Of a stretch of 64,000 bases of DNA, positions 1 to 64,000 are shown piece by piece (the first letter of the stretch is position 1; each line of letters opens with the position of its first letter). The position numbers and the translations under genes are program-made. Origin of the DNA: an uncultured bacterium (lineage in GTDB: Bacteria > Pseudomonadota > Alphaproteobacteria > Rhodospirillales > Rhodospirillaceae); the NCBI GenBank assembly GCA_903888485.1, contig CAISTS010000029.1:62001-126000 (forward strand). The letters are read 5' to 3'. Below the pieces are notes generated by a model, which was not told the DNA's origin, did not search any database, and saw nothing but the letters and a program-made list of their open reading frames with translations.

Positions 1-1
1 G

Positions 2-733
2 ATCGGGCCTGGCTTCGATCTCGACGGCAAGGTGAACGCGGACTCCTTCGAGGATCCGGAAACCCATCAGAAAGGCCTCGATAACCAGTATTTCCGTGCG
101 CTGGGCTGCTTCGTCAGCCACCGCGCGCTGCCGCCCGATTTGCCGACCAGCTGGTCGTACTTCTGGGATGCGACGCGCGACCGCACCAAGGGTTGGCTGA
201 TCTCGGTCGAGGGCAGTGACCTCTCCCAAGACGGCGACGTCACCGTCACCTTCGCGCGCGCCATGGAAACTCCGATCCGCACGCCGAAAAGCCTGCCGCA
301 ACGCGACCAGACCTTCCGGGTCGATCCGACCCCGCGCTACATTAATGTCTACAAGGGTCACCAGAAAGACGGCGTGGTCACCATCGAGCCCGGCGAGAAA
401 TTCCACATCGTCACCGGCGGCGGCTACTTGCCGCTTGAGATGCGCATGACGCACACGCAAATGCGCTTCAAACTGACGGCCGATGGCGGCGTCGAAGGCA
501 TGATCGGCGGATACGAGCCTTGGCTCGACATCTACTACATGTATGCCGGCGGCGGTTATGGCTACGAGAGCATGGTCGGGCTGAACCTGCCCGGCATCTA
601 TTACGCCATGCGCCGCTTGGCCGATGCCGAGCCCGACCCCAAAACCGGCCAGAATATGTCGATCTCGACCGCCTACCGCTTCGACGGGGTACCGGCGCTC
701 GTTGTGAAGCCAGCGCGGACAGCCTCGAAATGA
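2..733 (+). CDS. 3' part of an unrecognised protein; gene start lies left of the window
   Basis: The frame is already open at base 2 and closes at TGA 731-733, giving 243 visible residues. A GTG at 32 is in frame, but there is no reason to take it as the start because coding continues upstream of it. I do not recognise the family. The visible part is soluble-looking and rich in Gly, Tyr and aromatic residues (for example GGGYLPLEMRM and YAGGGYGYESM), with no clear membrane span or cofactor motif. Its stop overlaps the next start (ATGA, 730-733), so it is very probably translated together with the DUF1592-type protein and belongs to the same cluster of exported proteins. Confidence 0.8.
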   Translation: MGPGFDLDGKVNADSFEDPETHQKGLDNQYFRALGCFVSHRALPPDLPTSWSYFWDATRDRTKGWLISVEGSDLSQDGDVTVTFARAMETPIRTPKSLPQRDQTFRVDPTPRYINVYKGHQKDGVVTIEPGEKFHIVTGGGYLPLEMRMTHTQMRFKLTADGGVEGMIGGYEPWLDIYYMYAGGGYGYESMVGLNLPGIYYAMRRLADAEPDPKTGQNMSISTAYRFDGVPALVVKPARTASK

Positions 734-2382
734 TCAAAACACAGAAGCTTCTTTCCACGGTGCTGGCGCTTGCAATCGCCGGTCCTGCCGTCGCGGCCGA
801 ACCGGCGACGAGCGGCGGACAGGCGCTCATCCGCCGAGTCACGCCCAGCCAGTACACCCAGACCATCAAAGATATCTTCGGCGAAGGCATCAAGCTGGGC
901 GGACGCTTCGAGCCTGATCTGCGCGCCAATGGCCTCCTGGCCGTGGGCACCGCCAAGGTCAGCGTCACCGCCACCGGGTTCGAGCAGTACTACACGATGG
1001 CGCGCGCCATCGCCGATCAGGTCACCGACAAAGACCACCGCTCGACCCTCATCACCTGCAAGCCCGCCCAGGCTAGATCGCCCGACGACGCCTGCACAAA
1101 ACAGGTGATCTCGCAGTTCGGGCGCCTGCTCTTCCGCCGGCCTCTGACGTCAAGTGAGCTCGATGCACAAGTCATCGTTGCCCGTGACGCTGCTACGTCG
1201 TTGAAGGATTTCTATGCAGGGCTGCGCGTCGGTCTGACCAACCTTCTGATTTCGCCGATGTTCCTGTTCCGCCAGGAAAACGTCGAAGCCGATCCGGCCC
1301 ATCCCGGAAAGTACCGTCTGGACGCCTACGCCAAGGCCACGCGCCTCAGCTATCTGCTGTGGGACACCGCGCCCGACGACCTGCTGCTGCGCGCCGCCGA
1401 GAGCGGCGAGCTGCACACCGACAAGGGCTTGAAGAACCAAGTCACCCGCATGCTGGGCTCGAAGCGCCTGGAACTCGGCGTGCGCGCCTACTTCACCGAC
1501 ATGCTGGGTTTTGACGAGTTCAAGACCCTCACCAAGGACACGGTGATCTATCCCAAGTACACCAACGTGCTCACGAGCCAGGCGCAGGAGCAAACCCTGC
1601 GCACCATCGTCGATCTGTTGGTCACCAACCGCGGCGATTACCGCGACATCTTCACGACGCGCAAAACCTTCCTGACGCCGTCGCTCGGCATCCTCTATGC
1701 CGTACCAGTGGTCGTCGACCGGCCGATCAATACGCCCGAGTTGTGGGTGCCGGTGGAATATCCTGAAGGTGATCCGCGCACCGGTATCCTGACGCACGCC
1801 AGCTTCGTTGCACTGCATTCGCACCCGGGCCGCTCCTCGCCGACCCTGCGCGGTAAGGCGCTGCGCGAAGTGTTCCTGTGCCAGAAGGTGCCGCAGCCGC
1901 CGGGCAACGTGAATTTCGAGGAGGTGCAAGACGCCAACTCGGTCCATAAGACCGTGCGCGCCCGCGTTAATGCGCACCTCGTCAATCCGGTCTGCGCCGG
2001 CTGCCACAAGATCACCGACCCTATCGGTCTTGCCCTCGAGAACTTTGACTCCGCGGGCGGCTTCCGCACCCATGAGAACGGCGAGAAGATCGACACCTCG
2101 GGTGAGCTCAGCGGCGTGAAGTTCGTAGGCTCGGGCGGCCTCGGTCAGACGATCCACGACAGCGAAGCCGTGGCGTCCTGTTTCGTCAGCCGCGTGTTCT
2201 CCTACGCCACGGGCGCGACGCCCGTGCAAAGCCAATCCGCTTTTGTGAAATATGCCGAACAGCGGTTCACCGCGAACGGCTATCGCCTGCCGGACTTCCT
2301 GCAGGAAATCGCTCTCAGTGATGCGTTCTTCCAAGTTGATGGTCCCCGCGCGCCGGCCCCGGCCGCGCAAAAAATCCAGTAA
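730..2382 (+). CDS. Exported DUF1592/DUF1588/DUF1585 protein with one CxxCH motif
   Basis: A 550-residue protein. The ATG at 730 overlaps the previous stop and is followed by a clear signal peptide (hydrophobic core, then AVAAEP), so the longer upstream open frame is not used. The order matches the multidomain proteins best known from Planctomycetes: a DUF1592-like middle (LLISPMFLFRQE, RLSYLLWDTAPDD), DUF1588 with the motif CAGCHKITDPIG at residues 422-433, and a DUF1585-like end. The single CAGCH could bind one c-type haem, which would make this a periplasmic redox protein; the substrate is unknown. It is followed ten bases later by a DUF1552 protein, its usual partner. Family assignment is confident; the reaction is not known. 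Confidence 0.85.
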   Translation: MIKTQKLLSTVLALAIAGPAVAAEPATSGGQALIRRVTPSQYTQTIKDIFGEGIKLGGRFEPDLRANGLLAVGTAKVSVTATGFEQYYTMARAIADQVTDKDHRSTLITCKPAQARSPDDACTKQVISQFGRLLFRRPLTSSELDAQVIVARDAATSLKDFYAGLRVGLTNLLISPMFLFRQENVEADPAHPGKYRLDAYAKATRLSYLLWDTAPDDLLLRAAESGELHTDKGLKNQVTRMLGSKRLELGVRAYFTDMLGFDEFKTLTKDTVIYPKYTNVLTSQAQEQTLRTIVDLLVTNRGDYRDIFTTRKTFLTPSLGILYAVPVVVDRPINTPELWVPVEYPEGDPRTGILTHASFVALHSHPGRSSPTLRGKALREVFLCQKVPQPPGNVNFEEVQDANSVHKTVRARVNAHLVNPVCAGCHKITDPIGLALENFDSAGGFRTHENGEKIDTSGELSGVKFVGSGGLGQTIHDSEAVASCFVSRVFSYATGATPVQSQSAFVKYAEQRFTANGYRLPDFLQEIALSDAFFQVDGPRAPAPAAQKIQ

Positions 2383-2392
2383 GGAGACTTCC

Positions 2393-3718
2393 ATGCTGAT
2401 CAAAAGAACCGACGTTGCCAGCCGCAGAACAGTCCTGCGCGGGTTCATGGGCGGCGCTGCCGTCACCGTCGGCTTGCCATTGCTCGATGTGTTCCTGAAC
2501 AGCAACGGCAATGCCTTCGCGAGCGGCGCGGCGCTGCCCAGCTGCTTCGGCACCTGGTTCCAAGGCCTCGGCGGTGCGCCCGGTCTGTGGGAGCCCAAGG
2601 TGATCGGCGCCAACTACGAGATGAACCAGCAAATGCGGTTCCTCGCGCCCTTCAAGAAGAAGATCAACATCTACAGCGGCCTCAAGGCCCACGGCCGCGC
2701 GCCCGATCACACCATCGGTCAGGCCATCGCTTTCGCCGGCAACTACGAAGACACGATCCCCCAGACCATCGACACCATCATCGGCGATCACATCGGCACC
2801 AAGACGCGCTTCCGCTCGATCGAAGTCGCCTGCGACGGCTCGACCGACAGCGTCAGCCGCCGTGGTCCCAACATCGTCAACGCCAGCGAGCCATCGCCGA
2901 TCGCGCTCTATGCGCGCATCTTCGGGCCTGAGTTCAAGGACCCCAACGCCGCCGAGTTCACGCCCGATCCGGACGTCATGGTTCGCCGCAGCGCGCTCTC
3001 GGCCGTCTCCGAGCAGCGCGAAGCCCTGCTGCGCACCCTGGGCGCCAGCGACCGCGCACGACTTGATGAATACTTCTCCTCGCTGCGCGAAACCGAAAAG
3101 CAGCTCGAGATTCAGCTGGAGAAGCCCGCGCCCATGGCCGCCTGCGCGGTTCCGGCCAAGCTCGAGAAGGAAGACACGGGCGTCATCATCGACCAGGCCC
3201 GCGAGACCCAGCGCATCTTCGCCAAGCTCATCGCCCATGCGATGGCCTGCGGCCAGACCCAGGTGTTCAATGTCAACTTCGGCGGCGGCACCTCGCGCCT
3301 GCGCACGGCCGAAAGCGCCGAAGTGTTCCACATCTACACCCACGAAGAAGCCACCGATCCGAAACTCGGTTATCAGCCGACGGTCAACTGGTTCCAGGAG
3401 CAGACCCTGCAGGCCGTGACCGACTTCGTCGCGGCGCTGGACAGCATCAAGGAAGGCGACGGCACGCTGCTCGACCGCTCCCTCATGATGTACTGCACCG
3501 ACCACGGTTACGCGCGCTATCACACGTCCGACAACATCCCGATGCTGACGGCCGGCGGCGCCGGCGGGCGCATCAAGACCGGGTATCACATCCACGCGCC
3601 GGGCGATCCGATGACCCGCGTCGGCCTGACCGTCCAGCAGGCGCTGGGCGTGCCCGTCGACAAGTGGGGTCAGAACGACAACGAGACCTCGAAGACCTTC
3701 ACCGAAATCCTGGCGTAG
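2393..3718 (+). CDS. DUF1552 family protein with a twin-arginine signal
   Basis: A 441-residue protein starting at ATG 2393 behind AAGGAG (2381-2386). Residues 10-18 (SRRTVLRGF) and the following hydrophobic stretch form a Tat-type signal, so the protein is probably exported folded. The body matches the DUF1552 family seen next to DUF1592 proteins: an N-terminal WFQGLGGAPGLW segment, a central stretch with many charged helices, and a C-terminal LLDRSLMMYCTDHG segment that resembles the end of sulfatase or DUF1501-like folds. It is co-transcribed with the genes on both sides. The function is unknown. Tat export suggests a metal or other cofactor loaded in the cytoplasm, which is inference. Confidence 0.85.
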   Translation: MLIKRTDVASRRTVLRGFMGGAAVTVGLPLLDVFLNSNGNAFASGAALPSCFGTWFQGLGGAPGLWEPKVIGANYEMNQQMRFLAPFKKKINIYSGLKAHGRAPDHTIGQAIAFAGNYEDTIPQTIDTIIGDHIGTKTRFRSIEVACDGSTDSVSRRGPNIVNASEPSPIALYARIFGPEFKDPNAAEFTPDPDVMVRRSALSAVSEQREALLRTLGASDRARLDEYFSSLRETEKQLEIQLEKPAPMAACAVPAKLEKEDTGVIIDQARETQRIFAKLIAHAMACGQTQVFNVNFGGGTSRLRTAESAEVFHIYTHEEATDPKLGYQPTVNWFQEQTLQAVTDFVAALDSIKEGDGTLLDRSLMMYCTDHGYARYHTSDNIPMLTAGGAGGRIKTGYHIHAPGDPMTRVGLTVQQALGVPVDKWGQNDNETSKTFTEILA

Positions 3719-3728
3719 GGAGTTCGCC

Positions 3729-5009
3729 ATGAAGGCCCGGACTTGGCTTGCGGCCCTAGCATTGCTCGTGCCCGGTGCGGGCTTCGCCGCCGATAAGGCG
3801 GGCGACATCCCGTTCATCACGCCCGTCGGCGTCACGGTGTTTGCGCTCGGCGATGTGCGCGGCCAGGACGGCGTCCTGCGCGTCGTCAACAACCGCAAGG
3901 TTACCGAAATCTATGCCGACCATCGCGGCAGGACGCTGTACACTTATGCCAAGGACACACCGGGCGTCTCCACGTGCACCGCTGAGTGCGCTGCGCGCTG
4001 GCCGGCGCTCGCGCCACTCCCCGGCGCTAAGGCCGGTGGCGCCTGGACGTTGATTAAGCGCGAAGACGGCAAGCAGCAATGGACCTTCAACGGCAAGCCG
4101 GTCTACACCCGCGCCGCCGATACCCAGCGCGGCGAGGAGCACAAAGGTGCCGAGGTCGAGAACGGCGCCTGGCAGGTGATCAAGCCGCACCTGTCCGAAG
4201 GCGGCGATTATCCGTTCGGCATCAACACGCGCGATGTCCCTGACGCCGGCGGCGAAGTGCTGGTCGATGCCGAAGGCATGACGCTCTACGCGTTTTCAGG
4301 CGATCTAAAGCAGGAGAAGCTCTCCTGCCAGGCAGCGCCCTGTGCCAGCCCGTGGATCATTCTCACCGCGCCGGCCGTCGCCAATGCTTTCGGCGACTTC
4401 TCGGTCGCGGTCCGCCCCGATGGCACCCGTCAGTGGGCGCACAGAGGCCGCCCGCTTTATCGCTACTCCGGCGATGTGCTGCCGGAGGACGTCAACGGCA
4501 ACGCCATCGACAATCGCTGGCAGGCCGCGCTGGTCGCGCGCTATCCGATGCCGGCGGAAGTGACCATCCGTGCGACACCCGCCAACGGCAAGGGCTTCGC
4601 CACCGCCAAGGGCATGATGCTGTACCGCTATAGCTTCTTTCAGCGCGTGCAGAGCACTGACGAAGCGCGCTCTGGCCCATACCTCACGGCCGTCGCGCAG
4701 GAGTTGGGGACACGCGCCTGCACGGGCGAGTGCCTCAAGGTCTGGCGTCCGCTGGTCGCAAGCAAGGGCGCCCAGCCCTCATGGCACTGGACGCTGCTCG
4801 ACCGCGAAGACGGGACCAAGCAATGGGCCTACCGCGGCCATCCGCTCTACACCTTCGCCGAGGACAAGAATCCGGGTGATCTCAATGGTCTCAATGTGTG
4901 GGACACCGGCATCACGGACAAGGACCTGGGCGTCCAAGGCGTCATGACCAAGATCAACGCCGACAACCAGTTGCCGTCTTCGTTCTATTGGACAACCGCT
5001 TATCCGTAA
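3729..5009 (+). CDS. Exported COG4315-type repeat protein (secreted repeat of unknown function, PF03640-like)
   Basis: A 426-residue protein with an N-terminal signal peptide ending near GAGFAAD, starting at ATG 3729 behind GGGAG, ten bases after the DUF1552 stop. It contains three copies of the repeat pattern [G/D]xTLYxYxxD...C...C...W.P...REDGxxQWxxxGxPLY, centred near residues 70-125, 180-245 and 300-385. The paired cysteines (STCTAEC, LSCQAAPC, RACTGEC) recur once per repeat and may form disulfides or bind a ligand. Proteins of this group are periplasmic or lipoproteins of unknown role. As the last gene of the cluster it may act with the DUF1592 and DUF1552 proteins on the same substrate. 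Confidence 0.85.
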   Translation: MKARTWLAALALLVPGAGFAADKAGDIPFITPVGVTVFALGDVRGQDGVLRVVNNRKVTEIYADHRGRTLYTYAKDTPGVSTCTAECAARWPALAPLPGAKAGGAWTLIKREDGKQQWTFNGKPVYTRAADTQRGEEHKGAEVENGAWQVIKPHLSEGGDYPFGINTRDVPDAGGEVLVDAEGMTLYAFSGDLKQEKLSCQAAPCASPWIILTAPAVANAFGDFSVAVRPDGTRQWAHRGRPLYRYSGDVLPEDVNGNAIDNRWQAALVARYPMPAEVTIRATPANGKGFATAKGMMLYRYSFFQRVQSTDEARSGPYLTAVAQELGTRACTGECLKVWRPLVASKGAQPSWHWTLLDREDGTKQWAYRGHPLYTFAEDKNPGDLNGLNVWDTGITDKDLGVQGVMTKINADNQLPSSFYWTTAYP

Positions 5010-5013
5010 TTGG

Positions 5014-5358
5014 TTAGTGGAGGAGCGCTTCGCGCACGCCTTCCAGGGCGGCGGTCGATTCGTGCGTCTTGGAGACGACCGAGCCATTGAGTTCCGGCGG
5101 AACGTCAAATGCCATCATATAAAGGACTTTGACGCCGCGGCGATGGGCCACGGCACCCAAGGTCGTACCGCTGTGGCCATGCGGCAGGTTGAGATCGATC
5201 AGGACGAGTTTGAAGACGTGTTCTTCGCCTAAGGTGCGCAACGCCTGATTTCGGTCGGCCGCCGATTCAACTTCATAGCCCGCAGCGATGAGCATTTTGG
5301 CCGTGGTGTAGCGCCAGGCCGGATCGTCTTCGTCAACAAGGATTCGGTGCTTGGTAAT
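5014..5358 (-). CDS. Single-domain response regulator (REC only), probable non-standard start
   Basis: The receiver domain extends upstream of the only ATG in the frame (5295). The preceding codons encode RILVDEDDPAWRYTTAK, which is the beta-1 strand and acidic pocket of a REC domain. The only possible start between the in-frame TGA at about 5382 and that segment is ATT at 5358-5356, nine bases after the Nudix stop. From there the protein has 114 residues, with acidic residues 9-12, the phospho-acceptor Asp55 (LIDLNLP) and Lys97 (VSKT). The usual Thr/Ser after beta-4 is Met (LYMMAF). No output domain follows. Either a rare ATT start with re-initiation is used, or the 5' end has been damaged. 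ATG 5295 alone would remove the acidic pocket. Confidence 0.65.
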   Translation of the reverse strand: MTKHRILVDEDDPAWRYTTAKMLIAAGYEVESAADRNQALRTLGEEHVFKLVLIDLNLPHGHSGTTLGAVAHRRGVKVLYMMAFDVPPELNGSVVSKTHESTAALEGVREALLH

Positions 5359-5366
5359 GAGGCGGT

Positions 5367-5810
5367 CTACGGGCGAACGCCGAGATGCTGCTCAAGCAGG
5401 CGGATAAGCTTGCCTAGACTTTTGAAGCTGACACGCGCCGCGGCATCGGGCACCGCGCACCAGACGCATTCGCGCAGCTCTTTCTCCGGCCATGTGGGTT
5501 TTTGCTCGGTGGTTTCCATAGCGAAGAGCACGACCTTGCAATGCAGGACTTCGCCCGATTTGCGCCGCTTGCGGTACCTGAACGATCCGATTGGTTCGAC
5601 GCCGACTTTTCCCAAAACACCGGCCTCCTCGAAGGCCTCACGTACGGCGCCTTCTTGCGGCGAACGACTCTTCGACGGCCAGCCCTTGGGCACGAGCCAG
5701 CGCCGGGTGTTGCGCGTGGTGATAAGGAGGACTTCCAGCCCCTGGGGGCCCTTGCGCCAAGGCAAGATGCCATACTGAATGCGCGTAGCGCTATCCGCAG
5801 ATCCGGCCAA
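5367..5810 (-). CDS. Nudix hydrolase of the diphosphoinositol-polyphosphate / Ap4A type
   Basis: A 147-residue protein with the Nudix core REAFEEAGV, preceded by VPKGWPSK. The GWP signature is typical of the bacterial group related to DIPP/Ap4A hydrolases (RRWVIPKGWP pattern). It probably cleaves a nucleoside diphosphate linked to another moiety; the substrate cannot be read from the sequence. The gene is divergent from the pstS-like gene and is followed by the response regulator nine bases downstream, so the two are likely one transcript. It starts at ATG 5810 and has the usual length for the group. Confidence 0.85.
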   Translation of the reverse strand: MAGSADSATRIQYGILPWRKGPQGLEVLLITTRNTRRWLVPKGWPSKSRSPQEGAVREAFEEAGVLGKVGVEPIGSFRYRKRRKSGEVLHCKVVLFAMETTEQKPTWPEKELRECVWCAVPDAAARVSFKSLGKLIRLLEQHLGVRP

Positions 5811-5860
5811 TTCGCAATCCGCTCAATGACTTAGGGTGAAGGATATACCCGCAGATGACA

Positions 5861-5878
5861 ATGACATAAAAGCATCAC
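5861..5878 (+). promoter_or_regulatory. Possible Pho box upstream of the pstS-like gene
   Basis: The bases ATGACATAAAAGCATCAC resemble the PhoB consensus of two 7-base half-sites (CTGTCAT, CTGTCAC) separated by four A/T bases. The match is partial: 5 of 7 bases in the first half-site and 4 of 7 in the second. It lies about 80 bases upstream of a phosphate-binding protein gene, which makes PhoB control plausible. This is weak evidence by itself. Confidence 0.3.
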
Positions 5879-5957
5879 GCATATGTAATAAAATGGTCAA
5901 CGAACCGCCTCATTACCGCATGTAGCGCAATGTGGAAACCAAGAGGGACAGATTTAG

Positions 5958-6944
5958 ATGACTCTTACAACGCAGCAGACATGGACATTCGCTCTGGTCG
6001 CGGCCGCCTTCTTTAGCCAAGCGCCCGCCGCCGGAGCCGCCGAAGCCACGGCCGGTCTAAAAGACTACAGCAAGGCCGCCGGCGTCGAGGGCAGCCTCAA
6101 GTCGATCGGTTCCGATACGCTCAATAACGTCATGGCGCTGTGGGCCGAAGGCTTCAGCAAGCTCTACCCCACCCTCAAGATCGAGATCGAAGGCAAGGGC
6201 TCGGGCACGGCGCCGCCGGCCCTGATCGCGGGCACCGCACAGTTCGGACCGATGTCGCGGCCCATGAAGGGTGCCGAGATTGACGACTTTGAATCGAAGT
6301 ACGGCTACAAGCCGACGGCGGTACGCGTCGCGGTCGATACCCTCGCCGTCTTCGTCAACAAGGACAACCCGATCAAGTGCCTATCGCTCGCGCAGGTCGA
6401 TGCAATCTTCTCCAAGACACGCAAGCATGGCGCCAAAGCCGACATCAAGACCTGGGGCGACCTTGGCCTCACCGGTGAGTGGGCGGGCAAGCCGATCTCG
6501 CTCTACGGCCGCAATTCGGCCTCCGGCACCTACGGCTACTTCAAGGAAGTCGTGCTGTCGGACGGCGACTATAAGAACAGCGTGAAGGAGCAGCCGGGCT
6601 CTTCGGCCGTGGTCCAGGGACTGGCCTCGGACAAATACGCCATCGGCTACTCGGGCGTCGGCTACAAGACCGCCGACGTGCGCGTCGTGCCGCTCTCCTC
6701 AAAGGACGGCGGCACGTGCTTCGACGCGACGGCAGACACGGCTTATGCGGGCGACTACCCAGTCACGCGCTTCCTATACGTCTACATCAATAAAAAGCCC
6801 GACGGCGCGCTTGAGCCTCTGCGCGGCGAATTCATCAAGTTCATGCTGTCCAAACAAGGCCAGCAATCGGTGATCAAGGAAGGCTTCTACGCGATACCCG
6901 GTTTGATCGCCGACCAGGATCTCAAGGTCCTGCAACTCCAATAG
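5958..6944 (+). CDS. pstS: Phosphate-binding periplasmic protein, PstS family
   Basis: A 328-residue protein with an N-terminal signal peptide (cleavage near APAAGAAEA). The fold is that of a type II periplasmic binding protein: GSDTLNNVMALWAEGF near the start, a GSGTAPPALI loop with the SGT-type anion-binding pattern, and GRNSASGTYGYF in the middle, all typical of PstS/SphX-like proteins. It captures phosphate for an ABC importer. No pstC, pstA or pstB gene lies nearby, so it must use a permease encoded elsewhere or act as a scavenging accessory. The next gene, 32 bases downstream, encodes a phosphate-selective type porin, so the pair probably moves phosphate across the envelope together. 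Confidence 0.88.
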   Translation: MTLTTQQTWTFALVAAAFFSQAPAAGAAEATAGLKDYSKAAGVEGSLKSIGSDTLNNVMALWAEGFSKLYPTLKIEIEGKGSGTAPPALIAGTAQFGPMSRPMKGAEIDDFESKYGYKPTAVRVAVDTLAVFVNKDNPIKCLSLAQVDAIFSKTRKHGAKADIKTWGDLGLTGEWAGKPISLYGRNSASGTYGYFKEVVLSDGDYKNSVKEQPGSSAVVQGLASDKYAIGYSGVGYKTADVRVVPLSSKDGGTCFDATADTAYAGDYPVTRFLYVYINKKPDGALEPLRGEFIKFMLSKQGQQSVIKEGFYAIPGLIADQDLKVLQLQ

Positions 6945-6976
6945 CCCGACCCACCATCGCGATCGGAAAAACAAAA

Positions 6977-8548
6977 ATGAAAAAAGCTTTGTACGCAGCG
7001 TCGATGCTTTCGATTGTTCTTACAGGTCAGCCCGCGCGCGCGGCCAACACCGTCGCAGACCTCGCGCGGCAGGTCGAGGAGCTGAAGGACAAGCTTCAGG
7101 CGCTCCAGAAACAACTGGAGTCCCTGGCCGCGACGCAAGGCAAGACCGATGCGGCGCTCGCCGCCGAGGCCGAAGACCGCGACACGCGGGAACGCGCCGC
7201 GCGCCAAGCCAATCTGGAACAAGGTGGGCGCAACGTCATCGAAGGCGGCAAGGTGGTGATGATCCCGCCGGCCAACCCCAAGATCACCGAGTCCGGCACG
7301 CACCGCCTCGCCATGAGCAGCCCCGACGGCAATTGGACCATGGCGCCGACCGGCCGCATCCACTTCGACGTCGGCGGCTTCATCAATCAGAAGGCGGAAG
7401 CCGCGACGGGACCGGGCACGCCGGGCAGCAAGCTCTCGAGCGGCGTCAATGCGCGCCGCGCGCGCCTCGGCATCACCGGCAAGGCCATGGGCGATTTCAC
7501 CTATACGCTGATCCTCGATGCCGGCGGCGGCGGCGGCGACGCCACCGCGCATATCAACGAAGCCCGCTTCGGCTATGCCGGCATCAAGGACACGATCTTC
7601 GAGATCGGCTACGGCTCGCAGTATTTCACGCTCGACGAAGCCACCAGCTCCAACGACATCATGTTCCTCGAACGCAGCACGCCGGCGACGCTGGCGTCCA
7701 ACTTCAACTCGGGCGATCCGCGCGGCGCAGCCGGCGTGCGTACCTGGGGACCGAATTGGTGGTTTGGCGCCTACCTCACAAGCTCGGCCCCGAACGTCGC
7801 TCACAGCCTGACCAAACGCGGCTTCGGCGCTTACGAGCGCTTCACCTACAACGTGGTGCAAAGCGACCTTGCAACCGTGCATCTCGGCGTCGCCGGCGCG
7901 CAAGTGTTCCAGATCCCCAACACCGGGCCGAATACGGCCGCGAGTTTCACTATGGCCGACCGGCCTGAAAACCGCATCGACGGCACGCAGATTCTGTCCA
8001 CCGGCGCGCTGGGCACGATCGCCAACCCGGTCACGGGTGTCGCGGTCTACAATGCCGAGACGGCCGCGACCTACGACAACTTCTATTATCACGGCGAATA
8101 CTTCCGCTATGTGGTGCAGCGCATGGGAAAGCCCTCGGCGCAGTTTGACGGCGTCTATGGCCAGGTCAGCTACACCATCGGCGGGCGGCGCGTGTACACG
8201 CCGGCGACGGGCTCATACTCGGGCGTCAATCCCGTCGAACCCTTCTCGCCCAAGACCGGCGGCTGGGGCGCCTTCGAGTTCGCCGCGCGGCTCAGTTACG
8301 CCGATCTTGTCGACCATTACACCTCCGCGCTTCCGGCAGCGGCGCAGCCCTTCATGGTCAACGGCGGGCGTCAGACCAACCTGACACTCGGGCTCAACTG
8401 GTTCTGGAATTCGAACATGCTGGTGAAGCTGAACTACATTCACACCGCGTACGAGAAGGCCAATCCGGTGACCGCGCCCGGCGGAACGCCGACCGGCGCA
8501 GGTCTACAGCTCGACGCCGTGGTCGCGCGCTTCCAGGCGATGTTCTGA
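6977..8548 (+). CDS. Outer-membrane porin of the OprP/OprO (phosphate-selective) family
   Basis: A 523-residue protein with a signal peptide (TGQPARAAN), then a coiled-coil segment at about residues 26-75 (VEELKDKLQALQKQLESL) as in trimer-anchoring porin N-termini. A beta-barrel follows with alternating aromatic and polar residues, and it ends in a terminal phenylalanine (ARFQAMF) typical of outer-membrane proteins. The pattern GRIHFDVGGFINQ opens the barrel, as in the OprP/OprO family (PF07396). It lies directly after the pstS-like gene, which supports phosphate or pyrophosphate uptake, although ion selectivity cannot be read from sequence. Confidence 0.85.
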   Translation: MKKALYAASMLSIVLTGQPARAANTVADLARQVEELKDKLQALQKQLESLAATQGKTDAALAAEAEDRDTRERAARQANLEQGGRNVIEGGKVVMIPPANPKITESGTHRLAMSSPDGNWTMAPTGRIHFDVGGFINQKAEAATGPGTPGSKLSSGVNARRARLGITGKAMGDFTYTLILDAGGGGGDATAHINEARFGYAGIKDTIFEIGYGSQYFTLDEATSSNDIMFLERSTPATLASNFNSGDPRGAAGVRTWGPNWWFGAYLTSSAPNVAHSLTKRGFGAYERFTYNVVQSDLATVHLGVAGAQVFQIPNTGPNTAASFTMADRPENRIDGTQILSTGALGTIANPVTGVAVYNAETAATYDNFYYHGEYFRYVVQRMGKPSAQFDGVYGQVSYTIGGRRVYTPATGSYSGVNPVEPFSPKTGGWGAFEFAARLSYADLVDHYTSALPAAAQPFMVNGGRQTNLTLGLNWFWNSNMLVKLNYIHTAYEKANPVTAPGGTPTGAGLQLDAVVARFQAMF

Positions 8549-8572
8549 TGCGTGAATGATGGGAGACGCGGC

Positions 8573-8649
8573 TGGCGACCCCGGCAGGAGTCGAACCTGC
8601 GACATCTCGCTTAGAAGGCGAGTGCTCTATCCAGCTGAGCTACGGGGTC
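8573..8649 (-). tRNA. tRNA-Arg (anticodon TCT)
   Basis: On the minus strand the 77 bases fold as a complete tRNA: acceptor GACCCCG pairs with CGGGGTC, D-arm GCTC/GAGC, anticodon arm CTCGC-CTTCTAA-GCGAG, T-arm GCAGG-TTCGACT-CCTGC, discriminator G and an encoded CCA end. The anticodon TCT reads AGA (and AGG by wobble), codons that are rare in this GC-rich genome. Confidence 0.97.
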
Positions 8650-8668
8650 TTCCCGCGAGGTGGATGTT

Positions 8669-8962
8669 TTATCTTATACGTCTGAACGCGAAGTTATCGG
8701 CGTAGGACTTGGGAACGATCGTGCGCTCCTTCGGCTCCTCGATTTCGAATTCGAGGCCGCTGCGCGAAGCGTAGGCCACCGCTTCGTCCTTGGTGTCGAA
8801 CCAAAGCTTGAGTTGGCGGTTGGTGTCGTGGGAACCGGGCCAGCCCATGAGCGGATCGGCTTCCTGCGGATCCGCCGGAGCGTACTCCAGCAGCCAGCGG
8901 GTAGTGTTGGCGCGGCCCGATTGCATGGCCGTCTTGGTCGGTTTTGAGATCCTGGCCGTCAT
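8669..8962 (-). CDS. NADH dehydrogenase accessory subunit, NDUFS4 / ETC complex I conserved-region family
   Basis: A 97-residue protein matching the bacterial form of the 18-kDa complex I subunit (PF04800): an ISKPTKTAMQSG start, the WLLEY...DPLMGW..S.DT motif, DTKDEAVAYA, and the ending PKSYADNF. In alphaproteobacteria this small supernumerary subunit binds complex I on the cytoplasmic side and stabilises it. The start at ATG 8962 is chosen over the in-frame ATG at 8983 because GAGGGAAC precedes it at the right distance and the family begins with this segment. It sits between two tRNA genes, all on the minus strand. Confidence 0.93.
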   Translation of the reverse strand: MTARISKPTKTAMQSGRANTTRWLLEYAPADPQEADPLMGWPGSHDTNRQLKLWFDTKDEAVAYASRSGLEFEIEEPKERTIVPKSYADNFAFRRIR

Positions 8963-9020
8963 GTTCCCTCGTCCTCGCCTCAATCTAAAAGCTTAATGAC
9001 CGATATTACCGGCGAAGGAT

Positions 9021-9097
9021 TGGTCGGAGCGAGAGGATTCGAACCTCCGACATCCAGCTCCCAAAGCTGGCGCTCTACCAGGCTGAGCTACGCTCCG
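9021..9097 (-). tRNA. tRNA-Pro (anticodon TGG)
   Basis: The minus-strand 77-mer has acceptor CGGAGCG/CGCTCCG, D-arm GCTC/GAGC, anticodon arm CCAGC-TTTGGGA-GCTGG, T-arm GGAGG-TTCGAAT-CCTCT (one G-U pair), discriminator A and encoded CCA. The anticodon TGG reads CCA and related proline codons. Confidence 0.97.
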
Positions 9098-9129
9098 ACG
9101 GCCCTAGACGCCCCGGTTTTCTAAGGGTT

Positions 9130-9662
9130 CCGGGGCAGAGCCGCAACCGCGCAATAAGCCGAATGGCGGAACAGGCCCCCCCCCCTTGGCCGCCCGGCAG
9201 AGTTCCGCACAGGAGTTCATGGGCTTCCTTATGGGGCAGACTTGGGGATAAAGCGGCCGCCGGGGACCAGCGTTCTTCGAAGGGCTGATCGTCCGAGGTT
9301 TAGATGACCGAGAGTTCCGGGCGGATCGCCCGCACCTGCTCTGCAACACCCCAGCCGGTCAGCTGCCCGGCCATCTGGAGATCGGCAATCGGTCGTTCAG
9401 ATCTTCGCAAACTCGAACGTGCGTTGCTGGCGCGCCGCCGCGTCGCTCATCTCGCGCTAGCGTGTGACGTCTTGGAAAACATACACGGCGCCGACCACGT
9501 TCCCCGCCGCATCGCGCAGGGGGTCGATGTCGACACGCGCGATCCAGCGCCGGCCATCAGGATTGTATACGACCGCTTCGGCGGCGCGTGTGCCTTCGCC
9601 ATACAGAACGGCGTGCGCCACTGGGGATTGATCGAGCGGAATCAGCGGATGGGTATGACTAA
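9130..9662 (-). pseudogene. Decayed PAS / receiver-domain sensor gene
   Basis: Reading the minus strand, 9662-9457 encodes a PAS-domain end (HPLIPLDQSPVAHAVLYGE, then VVYNPDGRRWIARVDIDPLR and VVGAVYVFQDVTR) that stops at TAG 9459-9457. The same strand continues with fragments of a receiver-like domain tail (VRAIRPELSVIY, then RFIPKSAP after a frame change), interrupted by several stops. About 100 bases separate the PAS end from the receiver tail, so the kinase core has been lost by deletion. A run of ten C bases lies at 9176-9185. No intact start is visible. The parent was probably a hybrid sensor kinase. The similarity is judged by eye. Confidence 0.55.
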
Positions 9663-9940
9663 TCGGACCAGGCCTTGAAACGTGAGCGAGACAGCGATGA
9701 GGAACGGATGCGATCCGTCAAAAGTTCATCTGCGCCGCGATGAAATGTTGCTCCTGTCTCGGCGTCGAAGGCCCCTCCCAAGAGGAAACCCACGATGGGG
9801 CCCGCCACAATAAGTCTGTAACAACCTCTGCCTGCATCGTTACAATTGTTAGCCATGGCTCCACGGCGCCTAGTGTATGCTTCTAGCGGGCGTCGGGCAG
9901 GGAAAACAACGAGAAGGCGCCGACTTCAGGGGAGGTTCAG

Positions 9941-9979
9941 GTGACGGGGCTTAGGGGCAACGGCAGGACAATTCCGTGA
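9941..9979 (+). CDS. 12-codon leader peptide overlapping the permease start
   Basis: GTG 9941 lies five bases after a strong ribosome site (AGGGGAGG, 9928-9935) and opens 12 codons ending at TGA 9977-9979. The stop overlaps the GTG start of the permease (GTGA, 9976-9979). The permease start itself has no good ribosome site, so its translation may depend on ribosomes finishing this leader. The encoded peptide (VTGLRGNGRTIP) shows no obvious attenuation codons. It could instead be a chance open frame. Confidence 0.4.
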   Translation: MTGLRGNGRTIP

Positions 9980-11364
9980 GCGCGGCGGCCTCCGAAACGC
10001 CGCACGCACCGGGCGAAGGCGCGCCCCGCCAAGTGCTCTCGCTGTACGATTGCGTCGCTATCATCGTCGGCCTGGTCATCGGCACGGGCATCTTCGGCTT
10101 TCCCAGCATCGTCGCCGGCGTGCTCGGCCAAACTGATGCCATTCTCATGGTGTGGCTGGCCGGCGGCGTCGTCTCGATCATTGGCGCGCTGTGTTACGCC
10201 GAACTGGCAACTGCGTATCCGTCCGCGGGCGGCGAGTACTATTTTCTCACGCGCGCTTACGGGCCCAACATCGGCTTCATGTTCGCCTGGGCGCGCCTGA
10301 CTGTCATTCAAAGCGGCTCGATTGCGCTCTTTGCCTATATCTTCGGCGACTACGCGACCCAGCTCGTTCCGCTCGGCGCCTACAGCGCGGCGATCTATGC
10401 GGCGCTGACGGTCATTGTTCTTACGGCGCTCAATCTCGCCGGCGTGCGCCAGACAAAGAATTTCCAGAACGTTCTGTTTGCCGCGACGATGCTCGGCCTC
10501 GGCGTGCTGATTCTCGCAGGCGTGCTCGGCGCGCCCAGCGAAGCCATCGTCCCAGCACAAGAGCCGCAGGCCATCGGCATGGCCAGTATCGGGACCGCGA
10601 TGCTGCTCGTGCTCTTGACGTTCGGCGGCTGGAACGAAGCGGCTTACATCTCGGCGGAAGTGAAAAATCCCAGCCGCAACATGGTACGCGCGCTCCTGAT
10701 CGCCATCGGCATCATTACCATCGTCTACATGGCGGTGAATTTCGCATATCTCGCGGTGCTCGGACCATCGGGGATGGCGTCGTCGAAGGCCATCGCCGCC
10801 GACGTCATGCGCGCGGCCTTCGGCGACACCGGCGCCCTGATCATGACCTTCATTGTTCTGCTGCTGATCCTCGACAACACCAACATCACACTGTTCACCG
10901 GCGCGCGCAGCGCCTATGCGCTGGGACGTGACTTCCACATGTTCCGCTTCCTCGCGAAGTGGGACGCACCCCGCGGCGTTCCGACCAGCGGCGTCCTCTT
11001 CCAGAGCGCCGTTGCCCTTGCGATCGTGTTCTTCGCCGCCTTCGGACGCCAGGGCGTGCAAACCGTCGTCGATTACTTGCAGCCGGTCTTCTGGGTGTTT
11101 TTCCTGCTCACCGGGCTTTCGCTGTTTGTCCTGCGCCGGAAAGACCCATCCACGGCGCGACCGTTCCGCGTGCCGCTGTATCCGGTTGTGCCCGTGCTGT
11201 TCTGTCTCACGTGCTCCTACATGCTGTATTCGAGCGTGACCTTCACCGGCTCCGGCGCACTTGCCGGATTGGGTGTGCTCGCGCTTGGCCTGCCGTTCCT
11301 GTTCTTTGCCCGCCGCCGTTCTGCCACCGGGGCGGCGCAGCCTTCCACCACGAGCGTTCCCTAA
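9976..11364 (+). CDS. APC-superfamily amino acid permease
   Basis: A 462-residue inner-membrane protein with about 12 hydrophobic spans. The first span carries VGLVIGTGIFGFPSIVA, the unwound-helix GxG(I/V)F motif of APC/LAT transporters, and is followed by LCYAELATAYPSAGGEYYF, a hallmark of the family. It probably moves an amino acid or amine in exchange for protons or another amino acid; the substrate cannot be deduced. The GTG start at 9976 has no strong ribosome site and overlaps a short leader frame. The next gene begins 14 bases downstream. Confidence 0.88.
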   Translation: MSAAASETPHAPGEGAPRQVLSLYDCVAIIVGLVIGTGIFGFPSIVAGVLGQTDAILMVWLAGGVVSIIGALCYAELATAYPSAGGEYYFLTRAYGPNIGFMFAWARLTVIQSGSIALFAYIFGDYATQLVPLGAYSAAIYAALTVIVLTALNLAGVRQTKNFQNVLFAATMLGLGVLILAGVLGAPSEAIVPAQEPQAIGMASIGTAMLLVLLTFGGWNEAAYISAEVKNPSRNMVRALLIAIGIITIVYMAVNFAYLAVLGPSGMASSKAIAADVMRAAFGDTGALIMTFIVLLLILDNTNITLFTGARSAYALGRDFHMFRFLAKWDAPRGVPTSGVLFQSAVALAIVFFAAFGRQGVQTVVDYLQPVFWVFFLLTGLSLFVLRRKDPSTARPFRVPLYPVVPVLFCLTCSYMLYSSVTFTGSGALAGLGVLALGLPFLFFARRRSATGAAQPSTTSVP

Positions 11365-11378
11365 AAAGGAGAAAAACC

Positions 11379-12218
11379 ATGACATTCCACAAAAGCATCG
11401 GCGCGCTTGCGTGTGCGGCACTGCTGGTCGCCTTCAGCGCCAGCGCCCAGAACAAGTTCCCCGGCGAAGGCGGCGTCAATCTCGACGTGCCTTACGTGCC
11501 GACCCCGCAGAACGTGGTCAACCGCATGCTCGAAATGGCGCAGGCCAGCGCCAACGACATCCACTATGACCTGGGCTCGGGCGATGGTCGCATCGTCGTC
11601 ACCGCCGCGCGCGACTTCAAAGTGAAGAAGGGCGTCGGCATCGAGATTGATCCCGTGCGCATCAAGGAAGCCAACGCCAATGCGAAGAGCGCCGGCGTCA
11701 CCGACCGCGTCACCTTCATGCAGACCGACTTGTTCGCCTTCGACTTCACCGAGGCGAACGTGCTGACGCTCTACCTCCTCCCCGACGTGAACCTCAAACT
11801 GCGTCCAACCATCCTTGACCGCATGAAGCCCGGCACACGCGTCGTCAGCCACGCCTTCACCATGGGCGACTGGCGCCCGGACAATCAGGACACCGTCGAC
11901 GGCGAGACGCTGTACTTCTGGGTCGTGCCCTCGAAGGTCGGCGGCAATTGGGAATGGAAGGTCGGCAACGACACCTATCTCGCCAACTTCACGCAGATGT
12001 ACCAGGTGGTCACCGGCACGGTGACGGGCCCCAGCGGCCAGACGATGATCTCCAACAGTGTCCTGCGCGGCGAGAACTTCCGCTTCGATGCGCAAGTCAC
12101 CCAAGGCGGCGCGCCCGTGACCATGCACTTCGTCGGCAAGGTCGCCGGCGGCCAGATCGGCGGCGCGGTGGATTTCGGCGGCAAGGATATGACCCGCGTC
12201 ACCGCCACCAAGAAATAG
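11379..12218 (+). CDS. Class I SAM-dependent methyltransferase with an export signal
   Basis: A 279-residue protein from ATG 11379, behind AAAAGGAG. Residues 1-23 form a signal peptide (ACAALLVAFSASA-Q). The body has a SAM-binding motif DLGSGDGR at residues 64-71 and an acidic IEID after beta-2, so it keeps methyltransferase features. The second half (about 165-279) is a beta-rich domain (VTGTVTGPSGQTM, GQIGGAVDFGG). A methyltransferase with a signal peptide is odd, because SAM is cytoplasmic. Either the hydrophobic N-terminus is a membrane anchor facing inwards, or the domain has a different use. It is followed by a strong terminator. Confidence 0.75.
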   Translation: MTFHKSIGALACAALLVAFSASAQNKFPGEGGVNLDVPYVPTPQNVVNRMLEMAQASANDIHYDLGSGDGRIVVTAARDFKVKKGVGIEIDPVRIKEANANAKSAGVTDRVTFMQTDLFAFDFTEANVLTLYLLPDVNLKLRPTILDRMKPGTRVVSHAFTMGDWRPDNQDTVDGETLYFWVVPSKVGGNWEWKVGNDTYLANFTQMYQVVTGTVTGPSGQTMISNSVLRGENFRFDAQVTQGGAPVTMHFVGKVAGGQIGGAVDFGGKDMTRVTATKK

Positions 12219-12236
12219 CTTCAGCCCAAGTTCATC

Positions 12237-12272
12237 AAACCCGCGCGGGGGCCTACCCTCGCGCGGGTTTTT
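12237..12272 (+). terminator. Rho-independent terminator after the exported methyltransferase gene
   Basis: AAACCCGCGCG (12237-12247) pairs perfectly with CGCGCGGGTTT (12260-12270) around a 12-base loop, and the T-run continues to 12272. This is a strong plus-strand terminator 18 bases after the stop codon at 12218, and it separates the permease/methyltransferase unit from the next gene. Confidence 0.92.
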
Positions 12273-12325
12273 CTTTGCGCGCGGCTACTCTACACTCCGC
12301 GCTCACCAAACAAGGGAGTGTAGCG

Positions 12326-12988
12326 ATGTCGCGCGAAACGCTGGGACTGAGCGAGAACCTGCTGACCTATGTGCGCAAGGTGGGCATGCGTGAAGACGCG
12401 GATCTCGCGCGCTTGCGCGAAGAGACCGCCCACCACCCCATGGCGCGTATGCAGATCTCGCCCGAGCAGGGCCAGTTCATGGCGCTGCTGGTGGAGTTGT
12501 TCGGCGCGGCCAAGACGTTTGAGGTCGGCACCTTCACCGGCTACAGCGCCATGGTCGTCGCCAAGGCCATCGGGCCGAACGGCCGCGTGATCGCGCTCGA
12601 CGTCAGCGAGGAATTCACTTCCGTCGCGCGCCGCCACTGGGCCAAGGCCGGCGTCGCGGACCGCATCGACCTGCGCTTAGCCCCGGCCGCTCAAAGCCTG
12701 GAAGGAATGCTGAAGGCGGGCGAAGCCGACAGCTACGACTTCTGCTTCATCGACGCCGACAAGACCGGCTACGACACCTACTACGAGTATGCGCTCAAGC
12801 TGCTGCGGCCGGGTGGATTGATCGCCATCGATAACGTGCTGTGGAGCGGGAAGGTCGCCGATCCGGCGGACACCTCGGAGGATACCGTTGCCCTGCGTGC
12901 GCTCAACACAAAAATCTCAAAAGATGAGCGCGTTACGCACAGTCTGGTGCCCATCGGCGATGGGCTCACGCTGGCGATGAAGCGCTAA
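12326..12988 (+). CDS. O-methyltransferase, caffeoyl-CoA O-methyltransferase (Methyltransf_3) family
   Basis: A 220-residue protein starting at ATG 12326 after AAGGGAG. It has the family motifs KTFEVGTFTGYSA (residues 63-75, SAM binding), IALDVSEE (acidic SAM ribose contact) and FCFIDADK (139-146, metal and substrate site). It would transfer a methyl group from SAM to a hydroxyl of a small catechol-like substrate with a divalent cation. It stands alone, convergent with a DUF192 gene whose stop codon interleaves with its own (CTAA, 12985-12988). Confidence 0.9.
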   Translation: MSRETLGLSENLLTYVRKVGMREDADLARLREETAHHPMARMQISPEQGQFMALLVELFGAAKTFEVGTFTGYSAMVVAKAIGPNGRVIALDVSEEFTSVARRHWAKAGVADRIDLRLAPAAQSLEGMLKAGEADSYDFCFIDADKTGYDTYYEYALKLLRPGGLIAIDNVLWSGKVADPADTSEDTVALRALNTKISKDERVTHSLVPIGDGLTLAMKR

Positions 12989-13506
12989 GGCGCGTTGCCC
13001 AAGGCGGCATGGAGCACCACGTCGCCGTTCTTGATGCCGAGGCGCTTGGCGGTCCCAGCCGGCACTTCCAGCACGGCGCGCACCAAATCATTTGGTCCGA
13101 CCGGCGCTTCGGAATGCGGCGTCGTGTTCTCGGCGATGTCGGCGATGGTCCCGTTCGCGCGGATGAAAATCATGTCCAGCGGAATGAAAGTGTTGCGCAT
13201 CCAGAAACGCTCGATCTGCGTACGCTCGAAAACGAACAGCATTCCTTTATCCGCATCAAGGTGATCGCGGTGCATGAGGCCGATGTCGCGCTCCGGCTGG
13301 GTATCGGCGAGTTCGACGGTGAACGCGTGGGTGTTGCCGCCGCTTTGAATCGACAAAGGCGACGTGGGCAGCGATTGCGCTTTGGCCGGGTTGAATGGCT
13401 CGAAGGGCCTAATGCCCTGCGCCTCCGATCCGCACGATGCAGTGACCAGCCCCATAAGCAGGGCGCAAACAACCATCAAGCGCCGTGATAGGCCGAGCAT
13501 ATTCAT
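12985..13506 (-). CDS. DUF192 family lipoprotein
   Basis: A 173-residue protein with a lipoprotein signal: hydrophobic core, then VTASC with the lipid-carrying Cys25. The mature part is a DUF192 domain: ERDIGLMHRDHLDADKGMLF, then RFWMRNTFIPLDMIFI and AVLEVPAG, the conserved core of this small beta-barrel family. DUF192 proteins are exported and of unknown biochemical function. Its start overlaps the stop of the Panacea gene by four bases (13503-13506), so the two are translated from one message. Confidence 0.9.
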   Translation of the reverse strand: MNMLGLSRRLMVVCALLMGLVTASCGSEAQGIRPFEPFNPAKAQSLPTSPLSIQSGGNTHAFTVELADTQPERDIGLMHRDHLDADKGMLFVFERTQIERFWMRNTFIPLDMIFIRANGTIADIAENTTPHSEAPVGPNDLVRAVLEVPAGTAKRLGIKNGDVVLHAALGNAP

Positions 13507-14066
13507 TCTACGCGCTTGGGGGTCCAGCGGTGGGCCGTGACCGGCTTGCCGGTGGCGTTGCGCATCACTTTGGGGCGCAGCACCTTGCCCGCCGCTGGCG
13601 CATCGCTGGCGACCATCGGCGTCTGCTTTCGCGTCAGGCCTTGCGTGCCGTAAAAATCCACCATGGCTTCGAAGACGATCTCCGATCCCGGCTCCACGGA
13701 GAAGGCGTCGGCGTAGGGCGGATGACGCTTGATCAATTTCGTCAGGTGATCGGTCGAGTGCGCGCCGAATTGTCGCCAGATGCTGTCGAGGATGTGGCGC
13801 GGCAACTCGTCAACGGGCTTTAACTCTACCGCCGGCCGGCCGCGCGCAAAGGCGCGGAAGATCGTGGGCTCAATGGGGCCGTCTTCGGTAGCAATGAAGG
13901 TCGCGGGCATCAGCTTGGCGCCGCTCTGCAGCACGCCGAAATAGCCCTGCGCGAGGAACATCAGGCGGTGGAGTTTCTGGGGCTGAAGATATTCGCCGTC
14001 GTCCTGCGCGCGATCGAGGAACCAGCACGCCACCTCGAAGCAGGATTCAACAGCCGTCGGGCCCAT
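13503..14066 (-). CDS. Panacea-domain (SocA-like, DUF4065) protein
   Basis: A 187-residue soluble protein with the Panacea core near residues 25-75: LQPQKLHRLMFLAQGYFG followed by an EDGPIEPTIFRAF segment. This corresponds to the K-LQKL-YYAQGW and A--HGPV-P-VY-- pattern of SocA. SocA is a proteolytic adaptor antitoxin in Caulobacter, and Panacea domains act as the neutralising part of many toxin pairs. No obvious toxin lies beside it: the downstream neighbour is a DUF192 lipoprotein and the upstream gene encodes an unknown 136-residue protein. It is therefore either an orphan adaptor or a partner of one of these unknowns. The C-terminal 60 residues are basic and proline-rich. Confidence 0.75.
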   Translation of the reverse strand: MGPTAVESCFEVACWFLDRAQDDGEYLQPQKLHRLMFLAQGYFGVLQSGAKLMPATFIATEDGPIEPTIFRAFARGRPAVELKPVDELPRHILDSIWRQFGAHSTDHLTKLIKRHPPYADAFSVEPGSEIVFEAMVDFYGTQGLTRKQTPMVASDAPAAGKVLRPKVMRNATGKPVTAHRWTPKRVE

Positions 14067-14093
14067 GGCAGCAGATGATCTCAGAAGATGAAC

Positions 14094-14504
14094 TTAGCGG
14101 AGCATACCGATATCGGTGCTGGTTTCGGCAGCACGCATGAGCGCCTGATTGAATTCATAGATGGCGATGTTGCGCTCCGCTTCGACGCCGCCGCGCACCG
14201 GAGTCCGTGCCGAATGGGCGGCCTGGGCCTGCATGATGGTGGTGCCCACCTCGCGCGAGACCAGGACGCCGCCAAAACTGACGACATTATCGAGAAACGG
14301 ACCCGCCGGGCGCCTGCGGCGGCGCGGGGTCGTGTCGAATTCCTCGAAGTCATCATAGCCCCGGGCTTGGTCATGAGCCGGCGGAGCATAGGATCCCGAT
14401 ATCGGATCGACAAACTCACTGAGCGACGCAACGGCATTACGCGGCTGCGATATCCGCACAGCCGGTCCTACTATCCCCGCATTGGCAACCTGAGCGGTGC
14501 TCAT
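14094..14504 (-). CDS. Unrecognised 136-residue protein
   Basis: The frame starts at ATG 14504 and ends at TAA 14094-14096, 27 bases before the Panacea start. I do not recognise the family. The N-terminal half is low-complexity and probably disordered, with a PRRRRRPAG basic cluster; the C-terminal half looks helical (AERNIAIYEFNQALMRAAE). There is no signal peptide or membrane span. A good sigma-70-like promoter lies upstream at 14550-14579. It is probably the first gene of an operon with the Panacea and DUF192 genes. A role as partner of the Panacea protein is possible but not shown. Confidence 0.7.
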   Translation of the reverse strand: MSTAQVANAGIVGPAVRISQPRNAVASLSEFVDPISGSYAPPAHDQARGYDDFEEFDTTPRRRRRPAGPFLDNVVSFGGVLVSREVGTTIMQAQAAHSARTPVRGGVEAERNIAIYEFNQALMRAAETSTDIGMLR

Positions 14505-14549
14505 GGTCGTCGGGTCCTTGCGCGCAAAAGTTTATTGTTCGTTACGCTA

Positions 14550-14579
14550 TTTATATGGCCTGCGTGCCCGCCAAGTCAA
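14550..14579 (-). promoter_or_regulatory. Sigma-70-like promoter for the 136-residue protein operon
   Basis: On the minus strand TTGACT (14579-14574) and TATAAA (14555-14550) are separated by 18 bases, close to consensus. The site is about 45 bases upstream of ATG 14504, inside an AT-rich stretch. Confidence 0.55.
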
Positions 14580-14667
14580 ACGGAAGGACCCCCTTTCGGG
14601 TTCCAAAAAAACACAAAAATCTTTGAAATATCAAAATATTAAGGACTCATTAACCAGTGTGGCGGCG

Positions 14668-14766
14668 CTAACCCTGCAGCGCCAAGGCCAGCAAAGACCA
14701 AAGGTAAAGGGTAAGAAATAAGCCAAGCAGGGCAGATGTTTCCTTGATGAAGCCGGTGGCGCTCAT
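14668..14766 (-). CDS. 32-residue single-span membrane peptide under LexA-box control (SidA-like arrangement)
   Basis: ATG 14766 is followed by 32 codons and TAG 14670-14668. The ribosome site AAAGGGA lies seven bases upstream. The peptide begins MSATGFIKETSALL, with a charged or polar N-terminus, and continues as an unbroken hydrophobic helix of about 20 residues with two tryptophan/tyrosine-type aromatics (LYLWSLLALAL), ending in QG. This is the form of a small inner-membrane peptide. The promoter upstream (TTGACA-N17-TCTTAT) is overlapped by two perfect alphaproteobacterial SOS boxes. Caulobacter SidA, a 29-residue SOS-induced inner-membrane division inhibitor, has the same design. Homology to SidA is not shown by sequence; the functional parallel is inference. 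Confidence 0.65.
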   Translation of the reverse strand: MSATGFIKETSALLGLFLTLYLWSLLALALQG

Positions 14767-14795
14767 GGAGTGGTCCCTTTCATTTCACGCGTTTA

Positions 14796-14810
14796 GTTCG
14801 TCTTTTGTTC
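14796..14810. promoter_or_regulatory. LexA (SOS) box 1, GTTC-N7-GTTC
   Basis: GTTCGTCTTTTGTTC is an exact match to the alphaproteobacterial LexA site, two GTTC half-sites spaced by seven bases. It lies 30-44 bases upstream of the ATG of the 32-residue peptide, just downstream of its predicted transcription start, where bound LexA would block transcription. Confidence 0.7.
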
Positions 14811-14820
14811 TTGTGGGGTT

Positions 14821-14849
14821 ATAAGAACAAATAAAGAACAACCTGTCAA
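14821..14849 (-). promoter_or_regulatory. Promoter of the 32-residue peptide, overlapped by LexA box 2
   Basis: On the minus strand a consensus -35 TTGACA (14849-14844) is followed after 17 bases by TCTTAT (14826-14821) as -10. The spacer is occupied by LexA box 2. This geometry predicts tight repression in undamaged cells. Confidence 0.6.
14825..14839. promoter_or_regulatory. LexA (SOS) box 2, GAAC-N7-GAAC
   Basis: GAACAAATAAAGAAC is the same site in the other orientation (minus strand GTTCTTTATTTGTTC), exact in both half-sites and the 7-base spacer. Its centre is 29 bases from that of box 1. Being between the -35 and -10 of the peptide promoter, it would exclude RNA polymerase. The dusA start lies 66 bases away on the other side. 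Confidence 0.7.
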
Positions 14850-14904
14850 GCGCCTCTCCAAGGGGGTCTTGCGGGCGGGCCCGGGAACGCATAACCCAAG
14901 GTCC

Positions 14905-15927
14905 ATGAATGGAAATTCGAATCCGCATACGGGCGCGCACCGTTTCTCCGTTGCGCCGATGATGGACTGCACGGACCGGCATTGCCGGTATCTGATGCGT
15001 CTGATCACGCGCCGCGCCCTGCTCTACACCGAGATGGTGACGTCGGCGGCCATCGTGCGCGGCGCCGACCCCAAACGCTTCCTGGCCTTAGACCAGAGTG
15101 AACACCCGGTCGCACTGCAGCTGGGGGGCAGCGACCCGGCGCAACTCGCCACCGCCGCCCGCATGGCGGAGGACTTCGGCTACGACGAGGTCAACCTGAA
15201 CGTGGGCTGCCCCAGCGACCGCGTCACGTCTGGGCGCTTCGGCGCCTGCCTGATGGCCGAGCCCCAGTTGGTCGCCGACTGTGTACGCGCTATGCAGGAT
15301 GCCGTGTCGGTGCCGGTGACGGTCAAGACGCGCATCGGCATCGACGACATGGACAGCGAGCAGCACCTCGACGACTTCGTCGGCACGGTCGCGGACGCAG
15401 GCTGCGCTCTGTTCATCATCCATGCCCGCAAAGCCTGGCTGCAGGGGCTTTCTCCGAAGGAGAACCGCGAGATCCCACCGCTGCACTACGACCGCGTCCA
15501 CCGTCTGAAACGCAGGTTCCCCGCGCTGGGTATCGTGCTGAACGGCGGCCTCAAGACGTTGCCCGCGGCGCTGGCCGCTTTGACCGATGCCGATGGCACC
15601 CAGCTCGACGGCGCCATGCTCGGCCGCGCGCCCTATGACTCGCCCTACATGCTGGCGGACGTCGACCGCACCTTCTTCGGCGACCTCGCCGTGCCCCTGC
15701 CCCGCGCGGCCGTCGTGGACGCCTATCTCGACTATGCGATGCCGCTGATCGCCGCCGGGGCCCGGCGGCATCTCGTGCTGCGCCACCTGGTCGGGCTGTT
15801 CCACGGCTGCGCCGGCGCACGCGCCTGGCGCCAGGCGGTGACGCGCATCGGCCAGGAGGGCGGCGATCCGCGATCCCTGGAAACAGTCGCGCAAAGGCTG
15901 GGTGAAAGCCGCGTCCTCGCGGCCTAG
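14905..15927 (+). CDS. dusA: tRNA-dihydrouridine synthase A
   Basis: A 340-residue FMN-dependent reductase that converts uridine to dihydrouridine in the D-loop of tRNA (positions 20/20a). It has the DusA opening RFSVAPMMDCTDRHCRY (residues 13-29), the active-site Cys102 in NVGCPSDRV, the FMN phosphate region GIVLNGG, and LGRAPYDSPYML near residue 250, as in DusA rather than DusB/C. The start at ATG 14905 is preferred over the in-frame GTG at 14869 because the family begins just before HRFSVAP. It lies downstream of the LexA-box region, on the opposite strand from the small membrane peptide. Confidence 0.95.
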   Translation: MNGNSNPHTGAHRFSVAPMMDCTDRHCRYLMRLITRRALLYTEMVTSAAIVRGADPKRFLALDQSEHPVALQLGGSDPAQLATAARMAEDFGYDEVNLNVGCPSDRVTSGRFGACLMAEPQLVADCVRAMQDAVSVPVTVKTRIGIDDMDSEQHLDDFVGTVADAGCALFIIHARKAWLQGLSPKENREIPPLHYDRVHRLKRRFPALGIVLNGGLKTLPAALAALTDADGTQLDGAMLGRAPYDSPYMLADVDRTFFGDLAVPLPRAAVVDAYLDYAMPLIAAGARRHLVLRHLVGLFHGCAGARAWRQAVTRIGQEGGDPRSLETVAQRLGESRVLAA

Positions 15928-16195
15928 ATCCAAGCCATCCCATTGTAAAATAGGAATAATGTGCATTCCGCCGCGCACGGTCCCCTGCGCCGCGCGATCA
16001 CGCACCAATTAATGCGCCGGCGATGCCCGTGTCGGCGTAAAATGCCAGGAACTTCAACCCCTTGCCGCGCCGGCCTCTTTCATGCGAGTGACAACATATC
16101 CGGAAGTCGCCACAGGCGCTTCCGCCGGGGGGCATGCGGGCGGCAAAGCAGCGCCTGGCACGTGGGACAACGATGGTCGCGGAGCTGGCTTAGGC

Positions 16196-16897
16196 ATGGG
16201 AACGGCATCGACCGCGCGCTACGCGATCTACTATGCGCCTGAGCCGGGCGGTCCACTGGACACGTTCGGGCAGACCTGGTTCGACCCCAAGGCTGCCGCC
16301 AAGCTGCTGGCCGGCATCGGCCTCGACGCCCAACGTATCGCTGCCCTGAGTGAAGGCGCGCGGCGTTACGGCTTCCACGGAACGCTTAAGCCGCCGTTCC
16401 AGATCAATCCGGTCACCACCCAGGCGAGCCTGCTCGACGCCGCGCGCGTGTTTGCGCGCAGCCTGTCGCCGATCGAGATCCCGCCGCTGGAACTAGCCAT
16501 CATCGGCAAGTTTATTGCGCTGACGCCGGTCACACAGTCGGCCGCGCTTGAGAAGCTGGCGGCGGCATGCGTGCGCGCCTTTGAAGCCTACCGCGAACCG
16601 CTGACCGATACGCAGATCGAAAACTACAAACAGAACCGTCTGACCGTGCACCAGGAGCAGATGCTTGAGCACTGGGGCTACCCTTATGTGATGGAAGAGT
16701 TCCGCTTCCACATGTCGGTGACCGACCGCATCGACGATGCCAGCGAGCGCGAAGCCGTCATGACGGCGATGGAGAAGTTGGCGGCTCCCGTGATCGGCAA
16801 GCCGGTCGTGGTGCGCGACCTCGTCGTCTTTGCCCAGCCCGCGGTCGACCAGCCCATGGCGCCGGTCGAGCGTATCCCCTTCGGCCGCAGCAAATAG
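16196..16897 (+). CDS. DUF1045 protein, 2H-phosphoesterase-like (phosphonate-metabolism associated family)
   Basis: A 233-residue protein with two HxT/S motifs, HGT at 61-63 and HMS at 172-174, as in the 2H phosphoesterase superfamily. The opening RYAIYYAPEPGGPLDTFG and the C-terminal FHMSVTDRI identify DUF1045, a family often found in phosphonate (phn) gene sets, where it is thought to act on ribosyl phosphate esters. No phn genes are present here. ATG 16196 is taken as the start because family members begin close to RYAIYYAP; an in-frame ATG at 16082 would add 38 low-complexity Gly-rich residues. The activity is inferred from the family. Confidence 0.85.
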   Translation: MGTASTARYAIYYAPEPGGPLDTFGQTWFDPKAAAKLLAGIGLDAQRIAALSEGARRYGFHGTLKPPFQINPVTTQASLLDAARVFARSLSPIEIPPLELAIIGKFIALTPVTQSAALEKLAAACVRAFEAYREPLTDTQIENYKQNRLTVHQEQMLEHWGYPYVMEEFRFHMSVTDRIDDASEREAVMTAMEKLAAPVIGKPVVVRDLVVFAQPAVDQPMAPVERIPFGRSK

Positions 16898-16922
16898 CCG
16901 CCTGCCGCCTTATACTGCGGCA

Positions 16923-18257
16923 ATGGTTGCTCTCTTTCAGAACCTCAAGACTGCGCTGGCCCGCGCCGCGTCGCGGGCGGTCCGGTTTGCCCGCCGTTTC
17001 GTCGGCGCCGGTGGCGTCGAGGAATTGCCGGCGCGCGTCTATTGGGACGACAGTGTCGCGCTCACGCTGAGCAACCTCGTGCGGGAGACCGAAACGCGCG
17101 CCAGCGGCCGCGTGCAGGTGATCTCGCTTGCCGATTTTCGCGAGGCCATCGGCGAATTCTGGGAGAAGTATCAAAGCCGCATCTTGCTGATTGCCGAGTC
17201 GACAGTTTCGCGCATGATCGGCAAGGGCAATACTTACATCCCGCAGGGCGAGGATGCCTGGCTGCTGCTGTTCATGGGGCTGTCCGAGGACAAGGCCCAG
17301 GACCGCGCCGACGCCATCGCCGCGAGTATCGGCGAGAAGCTGGTCGGCGCGCAGTTCACGGCCCATGAGTTGCCTATGCCGGAGGCCTCGCGCCTGGACC
17401 TGACCGACGCGCTCAACGCCGACGGCAGCCTCAACCTTGAATCGGTCAAACAAGCCATCAGCCGCGCGCGCCAAAGGCAGATCAAAACCGAGGTCGCCAA
17501 TAAGATCACCCCCCGCCCAGCAACGGTTGCCGCACCGCCGGCCCGATCCGAAGCCGAAAAGGCGAAGACCTTCTTTCAGCCGGCCTGGTGCGCCGAAACC
17601 CAGAGCGTCGATCTCTTCTGTTTCCGCGCGCTGACCGATCTGGGCGCGCCGCTGTATGCCGACGGCACACCGACCGCCAACGACGCCACCATCCTCGACC
17701 TATCCAGAATCGCAGCCGCGCACTTCACTTCGATGGTCGCGGACAAGCTGCAAGCCAAGATGGCGCTGCCCATCCCCTATGCGACCTTACTCGGCCCCGC
17801 AGCCGGCGAACTGGTGCGCATGATCGCCGCCCTGCCCCAGCGCGAGCGGCTCTTACGCCTCAGGATCGAAATCGTGCAAATTCCGCTCAGCATTACCGCC
17901 GACAAGCTGGTGGCGATCCGCGAACTGTTCCGCCCCTATGTGCGCGAGGTCGCCTTCATGGTCGACATGTTCGCCCCCAGCGAGCAGGTGTTGGCGCTCG
18001 ATCACATCATGCTGGGCGCCGACGCGCGCGAGGCGGCCGGGATCAGCGACGAGGCTATATTCCAGGATCTTCTTGTCTTCCGTCAGCGGGCCGGCCGGCG
18101 CGGCGTCTATGTCATGGGCCTACAGCAGCGCGGGCACCTCAAGCGCGCCATCAACGCCGGCATCGGCGAGGTCGGCGGCCCGGCCTTGACGGAGAATGTT
18201 AAACGCCTACCTCAAAGGACAAGCGTGATTCAGCGCGAGGAGTTGTTGGCGCCCTAA
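16923..18257 (+). CDS. Degenerate GGDEF/EAL-like protein
   Basis: A 444-residue cytoplasmic protein starting 25 bases after the DUF1045 stop. Residues about 60-150 resemble a GGDEF fold (IPQGEDAWLLLFMGLSEDKAQDRADAIAASI against RLGGDEFxxLL), but the GGDEF signature is lost. After a proline-rich linker (about 195-220) the C-terminal half resembles an EAL fold: TFFQPAWCAETQSVDLFCFRAL in place of xYQPIVDLxTGxIxGxEAL. No catalytic EAL or metal residues remain at the expected places. If this reading is right, it is a catalytically inactive c-di-GMP-type scaffold or receptor. The relation is judged by eye and should be taken as tentative. Confidence 0.6.
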   Translation: MVALFQNLKTALARAASRAVRFARRFVGAGGVEELPARVYWDDSVALTLSNLVRETETRASGRVQVISLADFREAIGEFWEKYQSRILLIAESTVSRMIGKGNTYIPQGEDAWLLLFMGLSEDKAQDRADAIAASIGEKLVGAQFTAHELPMPEASRLDLTDALNADGSLNLESVKQAISRARQRQIKTEVANKITPRPATVAAPPARSEAEKAKTFFQPAWCAETQSVDLFCFRALTDLGAPLYADGTPTANDATILDLSRIAAAHFTSMVADKLQAKMALPIPYATLLGPAAGELVRMIAALPQRERLLRLRIEIVQIPLSITADKLVAIRELFRPYVREVAFMVDMFAPSEQVLALDHIMLGADAREAAGISDEAIFQDLLVFRQRAGRRGVYVMGLQQRGHLKRAINAGIGEVGGPALTENVKRLPQRTSVIQREELLAP

Positions 18258-18372
18258 TTTTGCCAAAGGTTTGGTGTTAAGTGGATTCAAACAACTTCTA
18301 ATTTTCCCGGGGACGACTGGGCGGCGGAGAACAAACCGCAGCCAAATCGGTTATTCGTGTGAGGAGAATGTC

Positions 18373-18738
18373 ATGAAGAAAAACCCAGCATTTTGTGCGA
18401 TTCTAGGGGGCCTTTTGGCCCTGGGACCCGTGTCGGCAGCCGACGTCATTAAGTCGGATGCGACCAGCAAACCCATACAGTTCAGCGACCTAGGCGGCGT
18501 GCGGTCATGGAAGGCCGGCGGCCCCGACGTTGTCTTTGTTAAAAGCAGGAGCGATCAATGGTATCGGGCCGAGCTCGGTCAAAACTGCATGACGCTCGAC
18601 ACCAAGAAGGGCATCAACTTCTTGACCGAGACCATCCCGGAGACCGCCAGTAAGGTCAGTAAAGTCGTGGTCGACCGCGGCATTTGCGAAGTCACGTCAC
18701 TGACGAAGGTCGATGCACCCACTCCCGCCAAAAACTGA
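18373..18738 (+). CDS. Small exported protein, DUF6491-like (copy 1)
   Basis: A 121-residue protein from ATG 18373 behind GAGGAG, with a signal peptide ending at VSAAD. The mature part has two cysteines (QNCMTLD, RGICEV) spaced as in other small exported proteins of this window (18748-19089 and 35958-36341), and the pattern SDQWYRAELGQNC is shared with the next gene (QQWYRAELFSTC). It is therefore a tandem paralogue of its downstream neighbour. The two Cys probably form a disulfide. Function unknown; the family name is from memory. Confidence 0.7.
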   Translation: MKKNPAFCAILGGLLALGPVSAADVIKSDATSKPIQFSDLGGVRSWKAGGPDVVFVKSRSDQWYRAELGQNCMTLDTKKGINFLTETIPETASKVSKVVVDRGICEVTSLTKVDAPTPAKN

Positions 18739-18747
18739 GGACCACCT

Positions 18748-19089
18748 ATGAAACCCATCCTCGTTCTCTGCGCCGTTGCTGGTCTCTGGGCCGTCCCAGC
18801 GGGAGCCGCCTCGATCCCCTTCGCTGCGAGCAATGGCATCGACGACTGGCACCCCGACGGCGACGAAGCACCCTTCATCCGCAGCCGGCAACAGTGGTAC
18901 CGCGCCGAACTGTTCAGCACATGCTTTGGCCTGCGCTCGACCAATACCATCGGCTTCGATACCGAGGCCGATGGCTCGCTCACGCAGCACAGCGCGATTG
19001 TCGTGGAGGGCAAGCGCTGCCCGCTAACCAGCCTTGAAAAGATGGATGCGCCGCCGCCGAACATGCAGCCGCGCGCGAAAAAGAAGTAA
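18748..19089 (+). CDS. Small exported protein, DUF6491-like (copy 2)
   Basis: A 113-residue protein starting nine bases after copy 1, with a signal peptide ending at PAGAAS. It keeps the core RSRQQWYRAELFSTCFGL and the later RCPLTSLEKMDAP that align with copy 1 (RSDQWYRAELGQNCMTL and ICEVTSLTKVDAP), so the pair arose by duplication. It ends in a basic tail (RAKKK). Its stop codon abuts the stop of the convergent glycosyltransferase gene. Function unknown. Confidence 0.7.
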   Translation: MKPILVLCAVAGLWAVPAGAASIPFAASNGIDDWHPDGDEAPFIRSRQQWYRAELFSTCFGLRSTNTIGFDTEADGSLTQHSAIVVEGKRCPLTSLEKMDAPPPNMQPRAKKK

Positions 19090-20259
19090 CTACGTTCTCA
19101 AGAATCCAGCAATGGCGTCGGCGGCACGGACCGCCGCCGGCGTCGGCTGGATGTCGAAGGTTTCCTTGAAGGCTTTTTCCTGCACCGGCCGATAAGCCGT
19201 GTGATCGGCGCGCGCGCTTTTCAGCGCCGCTCCCAGGTCGGCCATATCGTTCACCACTTTGCCGAAGTGCCAGAAGGCATAGTTGGGATCGTTTTCCCAC
19301 TTGGCGCCATGCGCGTTCAGGAAGACGCACGGACGCGGTTCGATCAGGAACTCATAGATCTGACTGCTGACATCGCCGAGATAGATGTCGGCGGCGAGTG
19401 TGTACGTCATATCGAGACTGGCGGAGCTCCCGGTGTCGATGATGATGTTCGGGTATGATTTGTACTTTTCCGCGAGATCGTGCCGCCACTTCATTGCAAA
19501 ACCCTCGACCGTCAGGTGGAGGCGGCGCTTGAACAGCATCACATGCGGCGCGAAGATCAGGTTGAAGTCGGAGTTGCCCGCAAAATAATCGAGCACAGGC
19601 ATCCCCATGTCGTACCAGGACGACAGCCGCGGCTCCGGGTGCGGGTTGTAAACCACGATCGGCTTGTCGTTGCCGAAGAATTTCCGCGCGCGCCCGGCGC
19701 GCAGGTCTATGCTCTCGAACTTCGCATAGCCGATCACCGCGATCTGCTCGGGCTTTAGGTAGCCGAGCTGCAAAAAGCGGTCGCGCTGTTTCGCCCCCGG
19801 CAAAAGCACAAGGTCGTTGCCGCCGAAGGACTTGGTGAAACCAATGGCGCGGTCGCCGGGGCCGTGATCGATGCGCAGTATTTTCAGGTGTTCGAGACCC
19901 TGGAGCTTGCGCAGAAACAGGCTGGTGCCCTCGGTGACGATCAGCGCGTCAAGGCGCGCGAACGCGGCGCGATTGCTGTAAAGCTGATCGAGGCGGCTGA
20001 AAGGCAGCACGGTGTCAAGAAGACTTGCAAGCGGCCTGTGCCAGCCGGGCACGCTGAGCTTCACGAAGCGGCAGCGTTCGTCCACCGGCCCGCAGACCGC
20101 ACGCACGGTCTCTAACAGCGCATCGGAAGTCGCGAGCACCATGACATCGAGTTCTAGATGGCGTGCGAGAAGTTCAGGGATCACCACGGCGCTGTGGCGT
20201 ACCTGGTGTCCGGCCTCGTGATTGTAGAGAAACCCGACCTTCAGCCGGCGCGCCGTCAT
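19090..20259 (-). CDS. CDP-glycerol glycerophosphotransferase-like GT-B protein
   Basis: A 389-residue soluble protein. The C-terminal half fits the CDP-glycerol glycerophosphotransferase / teichoic-acid polymerase group: KPIVVYNPHPEPRLSSW, NLIFAPHVMLF, and IIDTGSSASLDMTYTLAADIYLGDVSS, where the DxS and EFL pattern marks the CDP-binding site. The N-terminal half has a Rossmann-type start (LKVGFLYNHEAGH). It probably transfers a phosphoryl-polyol or similar unit to a surface glycan. It is the last gene of a three-gene operon, with its start overlapping the previous stop (ATGA, 20256-20259). Confidence 0.75.
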   Translation of the reverse strand: MTARRLKVGFLYNHEAGHQVRHSAVVIPELLARHLELDVMVLATSDALLETVRAVCGPVDERCRFVKLSVPGWHRPLASLLDTVLPFSRLDQLYSNRAAFARLDALIVTEGTSLFLRKLQGLEHLKILRIDHGPGDRAIGFTKSFGGNDLVLLPGAKQRDRFLQLGYLKPEQIAVIGYAKFESIDLRAGRARKFFGNDKPIVVYNPHPEPRLSSWYDMGMPVLDYFAGNSDFNLIFAPHVMLFKRRLHLTVEGFAMKWRHDLAEKYKSYPNIIIDTGSSASLDMTYTLAADIYLGDVSSQIYEFLIEPRPCVFLNAHGAKWENDPNYAFWHFGKVVNDMADLGAALKSARADHTAYRPVQEKAFKETFDIQPTPAAVRAADAIAGFLRT

Positions 20260-21047
20260 GACTTGCGCGCGGCGAGCACCGCTTCGGCGATGGGAATGTG
20301 ATCGGGGCGGTCCACGTCCATGGCGGCAACACCGTCGTCCAAGACCACCGCATCTACCGTCAGCCCCATCGAGCGGGACGCGGCGCGCATCGCGGCGCTG
20401 AGATCGAGCCCGCCGAGCACGGCGCGGATCAGCGTACCGACGCCGAAGTGGAGAATAAGCTGCCAGGGTTTCTTGCGCCGCCCTTCCACTTCGCTCCAGG
20501 CGCGCGCAGCCTTGGGCCCCGCGCCCGGCGTCAGCGCAAATAGATTGCAGCCGCTGTATCCTTGGCCCCCGAGGCGGATATAGGTGCGCTTGGCATTGGG
20601 GAAAGCGGCGCGGATGTCGCGCTCACGCGCAAGACCCACGGCGGCGTCGACGCCGGCCCGCGCCATGACCTGCGCACAAAACTGATCGAGCGTGGCGGCC
20701 GACAGCAGCGGATTGTCGGCGGTGGTCACGAGAACGGCGCCGGTGAAGCGCATGTCCTCCATGGTCTTGAGCACGCTGGTGGCCGGACTGCCCGCGCCTT
20801 CCCTAAACGTGATACCGCTGGCGGCTTTCACATAAGCCTGCACTTCGGCATTGGACTCGATCTCATTGATGCGGTTGGCGACGATGACGATGTCGCCGAC
20901 ATGCTTCGCGGCCCGCAGCGTATCGAGTACATAGAGCATCATGGGCCGCCCGCGCAGCAGCAACAGGGCCTTGCGCTTGCCGGGCGACTGCGCGGCGAGC
21001 ACGTCGCCGGCACGGTCACCGGCCAGCAGGATGGCTGTATAGGACAT
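20256..21047 (-). CDS. Nucleotidyltransferase of the MobA/GlmU-like (NTP_transf_3) type
   Basis: A 263-residue protein with the sugar-nucleotide transferase start TAILLAGDRAGD, a KALLLLRGRPMMLYVLDTL helix (Lys binding the NTP phosphate, as in GxGxRxG...PK(A/P)L), and VLVTTADNPLLS with the metal-binding Asp of LxxADxP. It would activate a sugar or alditol phosphate with CTP or GTP. It lies between a cytidylyltransferase fusion and a glycerophosphotransferase-like gene, which suggests it makes the activated donor used by the latter. The C-terminal 80 residues are less conserved. Confidence 0.75.
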   Translation of the reverse strand: MSYTAILLAGDRAGDVLAAQSPGKRKALLLLRGRPMMLYVLDTLRAAKHVGDIVIVANRINEIESNAEVQAYVKAASGITFREGAGSPATSVLKTMEDMRFTGAVLVTTADNPLLSAATLDQFCAQVMARAGVDAAVGLARERDIRAAFPNAKRTYIRLGGQGYSGCNLFALTPGAGPKAARAWSEVEGRRKKPWQLILHFGVGTLIRAVLGGLDLSAAMRAASRSMGLTVDAVVLDDGVAAMDVDRPDHIPIAEAVLAARKS

Positions 21048-21094
21048 GCAGCTTTTCTAGCGGGAGCGCCGCTTTAAAGCAATCAAACGCAGGG

Positions 21095-22396
21095 TTAGAA
21101 AGCCCCGTGAACGCCCAGGACCTTGCCGACATCCTCGCCCATGATGATGGCGTAACGGATGTCGAATTCCTTTTTGAGGGTCGCCATGGCCTCGTTGCGG
21201 ATCTCGGGCCAGAGCGCTTGGGGAATGGCAAGCACGCCGTCGTCGTCGGCATAGATGTAATCGCCGTTGTTGATGGTCACATCGCCGATCCTGATGGGAC
21301 GGTTCATGGCGTGCACCGTGCCCTCGTATTTGATGTCGTCGCAGGAGATGCCCTGGGCGAATACGGAAAACTCAAGTCCGTTCAGCTCGGCGGAATCGCG
21401 GGTAAAGCTATCGACAACCGCGCCCACGGCGCCCGAACGCACGGCAATGTTGGCGTTCAAATCGCCAAAGTAGGCTTTATCCTTCACGTCATTCTTCACC
21501 ACGATCACATCGCCCGGACGTATGAAGTTATACGTGCCGAGGGCGGTATAGATGCCCTTCCAATCATCGCCCTTCTTCAACTTGCGCAGCTCCAAGGTTT
21601 TGGCGACGCCCAGCACCGAGCGGCCGCTGACACGTTTGAAGACCGGCGGCAGCAGCGTCTTGAGGCCGCGTTCCTTGCAGATGTCGGCCAGCAGCGATGA
21701 ACAAAGGTGCGGACGGATGGCGTCCAGCGCCGCGTTGTGCACGGCGCGGTAGCCGGCCGAGATACGTTCGGCCAGCGCGAGATCGTCGGGCCAGTTGACG
21801 TCGAAGGCTTCCTCGTCGGTCAGTTCGAACATCACTACCTTGTCGCCGAAGCGGCGCTTAGGCTTGGCTTTGCCCGTCTTGCGGACCATGTAGAGGCCCA
21901 TGGACTCAATGATGGTATCGGGTAGATCCACCGAATTGGGTATTCGGCCCTCGCCATAGGCCGGGCGGCCCTTGGCCCAGGTGTATTGCTTGCGCTTCTG
22001 CACGGCGACCAGCGAGTCCGCCTTTTTGTCGGCCTTCAGCGCCTTGATGGCGCGCGTCATCGTTTCGGCTGTGATGAAGGGGCTGGTGCACAAACATTGG
22101 ATGTAGATGTCGGCCTCGACCTTGGCGCATTCATTGGCGAACAGTTCGTGACCATCGGTCTTGTTGGAGGCGAGCTGGGGTTTGCGCTTGATGATCTTTA
22201 CGGGCAGGTCCGAGGCCATCTCGATGATCGCGTCCGATTCCGTGTCGAGGTAGACGTCGTCGATCTCGGGACAGGCCAATAACTGTTTGAGCTTGCGCTT
22301 AAACAGATGCTCGCCGTCGAGCACGACGGTGTTCTTGTTGCGGATACGTGTGCTCTCGCCCTTCGCGGGCACGAACGCCACCGTACGCATAAGCAC
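21095..22396 (-). CDS. Fusion of a CMP-sugar cytidylyltransferase domain to an RraA-like domain
   Basis: A 433-residue protein. Residues 4-220 form a NeuA/KdsB-type cytidylyltransferase: VAFVPAKGESTRIRNKN (CTP-binding loop), YIQCLCTSPFIT, and DVNWPDDLALAE, the DxxxPxDL-type metal site. Residues about 235-430 form an RraA-like domain: GAVVDSFTRDSAEL with the Arg-Asp pair, MNRPIRIGDVTINNGDYIYADDDGVLAIP. RraA-like proteins are RNase E inhibitors or aldolases that decarboxylate or cleave 4-hydroxy-4-methyl-2-oxoglutarate-type acids. The fusion could couple activation of a 2-keto sugar acid with its cleavage or synthesis. It is the first gene of the operon, 47 bases upstream of the nucleotidyltransferase. 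The start may instead be the Met two codons later. Confidence 0.8.
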   Translation of the reverse strand: MLMRTVAFVPAKGESTRIRNKNTVVLDGEHLFKRKLKQLLACPEIDDVYLDTESDAIIEMASDLPVKIIKRKPQLASNKTDGHELFANECAKVEADIYIQCLCTSPFITAETMTRAIKALKADKKADSLVAVQKRKQYTWAKGRPAYGEGRIPNSVDLPDTIIESMGLYMVRKTGKAKPKRRFGDKVVMFELTDEEAFDVNWPDDLALAERISAGYRAVHNAALDAIRPHLCSSLLADICKERGLKTLLPPVFKRVSGRSVLGVAKTLELRKLKKGDDWKGIYTALGTYNFIRPGDVIVVKNDVKDKAYFGDLNANIAVRSGAVGAVVDSFTRDSAELNGLEFSVFAQGISCDDIKYEGTVHAMNRPIRIGDVTINNGDYIYADDDGVLAIPQALWPEIRNEAMATLKKEFDIRYAIIMGEDVGKVLGVHGAF

Positions 22397-22539
22397 TCTC
22401 CCAGCCAGCCAAAATGGAATTTTTCCGCCTTTACCTTAGGTATCCCTGGTTAAAAAAGAGTTCCCCGATACCCAGCCCATCGGCTTGAACCGACTGGATA
22501 TTCCATTACGTTAATGGGCTCCAGCAGAAGGTCCGCGCC

Positions 22540-25203
22540 ATGAAGACCGAGCAGCCACCCAAATCCCCACCCGCCCCCATCCGCCTTGCCGACTACACGC
22601 CGCCTCCCTACCGCATTGAATCGGTCGATCTGACCTTCGATCTCGAACCCTCCGCGACGCGGGTGCGCTCGGTTTTGAAGATCAGCGCCGCCCACGACCG
22701 GGCCGAGGGTGTGCAGCCGCTGGAGCTGAACGGCGAGCACCTGAAGGTCAACAGCCTCGCCCTCGACGGCAAACCGCTGGCCGAGGGCAGCTACACCCTC
22801 ACGGACGAAGGGCTGACCATCGCCCTGCCGCCGAAAAGCTTCACGCTGGAAACCGAAGTCGAGATCAATCCTGAAGCCAACAAGGCGCTCGAGGGCCTGT
22901 ACGTCTCGCGCGGCGTGTTCTGCACTCAGTGCGAGGCCGAAGGCTTCCGCCGCATCACCTTCTATCCCGACCGGCCCGATGTCATGGCGCCCTTCCGCGT
23001 CACCATCCGCGCGCCGAAGGCAAGCTGCCCGGTGCTGCTCTCGAACGGGAATCCCGGTGAGACCGGCGATCTTCCGAACGGGCGGCACTTTGCCGTCTGG
23101 ACCGATCCGTTTCCCAAGCCCTGCTATTTGTTCGCGCTCGTCGCCGGCGACCTCGCCCATATCGAGGATACGTTCACCAACATGTCGGGTCGCAATGTCG
23201 CGCTGGCGATCTACGTCGAGCACGGTAAGGAGGGACGCGCGGACTACGCCATGGACGCACTCAAGCGTTCGATGAAGTGGGACGAGAGCGCCTTCGGCCG
23301 CGAGTACGATCTCGATACCTTCAACATCGTCGCCGTCAGCGACTTCAACATGGGGGCCATGGAGAACAAGGGCCTCAATATCTTCAACGACCGCTACATC
23401 CTCGCCGACGCCGATACAGCGACCGACATGGACTACTATCTGATCGAATCCATCGTCGCGCATGAGTATTTCCACAACTGGTCGGGCGACCGCGTCACCT
23501 GCCGCGACTGGTTCCAACTGAGCTTGAAGGAAGGCTTCACGGTCTTCCGCGATCAGGAGTTCACCGCCGACGAGCGTAGCCGCGCCAACAAGCGCATCGA
23601 CGACGTCGAGGTCTTGCGCACAACGCAGTTCCGCGAAGACGCGAGCCCCCTGTCCCACCCCGTGCGGCCCGAGAGCTACATCGAGATCAACAACTTCTAT
23701 ACTTCGACCGTTTACCAGAAGGGTGCGGAAGTCATCCGCATGATCCAGACCCTGCTGGGCCCCGATAAATTCCGTGCCGGCACTGATCTTTATTTTTCGC
23801 GCCACGACGGCCAAGCCGTCACCTGCGAGGATTTTGTCGCGGCCATGGAAGACGCCTCGGGCGTTGACCTCGCGCAGTTCCAGCGCTGGTACAGCCAGGC
23901 CGGCACGCCGCAGATCACGGTCGATGGAAAGTACGATGCCGCCACCAAGAGCTTTCTGCTGACCCTCAAACAGAGCTGCAATCCGACGCCGGGCCAACCG
24001 GAGAAGAAGCCCTTCCATATCCCGGTCGCCGTCGGGCTTATCGGCGCCGATGGTCACGGCGTTCCGGTGAAGCTGAAAGGCGCCCCGGACGATGGCATCG
24101 GCACGCGCGTGCTGGAACTCAAGGAAGCCGAGCAGACGTTCGTCTTCACCGATGTGCCCACTCCGCCGCGGTTATCGGTCAACCGCGCCTTCGCCGCACC
24201 GGTGAACGTCAACTTCGCGCAAAGCGACGCCGACCGCGCCTTCCTGATGGCGCACGACACCGACAGCTTCAACCGCTGGAACGCGGGGCAAGAGTACGGC
24301 GCAGCGGTCATTGCCCGCGCCCTCGCCGACATACAGGCGGGCCGCGAACCGCAAGCGGACGAGACCTTCCTTGCCGCATTCGGCGCGGCCATTGCGGACA
24401 CGGAAATCGCGCCCGCGTTCAAAGCTTCGCTCCTTGGCCTGCCCGGCGAAGACTACCTCGCCAACCGTATGGCGCAGGAGGACCCGGTCAACCTGCACCT
24501 CGCCCGCAAGGCGGTGCGGCGTTCCGTCGCCGAGCGCCACCGCGCCGCACTGCACGAGCTGTACGATTCACTCCGTGTGAACGCGCCCTACGTGCCCGAC
24601 GCCGCCGGCATGGGCCAACGTTTGCTGAAACGCGCGGCGCTGGGTTATTTGGCCGCGCTTGAAGTCCCCGAGACCACGGCGCTGGTGAAGAATCAGTTCG
24701 ATACTGCCGACAACATGACCGACCGCATGGATGCGCTCGGCATCCTCAATCTTGTCAACGTGCCTGAACGGCAGCAGGCGCTGGATGCGTTCTACGACCG
24801 CTTCAAGGACGACCACCTCGTGGTCAACAAATGGCTGACCGTGCAGGCATCGTCTCCCCTACCCGGCACGCTGGCGACGGTGAAACGCCTGATGCAGCAC
24901 AGCGCCTTCGACATCAAGAACCCGAATAAAATTCGCGCGGTGATCAATACCTTCGCCGCCCTGAACCCGGTCAACTTCCACGCCGCCGACGGCGCCGGTT
25001 ATGCGTTCCTGGCCGACCAGATCCTGGCGATCAACGCCTTCAACCCGCTGACCGCGGCGCGCCTGGTGCCGCCGCTGGGACGCTGGAAGCGCTTCGATGC
25101 AGCGCGCCAGAAACTGATGAAGGCTGAACTTGAGCGTCTGTCGAAAGCCGAGGGCCTGTCCCCGGATGTCTTCGAACTCGTGATGAAAAGCCTCGCGGCC
25201 TAG
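22540..25203 (+). CDS. pepN: Aminopeptidase N
   Basis: An 887-residue M1-family zinc metallopeptidase, full length for the proteobacterial PepN group. It has the exopeptidase motif GAMEN (residues 272-276) and the zinc site HEYFHNW (308-314) with Glu331 eighteen residues on, giving HExxH-x18-E. The long helical C-terminus is present. It removes N-terminal residues from peptides in the cytoplasm; no signal peptide is present. It stands alone and faces the emrB gene, with interleaved stop codons (CTAG, 25200-25203). Confidence 0.97.
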   Translation: MKTEQPPKSPPAPIRLADYTPPPYRIESVDLTFDLEPSATRVRSVLKISAAHDRAEGVQPLELNGEHLKVNSLALDGKPLAEGSYTLTDEGLTIALPPKSFTLETEVEINPEANKALEGLYVSRGVFCTQCEAEGFRRITFYPDRPDVMAPFRVTIRAPKASCPVLLSNGNPGETGDLPNGRHFAVWTDPFPKPCYLFALVAGDLAHIEDTFTNMSGRNVALAIYVEHGKEGRADYAMDALKRSMKWDESAFGREYDLDTFNIVAVSDFNMGAMENKGLNIFNDRYILADADTATDMDYYLIESIVAHEYFHNWSGDRVTCRDWFQLSLKEGFTVFRDQEFTADERSRANKRIDDVEVLRTTQFREDASPLSHPVRPESYIEINNFYTSTVYQKGAEVIRMIQTLLGPDKFRAGTDLYFSRHDGQAVTCEDFVAAMEDASGVDLAQFQRWYSQAGTPQITVDGKYDAATKSFLLTLKQSCNPTPGQPEKKPFHIPVAVGLIGADGHGVPVKLKGAPDDGIGTRVLELKEAEQTFVFTDVPTPPRLSVNRAFAAPVNVNFAQSDADRAFLMAHDTDSFNRWNAGQEYGAAVIARALADIQAGREPQADETFLAAFGAAIADTEIAPAFKASLLGLPGEDYLANRMAQEDPVNLHLARKAVRRSVAERHRAALHELYDSLRVNAPYVPDAAGMGQRLLKRAALGYLAALEVPETTALVKNQFDTADNMTDRMDALGILNLVNVPERQQALDAFYDRFKDDHLVVNKWLTVQASSPLPGTLATVKRLMQHSAFDIKNPNKIRAVINTFAALNPVNFHAADGAGYAFLADQILAINAFNPLTAARLVPPLGRWKRFDAARQKLMKAELERLSKAEGLSPDVFELVMKSLAA

Positions 25204-26750
25204 ACCTCGACGTGTTCCTGCACCTGCGGCGGCGCGGCAACGGGTTGCCGCGGGGGCCTGCGCAGGATGAACACCATCGGCAGTGACACGGCCGAAATCA
25301 CCGCCATGAGAAAAAACACGTCGATGTAGGAGATCATCGCCGCCTGTTGGCTGATGAGGCCGTTCAGCAGCCTCAACCCTGGCGGCGAGGCTAGGTCGAT
25401 GGGCAGATTGGGCGCGGCGCTTTGCAGCGCGCGGTTAAAGGGATTGATGCGCTCGCTGAGCTCGGCGTGATTGATCTGGCTGTTTTGCGCAAGTACGGTT
25501 GAGACGATGGAAATACCGATGCTGCTGCCGATGTTGCGGATCAACGTACTGACCGCTGTGCCTTCGGTACGCGTCTGCGCCGGCAGAGTCGCGAACGAAA
25601 GCTGGCTGAGCGACGTGAAGAACAAGCCGATGCCGAAGCCTTGCACGGCGCCGGTCCAGCCCAGCAGCCAGGGCGTGACATTCAGGTCGAACTTCGACAT
25701 CTCATAAAGCGCGCCGGCCATCAGCGCGGCGCCGACGAACATCAAGATGCGCGGGTCGGTGCTGCGCGAGATTTTGCCCGTGATCATCATGGCGAACATG
25801 GTGCCGATGCCGCGCGGCATCAGCATCTCGCCGGTATCGATAATCGGAAAACCCAGCAGCGTCTGCAGCATGCTGGGCAGCAGCGCCATGGTGGACATCA
25901 GCGTGATGCCGATGGAAAAGCCCATGATCGTTCCAGAAACGTAGTTCCGGTCCTGGAACATGTTGGGACTGAGGAACGGATGGTCCGTGGTGAGGATGTG
26001 CACAACGAACAGATAGAGCGCGGTCGCTGCGATCCCCGCCTCGATGAGGATTTCGGTTGAGGAGAACCAGTCGAGCGTGTGGCCGCGATCCAGGAAAAGC
26101 TGGAAGGAGCTCAGCGCCACGGCGAGGAAGACGAAGCCCTTCATGTCGAACGGGGTGCCGGTCTTGCGCTCGGTCTCAGGCAGCAGCGCCGCCATGCCAA
26201 TGGTACAGACGATGCCGATGGGCAGGTTGATGAAGAACACCCAACGCCAGCTCAGGAGCTCGGTCAGGTATCCGCCCAGCGTCGGGCCGAAGATGGGGCC
26301 GAGCATCACGCCCATGCCCCAAGCGGCAAGCGCCGGGCCGTATTTGTCGCGCGGGAACAGATCCATGAGCGTGGCTTGCGCGAGGGGCACGAGACAGGCG
26401 CCGCCGAGACCCTGCAGCGCGCGGAATAGCACGATTTCTTCCAACGTCTGGGAAAGTCCGCACGCGACCGACGCGACGGTGAAGATGGCGATGGAATAGA
26501 CGTAAACGCGCGTGCGTCCAAACCGGTTGACGACGTATCCGGTCAGCGACATGCCGATGGCCGAGGCCACGACATAGGACGTCAGGACCCAAGTGATCTG
26601 GTCCTGGGCCGCGCTCATGCCGCTCTGCATGTACGGCAACGCGACGTTGGCGATGGTCATGTCGAGCGTCTGCATGATCGTCGCCAGCATGATGAAGCCG
26701 GTGATGACCAACAGGCGGGGCGTGATTTTCTTCTCGCCGGGGACTTGCAT
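25200..26750 (-). CDS. emrB: EmrB/QacA-type (DHA2) multidrug efflux permease
   Basis: A 516-residue MFS transporter with 14 predicted spans. Markers are LDMTIANVALPYM in span 1 (DHA2 motif D1), YVVNRFGRTRVYVY (motif A), RALQGLGGACLVPLAQA and GPTLGGYL (motif C, antiporter type). It exports hydrophobic drugs in exchange for protons. It is the last gene of marR-emrA-emrB, 22 bases after emrA, whose product bridges it to an outer-membrane channel. No tolC-like gene is in the window. Confidence 0.92.
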   Translation of the reverse strand: MQVPGEKKITPRLLVITGFIMLATIMQTLDMTIANVALPYMQSGMSAAQDQITWVLTSYVVASAIGMSLTGYVVNRFGRTRVYVYSIAIFTVASVACGLSQTLEEIVLFRALQGLGGACLVPLAQATLMDLFPRDKYGPALAAWGMGVMLGPIFGPTLGGYLTELLSWRWVFFINLPIGIVCTIGMAALLPETERKTGTPFDMKGFVFLAVALSSFQLFLDRGHTLDWFSSTEILIEAGIAATALYLFVVHILTTDHPFLSPNMFQDRNYVSGTIMGFSIGITLMSTMALLPSMLQTLLGFPIIDTGEMLMPRGIGTMFAMMITGKISRSTDPRILMFVGAALMAGALYEMSKFDLNVTPWLLGWTGAVQGFGIGLFFTSLSQLSFATLPAQTRTEGTAVSTLIRNIGSSIGISIVSTVLAQNSQINHAELSERINPFNRALQSAAPNLPIDLASPPGLRLLNGLISQQAAMISYIDVFFLMAVISAVSLPMVFILRRPPRQPVAAPPQVQEHVEV

Positions 26751-26772
26751 GTGTTTGTGCGCGGGCTTCGGC

Positions 26773-27858
26773 TTACTTGCCGAAGAACAGATCGTAGCGC
26801 GACTTACCGGTGTCGATACCGACCGTCACGCTCATGCCCGAGCGCAATGCGGGTCCCGCCTTCTGATCATCGACCGAGATGCGCACCGGAATGCGTTGCA
26901 CCACCTTGATCCAGTTGCCGGTGGAGTTTTGCGCCGGCAGCACGGCGAATTCGGCGCCGGTGGCCTGGCTGATGCTGGTGACGTGGCCCTTGAAGGGGCG
27001 GCCGGGATAGGTGTCGATCTTGATTTCGACTGGTTGACCCACTTGCATGTGGGTGAGATCGGTTTCCTTATAGTTGGCTTCCACCCAGACGCCCGCGTCC
27101 GAGACGATGCTGAACAGCGGGGCGCCCGTGCGCGCGAAGTCGCCTTCCTTGGGCAGCTGGCTGACGATGCCGTCAAAGGGTGCGACCAGCGTCGCACGCC
27201 TGATCATGTTCTCGGCCGAGAGCTTGCCGGCGTAGGCCTGCTGGTAGCTCGGCACCTTTTCCGGCGCGACATTGGGATCGCCATCGAGGCGCGCCAGGAT
27301 CTCGGCTTCCTCCTGCTTGAGGAGCAGGATGTTCTGGCGCGCGGAATCAAGATTATGCCGCGCCTCGTCGAGTTTTGCGGCGGAGGCGAAGTTGCTGGAG
27401 GCCAGGGTTGACTGGCGCTTGAACTCGCGCTCGGCAAAGGCGGCGTTGCTTTGCATCAGCGCGAGCGAGGCCAGCTTCTGGCGATAACGCGCCTTGTCGC
27501 TTTCGACCGCGGCGGCGGCATTGCGCAACTGAGCCTCCGAGCCGGCCAGCATGATGCGTGCGTTGGTGTCGTCGATGACCAGGATCGGCTGACCCTTGGT
27601 CACACGCTGATTCTCGGTGGCCAACACCTGCTGGATGTTGCCCGAGACCTCGGGGCTGACCGAAGCGATGTCGGCTTTGACGTAAGCGTTGTCGGTCTCG
27701 ACGTAGCGCCCGCCAGTCAGATACCAGAACGCCCCGCCCGCAAGCACGACCAAGGGCACCACGCCCATGAGGATACGGCGCAGCGCTTTGCGCTGACCGG
27801 GCAGCGGCTCGACCTCAAGCTTCGAGCTTGCGATGGACATTTTCGGATCGGCGTTCAT
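26773..27858 (-). CDS. emrA: EmrA/HlyD-type membrane fusion protein
   Basis: A 361-residue adaptor: a short cytoplasmic N-terminus, one span (RILMGVVPLVVLAGGAFWYL, about residues 29-48), the lipoyl half-motif VETDNAYVKADIASVSPEVSG, a long alpha-helical hairpin, and the second half-motif ATLVAPFDGIVSQ. ATG 27858 is chosen over a longer in-frame extension that overlaps marR, as it begins just before the span and lies five bases after the marR stop. It links the EmrB pump to an outer-membrane channel. Confidence 0.92.
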   Translation of the reverse strand: MNADPKMSIASSKLEVEPLPGQRKALRRILMGVVPLVVLAGGAFWYLTGGRYVETDNAYVKADIASVSPEVSGNIQQVLATENQRVTKGQPILVIDDTNARIMLAGSEAQLRNAAAAVESDKARYRQKLASLALMQSNAAFAEREFKRQSTLASSNFASAAKLDEARHNLDSARQNILLLKQEEAEILARLDGDPNVAPEKVPSYQQAYAGKLSAENMIRRATLVAPFDGIVSQLPKEGDFARTGAPLFSIVSDAGVWVEANYKETDLTHMQVGQPVEIKIDTYPGRPFKGHVTSISQATGAEFAVLPAQNSTGNWIKVVQRIPVRISVDDQKAGPALRSGMSVTVGIDTGKSRYDLFFGK

Positions 27859-27863
27859 AGCAA

Positions 27864-28331
27864 CTACCCCTGTGAGACGTTCTGCGAAGAGCCTTCGTCC
27901 AGCTCGTCGATATTGGCGCGCATCTTGCGCAGCGTTGCGATCAATTGATCTTGTTCGGCTTGCGATATCCCCCGCGTGGCGGTCGCGCGCACGTCGGCGG
28001 CAATATCGCGCAGCACCGTGAGCACAGGTCCGGCTTGCGGCGTGAGGTACAGCTTCACCGCGCGGCGGTCGGCAGGATCGGGCCGGCGCTCGACCAGACC
28101 GCCCGCGACCATGCGATCGAGGATGCGCGCGAGCGAGATCGGCTGCATGTCTAGAAGCTCGGCCAGCGCCGCCTGGCTGCTGCCGGGGCTGTAGTCGAGC
28201 TTCAGGAGCGCACGCCACTGACCTTGCGTGAAGCCCAGCGAGCGGGCGCGGCGGTCGAAATGCCGGCGCAGGCTGCGCGAGGTCTCGTAGATCTCAAGGC
28301 CGATGGGGAAATGGGCTTTGCTGTCGTTCAT
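27864..28331 (-). CDS. MarR-family repressor of the emrAB efflux operon
   Basis: A 155-residue protein with a winged-helix core: FTQGQWRALLKLDYSPGSSQ, LAELLDMQPISLARILDRM (recognition helix), and GLVERRPDPADRRAVKLYLT (wing with the DxRxxxLxLT motif). MarR proteins bind short palindromes as dimers and release DNA on binding a phenolic or drug ligand. Two 15-bp palindromes lie directly upstream of its own start, so autoregulation of the whole operon is likely. It is the first gene of the operon. Confidence 0.92.
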   Translation of the reverse strand: MNDSKAHFPIGLEIYETSRSLRRHFDRRARSLGFTQGQWRALLKLDYSPGSSQAALAELLDMQPISLARILDRMVAGGLVERRPDPADRRAVKLYLTPQAGPVLTVLRDIAADVRATATRGISQAEQDQLIATLRKMRANIDELDEGSSQNVSQG

Positions 28332-28360
28332 GGGCGGGTTTATAAGCCCGACCCGAAATG

Positions 28361-28375
28361 ATATACAATGTATAT
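28361..28375. promoter_or_regulatory. MarR operator O1 (perfect 15-bp palindrome)
   Basis: ATATACA-A-TGTATAT is a perfect palindrome around one central base, 30 bases upstream of the marR start. It is followed after one base by a near-identical second site. Confidence 0.75.
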
Positions 28376-28376
28376 T

Positions 28377-28391
28377 ATATGCAATGTATAC
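28377..28391. promoter_or_regulatory. MarR operator O2
   Basis: ATATGCA-A-TGTATAC repeats O1 with changes at two positions. The centres of O1 and O2 are 16 bases apart, so two dimers would bind on nearly opposite or diagonal faces of the helix. Confidence 0.7.
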
Positions 28392-28441
28392 GAATCAGAC
28401 ATGCATGTGGGACATGGTTGTAACTATCTGAGAATAATTGA

Positions 28442-29674
28442 TTAAGCGGCGAACCGCTTGGCCAGGGCGGGCACGAAAGACGGCGTGCGGGTGGCCACCT
28501 GGATGCCTTTGGACTCGGCCGTGGTCAGGATCTCGTCCATGTCGCGGCAGTAGCTCCAGAACTCTTCCTCGTAGTTACGCTGCCAGAAGCCGCCGTGCAC
28601 GCGGTGGGTGACGGCCATCTTGCTCATGTAGTCGTCTTCCGCCGCATGGCTCCACGGCTTGGTAGCGGCGGCGAAAGCCATGCCATCGCAGCCGTAGATA
28701 TCAACGCTCTTCGACAGCGTGAAGGCCACCGGCAGGACGAGCATGGTGAAGATGTTGGCGGTGGCGGCCGTGATGAACTCGGCGGAGAGGTCGATGTTGA
28801 AGCCCGCGCGCCGGTCGTTGCCGACGCCGATGATGCGCGACCGCACCTCGGGCGCCACCAGCTCGCGGAAGTAATTGATATAGCCAAGCTGCGTGAACAC
28901 CACCCGGGTAGGATCCTGCAATGCTTTGGCGAGATCCTGACGGAAGCGGCCGGCATAGAGCGAGACGCCGCAGTGCTGCACTGGATCGCCACAAAACATC
29001 AGCTCAGGTTTGAGGTGCGCGAGCGCCGCTTCGTCGCCGATGGTCGAATTGCAGATGGCGCGCAGCGTCGGGCCGGGATCGAACTTCGTCTCAACCACCT
29101 TCCCCAGCGACGGTCCGTTGCCGAAAGCGCTGATGGGACGCCCCTGCCAGGTCTTCAGCATGCGGCGGAAGTTGGCATAGCACTCGTGCACCATCGCTTC
29201 CATCTCGCTTTGTGCGAAGAACTTGTAGACAAAGCGCATGGTCTGCAGCGTTTCCTGCTGCACCGTGCTGGGATCGGCCCAGATGATCTCGGCGCCGGTC
29301 TGCGCCGCGATCTGACGTGCGGCAGCGACGACGCCCGCATCGCTCACATGCCAGACGATGATCCCTTTGAGATCGGGATAACGTGCCTTGGTGTAGGACG
29401 CGGGATCTATGGCGCGATCTTCAGTGAGTGCGATTTTGCCCGCAAAGCGCGGTGCGTAGTCGGCGATAGCGGGATCGAAATCGCGGTTGAGATAGACCCT
29501 TGCCATCGCGAGGAGTTGACCGGCGTCCAGCAGCGCAAAGTCATCGCCGCTGTATGGGAAAATCAGCCGCCCGATTTTTCCCGCCGCCGGCAGGAAGTGC
29601 CAGACGCTGCGAAAAAGCTGATCGAACAGCATCGGACGGTTTGGAAAGGGCGGATAGAACAGGACGTCAGCCAT
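28442..29674 (-). CDS. GNGPS-motif protein, possibly a sialyltransferase- or DUF115-like transferase
   Basis: A 410-residue soluble protein. ATG 29674 (MADVLFYPPF) is taken rather than the upstream ATG at 29725. Residues 182-190 read SAFGNGPSL, the nucleotide-sugar loop of GT42 sialyltransferases and of DUF115-type glycosyltransferases, followed by AICNSTIGDEAALAHLKPELMFCGDP. Near the C-terminus DIYGCDGMAF resembles the second conserved region of those enzymes. The N-terminal 180 residues are not recognised. It may add a sugar acid to a surface glycan, consistent with the CMP-sugar gene at 21-22 kb, but the link is inference and the family call is tentative. Confidence 0.5.
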   Translation of the reverse strand: MADVLFYPPFPNRPMLFDQLFRSVWHFLPAAGKIGRLIFPYSGDDFALLDAGQLLAMARVYLNRDFDPAIADYAPRFAGKIALTEDRAIDPASYTKARYPDLKGIIVWHVSDAGVVAAARQIAAQTGAEIIWADPSTVQQETLQTMRFVYKFFAQSEMEAMVHECYANFRRMLKTWQGRPISAFGNGPSLGKVVETKFDPGPTLRAICNSTIGDEAALAHLKPELMFCGDPVQHCGVSLYAGRFRQDLAKALQDPTRVVFTQLGYINYFRELVAPEVRSRIIGVGNDRRAGFNIDLSAEFITAATANIFTMLVLPVAFTLSKSVDIYGCDGMAFAAATKPWSHAAEDDYMSKMAVTHRVHGGFWQRNYEEEFWSYCRDMDEILTTAESKGIQVATRTPSFVPALAKRFAA

Positions 29675-29818
29675 GCACGATCCTAACCGCCTGCCCGGCT
29701 TTGGCAAACCGTCTCGTGTTACCAAGAGTTACGAAGATTTGCGTGTGCACGTCGCCCCGAGGCACAATAATCCCCACCCCACTTAAAACCGTGGGCTGAA
29801 ACTCTGGGAGGAGTTCAC

Positions 29819-30553
29819 ATGATCACCCTGTCTCGCCGCATTCTGCTGGGCGCCACGGCGTCGCTGGCGGCCTTGCCGTCGCGGCTGCTCGCTGCGGCCA
29901 CACCCACCATGGACGCCGCGACCGAAGCCAAACTGAAACAGCTCTTGGCCAGCGGCCCGCGCAAGGACGCCAACAAAGTCCGCGATCCCTATCGCCATCC
30001 GCTGGAGACGCTGAAGTACTTCGGCCTGCGCCAGGACATGGCGGTGCTGGAAGTGGCGCCGGGCGGCGGCTGGTGGCGCGAGTTCCTCGAGCCGCTGCTG
30101 GCGGAGAAAGGCAAATACGTCGGCGCCAATCTCAAGCCGGGCGCCGAGCCTGTGCCGCCGGGCACGATGGACATGGTGCTGACCTTCCGCAACATCCATA
30201 ACTGGATGGGCGGCGACACAGCTAAGGGCGTGTTTGACGTGATGTACGCCTCGCTCAAGCCGGGCGGCTATCTCGGCGTCGAGGAACACCGCGCGCCCAC
30301 GAGCAAGGAGCAGGACCCGAAAGCCGCGAACGGTTATGTGCGCGAGGACTATGCGATCAAGTTGATCGAGTCCGCCGGCTTCAAGTTCGTGTCCAAGGCC
30401 GAAATCAACGCCAATCCGAAGGACACCAAGGATTACCCCAAGGGCGTCTGGACTCTGCCGCCGAATTTCGCCGAAGGCGACAAGGACCGCGCCAAATACG
30501 CGGGCATCGGCGAGAGCGACCGCTTCACCATGCTCTTCCAGAAGCCGGCGTAG
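29819..30553 (+). CDS. COG4798-type class I methyltransferase with a Tat-like signal
   Basis: A 244-residue protein starting at ATG 29819 behind GGGAGGAG. The N-terminus has a twin-arginine start (LSRRILLGATASLAAL, Arg6-Arg7) and a signal-like core ending near LLAAATP. The body keeps a SAM-type motif VLEVAPGGGWW (residues 76-86), DMVLTFRNIHNWM and a VEEHRAP segment typical of the predicted methyltransferases in COG4798. As with the gene at 11379, an export signal on a SAM-dependent fold is odd. It ends in a strong terminator. Confidence 0.8.
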   Translation: MITLSRRILLGATASLAALPSRLLAAATPTMDAATEAKLKQLLASGPRKDANKVRDPYRHPLETLKYFGLRQDMAVLEVAPGGGWWREFLEPLLAEKGKYVGANLKPGAEPVPPGTMDMVLTFRNIHNWMGGDTAKGVFDVMYASLKPGGYLGVEEHRAPTSKEQDPKAANGYVREDYAIKLIESAGFKFVSKAEINANPKDTKDYPKGVWTLPPNFAEGDKDRAKYAGIGESDRFTMLFQKPA

Positions 30554-30573
30554 ACACCATCTTGCCGTCAAAC

Positions 30574-30605
30574 AAAAAGGCCACCGCATCACGGTGGCCT
30601 TTTTT
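30574..30605 (+). terminator. Rho-independent terminator after the COG4798-type gene
   Basis: AAAAAGGCCACCG (30574-30586) pairs with CGGTGGCCTTTTT (30592-30604) around a 5-base loop, followed by T. The A/T arms make it potentially bidirectional. Confidence 0.93.
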
Positions 30606-30634
30606 GTGCGCCCGTGATTGGCTAGCGCCATAAA

Positions 30635-30862
30635 ATGCGTTTCGCCCAGGCCGAGAAGCGGCGGGAGCTGTGCGATGCGGCCGGCTGCTCGATCCTCGAT
30701 ATGGCCGTGGGCTGGTTGCTGTCACGCCCTAACGTGGCGAGCGTCATCGCCGGCGCGACCAAGCCCGAGCAGGTGGAAGCCAACACCAAAGCCGGCGCGT
30801 AGCGCCCCAGCGCTGAACTCTCCGCAAAGATCGATGAGATTGCCGCGCCGAATAGCGGCTGA
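30635..30862 (+). pseudogene. C-terminal remnant of an aldo/keto reductase gene
   Basis: The 76-codon frame encodes the last quarter of an aldo/keto reductase: FAQAEKRRELCDAAGCSILD, MAVGWLLSRPNVASVIAGAT, KPEQVEANTKAG. An in-frame TAG at 30800-30802 then stands where family members have Trp, and the reading continues as RPSAELSAKIDEI before TGA 30860-30862. The catalytic Asp, Tyr, Lys and His residues lie in the missing N-terminal part. The remnant starts right after the terminator at 30574-30605 and ends against the SPOR gene. Confidence 0.8.
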
Positions 30863-32527
30863 TCAGCTGCCGTCGGCGCTGGCGCGGCAGAACTGGTTGT
30901 TCTGCTTGAGCAGGATGCACACGGCCTCGGCATCGCCCATGGACTTGAACGTGCCGACCATGAGGCGATAGAACACGCCGCGCTCCGCGCCCAGATCGAC
31001 GCGGCGAATGATCGGATAGAGCGACGCGAAGGCCGTCTTGTTGCGCGTTTGCGCTTCGGTCCAGGCTTTGCGCGCCGACTCTTCGGTGCGGAATGAGGCA
31101 AGGTGCAGCACCGGTCCGGTGATCTCACGCGTGAGCGGATCGACTTCGGAGGCTGTAGCCGGCGTCGCTGCCTTGGGCTTGGCGGCGCTCGCCGCGGTTT
31201 TGGCAGCGGCGGTTTTCTTGGCGGCGGCGGCCAAATCCTGCGAGGGAAGCAAGCCGTTCTTCAGCGCATATTCGATGGCGTCGCGTTCGGCGTCGAATTC
31301 GGACGCGGTGATGATGTCCTGCGCGCGGTAACCCTCGAGGCGGCCAACCATGGCTGCGCCGTCCAGCACGTCCTGCGGCGGCGGCTTGCGGTCGGTGCGT
31401 TCCTGCGGCGCTTCGGGCAGCAGGGCATTGAGTATCATGGTACGTTCGAGCGCATGTTGAGCCGCTGTGATGGAGCGCAGCTCGAAGGAGCGGCGCAAGG
31501 CGGCCAGGCGCGCGACGATGGCGTCGCTGCTCGGCACCGAGCGCTCGAGACCGACGCCGCCGGGATCGCGGGTGTACGGCAGCAGCGCGCCGATGTTGAC
31601 GTTGCGGCGGCGCGTGTATTCCTCTTGCGTGATCAGGTCTTCCTGCTCGAGGCGCTTGAGCGTCTCGAAACGCTGCACGACATTGCGGTCGGCGGCGCTC
31701 ATCGGGATTTCGCCGACGATCAGATTGGGCTGCAGCAATTGGCCGGGCACGACGGAAGCAGGCACGAACTCGCGCCCCTGCGCGACCGGCGGCGCGGTCT
31801 GTGACGAGATGATCACGGTATCGACCGGCGGCTCTTCGGCCGGCGCGATGATCGAACGCGTTGCGCTGGCGCGGCCCAGTGGCGGACGCAGCACCATCGG
31901 CGAGGAACTGAGCGGCCGCGCTTCGGGCACCGGCACCTGGACCATTTGCGGGGTCGACATGACGGAGGTGCGGACGGTTTCGGCGCGCGTGCGCGGTTGT
32001 GTCGGTGCGGCCGCCGGCGGTTCAGTCTGAGCTTGAACTTGCGCAGGTGCGGGTGCGACCACGGGCGGCGGTGCGGCGGCAGCTTGCTGCACCGGCGCGG
32101 GCGCCGGTGCGGACGATACGGCGGCGGGCGCAGGCATCGGCGCGGGCGGCGCTTGCTTGGCGCCGGGCGGCTGCATGATCGAGGTAGGCGCACCAGCCGC
32201 CGGCATAGCCGCGAGCGCGCCGAGGGCGACGCGCTGCGAGCCGCTGCCGCTCGGTGGAACTTGCGAAGGCGCGGGCACGAGCAAAGGATCGGATTGGGGC
32301 GCGGCGGCGAGCGGCGCCGGCGCATTGATCGGATCGAGCGGTGCGACGGCAACCGGCGTCGGCTCGGCGGCCATCGGCGCGGCTTCAACGGACGCTGACG
32401 GGCTTGCTTGCTGCATGCCGGGGAAAGACATGCCGGCACACCCCGTAAGGAGGGCGCTGGTCGCGAGCAAAGCCGCGAGGTTCAGTCTGGAGCGAATGTT
32501 TTGGCGCGTGAGCACCGCGTTCCCCAT
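30863..32527 (-). CDS. SPOR-domain lipoprotein with a long Pro/Ala-rich linker
   Basis: A 554-residue protein. ATG 32527 is chosen because it gives a lipoprotein signal (hydrophobic core, then LLTGC with Cys30); an in-frame start at 32614 would put 29 extra residues in front. After the Cys come about 200 residues rich in Pro, Ala and Gln, likely a periplasmic spacer. Next is a short-helix segment RFETLKRLEQEDLITQEEY that looks SHOCT-like, then an Ala/Lys linker and a C-terminal SPOR domain (VLHLASFRTEESARKAW, YRLMVGTFKSMGDAEAVC). SPOR domains bind denuded peptidoglycan at the septum, so this is probably a division-site or cell-wall protein. Its leader carries an attenuator-like structure. Confidence 0.85.
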   Translation of the reverse strand: MGNAVLTRQNIRSRLNLAALLATSALLTGCAGMSFPGMQQASPSASVEAAPMAAEPTPVAVAPLDPINAPAPLAAAPQSDPLLVPAPSQVPPSGSGSQRVALGALAAMPAAGAPTSIMQPPGAKQAPPAPMPAPAAVSSAPAPAPVQQAAAAPPPVVAPAPAQVQAQTEPPAAAPTQPRTRAETVRTSVMSTPQMVQVPVPEARPLSSSPMVLRPPLGRASATRSIIAPAEEPPVDTVIISSQTAPPVAQGREFVPASVVPGQLLQPNLIVGEIPMSAADRNVVQRFETLKRLEQEDLITQEEYTRRRNVNIGALLPYTRDPGGVGLERSVPSSDAIVARLAALRRSFELRSITAAQHALERTMILNALLPEAPQERTDRKPPPQDVLDGAAMVGRLEGYRAQDIITASEFDAERDAIEYALKNGLLPSQDLAAAAKKTAAAKTAASAAKPKAATPATASEVDPLTREITGPVLHLASFRTEESARKAWTEAQTRNKTAFASLYPIIRRVDLGAERGVFYRLMVGTFKSMGDAEAVCILLKQNNQFCRASADGS

Positions 32528-32687
32528 TGCAGGCGCGAGCGCGCGCCGAGTCAGAATCTTGAGTGAAGCCTGCGCCAGTTCACTTAATAAAGGATTACCG
32601 TAACCATCGGGCATGTCCGCAAAAATACGGCTTTCCCATGCCCTTCGGCAACGCTTGTGCCGCTCAAATCCACAAACCGGTCCACAT

Positions 32688-32719
32688 AAAAAGACCCGCC
32701 GTCTTGGGAACGGCGGGCC
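32688..32719 (-). terminator. Intrinsic terminator in the leader of the SPOR lipoprotein gene
   Basis: On the minus strand CCCGCCGT (32717-32710) pairs with ACGGCGGG (32702-32695) around a 7-base loop, then TC and a run of five T (32692-32688). No complete minus-strand gene ends just upstream; the terminator sits about 160 bases before the SPOR start, which suggests premature termination of its message or the end of a short RNA. Confidence 0.75.
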
Positions 32720-32749
32720 AGTGTCTAGAGGAGAGGACCGATAACAATC

Positions 32750-32770
32750 CGGCGGACCCTAAGCCCGCCG
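32750..32770 (-). promoter_or_regulatory. Upstream hairpin that can compete with the leader terminator
   Basis: On the minus strand CGGCGG (32770-32765) can pair with CCGCCG (32755-32750) over a 9-base loop. The same first arm is also complementary to CCGCCG of the terminator's first arm (32716-32711). The two structures exclude each other, as in transcription attenuators. Confidence 0.5.
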
Positions 32771-32819
32771 TGAAAATCCTGCCCGGGATAAACCAAAACC
32801 CCACAAGCCCGAATTCTCA

Positions 32820-33058
32820 CAACTCGTGGTGTATCAAATTAATATTGCGCACGTCAATAGCTTTATTGCTCACATTATGCACACACACGCCGTTCGCCGA
32901 ATCGGGCGCGCAAACGGGACTCTCACCCGGGGCATTCCCCAATGTTATTCAATATTTAGTCAGCAGAAACGGGGCGTTAACCCACCCCTTGTGGACGTGC
33001 ACAGACTGGGATTTATTAATCTTTATTGCTCTAGAAGTGCGCGAGTTCATAAGCTTTT
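32820..33058. other. AT-rich intergenic region between the SPOR gene leader and the S24-type regulator
   Basis: About 240 bases with far lower GC content than the neighbours and several TTTATT and AATATT runs. It must contain the promoters of the two divergent units. I see no credible gene on either strand and no clear consensus promoter. Confidence 0.6.
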
Positions 33059-33838
33059 TTGAGCGACACCATGGTTCCGGCCCACACCCCTTCGGCGGAC
33101 GACAGCACGGCGCATCAGGACGAGACGCGCCGGCTGGTGGGCGCCATGCTGCGGCTCACCGGCCACAGCCCGACCGGACTTGCCCGTTCGGCGGGTCTGA
33201 CGCCCTCGACCCTCAACCGTTTCATGCACCGGCGGGTCAGCCATACCTTGAGCCAGCGCACTATGCTGGCGCTGATGACCGAGACGTTCATGGCCATCAA
33301 GGACCGGCCGCGCCAGAGTTTGGACGCCGCGGCCCTCGCTGAGCTCGCGCCGGCCGTGGCGGTGTACGAACGCGGCATCCTCGAACGTGCACCCGATGTG
33401 CGCGCGGCGCTGGCGACATTTACCACCAATACGGCAAACCCCGCAGCCGCCGGCGAGTTGCCCGTGCTGACTGCGGCGGCGAGCGGGATCAATATCGCGG
33501 CGGGCGATTTCGCCCAGGCCCCACTGAAAACACAGCGCCCACCCTTCGTCGGCGCCGATCCGCGCGCCTTTGCCCTGCTCATGCCCGACGCCAGTATGGC
33601 GCCGCGCTTCGATGCCGGTGACATGCTTTACGTTAGCCCGGCGCGCGCGCTCGAGGGCGCAAACGTCGACGTTGTGATCGAACGCATCGGCGGCGGGTTT
33701 TCGGTCGCCTCCCTCGCCGGAACCTCAGCAGAGACAGTGCGCCTGCTGAAGTTGTCGCCGCGTGCGCGTGAGACAATCGCGCGCGACAAGCTGCGCGGCG
33801 TCTGGCGCATCGTCGGCGTGCAGCGGATGGGTGGCTAG
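33059..33838 (+). CDS. XRE-HTH regulator with a LexA/CI-like S24 domain
   Basis: A 259-residue protein. The frame can start at TTG 33059 or ATG 33071; neither has a strong ribosome site. The N-terminal third is a helix-turn-helix (LARSAGLTPSTLNRFMHRRVSHTLSQRTM). The C-terminal half resembles S24 peptidases: the serine motif PDASMAPRFDAGDMLYV (ASM Ser) is present. Where LexA, CI and similar proteins have the catalytic Lys (vKrL), this one reads GGFSVASLAG. It probably dimerises through the S24 fold but may not self-cleave. It stands alone, convergent with the DUF2141 gene (CTAG overlap). Confidence 0.8.
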   Translation: MSDTMVPAHTPSADDSTAHQDETRRLVGAMLRLTGHSPTGLARSAGLTPSTLNRFMHRRVSHTLSQRTMLALMTETFMAIKDRPRQSLDAAALAELAPAVAVYERGILERAPDVRAALATFTTNTANPAAAGELPVLTAAASGINIAAGDFAQAPLKTQRPPFVGADPRAFALLMPDASMAPRFDAGDMLYVSPARALEGANVDVVIERIGGGFSVASLAGTSAETVRLLKLSPRARETIARDKLRGVWRIVGVQRMGG

Positions 33839-34362
33839 TATTTGCGCAGCGTGACGGTCACGGGCGTCAGCGGCCCGGTGACCTCGAAGGCCGCTTCCCT
33901 GTGCCTGGGCGCCGCCATGCGAAACGGCTGATCGCGCGAAACCCCGAAGGGCTCCGACGGAATGCCGATCCAGCTTTTGTTGAGCTTGAGATTGCTGTCA
34001 CGGTCTTGATAAAGCGCGATGGCGTAGACGCCGGGCCCATCCACCGGGACACAGATCTTCATCTCGCCGGTTTGCGCCGGGAAGCGCAACCGCGCGAGCT
34101 TGGCGCCGGATTTGAGAAACTTCGCGGGATCGTCGCCGTGCAAATCGAGGGTGATGGTGCCTCGGTCGTCCTTGATGTCGCGTACCAGCACAAGGATCGA
34201 ATAAGGCCGGCTTTCGCAAGGGGGGCCCTCGAGGGCCCCTCCCGTTAAGGGAGCGGCAGGCGCAGGCGCCGCAGAATCCGCCGCCCGCGCTGCTCCCGCA
34301 GCAATAAAGGCAACCGATGCAATGGCGACGAGCGACCCCGGCAGTAACGCCTTGATTGTCAT
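33835..34362 (-). CDS. DUF2141 family exported protein
   Basis: A 175-residue protein with a signal peptide (IAAGAARAAD) and a short Pro/Ala linker, followed by a DUF2141 domain: YSILVLVRDIKDDRGTITLDLHG, then the signature GVYAIALYQDRDSNLKLNKSWIGIPSEPFGVS, which corresponds to YAIAxxHDxNxNxKLDxNxxGxPxEGYGFS. The domain is a small beta-sandwich found in many exported proteins; its role is unknown. Single gene. Confidence 0.88.
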   Translation of the reverse strand: MTIKALLPGSLVAIASVAFIAAGAARAADSAAPAPAAPLTGGALEGPPCESRPYSILVLVRDIKDDRGTITLDLHGDDPAKFLKSGAKLARLRFPAQTGEMKICVPVDGPGVYAIALYQDRDSNLKLNKSWIGIPSEPFGVSRDQPFRMAAPRHREAAFEVTGPLTPVTVTLRKY

Positions 34363-34432
34363 GCGCCCAGCATAACATCCTGCCCTTGTCGTCGGGCAGG
34401 GTTAATAGCGTTACAATTCAATCATATAGAAG

Positions 34433-34464
34433 CAGCGCTGCGGCGGGGATTCGCCGCAGCGCTG
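34433..34464. terminator. 13-bp perfect hairpin between the DUF2141 and AraC genes
   Basis: CAGCGCTGCGGCG (34433-34445) pairs with CGCCGCAGCGCTG (34452-34464) around a 6-base loop. On the minus strand it follows a short open stretch ending at TAA 34472-34470 that encodes STVKIADGGASEPATFWRIA and then LP, which looks like the tail of a lost gene. The following T tract is weak on both strands (TTTT on plus, CTTCTATAT on minus), so terminator function is likely but not certain. Confidence 0.55.
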
Positions 34465-34557
34465 GGCTTTTAAGGAAGGGCGATACGCCAGAAGGTGGCA
34501 GGTTCCGAGGCGCCGCCGTCGGCGATTTTTACCGTGCTGAAAGCGTGTGGTGGGCTC

Positions 34558-35535
34558 TTAGTGCGAGGCGAGCACATCGCGCGGGCTGACGCCGAAGGCG
34601 CGTTTGAACGACGAGCTGAAATACGACATGTTCGTGAAGCCGCATTCCAGCGAGACGTCGGTAACGGTCACGCTGCGCGGCGATGAACGCTCGAGGATTT
34701 CGCGGGCACGCTGCAGTCGCTCGTTCTTGAGGAACTCCCACATCGTCCGCCCCTCATCGCGGAACAGGTCGTGCAGGTAGCGCAGCGAGAGTCCGGTTTC
34801 CCGCGCAATGGTCGCAAGCTTGAGGTCCGGATCGCTCATCTTGGCGCGGATGATGCGTTTCGCCCGCGCGAGGTTGGTGGTGCGCACCGACCAAGCGGCT
34901 TGCGGCATGATGTCGGCGCTGCCGCGCAGGGCGCAGAGGGCCAGATCGGCGATGCAGCGGAGCGACGCGCGCAGCTCGTCGTCGGTCATCAGCCAGACGT
35001 TTTTCTGCAAGGCATGCAGCGTTTCAATGAGGAGATTGTGCAGGCCCGTACCCATGGCGCAGGGCCGCGCGCAGATGTCCTCGCCATGCACCACGCGTTC
35101 TTCGACGAAGGAACGCGGCAGAACGAAGCACAGCGTATCGTTGTCGCCGGATTTGGCGTGGTTCGCGAGCGCGCCTGCCGAAATGACGCCGTAGCCGCCG
35201 ACACCCACCAACTGCTCACGGCCGAATTGCGAAATACCCATCTCGCCCCGGATGGGAACGTAGAGCGCGTAGCCGTCGCGTCCGTCGCTGGCGATATTGG
35301 CATTGGTCCGCTGCAGGCGGCATTTGCCGGCCGAGGTGGCGAAGCGCGCCATGGTGAATCCTTCGACGGTACGGGCGCGGCCCTGCACTTCGAAGCGCGG
35401 ATGGGTGGTCAGGCTGACAGGGACATAGGTGTAGAGATGCTGGGCAACGAAGCCCATCCACTTCTGATAGATGTCGGGTTGAGCGGTGATCGACCCGCAA
35501 AGCTCATGCGTGCCGGTCGCGAGGATCTCTCCCAT
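34558..35535 (-). CDS. AraC/XylS-family transcription activator (NphR/AraC-binding-like type)
   Basis: A 325-residue protein. Residues about 30-200 form the AraC-binding-like sensor domain found in regulators of aromatic and alcohol catabolism (LQRTNANIASDGRDGYALYV, GISQFGREQLVGVGGYGVI). The C-terminal 100 residues contain two helix-turn-helix motifs: LATIARETGLSLRYLHDLFRD and VTDVSLECGFTNMSYFSSSF, then KRAFGVSPRDV. It probably activates a catabolic gene in response to a small effector. The former target may be the cupin gene whose remnant lies just upstream on the same strand. Confidence 0.92.
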   Translation of the reverse strand: MGEILATGTHELCGSITAQPDIYQKWMGFVAQHLYTYVPVSLTTHPRFEVQGRARTVEGFTMARFATSAGKCRLQRTNANIASDGRDGYALYVPIRGEMGISQFGREQLVGVGGYGVISAGALANHAKSGDNDTLCFVLPRSFVEERVVHGEDICARPCAMGTGLHNLLIETLHALQKNVWLMTDDELRASLRCIADLALCALRGSADIMPQAAWSVRTTNLARAKRIIRAKMSDPDLKLATIARETGLSLRYLHDLFRDEGRTMWEFLKNERLQRAREILERSSPRSVTVTDVSLECGFTNMSYFSSSFKRAFGVSPRDVLASH

Positions 35536-35604
35536 GAAACCCCTCCCAAGGCATCAAATTCAGCACTCCTAGTATTCCATTCTAGTATGGCAAAGCCGCC
35601 GTCG

Positions 35605-35739
35605 CTAGGCCCGAATGACCATGGCGAGCAGCATGCAGAGTGCTTCGCCATAGTTGTGCCAGGCATGAAGCGTGTTGCGCTGGATCAACAAATCCCCGGC
35701 CTTCAGATCGACTTCACCGTTCTCGATGTAACGGAAAGA
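35605..35739 (-). pseudogene. C-terminal remnant of a cupin gene
   Basis: The minus strand encodes SVSFRYIENGEVDLKAGDLL, then IQRNTLHAWHNYGEALCMLL, and stops at TAG 35607-35605. This is the second cupin motif (GDxxxxxxxxxHxxxN) with its following strand. The first metal-binding motif is absent and the upstream codons are not cupin-like, so only about 45 residues of a larger protein survive. It lies between the AraC gene and the small peptide gene. Confidence 0.6.
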
Positions 35740-35796
35740 TACAGAACCCCGCCCTGCGCCGTCCGTTTGATTCACAGATGGTAAGGAGACGCGCCC

Positions 35797-35892
35797 ATGA
35801 AAACGGTAGCGATGCTTCTCGTAACAACGGCGGCAGTAGCGATCATCACAACCGCGGCCCTGGCGCAAGGAGCGCTGGGAGTCCCGCTCTAG
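35797..35892 (+). CDS. 31-residue exported peptide
   Basis: ATG 35797 follows AAGGAG (35783-35788) with good spacing and opens 31 codons to TAG 35890-35892. The peptide is a complete signal sequence (MKTVAMLLVTTAAVAI, then ALAQ) followed by only eight residues (QGALGVPL if cleaved after ALA). A strong terminator lies 33 bases downstream, so it is a very short independent transcript. It could be a secreted micro-peptide, a membrane peptide, or the start of a gene truncated by rearrangement. Confidence 0.6.
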   Translation: MKTVAMLLVTTAAVAIITTAALAQGALGVPL

Positions 35893-35925
35893 AACTGAAG
35901 CATAAAAGTAGTGGGTAGGAAACTT

Positions 35926-35956
35926 GCCGCCCCGGAATGCCGGGGCGGCGTTTTTT
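35926..35956 (+). terminator. Rho-independent terminator after the 31-residue peptide gene
   Basis: GCCGCCCCGG (35926-35935) pairs with CCGGGGCGGC (35940-35949) around an AATG tetraloop, then G and six T. It ends two bases before the convergent gene's stop. Confidence 0.93.
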
Positions 35957-35957
35957 A

Positions 35958-36341
35958 TTACCGCTTGCGGTCCAAGAGCGACTTGGCTTCGGTCTCATCG
36001 ATGTTGACGATCTTATCGATGAGGCACGTGCCGCCCGCGACTTCGAGCACCTTCAGCGTATCTTGAACGCAGAGCTTATTGATCGACGTGCTGTAGCCGA
36101 AACCGGTGCCTTCTTGCAGGCCCGCGCATTCTCTCACCAGGTCAATGCGCTTGTATTCGCGCGGCCCGCGCATCTGAATCAGGATCGTGCGACGATCAAT
36201 GATCGGCGTGTTGTTGATGCGCTGGGAATCGATGCACATCTGGGTTTCGCCGATTTTGCCGGCAGCCATAGCGCCGCCACTGGCAAAGATCGCCGCAATT
36301 AACAGCGCGGCCGGTAGGACCTTCCGGAAGGTGGCTTTCAT
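35958..36341 (-). CDS. Small exported DUF6491-like protein
   Basis: A 127-residue protein starting at ATG 36341 behind AGGAGAGC, with a signal peptide ending at GGAMAAG. The mature part carries four cysteines (TQMCIDSQRI, VRECAGLQ, NKLCVQD, GGTCLID) and the pattern IDRRTILIQMRGPREYKRIDL. This matches the small exported family in which a beta-sheet domain is held by disulfides (DUF6491, name from memory). It is distantly similar to the pair at 18.4-19.1 kb. Function unknown. Confidence 0.75.
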   Translation of the reverse strand: MKATFRKVLPAALLIAAIFASGGAMAAGKIGETQMCIDSQRINNTPIIDRRTILIQMRGPREYKRIDLVRECAGLQEGTGFGYSTSINKLCVQDTLKVLEVAGGTCLIDKIVNIDETEAKSLLDRKR

Positions 36342-36507
36342 GATGCTCTCCTGTCGCGGCCTCTCCCATAAAAATGCAGGGCGGGAACGACAAAAGCTAG
36401 GGAGAATATATGGCAGAATGAGGGCCAAAAATCCTGCCTTGCCCCCAAGGCGCGCTATAATGGCATATGTCTCATTAGGATAGCTCGGTCAGGCTCGGGA
36501 GGAGCCC

Positions 36508-38127
36508 ATGCTGCAAGGCCTGATGCAAAAGACGCCGTTGCTGATCAGCGGCATTATGACGTTCGCCGCAGCGGCGCACGGTACGCGCGAAGTCGTCTCG
36601 CGATTGATCGACGAACCACTGTGGCGATACGACTATGGGCGCATGGCGGCGCGCACCGCTCAAGCCGCTGCCGCGCTGCGGCGCCTGGGTGTTACGCCCG
36701 GCGACCGCATTACGTCGCTTGCCTGGAACACCCACCGCCATATGGAGTTGATGTACGCCGTACCGGGCATGGGCGCGGTGCTGCACACCGCCAATCCCCG
36801 GCTTTCGGACGAGCAGATTGTCTTTACCGTCAATCACGCCGGCAGCAAGGCGCTCCTGTTCGACAAGACATTCCTGCCGATGGTCGCGCGCCTGCGCGAG
36901 AGGCTGACGTCGGTGCGCACCTACATATTGCTGGCCGCTCCTGGCACACCGGCCGAGGGCGCGCTCAATTATGAGACGCTGCTGGCCGCCGAGCGCGGCG
37001 ATGCGCCCTGGCCTGTGCTCGACGAGAACACCGCCGCTTTCCTTTGCTACACGTCCGGCACGACGGGCGATCCAAAGGGCGTGCTCTATAGTCACAGATC
37101 GGTCGTGCTGCATGCGTTGGCCGCCGGGCTCGAAGGTGCGCTCGGTTTCTCGGCCTTTGATAGCGTCATGCCCTGTCAGTCGCTGTATCACGCCAACGCC
37201 TGGGGGGTGCCCTTCGTCGCGCCGCTCAACGGCTGCAAGTTCGTCCTGCCCGGCGAGAAGATGGACCCGGTGAGCTTGCACGCGTTGATCATGGATGAAG
37301 GTGTGACCTTTTCCGGCGGTGTGCCGACCATTTGGACCATGTACCTAGCGCACCTTGAACGCTCGGGTTCCACCGCCGGGCCGCTGCAGCGGCTGGTCAT
37401 CGCGGGATCGGCGGTGCCGCGCGCCATGGCGGAGGTCTTTCAAACCAAATACGGCGTGAAGGTGCGCCAGCTTTGGGGCATGACCGAGACCAGTCCGCTC
37501 GGCGTGGTCTCAACCCCGACGCCGCAGCTCGCCGCACGCGGATCTGAGGCCACGGACGAAACCATCTGGACGCGCCAAGGCCGGCTTGTGTTCGGCTGCG
37601 AGCTCAAGATCGTCGACGAACAAGGCAATGAAGTGCCTCACGACGGCCAGACTTCCGGCTCGCTGCTGGTGCGCGGGCCCTGGGTAATCGAGAAGTACTA
37701 TCGGTCGGACAAAAGCGCGGTCGATGCCGAAGGCTGGTTCGACACCGGAGATATCGCCACACTCGATGCCGACGGCTTCCTGCGGCTGACAGACCGTAAG
37801 AAGGACGTCATCAAATCCGGCGGCGAATGGATCAGCTCCATCGACATCGAGAACATCGCAATGGGCTGCCCGGGGGTGCGGATCGCCGCGGTCGTTGGCG
37901 TGCCGCACCCTAAATGGGAAGAGCGCCCGATCCTGGTGATCGAAACGCATCCGGACACGGCTGTGACGAAGGAACAGGTGCTGGCCTACATCACGCCGCA
38001 AATCGTGCGCTGGTGGACTCCGGACGAAGTGCTCTTCGCCCCGGTGCCGCTGACGGCCACCGGCAAAATCGACAAGAAGCGCCTGCGCGAGCAGTACTGG
38101 AACGTACTCGCGCCCGTGGCCGGCTAA
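36508..38127 (+). CDS. Fatty-acyl-CoA / medium-chain acyl-CoA ligase
   Basis: A 539-residue acyl-adenylate-forming enzyme starting at ATG 36508 behind GGGAGGAG. Motifs in order: [12 protein letters not shown] (P-loop, about residues 182-193), [12 protein letters not shown] (ATP/AMP site), [14 protein letters not shown], and [15 protein letters not shown] (hinge region), with the late Lys in [13 protein letters not shown] that catalyses adenylation. It activates a fatty or aryl-alkanoic acid to its CoA ester using ATP. The family resembles the Alk-K-type medium-chain ligases. Single gene, one base from the convergent gene's stop. Confidence 0.93.
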
Positions 38128-38128
38128 C

Positions 38129-38392
38129 TCAATTCGGCTCCAGATAGGCCCAATACAGCGCCCAGCCGTCGGTGGTAGGTGCTACGTCGGCGATGTGCGG
38201 ATGGCTGCCGTCATTGACCATGACGTCGTAAATCTGATCGCCGGTCACGTCGCCGGGCTTCTGATCGCGGGTGTAGCTGTGGGCCTGGGTGAACCAGCTG
38301 ATCACGTAGGTCTTGGACCGCGGCGCAGCCTGCGCGGCCGCCGGAAGACAGAGGAGAGCGGCAGCGATCAGGAGGCAGGTCTTCAAGCGCAC
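38129..38392 (-). CDS. Small exported protein of the PQQ-dehydrogenase operon
   Basis: An 87-residue protein. GTG 38392 is taken as the start, giving a signal peptide (LLIAAALLCLPAAAQAAP); it lies 13 bases after the cytochrome stop. The mature 63 residues (SYTRDQKPGDVTGDQIYDVM, then WALYWAYLEPN) contain no Cys and are not recognised. As the last gene of the operon it may be a subunit or stabiliser of the quinoprotein. The start codon is the least certain part. Confidence 0.6.
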   Translation of the reverse strand: MRLKTCLLIAAALLCLPAAAQAAPRSKTYVISWFTQAHSYTRDQKPGDVTGDQIYDVMVNDGSHPHIADVAPTTDGWALYWAYLEPN

Positions 38393-38405
38393 GACACGAG
38401 CTCGG

Positions 38406-38822
38406 TTAAGGCTCGATCTTGATCTGCTTGAGGGCATCGGCATTGGCGGCGAGGTCTTTGTCGCCCGCGGGGTACTTATTGGTGGCGAGGATGTAGGCAA
38501 GCGCATCGGCATAGTCCGATTTGCTGAGCCGGCCTGGGCTGTCCGACGGCATCGTAGTGTACATCTTTTCGAACAGCTCACCGAGCGTGAGCCCGCTCCA
38601 CTTGCTTTGAAAGGGCGCACCTACAAGCGGTGGCGTGTCGTTTTCGCCCCCCAAGAGTGTGTTCCCATGGCAGCGCGCGCATTCGCCGAGGATCACGGAC
38701 AGGCCGCGTTCGGCCTGGGCGGCGCTGTAGACGCCGCTCTTCACCGAACTTTCCGCGGCATGTGCGCTCACGCTCATCACGACGCCCATCAAGGCAACTG
38801 TACTCAACAAACCCAAACGCAT
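38406..38822 (-). CDS. Periplasmic cytochrome c partner of the PQQ dehydrogenase
   Basis: A 138-residue protein with a signal peptide (SVSAHAAES) and one haem-binding site CARCH (residues 48-52). The sixth ligand is probably Met91 in YTTMPSDSPGRLS, typical of class I cytochromes from alcohol and sugar oxidation chains. It starts eight bases after the quinoprotein stop and should take electrons from the reduced PQQ enzyme to the terminal oxidases. Confidence 0.93.
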   Translation of the reverse strand: MRLGLLSTVALMGVVMSVSAHAAESSVKSGVYSAAQAERGLSVILGECARCHGNTLLGGENDTPPLVGAPFQSKWSGLTLGELFEKMYTTMPSDSPGRLSKSDYADALAYILATNKYPAGDKDLAANADALKQIKIEP

Positions 38823-38830
38823 CGTTCGTC

Positions 38831-40789
38831 CTAGTCCACCGTCAACGCGACGATCTCGCCCGGCTTGCCGACGCCGCCGACCGCCACCACGATGTACTGC
38901 TTGCCACGCACGGCATAGGTCATCGGGATGCCGCTCTGGTTGGCCGGCAGCTCGAATTCGGAAATGATTTCGCCGGTCTTCTTGTCGTGCGCGCGGAAGG
39001 TGCTGCCGCCGGAATCCGGCGGCGTGGCAAACAGGCCCGACCCCTCGCCCGAGAACAGCAGCGTCTTGGTCACGAGAAGCCCGGAATGCTCATAGGAACC
39101 TGTGCGCGGAAGTTCGACACCCTTCAGCGCCGGATGGTCCTTGATCCATTGCGGCGTATCGCCGTTGGCGATCATCCACAGATGGTCGCCCGAGTTCATA
39201 TCGATGGCGGTGATACGACCATAAGGCGGCTTCACCAACGGCAGCCCTTGCGGTCCAAAAAAGCGCGGCGGCGCCTGGCCCGCCGGCATCACCGGCTTCG
39301 CGGGCTGCGGAAACTCTCTGCCCGGCGAGCGGAAGGTCATGGGCCCGGAGAGAATAGTGCCCGAGGCAACATAAAGGATGCCGGTTTCTGGATCGGCCGC
39401 GCCGCCTTGCCAGTTGGCGCCGCCGGTCGCAGCCGGCAGCCGGAGCACACCCTGCTTGCCGTTGCGCGGCAGCACGGGCGGCGTGAAGATGCCGCCGAGC
39501 TCGTACTTCGAAATCAGCTCGAGCGCTTCCTTCTTAAGCTCGGGCGTATAGTCGATGACGTTCTCTTCGGTGAAGTTCTGTAAGTCAAACGGCGCGGGGC
39601 GTGTCGGGTACGGCTGGGTGCGCGCGGTCTTCTCGCCGGGGATGGTCGATTGCGGCACGCGGCGCTCAGGCATCGGCCACACCGGTTTGCCGGTGACGCG
39701 GTCGAAGGTGTAGACCCACGCCTGCTTGGTGATCTGCGCGACCGCCTTGACCCTCTTTCCGTTGACGGTGACGTCGAGCAGGATCGGCGCCGTCGGCAAG
39801 TCGTAGTCCCAGATGCCGTGGTGCACGAACTGGAAATGCCAGACGCGCTTGCCAGTCTTGGCATCGAGGCACACCAGGCTTTCGGAGAACAGGTTGTCGC
39901 CCGGGCGATCGACGCCGAAGAAGTCGTTGGTCGGCGTCTCTACGGGCAGATAGATGTAGCCGAGCTCAGGGTCCGCCGACATGGTCGTCCAGACGCCGGC
40001 ATTGCCGCTGTATTCGGCCGAACCGTTCTCCCACGTCTCGTAACCGAACTCGCCCTTCTTCGGAATGGTGTGGAATATCCATTCGCGCTTACCGGTGCGC
40101 GCGTTGTAACCGCGGATATACGATTTGACGTTTTCTTTGCTGACGGGTTGGGATTGCAGCGCCGCGCCGACAACGATGATGTCGCCGATGACCAGCGGCG
40201 GCGAGCTCGACCCGATCGTGCCGTTGGCGGGCTCGGGTTGATCGAAATCCTTGTAGAGATCGACCCAGCCTTTATCGCCGAAGCCCTCGACCGGGCGGCC
40301 GGTCTTGGCGTCGAGCTGGATCATCTGATAGCCGGCGGTGATCAGGACAATGCGCTTGTCGCCGTTGCCGTCGGTCCAGTACGACACGCCGCGGTGATTG
40401 AGGCGCGGCGCCAGCTGGCCGCGGACACCTTCGTCGTAGCGATACGTCCAGAGGGTCTCGCCGGTGGTGCCGTCGACAGCGACAGCGACGCGGCGCGTGC
40501 CAGCCAGGAAGTAGAGCACGCCATCGACCATGAGCGGGGTCTCTTCCATGTTGAACTCGGGACGCGGCCCGAAGTTGTCGCTCTTCCAGCGCCAAGCGAT
40601 CTTGAGGTTTTTGACGTTGTCTTTGTTGATGATCGACAGCGGCGAATATTTGGTGCTCTGCGCATCGCCGGCGTAGTAGTGCCACTCGCCCGCGCCGGTA
40701 CCCGACGCCGCGCTATCGGCCGCGCTCACACTCTGTGCACCGATCGTCACGGCAAACGCCAGACACGCCATTCTCAACACGCCGCTCAT
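38831..40789 (-). CDS. Exported PQQ-dependent dehydrogenase (quinoprotein beta-propeller)
   Basis: A 652-residue periplasmic protein. ATG 40789 is preceded by a GGGGGAG site and starts a signal peptide (SVSAADS). The body has repeated tryptophan-docking segments of the eight-bladed quinoprotein fold: YAGDAQSTKYSPLSIINKDN, GETLWTYRYDEG, TGKREWIFHTIP, GKRVWHFQFVHHGIWDYD, TGKPVWPMPE. The HHGIWDYD and late NQSGIPMTYAVRGKQYIVV segments are typical of membrane-detached glucose/quinate-type quinoproteins. It oxidises a sugar or alcohol in the periplasm and passes electrons to the cytochrome encoded next. The substrate is unknown. It has no haem domain. Confidence 0.92.
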   Translation of the reverse strand: MSGVLRMACLAFAVTIGAQSVSAADSAASGTGAGEWHYYAGDAQSTKYSPLSIINKDNVKNLKIAWRWKSDNFGPRPEFNMEETPLMVDGVLYFLAGTRRVAVAVDGTTGETLWTYRYDEGVRGQLAPRLNHRGVSYWTDGNGDKRIVLITAGYQMIQLDAKTGRPVEGFGDKGWVDLYKDFDQPEPANGTIGSSSPPLVIGDIIVVGAALQSQPVSKENVKSYIRGYNARTGKREWIFHTIPKKGEFGYETWENGSAEYSGNAGVWTTMSADPELGYIYLPVETPTNDFFGVDRPGDNLFSESLVCLDAKTGKRVWHFQFVHHGIWDYDLPTAPILLDVTVNGKRVKAVAQITKQAWVYTFDRVTGKPVWPMPERRVPQSTIPGEKTARTQPYPTRPAPFDLQNFTEENVIDYTPELKKEALELISKYELGGIFTPPVLPRNGKQGVLRLPAATGGANWQGGAADPETGILYVASGTILSGPMTFRSPGREFPQPAKPVMPAGQAPPRFFGPQGLPLVKPPYGRITAIDMNSGDHLWMIANGDTPQWIKDHPALKGVELPRTGSYEHSGLLVTKTLLFSGEGSGLFATPPDSGGSTFRAHDKKTGEIISEFELPANQSGIPMTYAVRGKQYIVVAVGGVGKPGEIVALTVD

Positions 40790-40854
40790 CTCCCGATCTC
40801 CCCCGAAAACGCCAAGCCACTCGCCAAACTTTAGGTCACACCCGAAACCTAAAG

Positions 40855-41718
40855 TCACTCTTTTAACGCCGAACCGGTCACAAGGAACATGCGAAAGCCC
40901 TGGCCGATCTTCTTGTCCAGTTCGGTCTTGCCGTTCATGACCGGATAAGCACAAACGATTTTGTTCTGCTTGCACGCCGCAGCCACGGCCTCGTTGGCTT
41001 TCTCGGTCTCAGGCGGAATGGCCGGCGACGCCGGGCCGACGCCGAGGTTCATGCCGAGGTCGCTCGCGCCGATGAACACCGCGCCGACGCCGGGCGTATT
41101 CATGATTTCGGCAGCGTTCTTCACACCGTCCGCGCCTTCGATCATCATCACGGCGATTAGCTCGCCGTCGGGATTGAGCGGCCAAACATCGGCGCGCTTG
41201 ATGTATTCACCGACCGGTAGACCCCAGAAATTCGCCGCGCGGCCCGGGCCGTAGCCACGCATGCCTTGGGGCGTCGGATACTTGGCGCCTTTCTGCGCGG
41301 GATAGCGCATCGCTTCGATGGCTCGCGCAGCCTGTTCCTTGTTCTCGATGTGCGGGAAGACGATGCCGTGAGCGCCGCTATCGAGCACCTGCTTGACGAT
41401 GAACCTCGGGTTCTCGTCACCGTCCATCGGGATGCGCACGATCGCCGCCGAAGCGACCTGGCCATTGGCCTTTCGCGTCTTGCCCATGTCGGCCAGGATA
41501 GTCTGCAATTTGTCGATGGAGTACGGGCCGTGCTCCATATCGATGAAGGTCCAGTCCGCCGGCGTCGTCGCGAGACCGCCTGAGCCCAACTTCTCGACCA
41601 GCGGATTGACGCGCGGCGCTTTGGATTGGGCTTGAGTGTCACCCCCGGTGACCAGAGCCAGACCCATGGCGGCCGCGCCGCCCAAACCAACGCCTAAACG
41701 CTTCGCCCAAATGCTCAT
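40855..41718 (-). CDS. HpcH/HpaI aldolase-family protein with a signal peptide
   Basis: A 287-residue protein starting at ATG 41718 behind GAGGGCGAGGG. The N-terminus is a signal sequence (GLGGAAAMGLALVTGGDTQAQ). The body matches class II 2-keto-acid aldolases: WTFIDMEHGPYS, IVRIPMDGDENPRFIVKQVL, DSGAHGIVFPHIENKEQA, VMMIEGADGVKNAAEI, GAVFIGASDLGMNLG, with the conserved catalytic Glu and Asp of the metal site. Aldolases of this family work in the cytoplasm on 2-keto acids, so the export signal is unusual. It lies 65 bases upstream of the PQQ dehydrogenase on the same strand and probably heads that operon. Confidence 0.85.
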   Translation of the reverse strand: MSIWAKRLGVGLGGAAAMGLALVTGGDTQAQSKAPRVNPLVEKLGSGGLATTPADWTFIDMEHGPYSIDKLQTILADMGKTRKANGQVASAAIVRIPMDGDENPRFIVKQVLDSGAHGIVFPHIENKEQAARAIEAMRYPAQKGAKYPTPQGMRGYGPGRAANFWGLPVGEYIKRADVWPLNPDGELIAVMMIEGADGVKNAAEIMNTPGVGAVFIGASDLGMNLGVGPASPAIPPETEKANEAVAAACKQNKIVCAYPVMNGKTELDKKIGQGFRMFLVTGSALKE

Positions 41719-41914
41719 CCCTCGCCCTCCCCCTCGGCGAATCAGCGACATGCACGCGGCACTACGCTCCCTCGCCGCCAGGACAAACATAATATCACCG
41801 CCGGCAGGTCGATTTTTAGGCTGATTTTCTCTGAAACATCAGACTGTTACGGCTCGTGTTCCAGATGGTGCGGTCCGGAACAACATCAGTAAGATCAAAG
41901 GGTTGGCAGCGGGC

Positions 41915-43330
41915 CTAGACCGGACGGGCTTCGATGACCGAAGCATTGAGGCCCTGGTCGCCGGTCGGACGGAGGCTGACGATCTCGAATCCCGCCCGGC
42001 GGCATAGCGTTTCGAAGTCGGCGGCGCTGCGTTCGCGGCCTTTCAGCAGCATCAGCATCTCGAGATCACCCCAGCGCCCGGGGTCGGGCTGGTTCGACGG
42101 CTTGAGTACGACATCGACGAGGATCAACCGGCCATCGGGCGCGATGGCCTTGCGCACGTTGGCGAGAATCTTGTCCGCGTCATAGTCATCCCAGTCGTGA
42201 AGGACGTTCTTCAGTACGTAAGCGTCGCCGCCCGCCGGCACGCTTTCAAAAAAGTTCGTGGCGACGATCTCGCAGCGTTCTGCCATAGCACGCAAGGACT
42301 CCGCGCCGGCGATGATGTGCGACTGATCGGCGAGTATGCCGCGCATGTGCGGATGTGCGGACAGAATGCCATGCAAAAGTTCGCCGCGCCCGCCCCCGAG
42401 ATCAACCACTTTGCGGAAGCGCGAGAAGTCGCAGGCCGCGAGAATCGCCCCGCGCGCCGCGATAGAGTTGGACGACATCTGGTCCTGGAACGCCTGCGCG
42501 GTTTCGGGATGGGCCGCGACGTAGTCGAAGAACGGCGTGCCGTAGGCGCGATCGAAGGCGGGCGCGCCGGTGGCGATGGTCTGGGCGAGATCGCCCCACA
42601 TCTTCCATCCCTGCTCATGGCCGTATTGCTCGGCGAGTGCCCGTACCGAATTGGGATGATCGCTGCGGAGCGTGTCGCTGCGGAGTGTGTTGGAGAAGCG
42701 CTGCTGCCCATCCTCGGCGAAGATGCCTTCGCTCGCGAGGAACAACAGAACCCGGCGCAGCGCCATGCGGTCGCCGTTTGTCGCGCGGGCAAGTTCTTCA
42801 GCCGTTTTTGGGGTTTCTTTGACGAGATCGGCAATACCGAGTTGCGTGACGACCAAGAGCGCCGATGACAGCCAATACATGGTTAGCGTGCGGCCCATCT
42901 CGGTGGCCGCGGCGGTGCCCTGTTTGTGGCGCGCGAAGAACAGCGCGTGGCGCGCTTCGGCGAGCGCGGGATCGAGTACGAGCGCTTTTTCGTAGAAGGC
43001 CACTGCTTCGGCGAAACGCCCCTGCAGCTCGAGTACCGCAGCGAGTTGGTGGTAGGCCTTCACCAGAGTCGCATCCAAGAGGATCGCTTGGCGGAAAGAA
43101 ACTTCCGCATCCTCGAGGCGTCCTGCCGCTTGATAAATGCCCGCAAGATTGGCATGCAGGATGCCGAGCGCCGGGCTCCCGGCGATGGCGCGTTGCATCA
43201 ACGTGACGGCTTGGTCGAAACGCCCGGCGCGGCGATGCTCGGCGGCCTCGCGCGCGAGCTCGGCAAGCTGCGGCAGCGCCGGTGTGTTGCCAGTCTGCTT
43301 GCGCGCGGCGCGGCGTTCGTTGCGGTTCAT
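41915..43330 (-). CDS. Fusion of TPR repeats to a plant-type O-methyltransferase domain
   Basis: A 471-residue protein. Residues about 20-135 hold three TPR units (ILHANLAGIYQAAGRLEDAE, VKAYHQLAAVLELQGRFAEA). The rest is a Methyltransf_2-type enzyme: a dimerisation domain (TMYWLSSALLVVTQLGIADL), KVVDLGGGRGELL (SAM binding), and LKNVLHDWDDYDADKILANV with the catalytic His-Asp pattern HDW. It would methylate a hydroxyl of an aromatic or carotenoid-like substrate. The repeated LRSDTLRSD reflects a 15-bp tandem duplication in the DNA. Single gene. Confidence 0.88.
   Translation of the reverse strand: MNRNERRAARKQTGNTPALPQLAELAREAAEHRRAGRFDQAVTLMQRAIAGSPALGILHANLAGIYQAAGRLEDAEVSFRQAILLDATLVKAYHQLAAVLELQGRFAEAVAFYEKALVLDPALAEARHALFFARHKQGTAAATEMGRTLTMYWLSSALLVVTQLGIADLVKETPKTAEELARATNGDRMALRRVLLFLASEGIFAEDGQQRFSNTLRSDTLRSDHPNSVRALAEQYGHEQGWKMWGDLAQTIATGAPAFDRAYGTPFFDYVAAHPETAQAFQDQMSSNSIAARGAILAACDFSRFRKVVDLGGGRGELLHGILSAHPHMRGILADQSHIIAGAESLRAMAERCEIVATNFFESVPAGGDAYVLKNVLHDWDDYDADKILANVRKAIAPDGRLILVDVVLKPSNQPDPGRWGDLEMLMLLKGRERSAADFETLCRRAGFEIVSLRPTGDQGLNASVIEARPV
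42661..42690. repeat. 15-bp tandem duplication inside the TPR-methyltransferase gene
   Basis: CGCTGCGGAGCGTGT is followed directly by CGCTGCGGAGTGTGT, one mismatch. It keeps the frame and duplicates five codons (TLRSD twice on the minus strand). Confidence 0.9.
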
Positions 43331-43400
43331 ATGACGATTTTAAAGCACATGCGGATGCCATAAACTACTAGGGAATATGTCCAACTTCAGGGAGCGTCAC

Positions 43401-43820
43401 GTGAGCAAGACCATCGCCAAAGCCTCTATCTCCAAGGAAACCGCGCAGAAGCTGCTGGCCGCCGCCGAAAAGGCCGCGGCCGACATGGGCGTGCCGATGT
43501 GCATCGCCGTGTGCGATGAGTCGGGCATTCTGAAAGCGTTCGTGCGCATGGACGGCGCGGCATTGCTGTCCGTCGATATCGCGCAGAACAAGGCCTATAC
43601 GGCTATTTCCTTCGGCATGCCGACGCACGGCTGGTTCGACTTCATCAAGAACGATCCGCCGCTCTTGCACGGCATCACCCACACCCCGCGCCTGGTCGTC
43701 TTCGGCGGCGGCTACCCGGTGGAGATCGACGGCCAGGTCGTCGGCGGCATCGGCGTCAGCGGCGGCCACTACAGCCAGGACATGAAGGTGGCCGAAGCGG
43801 CGCTGAAGGCGATCGCCTAG
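43401..43820 (+). CDS. GlcG/HbpS-family (DUF336) haem- or cobalamin-binding-like protein
   Basis: A 139-residue protein. GTG 43401 follows GGGAGCGTCAC and is preferred; an in-frame ATG at 43377 would add eight residues. The fold markers are MGVPMCIAVCDESGILKAFVRMDGA, NKAYTAISFGMPT and VFGGGYPVEIDGQVVGGIGVSGG, the PF03928 consensus. Members bind haem or are encoded beside diol dehydratases and glycolate genes, and their precise function is unclear. Convergent with the frameshifted PEP mutase-family gene (CTAG overlap). Confidence 0.9.
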   Translation: MSKTIAKASISKETAQKLLAAAEKAAADMGVPMCIAVCDESGILKAFVRMDGAALLSVDIAQNKAYTAISFGMPTHGWFDFIKNDPPLLHGITHTPRLVVFGGGYPVEIDGQVVGGIGVSGGHYSQDMKVAEAALKAIA

Positions 43821-44660
43821 TCTTTATCGGCGTGGCGGCGCTCGAAGTCATAGACGTCGGGAAACCCGATCATCGTTGTGAAGTCGGCGAAGGGCATGAG
43901 CGGCGGCTTGGCGCCGCCGCCCTTCAACGCCGCATAGGCTTGCGTGAGCGCGGCCGAAGCAGCGAGCAATCCTGTCACCGGGAAAAGCGCGATACGGAAG
44001 CCCATGGCCTCGAGCTCCTTCGGCGCATAAATCGGCGTCTTGCCGCCATCGACCATGTTCGCGACGAGCGGCACATCGAAAGCGCTGCTAATCGTGCGCA
44101 GCTCGGCTTCGCTTTCGGGGGATTCGATAAACAGCACGTCGGCTCCGGCTTTGAGGTAGGCCTCGGCGCGGCGTAGCGCTTCGTCGAGGCCGAGGCTGGA
44201 ACGTGCATCGGTGCGCGCGATGATGATGAAGTCGCGGCTTGTCCGCGTCTCGGCGGCAACTTCGATTTTCTTGACCATGTCGGCGGCCGAGATCACGCGC
44301 CGGCCGGGCGTGTGGCCACATTTTTTAGGGACTTCCTGATCCTCGAGCTGGATGCCGGCGGCACCGGCCTTCTCATAGCCCTGGATGGCGTGCCGCACAT
44401 TCAGCAGTCCGCCAAAAGCCGGTGTCGCCGTCGGCGATCAGCGGCGTCTTGCCGCCCGCCAACAGGCGCACGCGGGATTCAACATCGGCGAAGCTGGCGA
44501 GGCCCGCATCCGGCAAGCCGAGGTGCGATGCCGCCACGCCAAAGCCCGTCATATATAAAGTCTCGAAACCCATCGCGTCGGCGATGCGCATCGAGACCAT
44601 GTCGTAGATGCCGGGCGCGACGACAATACGCCGCTCTTGCAACCGCTTCTTGAGGCTCAC
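43817..44660 (-). pseudogene. Isocitrate lyase / PEP mutase-family gene with one frameshift
   Basis: From ATG 44660 the minus strand encodes VVAPGIYDMVSMRIADAMGF, GKTPLIADGDTGF, then changes frame and continues with LLNVRHAIQGYEKAGAAGIQ, LEDQEVPKKCGH, FIIIARTDARSSLGLDEALR and VANMVDGGKTP, ending at 43817. Both halves fit the ICL/PEPM family, with the DGDTGFG and EDQ-xPKKCGH active-site motifs. The break lies at TTTT (plus strand AAAA 44415-44418): one T less restores DTGFGGLLNVRH. The gene is complete otherwise (about 280 residues), so it is either recently inactivated or carries a sequencing error. If intact it would be a methylisocitrate or oxaloacetate-type lyase. Confidence 0.85.
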
Positions 44661-44690
44661 CGCCGCGTCCCCTTCAACGCCAGAACTCCA

Positions 44691-45119
44691 CTAGATGCCG
44701 CGTTCGCGCAAGCGTCGATTGAAACCTCGGATGTCATCGACAAACAACTGCGGCTCGTCCTTCAGGTACGGGCGGGCCAGCGGGTTGGCATAGACGTTCA
44801 CAGCCTTCTCGCCGATGCGCCCGCGTTGGCTGATGAAGTACTTCGAAATCTCCTGGCGTTCGCCCTGCTTCATACTGGCGCTACCTTCGAAGTAGGCTTT
44901 GATTTTCTCTTCCGAGAGGCCCAGCGCGCGCATGCCGGCGATCCAACCCTCGGCGGTGGTCGGGTTGTAGCCGGTGGGGCAATCGCCATCTTCCGAATAG
45001 CTGGCGGCATAGAAATAGCCGACGGCATAGGAGCGCGATTCTTTGGCCAGGGCCGGCGCGCTCACCAGGGCGAGCGCGGCCACGGAGGCCAGCCAATGGG
45101 TCAGGGTGCGTGCGTTCAT
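44691..45119 (-). CDS. Unrecognised exported protein
   Basis: A 142-residue protein with a signal peptide (ALALVSAPALAKE) and no cysteine-rich motif; one Cys (GDCPTGYNP). The mature part (YAVGYFYAASYSEDGDCPTG, GMRALGLSEEKIKAYFEGSA) is probably mixed alpha/beta. I do not recognise the family. It lies 30 bases upstream of the frameshifted lyase gene on the same strand, so it may be co-transcribed. Confidence 0.65.
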   Translation of the reverse strand: MNARTLTHWLASVAALALVSAPALAKESRSYAVGYFYAASYSEDGDCPTGYNPTTAEGWIAGMRALGLSEEKIKAYFEGSASMKQGERQEISKYFISQRGRIGEKAVNVYANPLARPYLKDEPQLFVDDIRGFNRRLRERGI

Positions 45120-45343
45120 GTATTCCTCCCGGAGTCTTGAACTCGAAGTGTAACTTCGGCCGTAAGTGTAAGCCTGCTAAGGAAAACTGCCCACTCCTTG
45201 CTGGTCTTTTTGTTCCACGCAGTGGACTCGATGACAGGTAAGTCGGCCACCCGCTGGGGGCGTGGAAGTCGGAAATTGCGCCGGAATTATAAGCCCCTGA
45301 ACTAAACTGCTAAGGTACGGACCTGGTTGGGGGATTGGACCGG

Positions 45344-46720
45344 ATGATGGGCGCCGGGGACGCTTATGCAGCGGCGTGGCCGGCGGCCCTGGCCCGTCCG
45401 GCCGCAGCCCTTTCGGACGTGCTCGCCGGATTTGCGCACACCGAGACACTGTCGCCGGGCGCCTGCGCCGCCGGACAGGCCCTGCAGCTCGCGCGACTCC
45501 TCGCCTGGGCACGGGCCCAGGTTCCCTATTACCAAGACTCATCGTGGGCCGCGGAGGCGTCGGACAAGATCGCGCGCGGGTCGGGCGACTTCTGGGACCT
45601 CTGGCGCGGGCTGCCGCTGCTGTCCAAGCCGACCCTGCGCGCCGAGGGCGCACGTCTCAATGCCGCACGTGTACCCGAGAGCGAGTGCCCGCTCGGCCTC
45701 ACGCGAACATCGGGTTCCACGGGCATTCCGGTCGAGGTAAGCACCACCGCGCGCACGCGCCTGATCTGGGATGCACTCACCATCCGCGAGCACCTTTGGC
45801 GCGGGCGCGATTTCGCCAGCCGCCTTGGCGCCATCCGCTACTTGGCGGAACCCGCGCGCAATCCTGCCGGTATCATGGGCGCGAACTGGGGACCGCCCGT
45901 GGCGGGATACACGCGCACGGGCCCGGCCAGCGCGATCCATGTGGGCCTGACCGCTGAACACTGGCTGCGTTGGCTCGCGAATTTCAATCCGCATCAACTC
46001 CTCACCTATCCCAGCGTCGCCGAGGCGTTGCTGGACGCAGGCGATAAACCGCCGGCGCTTACCGAAGTGCGCTTGTTCTCCGAACCCGTCAGCGCCGCGC
46101 TTGAACAGCGCCTGACCAAAGAGTGGGGCGTGACGGTCGCCGAGACCTACAGCGCCAACGAAACCGGCTATATCGCTCTGCGTTGCGTGTACGGCGGTTT
46201 GCATGTGCAGTCGGAGAGCGTGCTTGTTGAGATCCTCGACGACAACGGCCGCCCTTGCGCAGAAGGCCAAAGCGGGCGCGTGGTCGTGACGCCGCTGCAC
46301 AATCTGGCGACACCTCTGATCCGCTACGACATCGGCGATTACGCCACCGTCGGCGGTGATTGCCCTTGCGGGCGAAAGCTGCCGGTGATCCGCGAAGTGC
46401 TGGGGCGCGTGCGCAACCTCGCCACGGCGCCGGACGGCGGAAGATTCTGGCCGGTGGAACTCGCGCGTATTCGTAAAGTGCAAGCCGTGCGGCAATTCCA
46501 ATACGTGCAGACGGCACAGGACAAGATCACGCTCCGCCTGGTCCTCGGCCAAGCATTGACGGAGGACGAACGCGAGGAGATCGCGCGTCTCGCGCGCGTT
46601 TCGCTCGGCCATCCTTTCGTCATCGAAATCCAATCCGTGGCATCCATCGAACGCGGTCCCACCGGCAAGTTCGAAGAGTTCCTTTCCCTTCTGGAGGCGA
46701 AGCCGTGGACGCGTGGCTGA
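45344..46720 (+). CDS. CapK / phenylacetate-CoA ligase-like adenylate-forming enzyme
   Basis: A 458-residue protein from ATG 45344 (a TTG nine bases earlier is an alternative). It has the AMP-loop LTRTSGSTGIPVEVS (about residues 121-135), EPVSAALEQRLTKEWGVTVAETYSANETG for the adenine site, RYDIGDYATVGGDCPCGRKL with the Asp and Cys pair typical of PaaK-like enzymes, and a late GPTGKFEEF. The group includes CapK proteins of capsule clusters as well as aryl-CoA ligases. The overlap with a methyltransferase and a glycosyltransferase-like gene favours a role in making or modifying a surface polysaccharide or lipid. Confidence 0.85.
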   Translation: MMGAGDAYAAAWPAALARPAAALSDVLAGFAHTETLSPGACAAGQALQLARLLAWARAQVPYYQDSSWAAEASDKIARGSGDFWDLWRGLPLLSKPTLRAEGARLNAARVPESECPLGLTRTSGSTGIPVEVSTTARTRLIWDALTIREHLWRGRDFASRLGAIRYLAEPARNPAGIMGANWGPPVAGYTRTGPASAIHVGLTAEHWLRWLANFNPHQLLTYPSVAEALLDAGDKPPALTEVRLFSEPVSAALEQRLTKEWGVTVAETYSANETGYIALRCVYGGLHVQSESVLVEILDDNGRPCAEGQSGRVVVTPLHNLATPLIRYDIGDYATVGGDCPCGRKLPVIREVLGRVRNLATAPDGGRFWPVELARIRKVQAVRQFQYVQTAQDKITLRLVLGQALTEDEREEIARLARVSLGHPFVIEIQSVASIERGPTGKFEEFLSLLEAKPWTRG

Positions 46721-47343
46721 ACCAGCTGCTCGCCGAACCCGAGATGCTGCAGATGGGCCACGGCCAGGATGCGGCGAGCCGCTCGCTGGGCCTCGGCTGG
46801 ATCTACTATGGCCTCGCGCGCGCCCTCCGGCCAAGCCGCGTCGTCATCGTCGGCTCCTGGCGCGGCTTCGTGCCATTGGTCTTCGGCAAGGCCCTCATCG
46901 ACAACGGCGACAACGGACGTGTGGTGTTCATCGATCCGTCCTATGTCGATGACTTCTGGTCCGATCCCGCGCGCACCGCTGCGCATTTCGCGCGCTTCGG
47001 CGTGGGCAACATCGGGCACCATTGCATGACTACCGAAGCTTTTGCACAGAGCGATGCCTATGCAGACCTAAAAGACGTCGGCATTCTTTTCATTGATGGC
47101 ATGCACACCGCCACAGCGGCGCGCTTCGATCATGAAGCCTTTCGCCCGCGCCTTGCGGAGAATGGCGTCACGCTATTCCACGACAGTATTTGGGTCCGCC
47201 CGTCGCGTATCTACGGCGCGGACAAAGTCTACGAACACCGCGTCAAGGACTACATCGACGCACTGCGGAACGACAAGCTCCTTGACGTGCTCGATATCGC
47301 CATCGCCGGTGGACTCACTCTCGTCCGCGAGCTCCGGTCATGA
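46705..47343 (+). CDS. Class I methyltransferase (Methyltransf_24-like)
   Basis: A 212-residue protein that starts at GTG 46705, inside the end of the CapK-like gene (16-base overlap), behind GGAGG. The central part has VVIVGSWRGFVPLVFGKAL (SAM loop, GSxRG in place of GxGxG), VVFIDPSYVDDF, and VGILFIDGMHTATAARFDHEA with the IDGxH signature of the FkbM/Methyltransf_24-type group. It is likely to modify a sugar or lipid made by this operon. Its stop overlaps the next start (ATGA). Confidence 0.8.
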   Translation: MDAWLNQLLAEPEMLQMGHGQDAASRSLGLGWIYYGLARALRPSRVVIVGSWRGFVPLVFGKALIDNGDNGRVVFIDPSYVDDFWSDPARTAAHFARFGVGNIGHHCMTTEAFAQSDAYADLKDVGILFIDGMHTATAARFDHEAFRPRLAENGVTLFHDSIWVRPSRIYGADKVYEHRVKDYIDALRNDKLLDVLDIAIAGGLTLVRELRS

Positions 47344-48260
47344 GCCTGTGGGCGGTCACGAGTTATTTCAGCCTCGGCCACGGCGCGCGGCGTCTGACCA
47401 ACTTCCGCCGCTTCCGTGAGCGCCTGGGCGCGCGACTGCTGGCCGTCGAGCTCAGTTTCGACGGCGTTTATGATCTTGCGCCAAGCGATGCTGATATCGT
47501 CATGCGCGTCGGCAACGGCGACGTCATGTGGCAGAAGGAGCGCTTGATCAATCTCGCGGTCGCATATTTGCCGGCGGATTGCACCGCCGTTGCGGTGATC
47601 GACTGCGACGTCATCTTTGCCGATGCCGCCTGGCCGCAAAAGGCGCTAGCGGCGCTCGCAACGGCTCACGTGGTACAACTCTTCGGCACGGTTCACTACC
47701 TCCCCAAATACTGGGAACCGAAGGCTCCTTTCGACAAGTTGGACGAAGGAATGCAGATCGCCATACCGCGCGGCATAGCTGCAGGCGCATCTCCAACCGC
47801 CTGCTTCAGCGACATGACGCAATTCGACCGCGGGAAGTACTCGGCGGGCATGGCCTGGGGCTATCGCCGCGACCTGCTCGCGCGCCACGGACTGTTTCAG
47901 TTCAATGTGATCGGCGGCGGCGATACCGCGGTCTCCGCTGCATGCTTCGGTGCGTTCGATGCCGTCGAGCAACGCCATCAGATGACGCCCGCGCACGGCG
48001 CTGCCTACCGCGCGTGGGCGGCACCCTGGTTCGCCGACGTCCAAGGACGGGTCTCGAATCTCGATGGCGACCTATTTCACATGTGGCACGGCGATCTCGC
48101 CAAGCGTCAGGCGCATACGCGCCATGCCAAGCTCGCCGCAAATGACTATGACCCCGCGGCGGATGTCGTTGCCGCGCCGAACCAACCGTTGCGCTGGAAC
48201 AGCGCCAAGCCCGCGCTGCATGAAACGCTCGCGCGGTTCTTTACCGAACGCGAAGGTTAG
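47340..48260 (+). CDS. GT-A-like glycosyltransferase
   Basis: A 306-residue soluble protein. CTAVAVIDCDVIFADAAWPQ supplies the DxD motif (DCD) with the usual hydrophobic strand before it; KYWEPKAPFDKLDEGM and FNVIGGGDTAVSAACFGAF supply the acceptor loop and a general-base region; the late FHMWHGDLAKRQAHTR segment is common in this family. It would transfer a sugar from a nucleotide donor. Third gene of the operon. Its stop interleaves with that of the convergent transporter gene (TTAG, 48257-48260). Confidence 0.8.
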   Translation: MSLWAVTSYFSLGHGARRLTNFRRFRERLGARLLAVELSFDGVYDLAPSDADIVMRVGNGDVMWQKERLINLAVAYLPADCTAVAVIDCDVIFADAAWPQKALAALATAHVVQLFGTVHYLPKYWEPKAPFDKLDEGMQIAIPRGIAAGASPTACFSDMTQFDRGKYSAGMAWGYRRDLLARHGLFQFNVIGGGDTAVSAACFGAFDAVEQRHQMTPAHGAAYRAWAAPWFADVQGRVSNLDGDLFHMWHGDLAKRQAHTRHAKLAANDYDPAADVVAAPNQPLRWNSAKPALHETLARFFTEREG

Positions 48261-49540
48261 ATGACGCCGATGAGATAGGCGACAATGGTCATCACCACCG
48301 TCGTCCCGAAGGCCCAGGGAAACATCGCCCGCTGCAGCGCGCCGAAGGGAACGCCCGCGCGGCCCACCAGCACGAACGCCGCGCCCACCAGCGGACTCAA
48401 CGGAAAGCCGGTGGTGGTATGGCCTAGCAGCGCCGCGCGGCCGATCTGCAGGGGATCGAGCCCGAGGCTTTTGGCGGTTTCCGTCAGCACCGGCAGCACA
48501 CCGAAATAATAGGCGTCGGGCGTGAGTGCGAGGCTGAGCGGCATGCTGGTGATGGCGACAATCGCCGGCAGGAACGCGCCCGCGCTGGCCGGCACGATTG
48601 ATACCGTCGTCGCCGAAATGGCATCAAGCATCTTGGTGCCGGTAAGGATGCCGGTGAAGATGCCGGCCGCGAACATCATGCCCGAGACCAGCACTACACT
48701 GCTCGCGTGCGAGGCGAGCTGCTTCTGCTGGTCTTCCCAACGCGGGCAATTGACGACCAACGCCACGGCAAACGCGATGATGAACAGTGCCGACAGCGGC
48801 AGCACCTCGAGCACCAGTGCGGTCAGCAGCGCGGCGGTCAGCGCGGCATTGAACCAGAACAGCCCGCGCGATCCGTCGCTCTTCTGCGGCATCAGATCCG
48901 CCACCAAGGCATCGCTGCCGGCGCCAAGGTTGAGGCGCTTGCCTTCACGGCGGCCGAGGATCGCACCGGCCACCACGGCCCACGCCAATCCGGCGACCAT
49001 CGGCACGATCAACGGATTGAAGAGCTGACTGGACTCCGCGCCCAGCATCGCCATGGCGCGCGCCGTTGGACCGCCCCAGGGCAGCATGTTCATGACGCCT
49101 GCGGAAAGGCCGATGCAGGTGGCCATCACGAGCCTGCTCATGCCGAGCCGGTCGTAGATCGGACGCAGCGCCGCGATAGTGATGAGAAACGTGGTCGAGC
49201 CGTCGCCGTCGAGCGAAACCACCGTGGTCAAAACGACGCTTGCCGCGCCGATGCGCATCGGGTCGCCCTTGGTCAGGCGCAAGATGGCGCCGATCATCGG
49301 GTCGAACAGCCCGCGGTCGATCATCAGGCCAAAATAGAGGATGGCGAAGCTGACCATGATCGCCACCGGCGCGACTTTGATCAGGCCCTCCAGCATCATC
49401 GGGCCAAGGGCCGCGCCCGTGCCTGTGAAAAGCCCAAAAACCACCGGAATCAGCACCAAAGCGACCAGCGCCGAGACGCGGCCGCTCAGTACCGCCACAA
49501 GGAACACGGCGATGGTCGCGAACCCCAATACCGTCAACAT
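48257..49540 (-). CDS. CitMHS/citrate-type organic anion transporter
   Basis: A 427-residue inner-membrane protein with about 12 spans. ATG 49540 is preferred over the in-frame ATG at 49552 because a GGGGGG site precedes it. Markers are VVSLDGDGSTTFLITIAALR and MLPWGGPTARAMAM, and in the second half ITSMPLSLALTPDAYYFGVL and LLGHTTTGFPLSPLVGAA, the paired hairpin loops of the CitM (CitMHS) family that imports metal-citrate or related dicarboxylates. It is divergent from the first tannase gene and shares its short upstream region, so the two are probably co-regulated. Confidence 0.9.
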   Translation of the reverse strand: MLTVLGFATIAVFLVAVLSGRVSALVALVLIPVVFGLFTGTGAALGPMMLEGLIKVAPVAIMVSFAILYFGLMIDRGLFDPMIGAILRLTKGDPMRIGAASVVLTTVVSLDGDGSTTFLITIAALRPIYDRLGMSRLVMATCIGLSAGVMNMLPWGGPTARAMAMLGAESSQLFNPLIVPMVAGLAWAVVAGAILGRREGKRLNLGAGSDALVADLMPQKSDGSRGLFWFNAALTAALLTALVLEVLPLSALFIIAFAVALVVNCPRWEDQQKQLASHASSVVLVSGMMFAAGIFTGILTGTKMLDAISATTVSIVPASAGAFLPAIVAITSMPLSLALTPDAYYFGVLPVLTETAKSLGLDPLQIGRAALLGHTTTGFPLSPLVGAAFVLVGRAGVPFGALQRAMFPWAFGTTVVMTIVAYLIGVI

Positions 49541-49562
49541 TTGGCCCCCCATGCACGAATTC

Positions 49563-49594
49563 TATTGTGAGTTGCCCGACTTTCGCAGCACAAT
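49563..49594. promoter_or_regulatory. Inverted repeat in the CitMHS-tannase intergenic region
   Basis: TATTGTGAGTTGC (49563-49575) and GCAGCACAAT (49585-49594) form an imperfect dyad, TTGTG..GC / GC..CACAA. The same element, perfected, precedes the second tannase gene. Lying between two divergent genes about 30 bases from one start and 25 from the other, it is a good operator candidate. Confidence 0.55.
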
Positions 49595-49622
49595 TTGAGA
49601 CACCTGTGTTCGGGAGGACATC

Positions 49623-51356
49623 ATGCTCATCAAAGCCAAGACCTGGAAGCTCGGTTTACTCTGCGCGGCCGCGACGCTCAGCGCGCCCGCCCTCGCCGCG
49701 ACGTCGTGCGAAGGGCTCGCCAAGCTGCAAATCGGCAGCACCACCATCACCAGCGCCGGCAGCGTCACCGGTCCGCTCGCGGTTGAAAGCCCCGGCGGCC
49801 AGGGCGTGGCCAACGTGCCCTTCTGCCGCGTGCAAGGCGTGACGCGCCCCACGCCAAAGGCGGATGTGCGCTTCGAAGTCTGGCTGCCGCGCGACTGGAA
49901 CAGCCGCATGAAGACACCGACCACCGGCGGTTATCTCGGCGGCATTCCCTATACGCGCATGGTCGAAGACGTGGCGAACGGCTACGTCATGGTCGGCTCG
50001 AACCTCGGCCATGAAGGCGGGTCCGATCCGAAGTGGACGCTCGATCCTGATGCGCTCGCTGCCTACGGCTACGGCGCGCATCCCTTCGTCAATCGCGCCG
50101 CGCGCGCGCTCGTGCAGGCGTTCTATGACAAAGGGCCGAGCAAGTCGTACTTCGAAGGATGTTCGGGCGGTGGCCGCCAGGCGCTGATGATGGCGCAGCG
50201 TTACCCCGATCTCTTCGACGGCATCATCGCCGGGGCGCCGTCGAACTCCTACCCCGACTCGATCATGCAGATCCTGTGGCAGCATCGCATCCACAAGCCG
50301 CAGTCTAACGATGGAGCGCCGCTGATCCCGCAGACCAAGCTCGCCATGGTTAGCGCGTCGGTGATGGCGCGCTGCGATGCCAAGGACGGCCTTAAGGACG
50401 GCGAACTCACCGATCCGCGCGCTTGCGATACCGACCTCTCGATGCTGCGCTGCAAGGCCGGCGAAGCGGCCGACTGCCTCACCGACAAGCAGATCGCCGG
50501 ACTTCGCGACATCTACGGCGGTCCGCGCAAATCGAACGGGGTGCCGCTTTATCGTGGCTCCATGCCGGGTGGTGAATACAGCTGGAACCTGAACGTCGGC
50601 GATACTACGCGCTACGGCGCGTTCTTCGGCGATGTGGTGCTCGAGAACACGAGCTGGGATTGGCGCACGCTGGACTTCGACAACCAGTATGAATTCATGC
50701 GCGACCGGCTCAATCCGGTCATGGCCACGCCGAGCCCCGATCTCACGGCTTTCAAGGCGCGCGGCGGCAAGCTCATCCAGTTCCATGGCTGGCACGACCA
50801 GTTGATCGCGCCGACCGCCTCGCCCAACTACTATGCTTCGGTCATCGCGTTCGAGCGCCTGAAGGGCGACAAGAACGCCGATGCCGCCATCGACAAGCTG
50901 ACACCGAAGGACGTGGTCGCAGACCTCGCCAAGCCGCAGGGCGTAGAAAGCTTCTACCGGCTGTTCATGGTGCCGGGCATGGCGCACTGCCGCGGCGGCA
51001 ACGCGACCAACCGCTTCGACCAGGGCGCCAACGGCGTCGGGTCCAAGCGCGACCTCGATCACAGCCTCCAGCTCCAGCTGGAGCGTTGGGTCGAGCAGGG
51101 CGTGGCCCCCGAGCGTGTCGTCGCGACGCAGTTTGTGGGCGACGATCCGACCAAGGGCATCGTGCGCGAGCGCCCGCTGTGCGCTTATCCGAAGATGGCG
51201 CACTATAAGGGTTCGGGCGACGTCAACGACCCGGCGAACTTCGTTTGCGGCTCCACGGACACGGCGAACCTGACGCCGAATCCCGCCGACATGGCGCAGA
51301 TCAAATATTCGCTGAAGGTGCGCAACGTGATCGGACCCCGCGTCGAGGTCAAGTAA
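49623..51356 (+). CDS. Tannase / feruloyl esterase family protein, copy 1
   Basis: A 577-residue exported esterase with a signal peptide (SAPALAATS). The nucleophile motif is YFEGCSGGGRQAL with Ser181 between a Cys that pairs with another Cys beside the catalytic His, the arrangement of fungal and bacterial tannases. The lid domain and the late FHGWHDQLIAPTASPNYY (Asp) and VPGMAHCRGG (His with CS-D-HC pattern) complete the triad. It hydrolyses gallate, ferulate or related esters outside the cytoplasm. ATG 49623 lies behind GGGAGGAC. The next gene is a close paralogue. Confidence 0.93.
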   Translation: MLIKAKTWKLGLLCAAATLSAPALAATSCEGLAKLQIGSTTITSAGSVTGPLAVESPGGQGVANVPFCRVQGVTRPTPKADVRFEVWLPRDWNSRMKTPTTGGYLGGIPYTRMVEDVANGYVMVGSNLGHEGGSDPKWTLDPDALAAYGYGAHPFVNRAARALVQAFYDKGPSKSYFEGCSGGGRQALMMAQRYPDLFDGIIAGAPSNSYPDSIMQILWQHRIHKPQSNDGAPLIPQTKLAMVSASVMARCDAKDGLKDGELTDPRACDTDLSMLRCKAGEAADCLTDKQIAGLRDIYGGPRKSNGVPLYRGSMPGGEYSWNLNVGDTTRYGAFFGDVVLENTSWDWRTLDFDNQYEFMRDRLNPVMATPSPDLTAFKARGGKLIQFHGWHDQLIAPTASPNYYASVIAFERLKGDKNADAAIDKLTPKDVVADLAKPQGVESFYRLFMVPGMAHCRGGNATNRFDQGANGVGSKRDLDHSLQLQLERWVEQGVAPERVVATQFVGDDPTKGIVRERPLCAYPKMAHYKGSGDVNDPANFVCGSTDTANLTPNPADMAQIKYSLKVRNVIGPRVEVK

Positions 51357-51380
51357 CACTCCTCCCGGGACGGCGATTCC

Positions 51381-51413
51381 TATTGTGGGCTGCGCGGCTT
51401 GCAGCCCACAATA
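51381..51413. promoter_or_regulatory. Perfect 13-bp inverted repeat between the tannase genes
   Basis: TATTGTGGGCTGC (51381-51393) is the exact reverse complement of GCAGCCCACAATA (51401-51413), with a 7-base loop. It aligns base for base with the dyad upstream of copy 1, so it was duplicated with the gene. It can act as an operator or, in RNA, as a hairpin that trims the message between the two genes. Confidence 0.65.
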
Positions 51414-51438
51414 GTCGCCATAACCTGAGGAGGACGCG

Positions 51439-53163
51439 ATGAAATCCTGGAAAGTCGGACTGCTGTGCGGGGCCGCGACTGTTTGCGGCGCGCCGTCGGC
51501 GTGGGCGGGCATGAGCTGCGAGGCGCTCGCGGGCCTGAAGATCGCCAACGCCGAAATCACGCGCGCCGGAAGCATCCCCGGCCCCCTCGCCGTCGCGGGT
51601 CCGGGCGGCAAAGGCACGGTGAACGTGCCCTTCTGCCTGGTCGAAGGCATCTCTCATCCCACGCCAAAAGCCAACGTGCGGTTCGAGGTCTGGCTGCCGC
51701 GCAACTGGAACAGCCGCATGAAGACGCCGACGACCGGGGGTTATCTCGGCGGCGTTCCCTATACGCGTATGGCCGAAGACGTGGCGCTGGGTTACGCCAT
51801 GGTGGGCTCCAACCTCGGCCACGACGGCAACGCCGATCCGCGCTGGGACATGGATCCCGATGCGCTGGCGGCCTACGGCTACGGCGCGCATCCGGGCGTC
51901 AACAAAGCGGCGCGCGCGCTCATCCAGGCGTTCTACGACAAGCCGCCGAGCAAATCTTATTTCGAGGGCTGCTCCGGCGGCGGCCGTCAGGCGCTGCAGG
52001 TGGCGCAGCGTTATCCCGATCTCTACGACGGGATTCTCGCCGGCGCGCCGTCCTACTCCTATCCCGATGCGATCATGCAGATCCTCTGGCAGCAGCGCAT
52101 CCACAAGCCAAAGTCGGGCAAGGACGCGCCGCTGATCCCCGAAGGCACGCTTGCCATGGTCAGTGCGTCCATCACAGCGTCCTGCGACGCCAGGGACGGG
52201 CTGAAGGACGGCCAGATCACGGATCCGCGTTCGTGCGACCGCGATCTGAAGGCGCTGCAGTGCAAGGCCGGTCAGACAGGCGATTGCCTTTCCGAAGCTC
52301 AACTCGCGGGCCTTGCGGAAATCTATCGCGGCCCGCACCGCTCCACCGGCGAGGCCCTCTTCAGCGGTCCGCAGCCGGGCGGTGAGCACACCTGGAACCT
52401 CGCGACCGGTGACAACGGCAATTACGGCGAATTCTTCGGCGACGTCGTGTTCGACAATCCCAAATGGGATTGGCGCACGCTGAGCTTCGACACCGATTAC
52501 GACAAGATGCGCGACAAGCTCAATCCGCTCATGGGCGCGCCCAGCCCGGACCTCTCGGCGTTCAAGGCGCGCGGCGGCAAGATGTTGGCGTTCCACGGTT
52601 GGGCCGACCACCTCGTCGCCCCCACGTCATCGCCGAATTACTACGCCGCGCTGATTGCCTTCGAGAAGTTGAAGGACGCCAAGGACATCGACGGCGCCAT
52701 CGCAAAGCTCACGGCGCGTGAGATCGCCGCGGACGTCGCCAAGCCGCAAGCGGTGCAGGATTACTTCCGACTGTTCATGGTGCCCGGCATGGGCCATTGC
52801 TCCGGCGGTGTCGCGCCCAATCACTTCGATCACGGCGCGAACGCCGCGCCGTCCAAGCGCGACGCCGATCACAGCGCCATGATGGCGCTCGAGCGCTGGG
52901 TGGAACAGGGCGTCGCGCCCGAGCGCATCGTCGCGACGCAGTACACCGGCAACGATCCGGCCAACGGCGTGATGCGTGAGCGCCCCCTGTGCGCCTATCC
53001 GAAGATGGCGCGCTACAAGGGCTCGGGCGACGTCAACAACGCCGCGAACTTCACCTGCGGCGCGCCTGACGTGAAGAACCTCACACCGGGACCTGGCGAC
53101 ATGGCGCAGATCAAGAGCACGCTCAAGCTGCGCGCGATGCTCGGTCCAAAGGCGCAGTACTAG
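51439..53163 (+). CDS. Tannase / feruloyl esterase family protein, copy 2
   Basis: A 574-residue paralogue of copy 1 with the same layout: signal peptide (SAWAGMS), YFEGCSGGGRQAL with nucleophile Ser179, FHGWADHLVAPTSSPNYY (Asp) and VPGMGHCSGG (His). Long stretches are identical to copy 1 (NSRMKTPTTGGYLGG, ALAAYGYGAHP). In copy 2 the residues around the lid differ (VFDNPKWDWRTLSFDTDYDK), so the pair may accept different esters. ATG 51439 follows GAGGAGG. The stop interleaves with that of the convergent CoA transferase (CTAG). Confidence 0.93.
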   Translation: MKSWKVGLLCGAATVCGAPSAWAGMSCEALAGLKIANAEITRAGSIPGPLAVAGPGGKGTVNVPFCLVEGISHPTPKANVRFEVWLPRNWNSRMKTPTTGGYLGGVPYTRMAEDVALGYAMVGSNLGHDGNADPRWDMDPDALAAYGYGAHPGVNKAARALIQAFYDKPPSKSYFEGCSGGGRQALQVAQRYPDLYDGILAGAPSYSYPDAIMQILWQQRIHKPKSGKDAPLIPEGTLAMVSASITASCDARDGLKDGQITDPRSCDRDLKALQCKAGQTGDCLSEAQLAGLAEIYRGPHRSTGEALFSGPQPGGEHTWNLATGDNGNYGEFFGDVVFDNPKWDWRTLSFDTDYDKMRDKLNPLMGAPSPDLSAFKARGGKMLAFHGWADHLVAPTSSPNYYAALIAFEKLKDAKDIDGAIAKLTAREIAADVAKPQAVQDYFRLFMVPGMGHCSGGVAPNHFDHGANAAPSKRDADHSAMMALERWVEQGVAPERIVATQYTGNDPANGVMRERPLCAYPKMARYKGSGDVNNAANFTCGAPDVKNLTPGPGDMAQIKSTLKLRAMLGPKAQY

Positions 53164-54347
53164 ATAATCCCGCGATTCTTGAGGTCCGCGATCTCGTCGG
53201 CGGAAAGGCCGAGCAGCTTGCCGTAAACAGCGTCGTTGCCGTCGCCGAGCGCCGGCCCCAGATGCGTGATCTCGCCTGGCGTTTTTGAAAGCCGCGGCGC
53301 CGGCGCGGGCACGGTCACTTTGCCGGCGCGCGGATCGTGCCGTTCCTGGAGATTCTCGCGCGCGCGGTACTGCGGGTCGGCGAAGATGTCGGCGATGGAC
53401 AGCAGCTTGGCGCAAGGCACCTCCTCGCGCGTGCATATTTCCAGCAGTTTGGCGAGCGGCAAGCCGCCCGTCCATTTCGCCACGAGCGCATTCACATCGC
53501 CCCGACGCTGGACGCGCTGCGCGTTGGTGGCAAGGCTCGGGTCGCCCGCAATGCCCATGGCGCGCATCAGCCGCTGCCACATCTTGTCATTGGAGCAGGC
53601 GATCGCCACCCAATCCCCATCCGCGGTCTGATAGTGGCTGTGAGGCGTGACATAGCCGATGTCCGCGCCCAGGCGCTCGCGCTGGATGCCGGTGGCGGCG
53701 TAGACCGGCGCGAGCTCATCGGTGATGCGGAAGATCGATTCATAGAGGCCGATGTCAACGAGCTGGCCCTCGCCAGTCTTTTCGGCATGGCGCAGCGCCA
53801 TCAGCACGCCGATGGCCCCGAACATCCCCGACATATAATCCGCCAGCGACGTGGAGCCCGGCACCACCGGCTGGCGGCCCGGCTCGCCGGCCAGATACGC
53901 AAGGCCGCTAAAAGCATGGGCGATGCGCGCGAAGCCCGGCATCTCGCGGTACGGTCCCGTTTGCCCATAGGCGCTGACGCTCAGCATCACCAGCTTGGGA
54001 TTAAGCTTGGCCAGCGCCGCATAGCCGATCCCCCAGTCATCCATGGTACCGGGGCGGAAGTTCTCGACCACCACATCGGCGCGCGCGGCGAGCTTGCGGA
54101 ACAGCTCGGCGCCCTCGGGCGTGCGCAAGTCGAGCGTGATCGAGGTTTTATTGCGCGAGTCGCTCATCCATATGAAGGAGTCGCCCGACGCCGACGGCGT
54201 GCCCAGCTTGCGCAAGGAATCCCCCGCGCCCGGCTGTTCGATCTTGATGACCGTGGCGCCAAATTCAGCGAGCAGGGTCGCGCAGAAGGGCGCCGCCAGG
54301 AAGGTGGCGACGTCGAGCACCAAAACACCGGATAAAGGTCCCGCCAT
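53160..54347 (-). CDS. Class III (CaiB/BaiF) CoA transferase
   Basis: A 395-residue protein with the family's opening LSGVLVLDVATFLAAPFCAT, FGATVIKIEQPGAGDSLR, SRNKTSITLDLRTPEG, ADVVVENFRPGTMDDWG, and the catalytic Asp in GSTSLADYMSGMFGAIGVL. It transfers CoA between organic acids such as succinyl-CoA and an aromatic or branched acid. Next to two esterases that release phenolic acids and an organic-anion transporter, it fits a pathway that activates the liberated acid, which is an inference from position. Confidence 0.94.
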   Translation of the reverse strand: MAGPLSGVLVLDVATFLAAPFCATLLAEFGATVIKIEQPGAGDSLRKLGTPSASGDSFIWMSDSRNKTSITLDLRTPEGAELFRKLAARADVVVENFRPGTMDDWGIGYAALAKLNPKLVMLSVSAYGQTGPYREMPGFARIAHAFSGLAYLAGEPGRQPVVPGSTSLADYMSGMFGAIGVLMALRHAEKTGEGQLVDIGLYESIFRITDELAPVYAATGIQRERLGADIGYVTPHSHYQTADGDWVAIACSNDKMWQRLMRAMGIAGDPSLATNAQRVQRRGDVNALVAKWTGGLPLAKLLEICTREEVPCAKLLSIADIFADPQYRARENLQERHDPRAGKVTVPAPAPRLSKTPGEITHLGPALGDGNDAVYGKLLGLSADEIADLKNRGII

Positions 54348-54389
54348 TTCTCCCCCGCAGTACGACGGCGGCGATCCTAGCAGAACGCT

Positions 54390-54677
54390 TTAGTTCCGCG
54401 CGACGCCCGCGTTCGGGGCCGGCAACAGGCGCATCATCGGCCGCGTGCCTCCGACATAACGCGCCTTTTCGTTCTGCCCTGCCTCATAGCCTTCAGCGAA
54501 GCCGAGTTTCAGGGCCTCGGCCTGTGAGGCGCTGCTGACGGGGAAGCGCCTGCGGAACCGGTAATAGTAGTGCCGGGTCTGCCAGCGCATGGCGTCCACG
54601 TGCTCGGCCATGCGCTGTCCGGCACGATAGGCGGCGCGGAAGGCATTCATCGTGGCGGGATCGGTCGAGATTGGCAC
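54390..54677 (-). CDS. Unrecognised 95-residue protein
   Basis: GTG 54677 follows AGGAG at seven bases and is preferred over the ATG at 54725, which has no ribosome site. The protein is charged and basic (MRWQTRHYYYRFRRRFPVSS, then LGFAEGYEAGQNEKARYVGG) without a signal or span. I do not recognise it. It is close to the CoA transferase but separated by 42 bases, on the same strand. Confidence 0.55.
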   Translation of the reverse strand: MPISTDPATMNAFRAAYRAGQRMAEHVDAMRWQTRHYYYRFRRRFPVSSASQAEALKLGFAEGYEAGQNEKARYVGGTRPMMRLLPAPNAGVARN

Positions 54678-55114
54678 AGCGGGCTCCTCGCGAATTCGGA
54701 ACCCTCCTTGCAAAGCCTGGACCACGCACCGCGTGTATGATTTTGGCGCTTTCGCAGGTGTGCGCTGTAAAAATTCTCAGAAACGCCGTAGCCGACCGTC
54801 GGGGAATATTACAGCTCACAAAACATAATCGCCGAGGATCGCGCGGTTCGCCGGACCTCGGCGATAGAAGTGCGTCTCGTTGAACGTTGCGCGCGCCGAT
54901 ACCCAAGCTGACGCAGGCCCCGCAGTGAGCGCATTGACGCGCGCTGGAAGCGACGAAAAAAGGAAAACGTGAAGTGGCGCCGCCATATAACTCCGACCCG
55001 GCGACGGGACGAAATGTCCTTAAACTTTCATATTTCTCACATAATACTTTCATTGTTAATTTGCCATCGGAGGCGCAAGATTCGCCCTCGCGTCCAACAC
55101 AGGGAGTTTGTCCA
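54678..55114. other. Intergenic region upstream of the TPR protein gene
   Basis: 437 bases without a convincing gene. The right half is AT-rich (a run of TTTCATATTTCTCACATAAT near 55026-55045) and probably contains the promoter of the plus-strand gene at 55115; CATAAT at 55040-55045 is a possible -10 but has no clear -35. Confidence 0.5.
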
Positions 55115-55474
55115 GTGAAACGTATCGTTCTGTCGGCTTTGATTGCCGCTGGCTTCGCGCTGTCGCCCGCCCTCGCCGCTTCGACGCCGGAAGCAGGCAC
55201 GCGGGTTTATGACGCCGTGCAGAAAGGTCAGTGGGGTGAGGCTGAAAAGCTGCTGCGTCAGTCGTTGAGCCAAAATCCCAACGATACCGTCGGCATGCTC
55301 AATCTTGCTTATGTCTTGCAGAACTCCGGCCGCGGCGCGGAAGCCGTGAGCATCTATGAGAAGGTGCTGCAGCAGGACAACAATCCTGCCGTTGCGATCG
55401 GCGAAAGCGACAAGATGCGGGCGAAGGTGCTGGCGAAGAAGCGTATCGGCTCGATCTATAGCGCGCAGCGCTAA
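55115..55474 (+). CDS. Small exported TPR protein
   Basis: A 119-residue protein. GTG 55115 after AGGGAG opens a signal peptide (MKRIVLSALIAAGFALSPAL). The mature part contains about two TPR-like helices (GQWGEAEKLLRQSLSQNP, TVGMLNLAYVLQNSGRGAEA, SIYEKVL), so it is a periplasmic scaffold of some 90 residues. Partner unknown. It stands alone. Confidence 0.75.
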   Translation: MKRIVLSALIAAGFALSPALAASTPEAGTRVYDAVQKGQWGEAEKLLRQSLSQNPNDTVGMLNLAYVLQNSGRGAEAVSIYEKVLQQDNNPAVAIGESDKMRAKVLAKKRIGSIYSAQR

Positions 55475-55487
55475 AGATCCGCGTGAA

Positions 55488-55955
55488 TTAGTAGGCCTGC
55501 GCCGCCTTTTCGGTCAGCCGCGCAACGTCGGCCGACAGGGCAGGCCTCTCACGCACGAGGGGTAGATCCCTCAGGGCCGCCAGCGCTGCGGCCATATCGG
55601 CCCGATGTTGGCTGATCACCGGCGCCAGACGTTCATCCATCATGGCGCGCAGTTCGAGGCTGGGCGCCGCATTGACCAGGCCGGCCACGGTGATCCGGGT
55701 AAACGCATCCAATTCCGTAAGTGCGGCGACGCGCTTTTCCACCAGGCTCGCATCACGGCAATCGAGGGCCGGCGCCGGCGCCGCGTGATCGACGTGCATC
55801 ATGCGCGCCTGGATCACCAGGCCGATCTGATCGGCGATCGCCACGCTGGCGTTCGTTGTCGGCTCCGGGCGCAGGGACGCGCTCTGGTCGGGGCGGGCAA
55901 GCGCCGCACCGCTGAGGAGACCAAGAAGAACGAGAGCCTGGAGAACAACGCGCAT
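55488..55955 (-). CDS. Unrecognised exported protein
   Basis: A 155-residue protein from ATG 55955 with a signal peptide (VLLGLLSGAALARPD). The mature part is helical (VIQARMMHVDHAAPAPALDC, LTELDAFTRITVAGLV, RADMAAALAALRDLPL), has one Cys and no motif I recognise. It faces the TPR gene with a 13-base gap. Function unknown. Confidence 0.6.
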   Translation of the reverse strand: MRVVLQALVLLGLLSGAALARPDQSASLRPEPTTNASVAIADQIGLVIQARMMHVDHAAPAPALDCRDASLVEKRVAALTELDAFTRITVAGLVNAAPSLELRAMMDERLAPVISQHRADMAAALAALRDLPLVRERPALSADVARLTEKAAQAY

Positions 55956-56279
55956 CGCTGACCAATCCTTCGATACAGCTTGGGTTCTCTCAAGGCTGGC
56001 CCCGCCGTGCAAGCGACGAGGCCGTCACAAAACTGTAGCAATTGACTGCCATACAGGCGGGAACCCCTCAGAAGTGCCCTTTATATGCGGGTTTCTGAAG
56101 CATCGCGGGGTCTATTGCAGCGCCGAATTCTTCACCGAACTGAAACAAATCAGTCATGCCTGCGCTGACGTCAGCGGGCCGGGCATTTCACACAAACATC
56201 ACGAAATCGTCGCGGCCCCCTCGCCCATACTGCCGCCACTTGGTTTCGCGCACACTCTCATATCTAAGCCTTCACCCCC
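55956..56279. other. Intergenic region upstream of the EVE/HNH nuclease gene
   Basis: 324 bases. I see no gene, RNA fold or strong promoter, only scattered TATAT and ACAAA runs. The two neighbouring genes diverge from here, so both promoters must lie inside. Confidence 0.5.
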
Positions 56280-57314
56280 ATGCAGTGCTGGATCGCCGTA
56301 ACGCCCACCGCCGACGGCACCGCCCGCGGGCCCCAAGCCGTGACAGCCTATACTTACGAAACCGACGACCGCAGCAAGAAGCAGATCGCCGAGGGCGACC
56401 TGCTCTTCCTGCGCGACCAGAAGCGCTTGCTCGGCATCGCCCACGTCGAGAGCGTAGGCACCGAAAAACGCGAGCAACGCGTTCTGAAGTGCCCGGTGTG
56501 CGACATCAGCAAAGTCGAGATGCGCAAGAAGCGCGAGCTGCCCTACCGCTGTTTCCACGGCCACCAGTTCGCCGCGCCCGCCGAGGCGCAGCAGCTAACG
56601 GTGCTGCACACGGCACATTTCCCGCAGAGTTATGCGCGCGTTGCCGCGCAGATTGAGCCGGCCGAGCTGCGCCCCTTCGAGCTCACCAACAGCCGCCACG
56701 TAAAACTGAAGCTTGCCGATGTCACCGGCATCTGCGGCTATATCGCGCGGCGCGATCACACAATCGCCCCGACCTTGAAGAGCTGGCTGCGCAGCCGCAG
56801 CATCGCGCTCGGTGACCGCGAGGCCTATAGCGCGAGCGCCCATGCGCTGCCGATCGTCGACGAGCAGGATCGTCCGTTCCAGGCGATCCGTGAGCGCCGT
56901 GGCCTCGCCACCTTCCGCGACAAGCTGATCGCGCGCTACGGCGCGCGCTGTATGATCTCGGGCTGCGCCGTGCTGGCTCTGCTCGAAGCCTGTCATGTCG
57001 GCAAGTATCAGGGGCCGGAGGACAACCATCCCGCCAACGGCATCCTCCTGCGCAGCGACCTGCACACGCTGTTCGATCTCGACCTGATCGGCATCGATCC
57101 AGCGGACATGGAGATCACGGTGCACTCATCTCTCACCGGTACGGAGTATCAGAAGTTCTCAGGCGTGCGCCTCGTACTTGGCACCGAGAAGAGCATCGAC
57201 ATGCGCGCCGTGCGCGCGCGCTGGGAATTGTTCCTGCAGAAACTCGCCGAGGCGACACACAAGGTCGCCATCGCCGCGCTGGGCTTCAACCTGCTGTGCA
57301 CGCAGCTTTTGTAG
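56280..57314 (+). CDS. EVE-like domain fused to an HNH nuclease (probable modification-dependent restriction enzyme)
   Basis: A 344-residue protein. The first 100 residues resemble EVE/PUA-like readers: CWIAVTPTADG, YTYETDDRSKKQIAEGDLLF, LGIAHVESVGTEKREQRVLK, then a Cys-pair segment (KCPVCDISKVEMRKKRELPY, RCFHGHQF). The C-terminal part is an HNH nuclease: ARCMISGCAVLALLEACHVG, NHPANGILLRSDLHTLFDLD, giving the H-N-H residues in order. Fusions of EVE to HNH cut DNA with modified cytosines, such as phage DNA, as in Vibrio VcaM4I. No methyltransferase lies beside it that would protect the host, as expected for a type IV enzyme. The reader assignment is by eye. Confidence 0.7.
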   Translation: MQCWIAVTPTADGTARGPQAVTAYTYETDDRSKKQIAEGDLLFLRDQKRLLGIAHVESVGTEKREQRVLKCPVCDISKVEMRKKRELPYRCFHGHQFAAPAEAQQLTVLHTAHFPQSYARVAAQIEPAELRPFELTNSRHVKLKLADVTGICGYIARRDHTIAPTLKSWLRSRSIALGDREAYSASAHALPIVDEQDRPFQAIRERRGLATFRDKLIARYGARCMISGCAVLALLEACHVGKYQGPEDNHPANGILLRSDLHTLFDLDLIGIDPADMEITVHSSLTGTEYQKFSGVRLVLGTEKSIDMRAVRARWELFLQKLAEATHKVAIAALGFNLLCTQLL

Positions 57315-57462
57315 AGGCGGCTGCGATTGGCGGACCGCGCGCGATAGACGTAATAGGCAGCCCAGAACGTCATCAAAGCTGGGAATGGGGCGAAAACGAG
57401 GGATCGCTTTAAGCGACTGGAGTGATGTAAATCTTTCGGGATCACATCCCGGAGAGAAAATC

Positions 57463-58122
57463 ATGACGCGCGCTTCCGAGTTCTGGACGTTCTTTGACCG
57501 CGAAGCGGCGCCGCAGCTCGCACGGCGGGAGCCGACGTTCCGCCAGATCTTTCAATATCTCGATCAGTTCAACCATCCGGTCACGATCGTCGAGACGGGG
57601 TGCGTCCGCCTGGCCGGGAACTGGGCCGGCGACGGTCAGAGCACAGTCTTGTTCGACAAGTATGTCTGCCTGAGGGATGAAGCTTCCGTTGTGTACACGG
57701 TGGACATCGACGAAGCGGCCACAAAGCAGGCGCGGGCCCTGGTCAGCGATCGTGTCAAAGTGACCTGCGCGGACAGCGTGACGTTCCTGACGGAATTGGT
57801 CGCGAAGCTATCGAATGAGGCCAAAACAGTCGATTTGCTGTACCTCGATTCCTTCGACGTCGATTGGACGCATTTGTATCCGTCGTCGATTCATCACTTG
57901 AAGGAATTGTGCGCCGCGATGCGCGTGATCAGGAAGGATACGCTGGTGGCGGTGGACGATTGCCCGCTTGAAGCGTCCTTCGTTCCGGGCCCGCAGGGTC
58001 AAGCCGAATTTGTGCAGGGCCCCTTCGTCGGCGGCAAAGGTCGTCTGGTTGCAGAGTTTGCCGCCGCTTGCGGCGCCCAGCCGCACTTCGCCGCCTATCA
58101 AGCCGGCTGGACCGGATTCTAG
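57463..58122 (+). CDS. Methyltransferase-fold protein (Methyltransf_24-like)
   Basis: A 219-residue protein from ATG 57463 behind GGAGAG. The SAM-site strand reads HPVTIVETGCVRLAGNWAGD, followed by YTVDIDEAATKQARALVSDR and VDLLYLDSFDVDW (the LYLD strand of the family). It ends with a FVGGKGRLVAEF segment. It is a putative transferase on a sugar or small molecule. It lies 148 bases after the nuclease and may be a separate unit. Confidence 0.75.
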   Translation: MTRASEFWTFFDREAAPQLARREPTFRQIFQYLDQFNHPVTIVETGCVRLAGNWAGDGQSTVLFDKYVCLRDEASVVYTVDIDEAATKQARALVSDRVKVTCADSVTFLTELVAKLSNEAKTVDLLYLDSFDVDWTHLYPSSIHHLKELCAAMRVIRKDTLVAVDDCPLEASFVPGPQGQAEFVQGPFVGGKGRLVAEFAAACGAQPHFAAYQAGWTGF

Positions 58123-58133
58123 CGGAAGCCGCG

Positions 58134-58940
58134 CTACTTCTTTCCCTCCAGGTCTTGCGTGAGTTCGACGTAGGTCCCCCACGGATCCGTGACGAAGGCG
58201 ACCGCGCTCGTTGTGACCGGGTTGGGCAGCTTTCTATACGGGGTATCGAACTTGATCCCGCGGGCGGCCAGCGTCGCCGTGTAGCCCTCGAGGTTGTTGA
58301 GATCGAAGCCGATGTGGTCGAGCGAGCGTCCTTTGGTGCCAGCGACCGGCGCGCTTGATTTGGAAAAGACGAGCTTGCCCCCGGGCAGATCGATCACAGC
58401 CGTATCGCCCTTTTTGGTAACGGCCGCGCCAAATGTCTGCGCGTACCACTTGGCGGCTTCTTCCGTACGCGCGGGAATAGCAAAGTGGATGTGGTCGAAC
58501 TTGATTGGCGTGGCTTGGGACTTGTCCTCGGTGATTTCGACGCGGATACCCTCAGGACCAACGAGAAAGCCGCGATCCGCTTTAGCACCCTTCTCCCATT
58601 GCACGCCGGCTGCATCCCATTTGGATTTCGCTTCCTTGAAGTTCTTCACGGTAAATCCAATGTGATTCACCGAGGAGCCATCGCTTCCACCGCTTGTACC
58701 GTCCTTTGCCTCCCGCGCGACAACGGCGACGCCGGGGAAGAGAATCAAGTCGGGCCTGAGGGCGTGGGGCTTTCCGCCGAGCGAGATGAAGAACGTGTTC
58801 ATGCCGGCCACATCTTTTGCGGCGAGATGGAGGTGACCCATGGTCAACCCGCTTGCGTTCACCGGCGCGAGCTGCGCGGTAGCGGGCGCGCTCAGTCCCA
58901 TGAGTAGGAAAGACAAGATCGCAAAGACGTTCGTTCTCAT
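58134..58940 (-). CDS. Exported VOC (glyoxalase/dioxygenase-fold) protein with two modules
   Basis: A 268-residue protein from ATG 58940 with a signal peptide (GLSAPATAQLAP). It has two VOC modules: the first opens with LTMGHLHLAAKDVAGMNTFF and includes VNHIGFTVKNFKEAKSKWDA; the second with IKFDHIHFAIPARTEEAAKW, RSLDHIGFDLNNLEGYTATL and DPWGTYVELTQ. His residues at the module starts and the late Glu of YVEL fit the 2-His-Glu metal site. Such folds normally act in the cytoplasm, so the export signal is worth noting. Function unknown. Confidence 0.85.
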   Translation of the reverse strand: MRTNVFAILSFLLMGLSAPATAQLAPVNASGLTMGHLHLAAKDVAGMNTFFISLGGKPHALRPDLILFPGVAVVAREAKDGTSGGSDGSSVNHIGFTVKNFKEAKSKWDAAGVQWEKGAKADRGFLVGPEGIRVEITEDKSQATPIKFDHIHFAIPARTEEAAKWYAQTFGAAVTKKGDTAVIDLPGGKLVFSKSSAPVAGTKGRSLDHIGFDLNNLEGYTATLAARGIKFDTPYRKLPNPVTTSAVAFVTDPWGTYVELTQDLEGKK

Positions 58941-59222
58941 GGGAGACCTCCTCCGGTCCAATTCTGTGAGCGCCGCGCGGCACGCGCGGCCCCCCAATAC
59001 TACGGATGTTTCACTTTCCTGCAGCCATTTGTGAGCTTCGGTAACGGGTGCGGCCCGGCCAGCCACGTGGAAGCGGACGGGCTCCGTTAACTTTTATAAT
59101 ACTATCAATATCTTAGTCCGCCAAGGTGACCCCACGTGCTTGCGCGAATTCGAGTGCCTCGCGTTACAAAAAGGTACAAAATCCGCCCACTGCTCGGGTT
59201 CTCACACATAGGGGAGAGAGAT

Positions 59223-61487
59223 ATGAGGAGAGTCACAAAACCGTTTGTCCGCACCTTGCTCGCCACGACCTGCTTCTTTGCCGCAGGCGCGGCCTGGGTG
59301 GAGAGCGCGCAAGCCGCCGATAGCGGCGTACCGAACGTGTCCGACGGCATTGCCGGCGTCGTCACCGGCGCCAAGGGCCCCGAGGCCGGCGCCTGGGTGA
59401 TCGCCGAGACGTCCGATCTGCCGACCCGCCTCATCAAGATCGTCGTCACCGACGATCAGGGCCGTTATGTCATTCCGGAACTGCCCAAGGCCAAATATCA
59501 AGTCTGGGCGCGCGGCTATGGCGTGCTGGATTCCAAGCACACTGAAGGCGTGGAGCCGGGCAAGAAGGTCAATCTCACCGTGGCCCCCGCGCCGGACGCC
59601 AAGACCGCCGCGGAGATTTATCCCACCAACTATTGGTACGCCCTGATCGAACCGCCGCCGGAAGCCGACTTTCCCGGCACTGGCCCCAAAGGCAACGGCA
59701 TCTCGCCGACCATGATGAGCCAGCAGATGTGGGTCTCGCAGATGAAGGACGGCTGCGGCTTCTGCCATCAGCAGGGCGACCGCAACACCCGCAAGCTGCT
59801 CGACAACACGCCCGAAGGCTGGGCCGAACGCATCACCAAGGCGCGCCCCGACGGCGACCATGTGGTCGGCGATCACGGCAAGGACTTCGCGGCCTTCATG
59901 GGCAACACGATGACGTCCTTCGGACGCCAGCGTGCCCTCGCCATGTGGGCGGCCTGGACCCAGAAGATCGAGAAAGGCGCCCTGCCGCCCGAAGCCCCGC
60001 CCCGCCCGCAAGGCATCGAGCGCAACATCGTGCTGACGTCATGGGATTGGGCCAACGGCCGCTATGTTCACGACAACATCTCAACCGACCGTCATAACCC
60101 GACGATGAATGCCAACGGACCGATCTATGGCGTCATCGGCATGTACGGCTACATTGAAATGCTCAACCCCAACACGGGCGAGCAGAAAGAGCTGGGCTAT
60201 AAGGTCAACCTGAATAAAAACGTCGAGCTTCTGCCGCCCGACATTCCGCCCGATGCCTTCCCGCACAACCCGATGCTGGACAGCAAGGGCCGCCTCTGGG
60301 CCACCGACCTTGGCCGCTTCGGCGGGCCAGCCCCCGGCAAACCGGCGCCGCCGGATAAGATGGCCTATTGCACCGACGCCGGAAATAAATTCGCCAAGTA
60401 TTTCCCGCAGCCCGGCAAATCCGCCACCACTAGCGTGATCTACGATCCTAAGACAAACAAGATCGAGGGCATCCCGATGTGTAACGGTACACATCACTTG
60501 ATGGCCAGCGCGGACAGCAAGTGGATGTACTTCTCGGGCGGCGACAGCAAAGTCGTCAGCTGGGCCGACATCGGTGTCTGGGATTCCACCAAGGACGGCG
60601 GGAAGTCGCTCGGTTGGTGCCCGATGGTCCTCGACAGCAACGGCGACGGCAAGATCACGCCCGATCGCACGGCATGGAATCAGCCCGTGCAACGCGGGGC
60701 CGGCGCCATGGGCGGCGAGGAAGGCTCCTATACCGGCGCGGCAGGTGCGGCGAAGAACGATCCGACCAAGGATACGCGGATTGAAGGCTTCCTGTACGGC
60801 GTGGATGCCGACCTTTCCGACAACGGCATGTGGTTTGCCAAGACCGGTCCCTTCCCGACCGGCGCGGTGAAGTTCACGCCGGGCAACAACCCGCCTGAAA
60901 CCTGCATGACCGAATACTACGAGCCGCCGAAGATCGCCGAAGGCAAGTATGCGGCTTTCGACGGCCGCGGCATCAGCGCCGATTCCAAGGGCGTTGCTTG
61001 GATTGCGTACGGCAGCGGCAACTTCGGCCGCTTCGACCGCACCAAGTGCAAGGTCAAGAACGGCCCGGCTGTCGCGACCGGTCAGCATTGCCCGGAAGGT
61101 TGGACAATCCTTGATTCGCCCGGACCGAAGATGGGCAGCTTGAAGTCCGGCTCATCGGACTTCCACTACCTCAACTGGGTCGACTGGCACGACACGTTGG
61201 GCATGGGCAAGGATACGGCGCTCTTTGCCGGCACCAACTCTGACTCTCTGATCGCGGTCGATTCAGCCACGCTGAAGATCAGCGTTCTGCGTGTGCCCTA
61301 TCCGCTGGGATTCCATACCCGCGGCATGGACGGACGCATCGACAATCCGTCGACGGGCTGGAAGGGGAAGGGCGTGTTCGCGACCTACGCGTCCCAGCCG
61401 GTCTGGCACCAGGAAGGCGGTGAAGATGGCACCTCCGGGCCTCAGCTCGTGAAGTTCCAGGTTCGCCCGAACCCCCTGGCCTACTAA
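59223..61487 (+). CDS. Large exported protein: carboxypeptidase-like domain, haem c motif and beta-propeller
   Basis: A 754-residue protein. ATG 59223 opens a signal peptide ending near AQAADS; the frame is open upstream to 59136 but without a better start. Residues about 40-110 form a carboxypeptidase-regulatory-like domain (GVVTGAKGPEAGAWVIAE, VTDDQGRYVIPELPKAKYQV). A single CGFCHQ motif near residue 178 could bind haem c. Downstream repeated segments such as LDSKGRLWATDLGRFGG, NGTHHLMASADSKWMYFSGG, DSKGVAWIAYGSGNFGRFDR belong to an NHL/SMP-30 or virginiamycin-lyase-like propeller. The enzyme activity is unknown; oxidation or binding of a periplasmic substrate is plausible. It ends in a terminator. 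Confidence 0.8.
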   Translation: MRRVTKPFVRTLLATTCFFAAGAAWVESAQAADSGVPNVSDGIAGVVTGAKGPEAGAWVIAETSDLPTRLIKIVVTDDQGRYVIPELPKAKYQVWARGYGVLDSKHTEGVEPGKKVNLTVAPAPDAKTAAEIYPTNYWYALIEPPPEADFPGTGPKGNGISPTMMSQQMWVSQMKDGCGFCHQQGDRNTRKLLDNTPEGWAERITKARPDGDHVVGDHGKDFAAFMGNTMTSFGRQRALAMWAAWTQKIEKGALPPEAPPRPQGIERNIVLTSWDWANGRYVHDNISTDRHNPTMNANGPIYGVIGMYGYIEMLNPNTGEQKELGYKVNLNKNVELLPPDIPPDAFPHNPMLDSKGRLWATDLGRFGGPAPGKPAPPDKMAYCTDAGNKFAKYFPQPGKSATTSVIYDPKTNKIEGIPMCNGTHHLMASADSKWMYFSGGDSKVVSWADIGVWDSTKDGGKSLGWCPMVLDSNGDGKITPDRTAWNQPVQRGAGAMGGEEGSYTGAAGAAKNDPTKDTRIEGFLYGVDADLSDNGMWFAKTGPFPTGAVKFTPGNNPPETCMTEYYEPPKIAEGKYAAFDGRGISADSKGVAWIAYGSGNFGRFDRTKCKVKNGPAVATGQHCPEGWTILDSPGPKMGSLKSGSSDFHYLNWVDWHDTLGMGKDTALFAGTNSDSLIAVDSATLKISVLRVPYPLGFHTRGMDGRIDNPSTGWKGKGVFATYASQPVWHQEGGEDGTSGPQLVKFQVRPNPLAY

Positions 61488-61509
61488 GCTTTAGCGCGAA
61501 GCGCCACGG

Positions 61510-61540
61510 AACCGGCCGCCCCATCAAGGCGGCCGGTTTT
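61510..61540 (+). terminator. Rho-independent terminator after the propeller gene
   Basis: AACCGGCCGCC (61510-61520) pairs with GGCGGCCGGTT (61528-61538) around a 7-base loop, followed by TT. It is 22 bases after the stop. Confidence 0.92.
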
Positions 61541-61591
61541 CGTTCCGGCTCCGGTTTGACGCAAGGCCGCCCTGCATGGTCCTATCTGCGC

Positions 61592-62242
61592 ATGAAGAGC
61601 AATCCCCCACACCTCACCGTTGAACCGCTGACGACCGTGAACTTTGCCTACGCCGAATTCAAAGGCGATGCGAAGATGGTCGAGAATCTGGGCGATGCGG
61701 TGCTGAAGGAATACGAGGCGGCGGGCGCACGCGGCCAGGGCACGAACTTTCCGCTGTTCACTCACGGTTATCTCCACCAGAAGACCCGCTCGAAAGTCGC
61801 ACCCGAACTCCTCCAGTGGATTCAGGATTGCGCGCAAGCGTTCCTTGAACGCCAGGCGCCCTATCTCAATATAAAGGTCACGGCCAAGACCATTCATCCC
61901 CTGTGGGCCAATGTGCACACGGCGGGGCAGTATCACGCCGCGCATAATCACGGCATGGGCGAGTACGTGCTTTCGGGCGTGCTGTTCGTGCGCGTGCCGC
62001 CGGACCTGAAGGACGAAGGCGAAGGCCTTTTGATCCTCGAACGCACGCAACTCCCCTCGGTGGAAGGCCGCTTTGATATGGTCTATCGGCCGGGCGAGAA
62101 GTTGCCGGTCAAACCGATGCCGGGCTGGCTGGTGCTTTTCCCGCCCTTTGTGCGTCACTACGTGACGCCGCACCTGTCGTGCCATCCCCGCATCTCGGTG
62201 GCTTTTAACGTTTTAAGTTCAGCGATTATAGGGCCGAAATAG
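61592..62242 (+). CDS. 2OG-Fe(II) oxygenase-like protein
   Basis: A 216-residue protein from ATG 61592; an in-frame TTG at 61556 is less likely. The pattern resembles the TIGR02466/PF13759 group of putative 2-oxoglutarate dioxygenases: YHAAHNHGMGEYVLSGVLFV with the His-x-His iron ligands, then PGWLVLFPPFVRHYVTPHLS with the distal His, and CHPRISVAFNVL with the Arg that binds 2-oxoglutarate. It hydroxylates an unknown substrate using O2. It lies after the terminator of the propeller gene, so it has its own promoter. Confidence 0.8.
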   Translation: MKSNPPHLTVEPLTTVNFAYAEFKGDAKMVENLGDAVLKEYEAAGARGQGTNFPLFTHGYLHQKTRSKVAPELLQWIQDCAQAFLERQAPYLNIKVTAKTIHPLWANVHTAGQYHAAHNHGMGEYVLSGVLFVRVPPDLKDEGEGLLILERTQLPSVEGRFDMVYRPGEKLPVKPMPGWLVLFPPFVRHYVTPHLSCHPRISVAFNVLSSAIIGPK

Positions 62243-62719
62243 CAACGGGCGATCCGGTGTTGTCGCACGTGTCCCCCTCCCTGGTATGCTTTCTAAAACA
62301 GGAACGATAAGCAGCGCGCTCTATTTCGGGCAAACTGCTCCTGACGCTCGGCAAGGCGGGCGTTTCGAAATGCAAGCGTCGCGCGCATATCTTGGTCGCT
62401 CAAGGTTTGGTCCTCACGACTTTAGGCCTCATCCGACCTGAATTCTTTGCCTGACGTCCGTGATGCCGTCGTTTTCTCGACCAATTCGCCTTCATAGATG
62501 TGTGGAGCTGTAATAGCGCGGGTGTTGCGTGATCATCATCATCTCGTGGCGATGTAGGTACCAACGCGCCCGTTTCAAAAGTGGGTGAAACAACGCTTGA
62601 ATTTCGAGGCGCCGATCGGCAACGCAACGCGATGTGCCCCGGTGGAGGGATGCGAGCCAGCGCATCAAGTTAGTTCCGCTGTGAGCGGCACCGGAACTAA
62701 CTTGATCGACCAGGCAGAA
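62243..62719. other. Intergenic region with no recognised gene
   Basis: 477 bases between the oxygenase and the PEP-CTERM gene. I see no coding frame with a good start, no tRNA, and no promoter consensus. Its one clear structure is the 15-bp inverted repeat near the right edge. Confidence 0.6.
62664..62706. repeat. 15-bp perfect inverted repeat downstream of the PEP-CTERM gene
   Basis: ATCAAGTTAGTTCCG (62664-62678) is the exact reverse complement of CGGAACTAACTTGAT (62692-62706), loop of 13 bases. It lies 14 bases beyond the PEP-CTERM stop. There is no T-tract on either side, so it is not a standard terminator; it may protect mRNA ends or be a protein-binding dyad. Confidence 0.75.
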
Positions 62720-63597
62720 TCAGTCGGCGCGAGCCATTGTGCGCAAAAGGTTGAAGCCGCTCGGCGTTGTATTGCGCCTCCGGTTCCAAATTATGCCGGC
62801 AAGACCTAGGAGACCCATGAAAAACACCGCCCACGATGCCGGCTCAGGCACGTCCGTGGGATTATCAATGTCACCTGGAACTGGCTGACAATCCGTGGAG
62901 ACTTGGTTGTTGATCATTGTCACGGATACTTGAGCAAGGGCTCTGCCACAGACGATGCTCGCTCCTTCATCGAAGGTGATCGAGGATCCCGCGAGGACTG
63001 ATCCCGCAAACGCGGTACCACCGCCGAAGGTAGCGGCGGTCCCAGTTAACCAGTACACGTTATCAAAGTACGTGCCGTTGGTAAGAAGAACGGATGCGGC
63101 GCTGGCTGTTGTCAACGCACTTCCGATTAGGAAAATGAACTTGGCATAGGGATCATTGCCCCCATCGAGCGTAAGTGCTCCCGTCAATTGAGCCGTCGTA
63201 TCGAACTTATAGACTCCGGGGGCGAGGCTTCCCAGACTACCCACGCCAAGATCTCCACCCGTGAGATTCTGCGTAACAATCGAATTGCTCAGGGAAGTGT
63301 ACGCGGACTGGAAGTCGCTCTTTGCTGCGATAGCGACGCCATCATTTATATGAATGGCCCCCCGAGGACCACACCGGGTGGATAGAACCCTGTGACCGAC
63401 GTGCCGGTGCTCACACCAAGCTCGCCGGTGATCACCGTCGATCCCGTATTGGTTACTGACGCGCCGGCCAGGACCGCGAAGGGACTGGCATTACCCAAAA
63501 TCGGCGCGGCCGACACGGGGGACGAAGCCCAAAGCATTGCGGCTGGAATGGCCGTCAGTCCCAATAGGCTCGAAAGGGTGAACTTCATGGCGAACAT
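62720..63597 (-). pseudogene. DUF3494 (ice-binding-like) PEP-CTERM protein gene, interrupted by a frameshift
   Basis: From ATG 63597 (or the Met three codons later) the minus strand encodes a signal peptide (ASSPVSAAP) and the DUF3494 start [20 protein letters not shown]. The frame breaks at a run of six G (plus C6 at 63358-63363). In the next frame it continues [20 protein letters not shown], then LTLDGGNDPYAKFIFLIGSA and NVYWLTGTAATFGGGTAFAG, and ends with a PEP-CTERM signal: VPEPASWAVFFMGLLGLAGI followed by basic NRRR. One added G restores VVLGGAIHIN. The intact protein, about 290 residues, would be an exported beta-solenoid sorted by an exosortase to the outer envelope. No exosortase is in the window. 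Confidence 0.85.
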
Positions 63598-63801
63598 TGG
63601 GGTACTCCAAAGTTTGAGACTTCTCTGTCTCCTCTAATGAGGCCGATGGGCCTCCCCCGCTCGCGAGCAATACCTATGCCACCACCAAAAATTGGTTTAT
63701 TGCAGCGCCTTACAATTCTCGGCTTGTAGAATTGGGGCGCAAATGTGTGAAGATTCCGGCGCTCGTGATCGAAACGTTACAGTTCATGAACGGGGCTCAC
63801 A

Positions 63802-64000
63802 ACGTCGCCGGTTCGAGTATCGGCGTTTGGGACTCTTGCTCGGCAAGGGAAGGCATCGTACTGAACCACAAGAAGCTCTATCGGCTGTACCGCGAGGAAC
63901 GGTTGATGGTGCGTAAACGTGGCGGGCGCAAACGTGGCGGGCGCAAACGTGCTCTCGGCACCCGAGCGCCGATGGCGCTGCCCCTGGGACCGAATCAGCG
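63802..64000 (+). mobile_element. IS3-type transposase (OrfB) fragment with a frameshift, cut by the window edge
   Basis: The plus strand first encodes RRRFEYRRLGLLLGKG, the conserved stretch RRRFGYRRL..LL of IS3-family OrfB. After a frame change near 63850 it continues with VLNHKKLYRLYREERLMVRK and RALGTRAPMALPLGPNQR, which in full elements lead to the DDE domain. The DDE residues are past the edge. The first 5' half of OrfB and the whole of OrfA are not recognisable to the left, so this is an inactive fragment or the frameshift needs checking. It belongs to the IS407/ISRj-like branch by eye. Confidence 0.75.
63918..63947 (+). repeat. 15-bp tandem duplication in the transposase fragment
   Basis: CGTGGCGGGCGCAAA occurs twice in a row and is followed by CGTGCT. 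It adds RGGRK to the usual VRRRGGRKRALGTR segment while keeping the frame. Confidence 0.9.

What the first reader, a model, noticed from the sequence alone, without database searches (positions are those of the whole stretch)
14668..14849. A LexA-controlled 32-residue membrane peptide: candidate SOS division inhibitor
Seen: two exact GTTC-N7-GTTC sites (14796-14810, 14825-14839) overlap a TTGACA-N17-TCTTAT promoter that reads into a 32-codon gene with a good ribosome site. The product is one hydrophobic helix with a short polar head. Known: this 15-base pattern is the alphaproteobacterial LexA box, and Caulobacter SidA is a 29-residue SOS-induced inner-membrane peptide that blocks division through FtsW/FtsN. 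Inference: the gene is an SOS-induced division inhibitor or related damage-response peptide, too short for ordinary gene callers. Having two operators on one tiny gene implies tight repression. dusA diverges from the same region and could also be affected.
Basis: partly seen in the sequence, partly recalled or inferred. Interest (0 to 1): 0.85.

Follow-up and report, generated by a model that had tools for sequence, protein, structure and literature searches.

The report
DNA-damage-switched tiny membrane peptide, SidA-like
A 32-residue membrane peptide that matches no known protein family model is kept, together with its DNA-damage switches, in many related bacteria, and it most likely stops cells dividing while their DNA is repaired, as the Caulobacter peptide SidA does.

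Summary
Box count alone means nothing (2 found, 1.89 expected); conservation decides. In 46 family genomes with the peptide, 46 of 46 have an exact box within 200 nt upstream and 40 of 46 have one on each strand (shuffled mean 0.27). The frame is under purifying selection (pN<pS in 136 of 136 pairs); 27-residue relatives occur in other families of the order. Exact boxes also precede recA, uvrA/ssb, an imuA-like gene and lexA here. A LexA-controlled single-helix peptide is thus well supported. SidA was recovered from a named Caulobacter genome (NF033228, 70 bits). None of 35 aligned family members matches that model, but profile comparisons link the families weakly, through peptides that sit, like SidA, beside dnaE. 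Best reading: an SOS-induced inhibitor of the late divisome working like SidA; membership not shown, function untested.

The parts
14668..14766 (-). 32-codon gene for the membrane peptide MSATGFIKETSALLGLFLTLYLWSLLALALQG (stop included)
   Evidence: match in 18 of 19 same-genus genomes (own included); pN<pS in 136 of 136 pairs of 17 genus loci; AlphaFold2 single helix 3-31, pLDDT 95.1
14774..14780 (-). ribosome binding site AAAGGGA, 7 nt before ATG
   Evidence: sequence; a GGG or GGAG stretch within 18 nt in 21 of 23 family loci (L019 and L020 were framed from a later codon)
14821..14826 (-). -10 hexamer TCTTAT
   Evidence: sequence; same place in relatives by eye
14844..14849 (-). -35 hexamer TTGACA, 17-nt spacer to the -10
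   Evidence: TTGAC starts 9-10 nt before box 1 in 23 of 23 family loci
14825..14839 (-). LexA box 1, in the spacer and overlapping the -10
   Evidence: exact in 22 of 23 family loci (L013 has GTTG)
14796..14810 (+). LexA box 2, downstream of the -10, 29 bp from box 1 centre to centre
   Evidence: exact in 23 of 23 family loci, spacing 27-31 bp
14905..15927 (+). divergent dusA (tRNA dihydrouridine(20/20a) synthase), neighbour
   Evidence: NF008774, 473 bits; divergent neighbour in 21 of 23 family loci
14094..14504 (-). 136-aa protein of no known family, next gene downstream in the same direction
   Evidence: no Pfam, NCBIfam, PHROGs or PADLOC match; found downstream in 16 of 18 same-genus loci, the other two stretches ending first

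Best explanation
An SOS-induced single-pass inner-membrane peptide that delays cell division. LexA on two operators around the -10 keeps the promoter off (inferred from sequence and conservation). DNA damage activates RecA, LexA is cleaved, and the 32-residue peptide is made. It inserts as one helix, the short K/E-bearing head probably on the cytoplasmic side, and a conserved set of residues (F6, [KR]8-[ED]9, A12-L13, L16-F17, Y21, W23) most likely docks on a membrane partner in the late divisome, FtsW by analogy with SidA, holding septal wall synthesis inactive until repair is done. Shown here: gene, operators, their joint conservation, a predicted helix, a distant profile resemblance to SidA. 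Inferred: LexA binding, induction, topology, target and division block.
For: Joint conservation of frame and operators: 46 of 46 genomes with at least one exact box, 40 of 46 with boxes on both strands, shuffles mean 0.27, maximum 4; mean pN 0.16 against pS 0.68. In the same genome exact boxes precede recA, lie between uvrA and ssb, and precede an imuA-like gene and lexA. Single helix 3-31. Kept residues suggest a specific partner rather than bulk hydrophobicity: in 45 sequences L13 45, Y21 43, W23 41, A12 40, F17 39, K/R at 8 in 40, E/D at 9 in 44. SidA from named Caulobacter relatives has the same build: 29 aa, RE..AL head, one hydrophobic stretch, LexA boxes. hhalign against SidA: window family 3.9e-4 to 5.8e-4, 27-residue group 4.6e-5 (0 of 400 block shuffles), f34 intermediates 4.5e-6 to 1.3e-5.
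Against: No expression, binding or phenotype data. 0 of 35 rows of A2 match the curated SidA model. The direct window-family-to-SidA score is reached by 2 of 150 and 1 of 200 block shuffles. Neighbours differ: dusA here, dnaE for SidA. Thirteen family genomes are listed without a match (capped list) though all 13 have LexA, and 4 draft genomes with the peptide (G010, G014, G017, G300) gave no LexA hit: presence of peptide and of LexA do not track each other. Class-wide the profile reaches little: 15 of 385 genomes at E<=0.05, of which only the own genome, three of f81 and two of f34 look real by their boxes. Clustering of kept residues on one helix face is not significant (p 0.056).
Confidence: 0.72

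Rival explanations
1. An SOS-induced membrane-active peptide of the TisB/DinQ kind, which disturbs the membrane and slows metabolism instead of binding the divisome.
For: Same size class, single helix and SOS control as E. coli DinQ, a toxic single transmembrane peptide (start of abstract of PMC3567139, listed). Sequence alone cannot exclude it.
Against: No charged residue after E9 in the window peptide; strongly kept Y21, W23, A12-L13 and [KR][ED] head; leader of only about 48 nt if transcription starts about 7 nt after the -10, with no Rfam match reaching a gathering score, whereas dinQ has antisense RNAs (same abstract). That TisB is amphipathic and RNA-controlled is recalled.
Confidence: 0.13
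2. A small SOS-induced regulator of some other membrane protein (transporter, protease, envelope sensor), not of division.
For: Kept residues suggest a partner but do not name it; many single-helix small proteins act on one membrane partner (general knowledge).
Against: Of the SOS-induced small membrane peptides named in the listing, SidA, YneA and SosA are division inhibitors (DinQ is not); profile link to SidA.
Confidence: 0.12
3. The boxes serve dusA, and the small frame is a chance open frame or leader.
For: dusA diverges from the same region and is a neighbour in 21 of 23 family loci.
Against: pN<pS in 136 of 136 pairs; peptide and boxes persist in L004 and L007, which have no dusA hit in 1.5 kb upstream, and the peptide in 31 of 31 other-family loci, which have no dusA hit in the 1-3 kb held; TTGAC and box 1 are set out for the peptide's strand in 23 of 23.
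Confidence: 0.03

Closest known systems
SidA of Caulobacter (NCBIfam NF033228, cell division inhibitor SidA)
   Same: LexA boxes upstream, about 30 residues, [KR]E..AL head then one hydrophobic helix
   Different: No match to the curated model; YLWS and ALQ motifs where SidA has FVWMM; 32 against 29 residues; beside dusA, not dnaE; boxes on opposite strands, those of SidA loci mostly on one strand
27-residue peptides in other families of the same order (no name; L081, L083-L086, L090-L124 in part)
   Same: Clear homologs: profile E about 1e-12, 0 of 100 and 0 of 200 block shuffles
   Different: Shorter tail; 9 of 31 have an exact box, 28 of 31 a box with at most one mismatch, often GTTGCTATTTTGTTC
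Peptides of family f34 (L133, L138) beside dnaE
   Same: F-x-KDFLAL head, LexA box, one hydrophobic stretch; profile E 2.3e-6 to 2.9e-6, 0 of 200 shuffles
   Different: Next to dnaE like SidA (2 of 2); different C-terminal half; only two sequences
YneA (Bacillus), SosA (Staphylococcus)
   Same: SOS-induced membrane division inhibitors; YneA acts on FtsW (titles and abstract starts of PMC13396833 and PMC6851548)
   Different: Longer, with extracellular parts (recalled); no sequence relation tested
DidA of Caulobacter
   Same: Damage-induced single-helix division inhibitor (PMC4211646, passages)
   Different: 71 residues, SOS-independent, binds FtsN (passages)

Membership tests
SidA family (NF033228) | match to the curated model (cut-off 35 bits) | tested here: not met
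   window peptide no match at E<=1; 0 of 35 rows at E<=10; positive control from Caulobacter 70 bits over 29 of 29 positions
SidA family (NF033228) | detectable homology by profile-profile comparison | tested here: inconclusive
   hhalign 5.8e-4, probability 29% (30 rows) or 3.9e-4, 36% (28 rows); reached by 0 of 150 and 0 of 200 full shuffles, 2 of 150 and 1 of 200 block shuffles; stronger through 27-mers and f34
SidA family (NF033228) | LexA operator at the promoter | tested here: met
   46 of 46 family genomes; for comparison 27 of 34 readable SidA loci have an exact box within 250 nt
SidA family (NF033228) | single transmembrane helix, about 30 residues | tested here: met
   helix 3-31; best 19-mer hydropathy 2.22 against 2.04 for SidA; membrane location itself not tested
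SidA family (NF033228) | gene neighbourhood (dnaE directly downstream; seen here as typical, not a published criterion) | tested here: not met
   dnaE beside SidA in 35 of 35 loci and beside f34 peptides in 2 of 2; no dnaE hit in L057-L124, which hold window-family and 27-mer loci; the window itself has dusA
SidA family (NF033228) | binds FtsW and blocks division | not testable with these tools
   needs experiment
LexA (SOS) regulon | conserved exact GTTC-N7-GTTC at the promoter, in a genome whose known SOS genes carry it | tested here: met
   a box ends about 53 nt before the lexA match itself; LexA binding not tested
TisB/DinQ-type SOS toxins | antisense RNA or structured-leader control | tested here: inconclusive
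   no Rfam match reaching a gathering score in 13900-15400; an undescribed antisense RNA would not be seen

The most novel reading that the evidence does not exclude
SidA, the dnaE-linked f34 peptides, the 27-residue peptides and this 32-residue peptide are one ancient alphaproteobacterial family of LexA-controlled, single-helix division brakes sharing an F-x-[KR][ED]-x-x-A-L head. The SOS checkpoint peptide known from Caulobacter would then be ancestral to much of the class, and mostly unseen because no family model covers it.
Probability: 0.5. Interest if true: 0.75.

Novelty: new variant of a known kind. Interest (0 to 1): 0.6.

Why it matters
NCBIfam's SidA model does not reach these peptides and no Pfam or NCBIfam model names them. 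This adds a family of mostly 27-33 residue peptides, found with their operators across one bacterial family and partly across its order, with a residue signature that can be tested against FtsW. It offers many natural variants for mapping how one bare helix might stop the division wall-synthesis complex, and shows that operator-guided comparison can expose regulon members about 30 codons long.

Tried and rejected
Motif counting as evidence: rejected, no excess. Promoter/terminator scanner: nothing found, uninformative given its -10 rule. Rfam: one sub-threshold hit to a human lncRNA region (21.3 against 50 bits, E 0.05), dismissed. LexA presence as a co-occurrence test: uninformative, LexA in 56 of 60 genomes, including 13 of 13 listed without the peptide. 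Family f123 genomes G394 and G503 scanned at 27 box sites for a SidA-like frame: none convincing. G422's order tried as a guess for Caulobacterales: wrong, 3 genomes only. Weak class hits without exact boxes (L130-L132, L134-L137, L139-L141) treated as chance, though L141 has a KETLAL stretch; likewise L025 and the second place in G266 (L117). Not fetched: four matched other-family genomes (G096, G115, G208, G225), the second place in G246, and two of the 37 SidA-matching genomes (G716, G723). No match in plasmids for an f81 relative or in phages for the window peptide. Of 72 box sites in the own genome only 30 were fetched; of the stricter ones read, L027, L030 and L031 showed no SOS gene that I recognised by eye.

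Full report
OBSERVATION. On the - strand: TTGACA (14849-14844), 17-nt spacer, TCTTAT (14826-14821), then AAAGGGA seven bases before ATG 14766, and 32 codons with the stop ending at 14668. Box 1 (14825-14839) overlaps the spacer and the -10; box 2 (14796-14810) lies just downstream. The bare pattern is not rare: 2 in the window against 1.89 expected, and 72 sites in the 3.49-Mb genome against 93 for the reversed control.

IS IT A GENE? A 41-genome search found the peptide in 27 of 41 at E<=1: 18 of 19 of the genus (own included), 5 of 6 others of the family, and 4 of 16 others of the order, these last all weak. Codons 2-31 of 17 of the 18 genus loci (L019 left out) show mean pN 0.16 against pS 0.68, near saturation, with pN<pS in 136 of 136 pairs.

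IS IT UNDER LEXA? In the first 23 family loci both boxes are exact in 22 (L013 has GTTG in box 1), 27-31 bp apart, with TTGAC starting 9-10 nt before box 1 in 23 of 23. Over all 46 family genomes with a match (41 and 5 more, one place each), 46 have at least one exact box within 200 nt upstream of the match, which begins at codon 1 to 7 or so, and 40 have exact boxes on both strands; upstreams with shuffled letters give a mean of 0.27 and a maximum of 4 genomes with any exact box. In 31 of the 35 other-family genomes (four not fetched), 9 have an exact box and 28 a box with at most one mismatch, against shuffled means of 0.13 and 3.4; many share GTTGCTATTTTGTTC, which may be a variant LexA site or another promoter element. 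In the window's genome 30 of the 72 sites were fetched; stricter ones lie before recA, between uvrA and ssb, before an imuA-like gene (44.9 bits, below that model's cut-off) and before a radical SAM gene, while three others showed no SOS gene by eye; one further site ends about 53 nt before the lexA match. LexA was found in 56 of 60 family genomes: in 13 of 13 listed without the peptide, and not in four drafts that have it (G010, G014, G017, G300). So LexA presence does not explain presence or absence of the peptide.

WHAT IS THE PEPTIDE? AlphaFold2 gives one helix, residues 3-31, mean pLDDT 95.9 with A1 and 95.1 with the cleaned A3. Across 45 of 47 sequences that align without gaps the best kept positions after M1 are L13 (45/45), Y21 (43), W23 (41), A12 (40), F17 (39), L16 (38), with K or R at 8 in 40 and E or D at 9 in 44. 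Clustering of these on one helix face is suggestive only (p 0.056). No Pfam or NCBIfam family is hit, PHROGs gives only E 0.066, PADLOC nothing.

COMPARISON WITH SIDA. The original SidA paper is not held. PMC4211646 (passages) calls SidA a 29-residue SOS-induced inner-membrane protein acting through FtsW. I located Caulobacter genomes by DivK, read all 63 box sites of the pattern used in two of them, and in one found a 29-residue frame starting 64 nt from the start of a box. NCBIfam names it SidA (NF033228, 70 bits over 29 of 29 positions). Of 50 named genomes searched (of 80 at hand), 37 match at E<=1, the weakest doubtful. I read 35 of these 37; 27 of 34 have an exact box within 250 nt (L357 was mis-framed there and left out), and dnaE follows in 35 of 35. 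SidA and the window peptide share the order of parts: short head with [KR]E..AL, then one hydrophobic helix.

HOW CLOSE? The curated model rejects the window family: 0 of 35 rows at E<=10. Profile-profile comparison (28-row clean repeats): window family to 27-mers about 1e-12; to f81 peptides about 1e-12 to 2e-12; to f34 peptides 2.3e-6 to 2.9e-6 (0 of 200 shuffles in each set); f34 to SidA 4.5e-6 to 1.3e-5 depending on which is the query (1 of 150 full, 0 of 150 block shuffles); 27-mers to SidA 4.6e-5 (0 of 400 block); window family to SidA 3.9e-4 to 5.8e-4 (0 of 150 and 0 of 200 full; 2 of 150 and 1 of 200 block). f81 to SidA directly shows nothing (0.021). Single-sequence scores agree: the window-family model gives SidA at most 8.1 bits, while unrelated frames from other loci reach 5.8; the SidA model gives f34 13.5 bits, but an unrelated frame reaches 12.9. 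The f34 peptides stand next to dnaE as SidA does (2 of 2), which supports SidA-f34 orthology apart from sequence. Descent from one ancestor is thus plausible, but each step to SidA is weak, and E-values for such short hydrophobic profiles deserve distrust; the shuffles are the better guide.

HOW WIDE? Class-wide the broader profile matched only 15 of 385 genomes at E<=0.05; by their boxes only the own genome, three of f81 and two of f34 look real. Either the family is limited, or it drifts beyond sequence search.

NEIGHBOURHOOD. The dusA match begins 114-220 nt from the peptide start, divergent, in 21 of 23 family loci, and again in further family loci, but not in the 31 other-family loci nor the SidA loci searched. 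Whether LexA also touches dusA is open.

MECHANISM. Best-supported: LexA derepression on damage, membrane insertion, docking on the late divisome, pause in constriction. The first step is backed by conserved operators; the rest is by analogy with SidA. Rivals are a membrane-disturbing SOS peptide and a regulator of another membrane protein.

NOVELTY. In the searches made (listings with titles and abstract starts; passages of PMC4211646, PMC12700426 and PMC13384398) I saw no description of this family or of SidA relatives in other orders; the library lacks most subscription journals, so this is not proof. I file it as a new variant of a known kind: it most likely works like SOS division-inhibitor peptides, but is not a member of the SidA family as curated.

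Noticed in passing
window 14094-14504 (-): 136-aa protein with a run of arginines and no known family, downstream of the peptide in 16 of 18 same-genus loci; role unknown.
   Followed up: partly
window 13503-14066 (-): 187-aa protein with weak resemblance to SocA/Panacea antitoxins (NF047745, 23.4 bits against a cut-off of 190), found near the peptide in 12 of 18 same-genus loci; no toxin partner looked for.
   Followed up: no
L086, L090, L099, L102, L107, L114, L118, L121, L124 (upstream of the peptide): GTTGCTATTTTGTTC recurs 62 to 124 nt upstream of 27-residue peptides in nine loci, with close variants in others: perhaps a LexA half-site variant.
   Followed up: partly
L036 (own genome C10:62223): Exact box GTTCTTGTTTTGTTC 24 nt before a PA0069-family radical SAM gene (526 bits): candidate SOS gene.
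   Followed up: no
L318 (Caulobacter radicis genome G684): A second LexA-box-linked small hydrophobic ORF of 34 residues ending in RRRP, unlike SidA.
   Followed up: no
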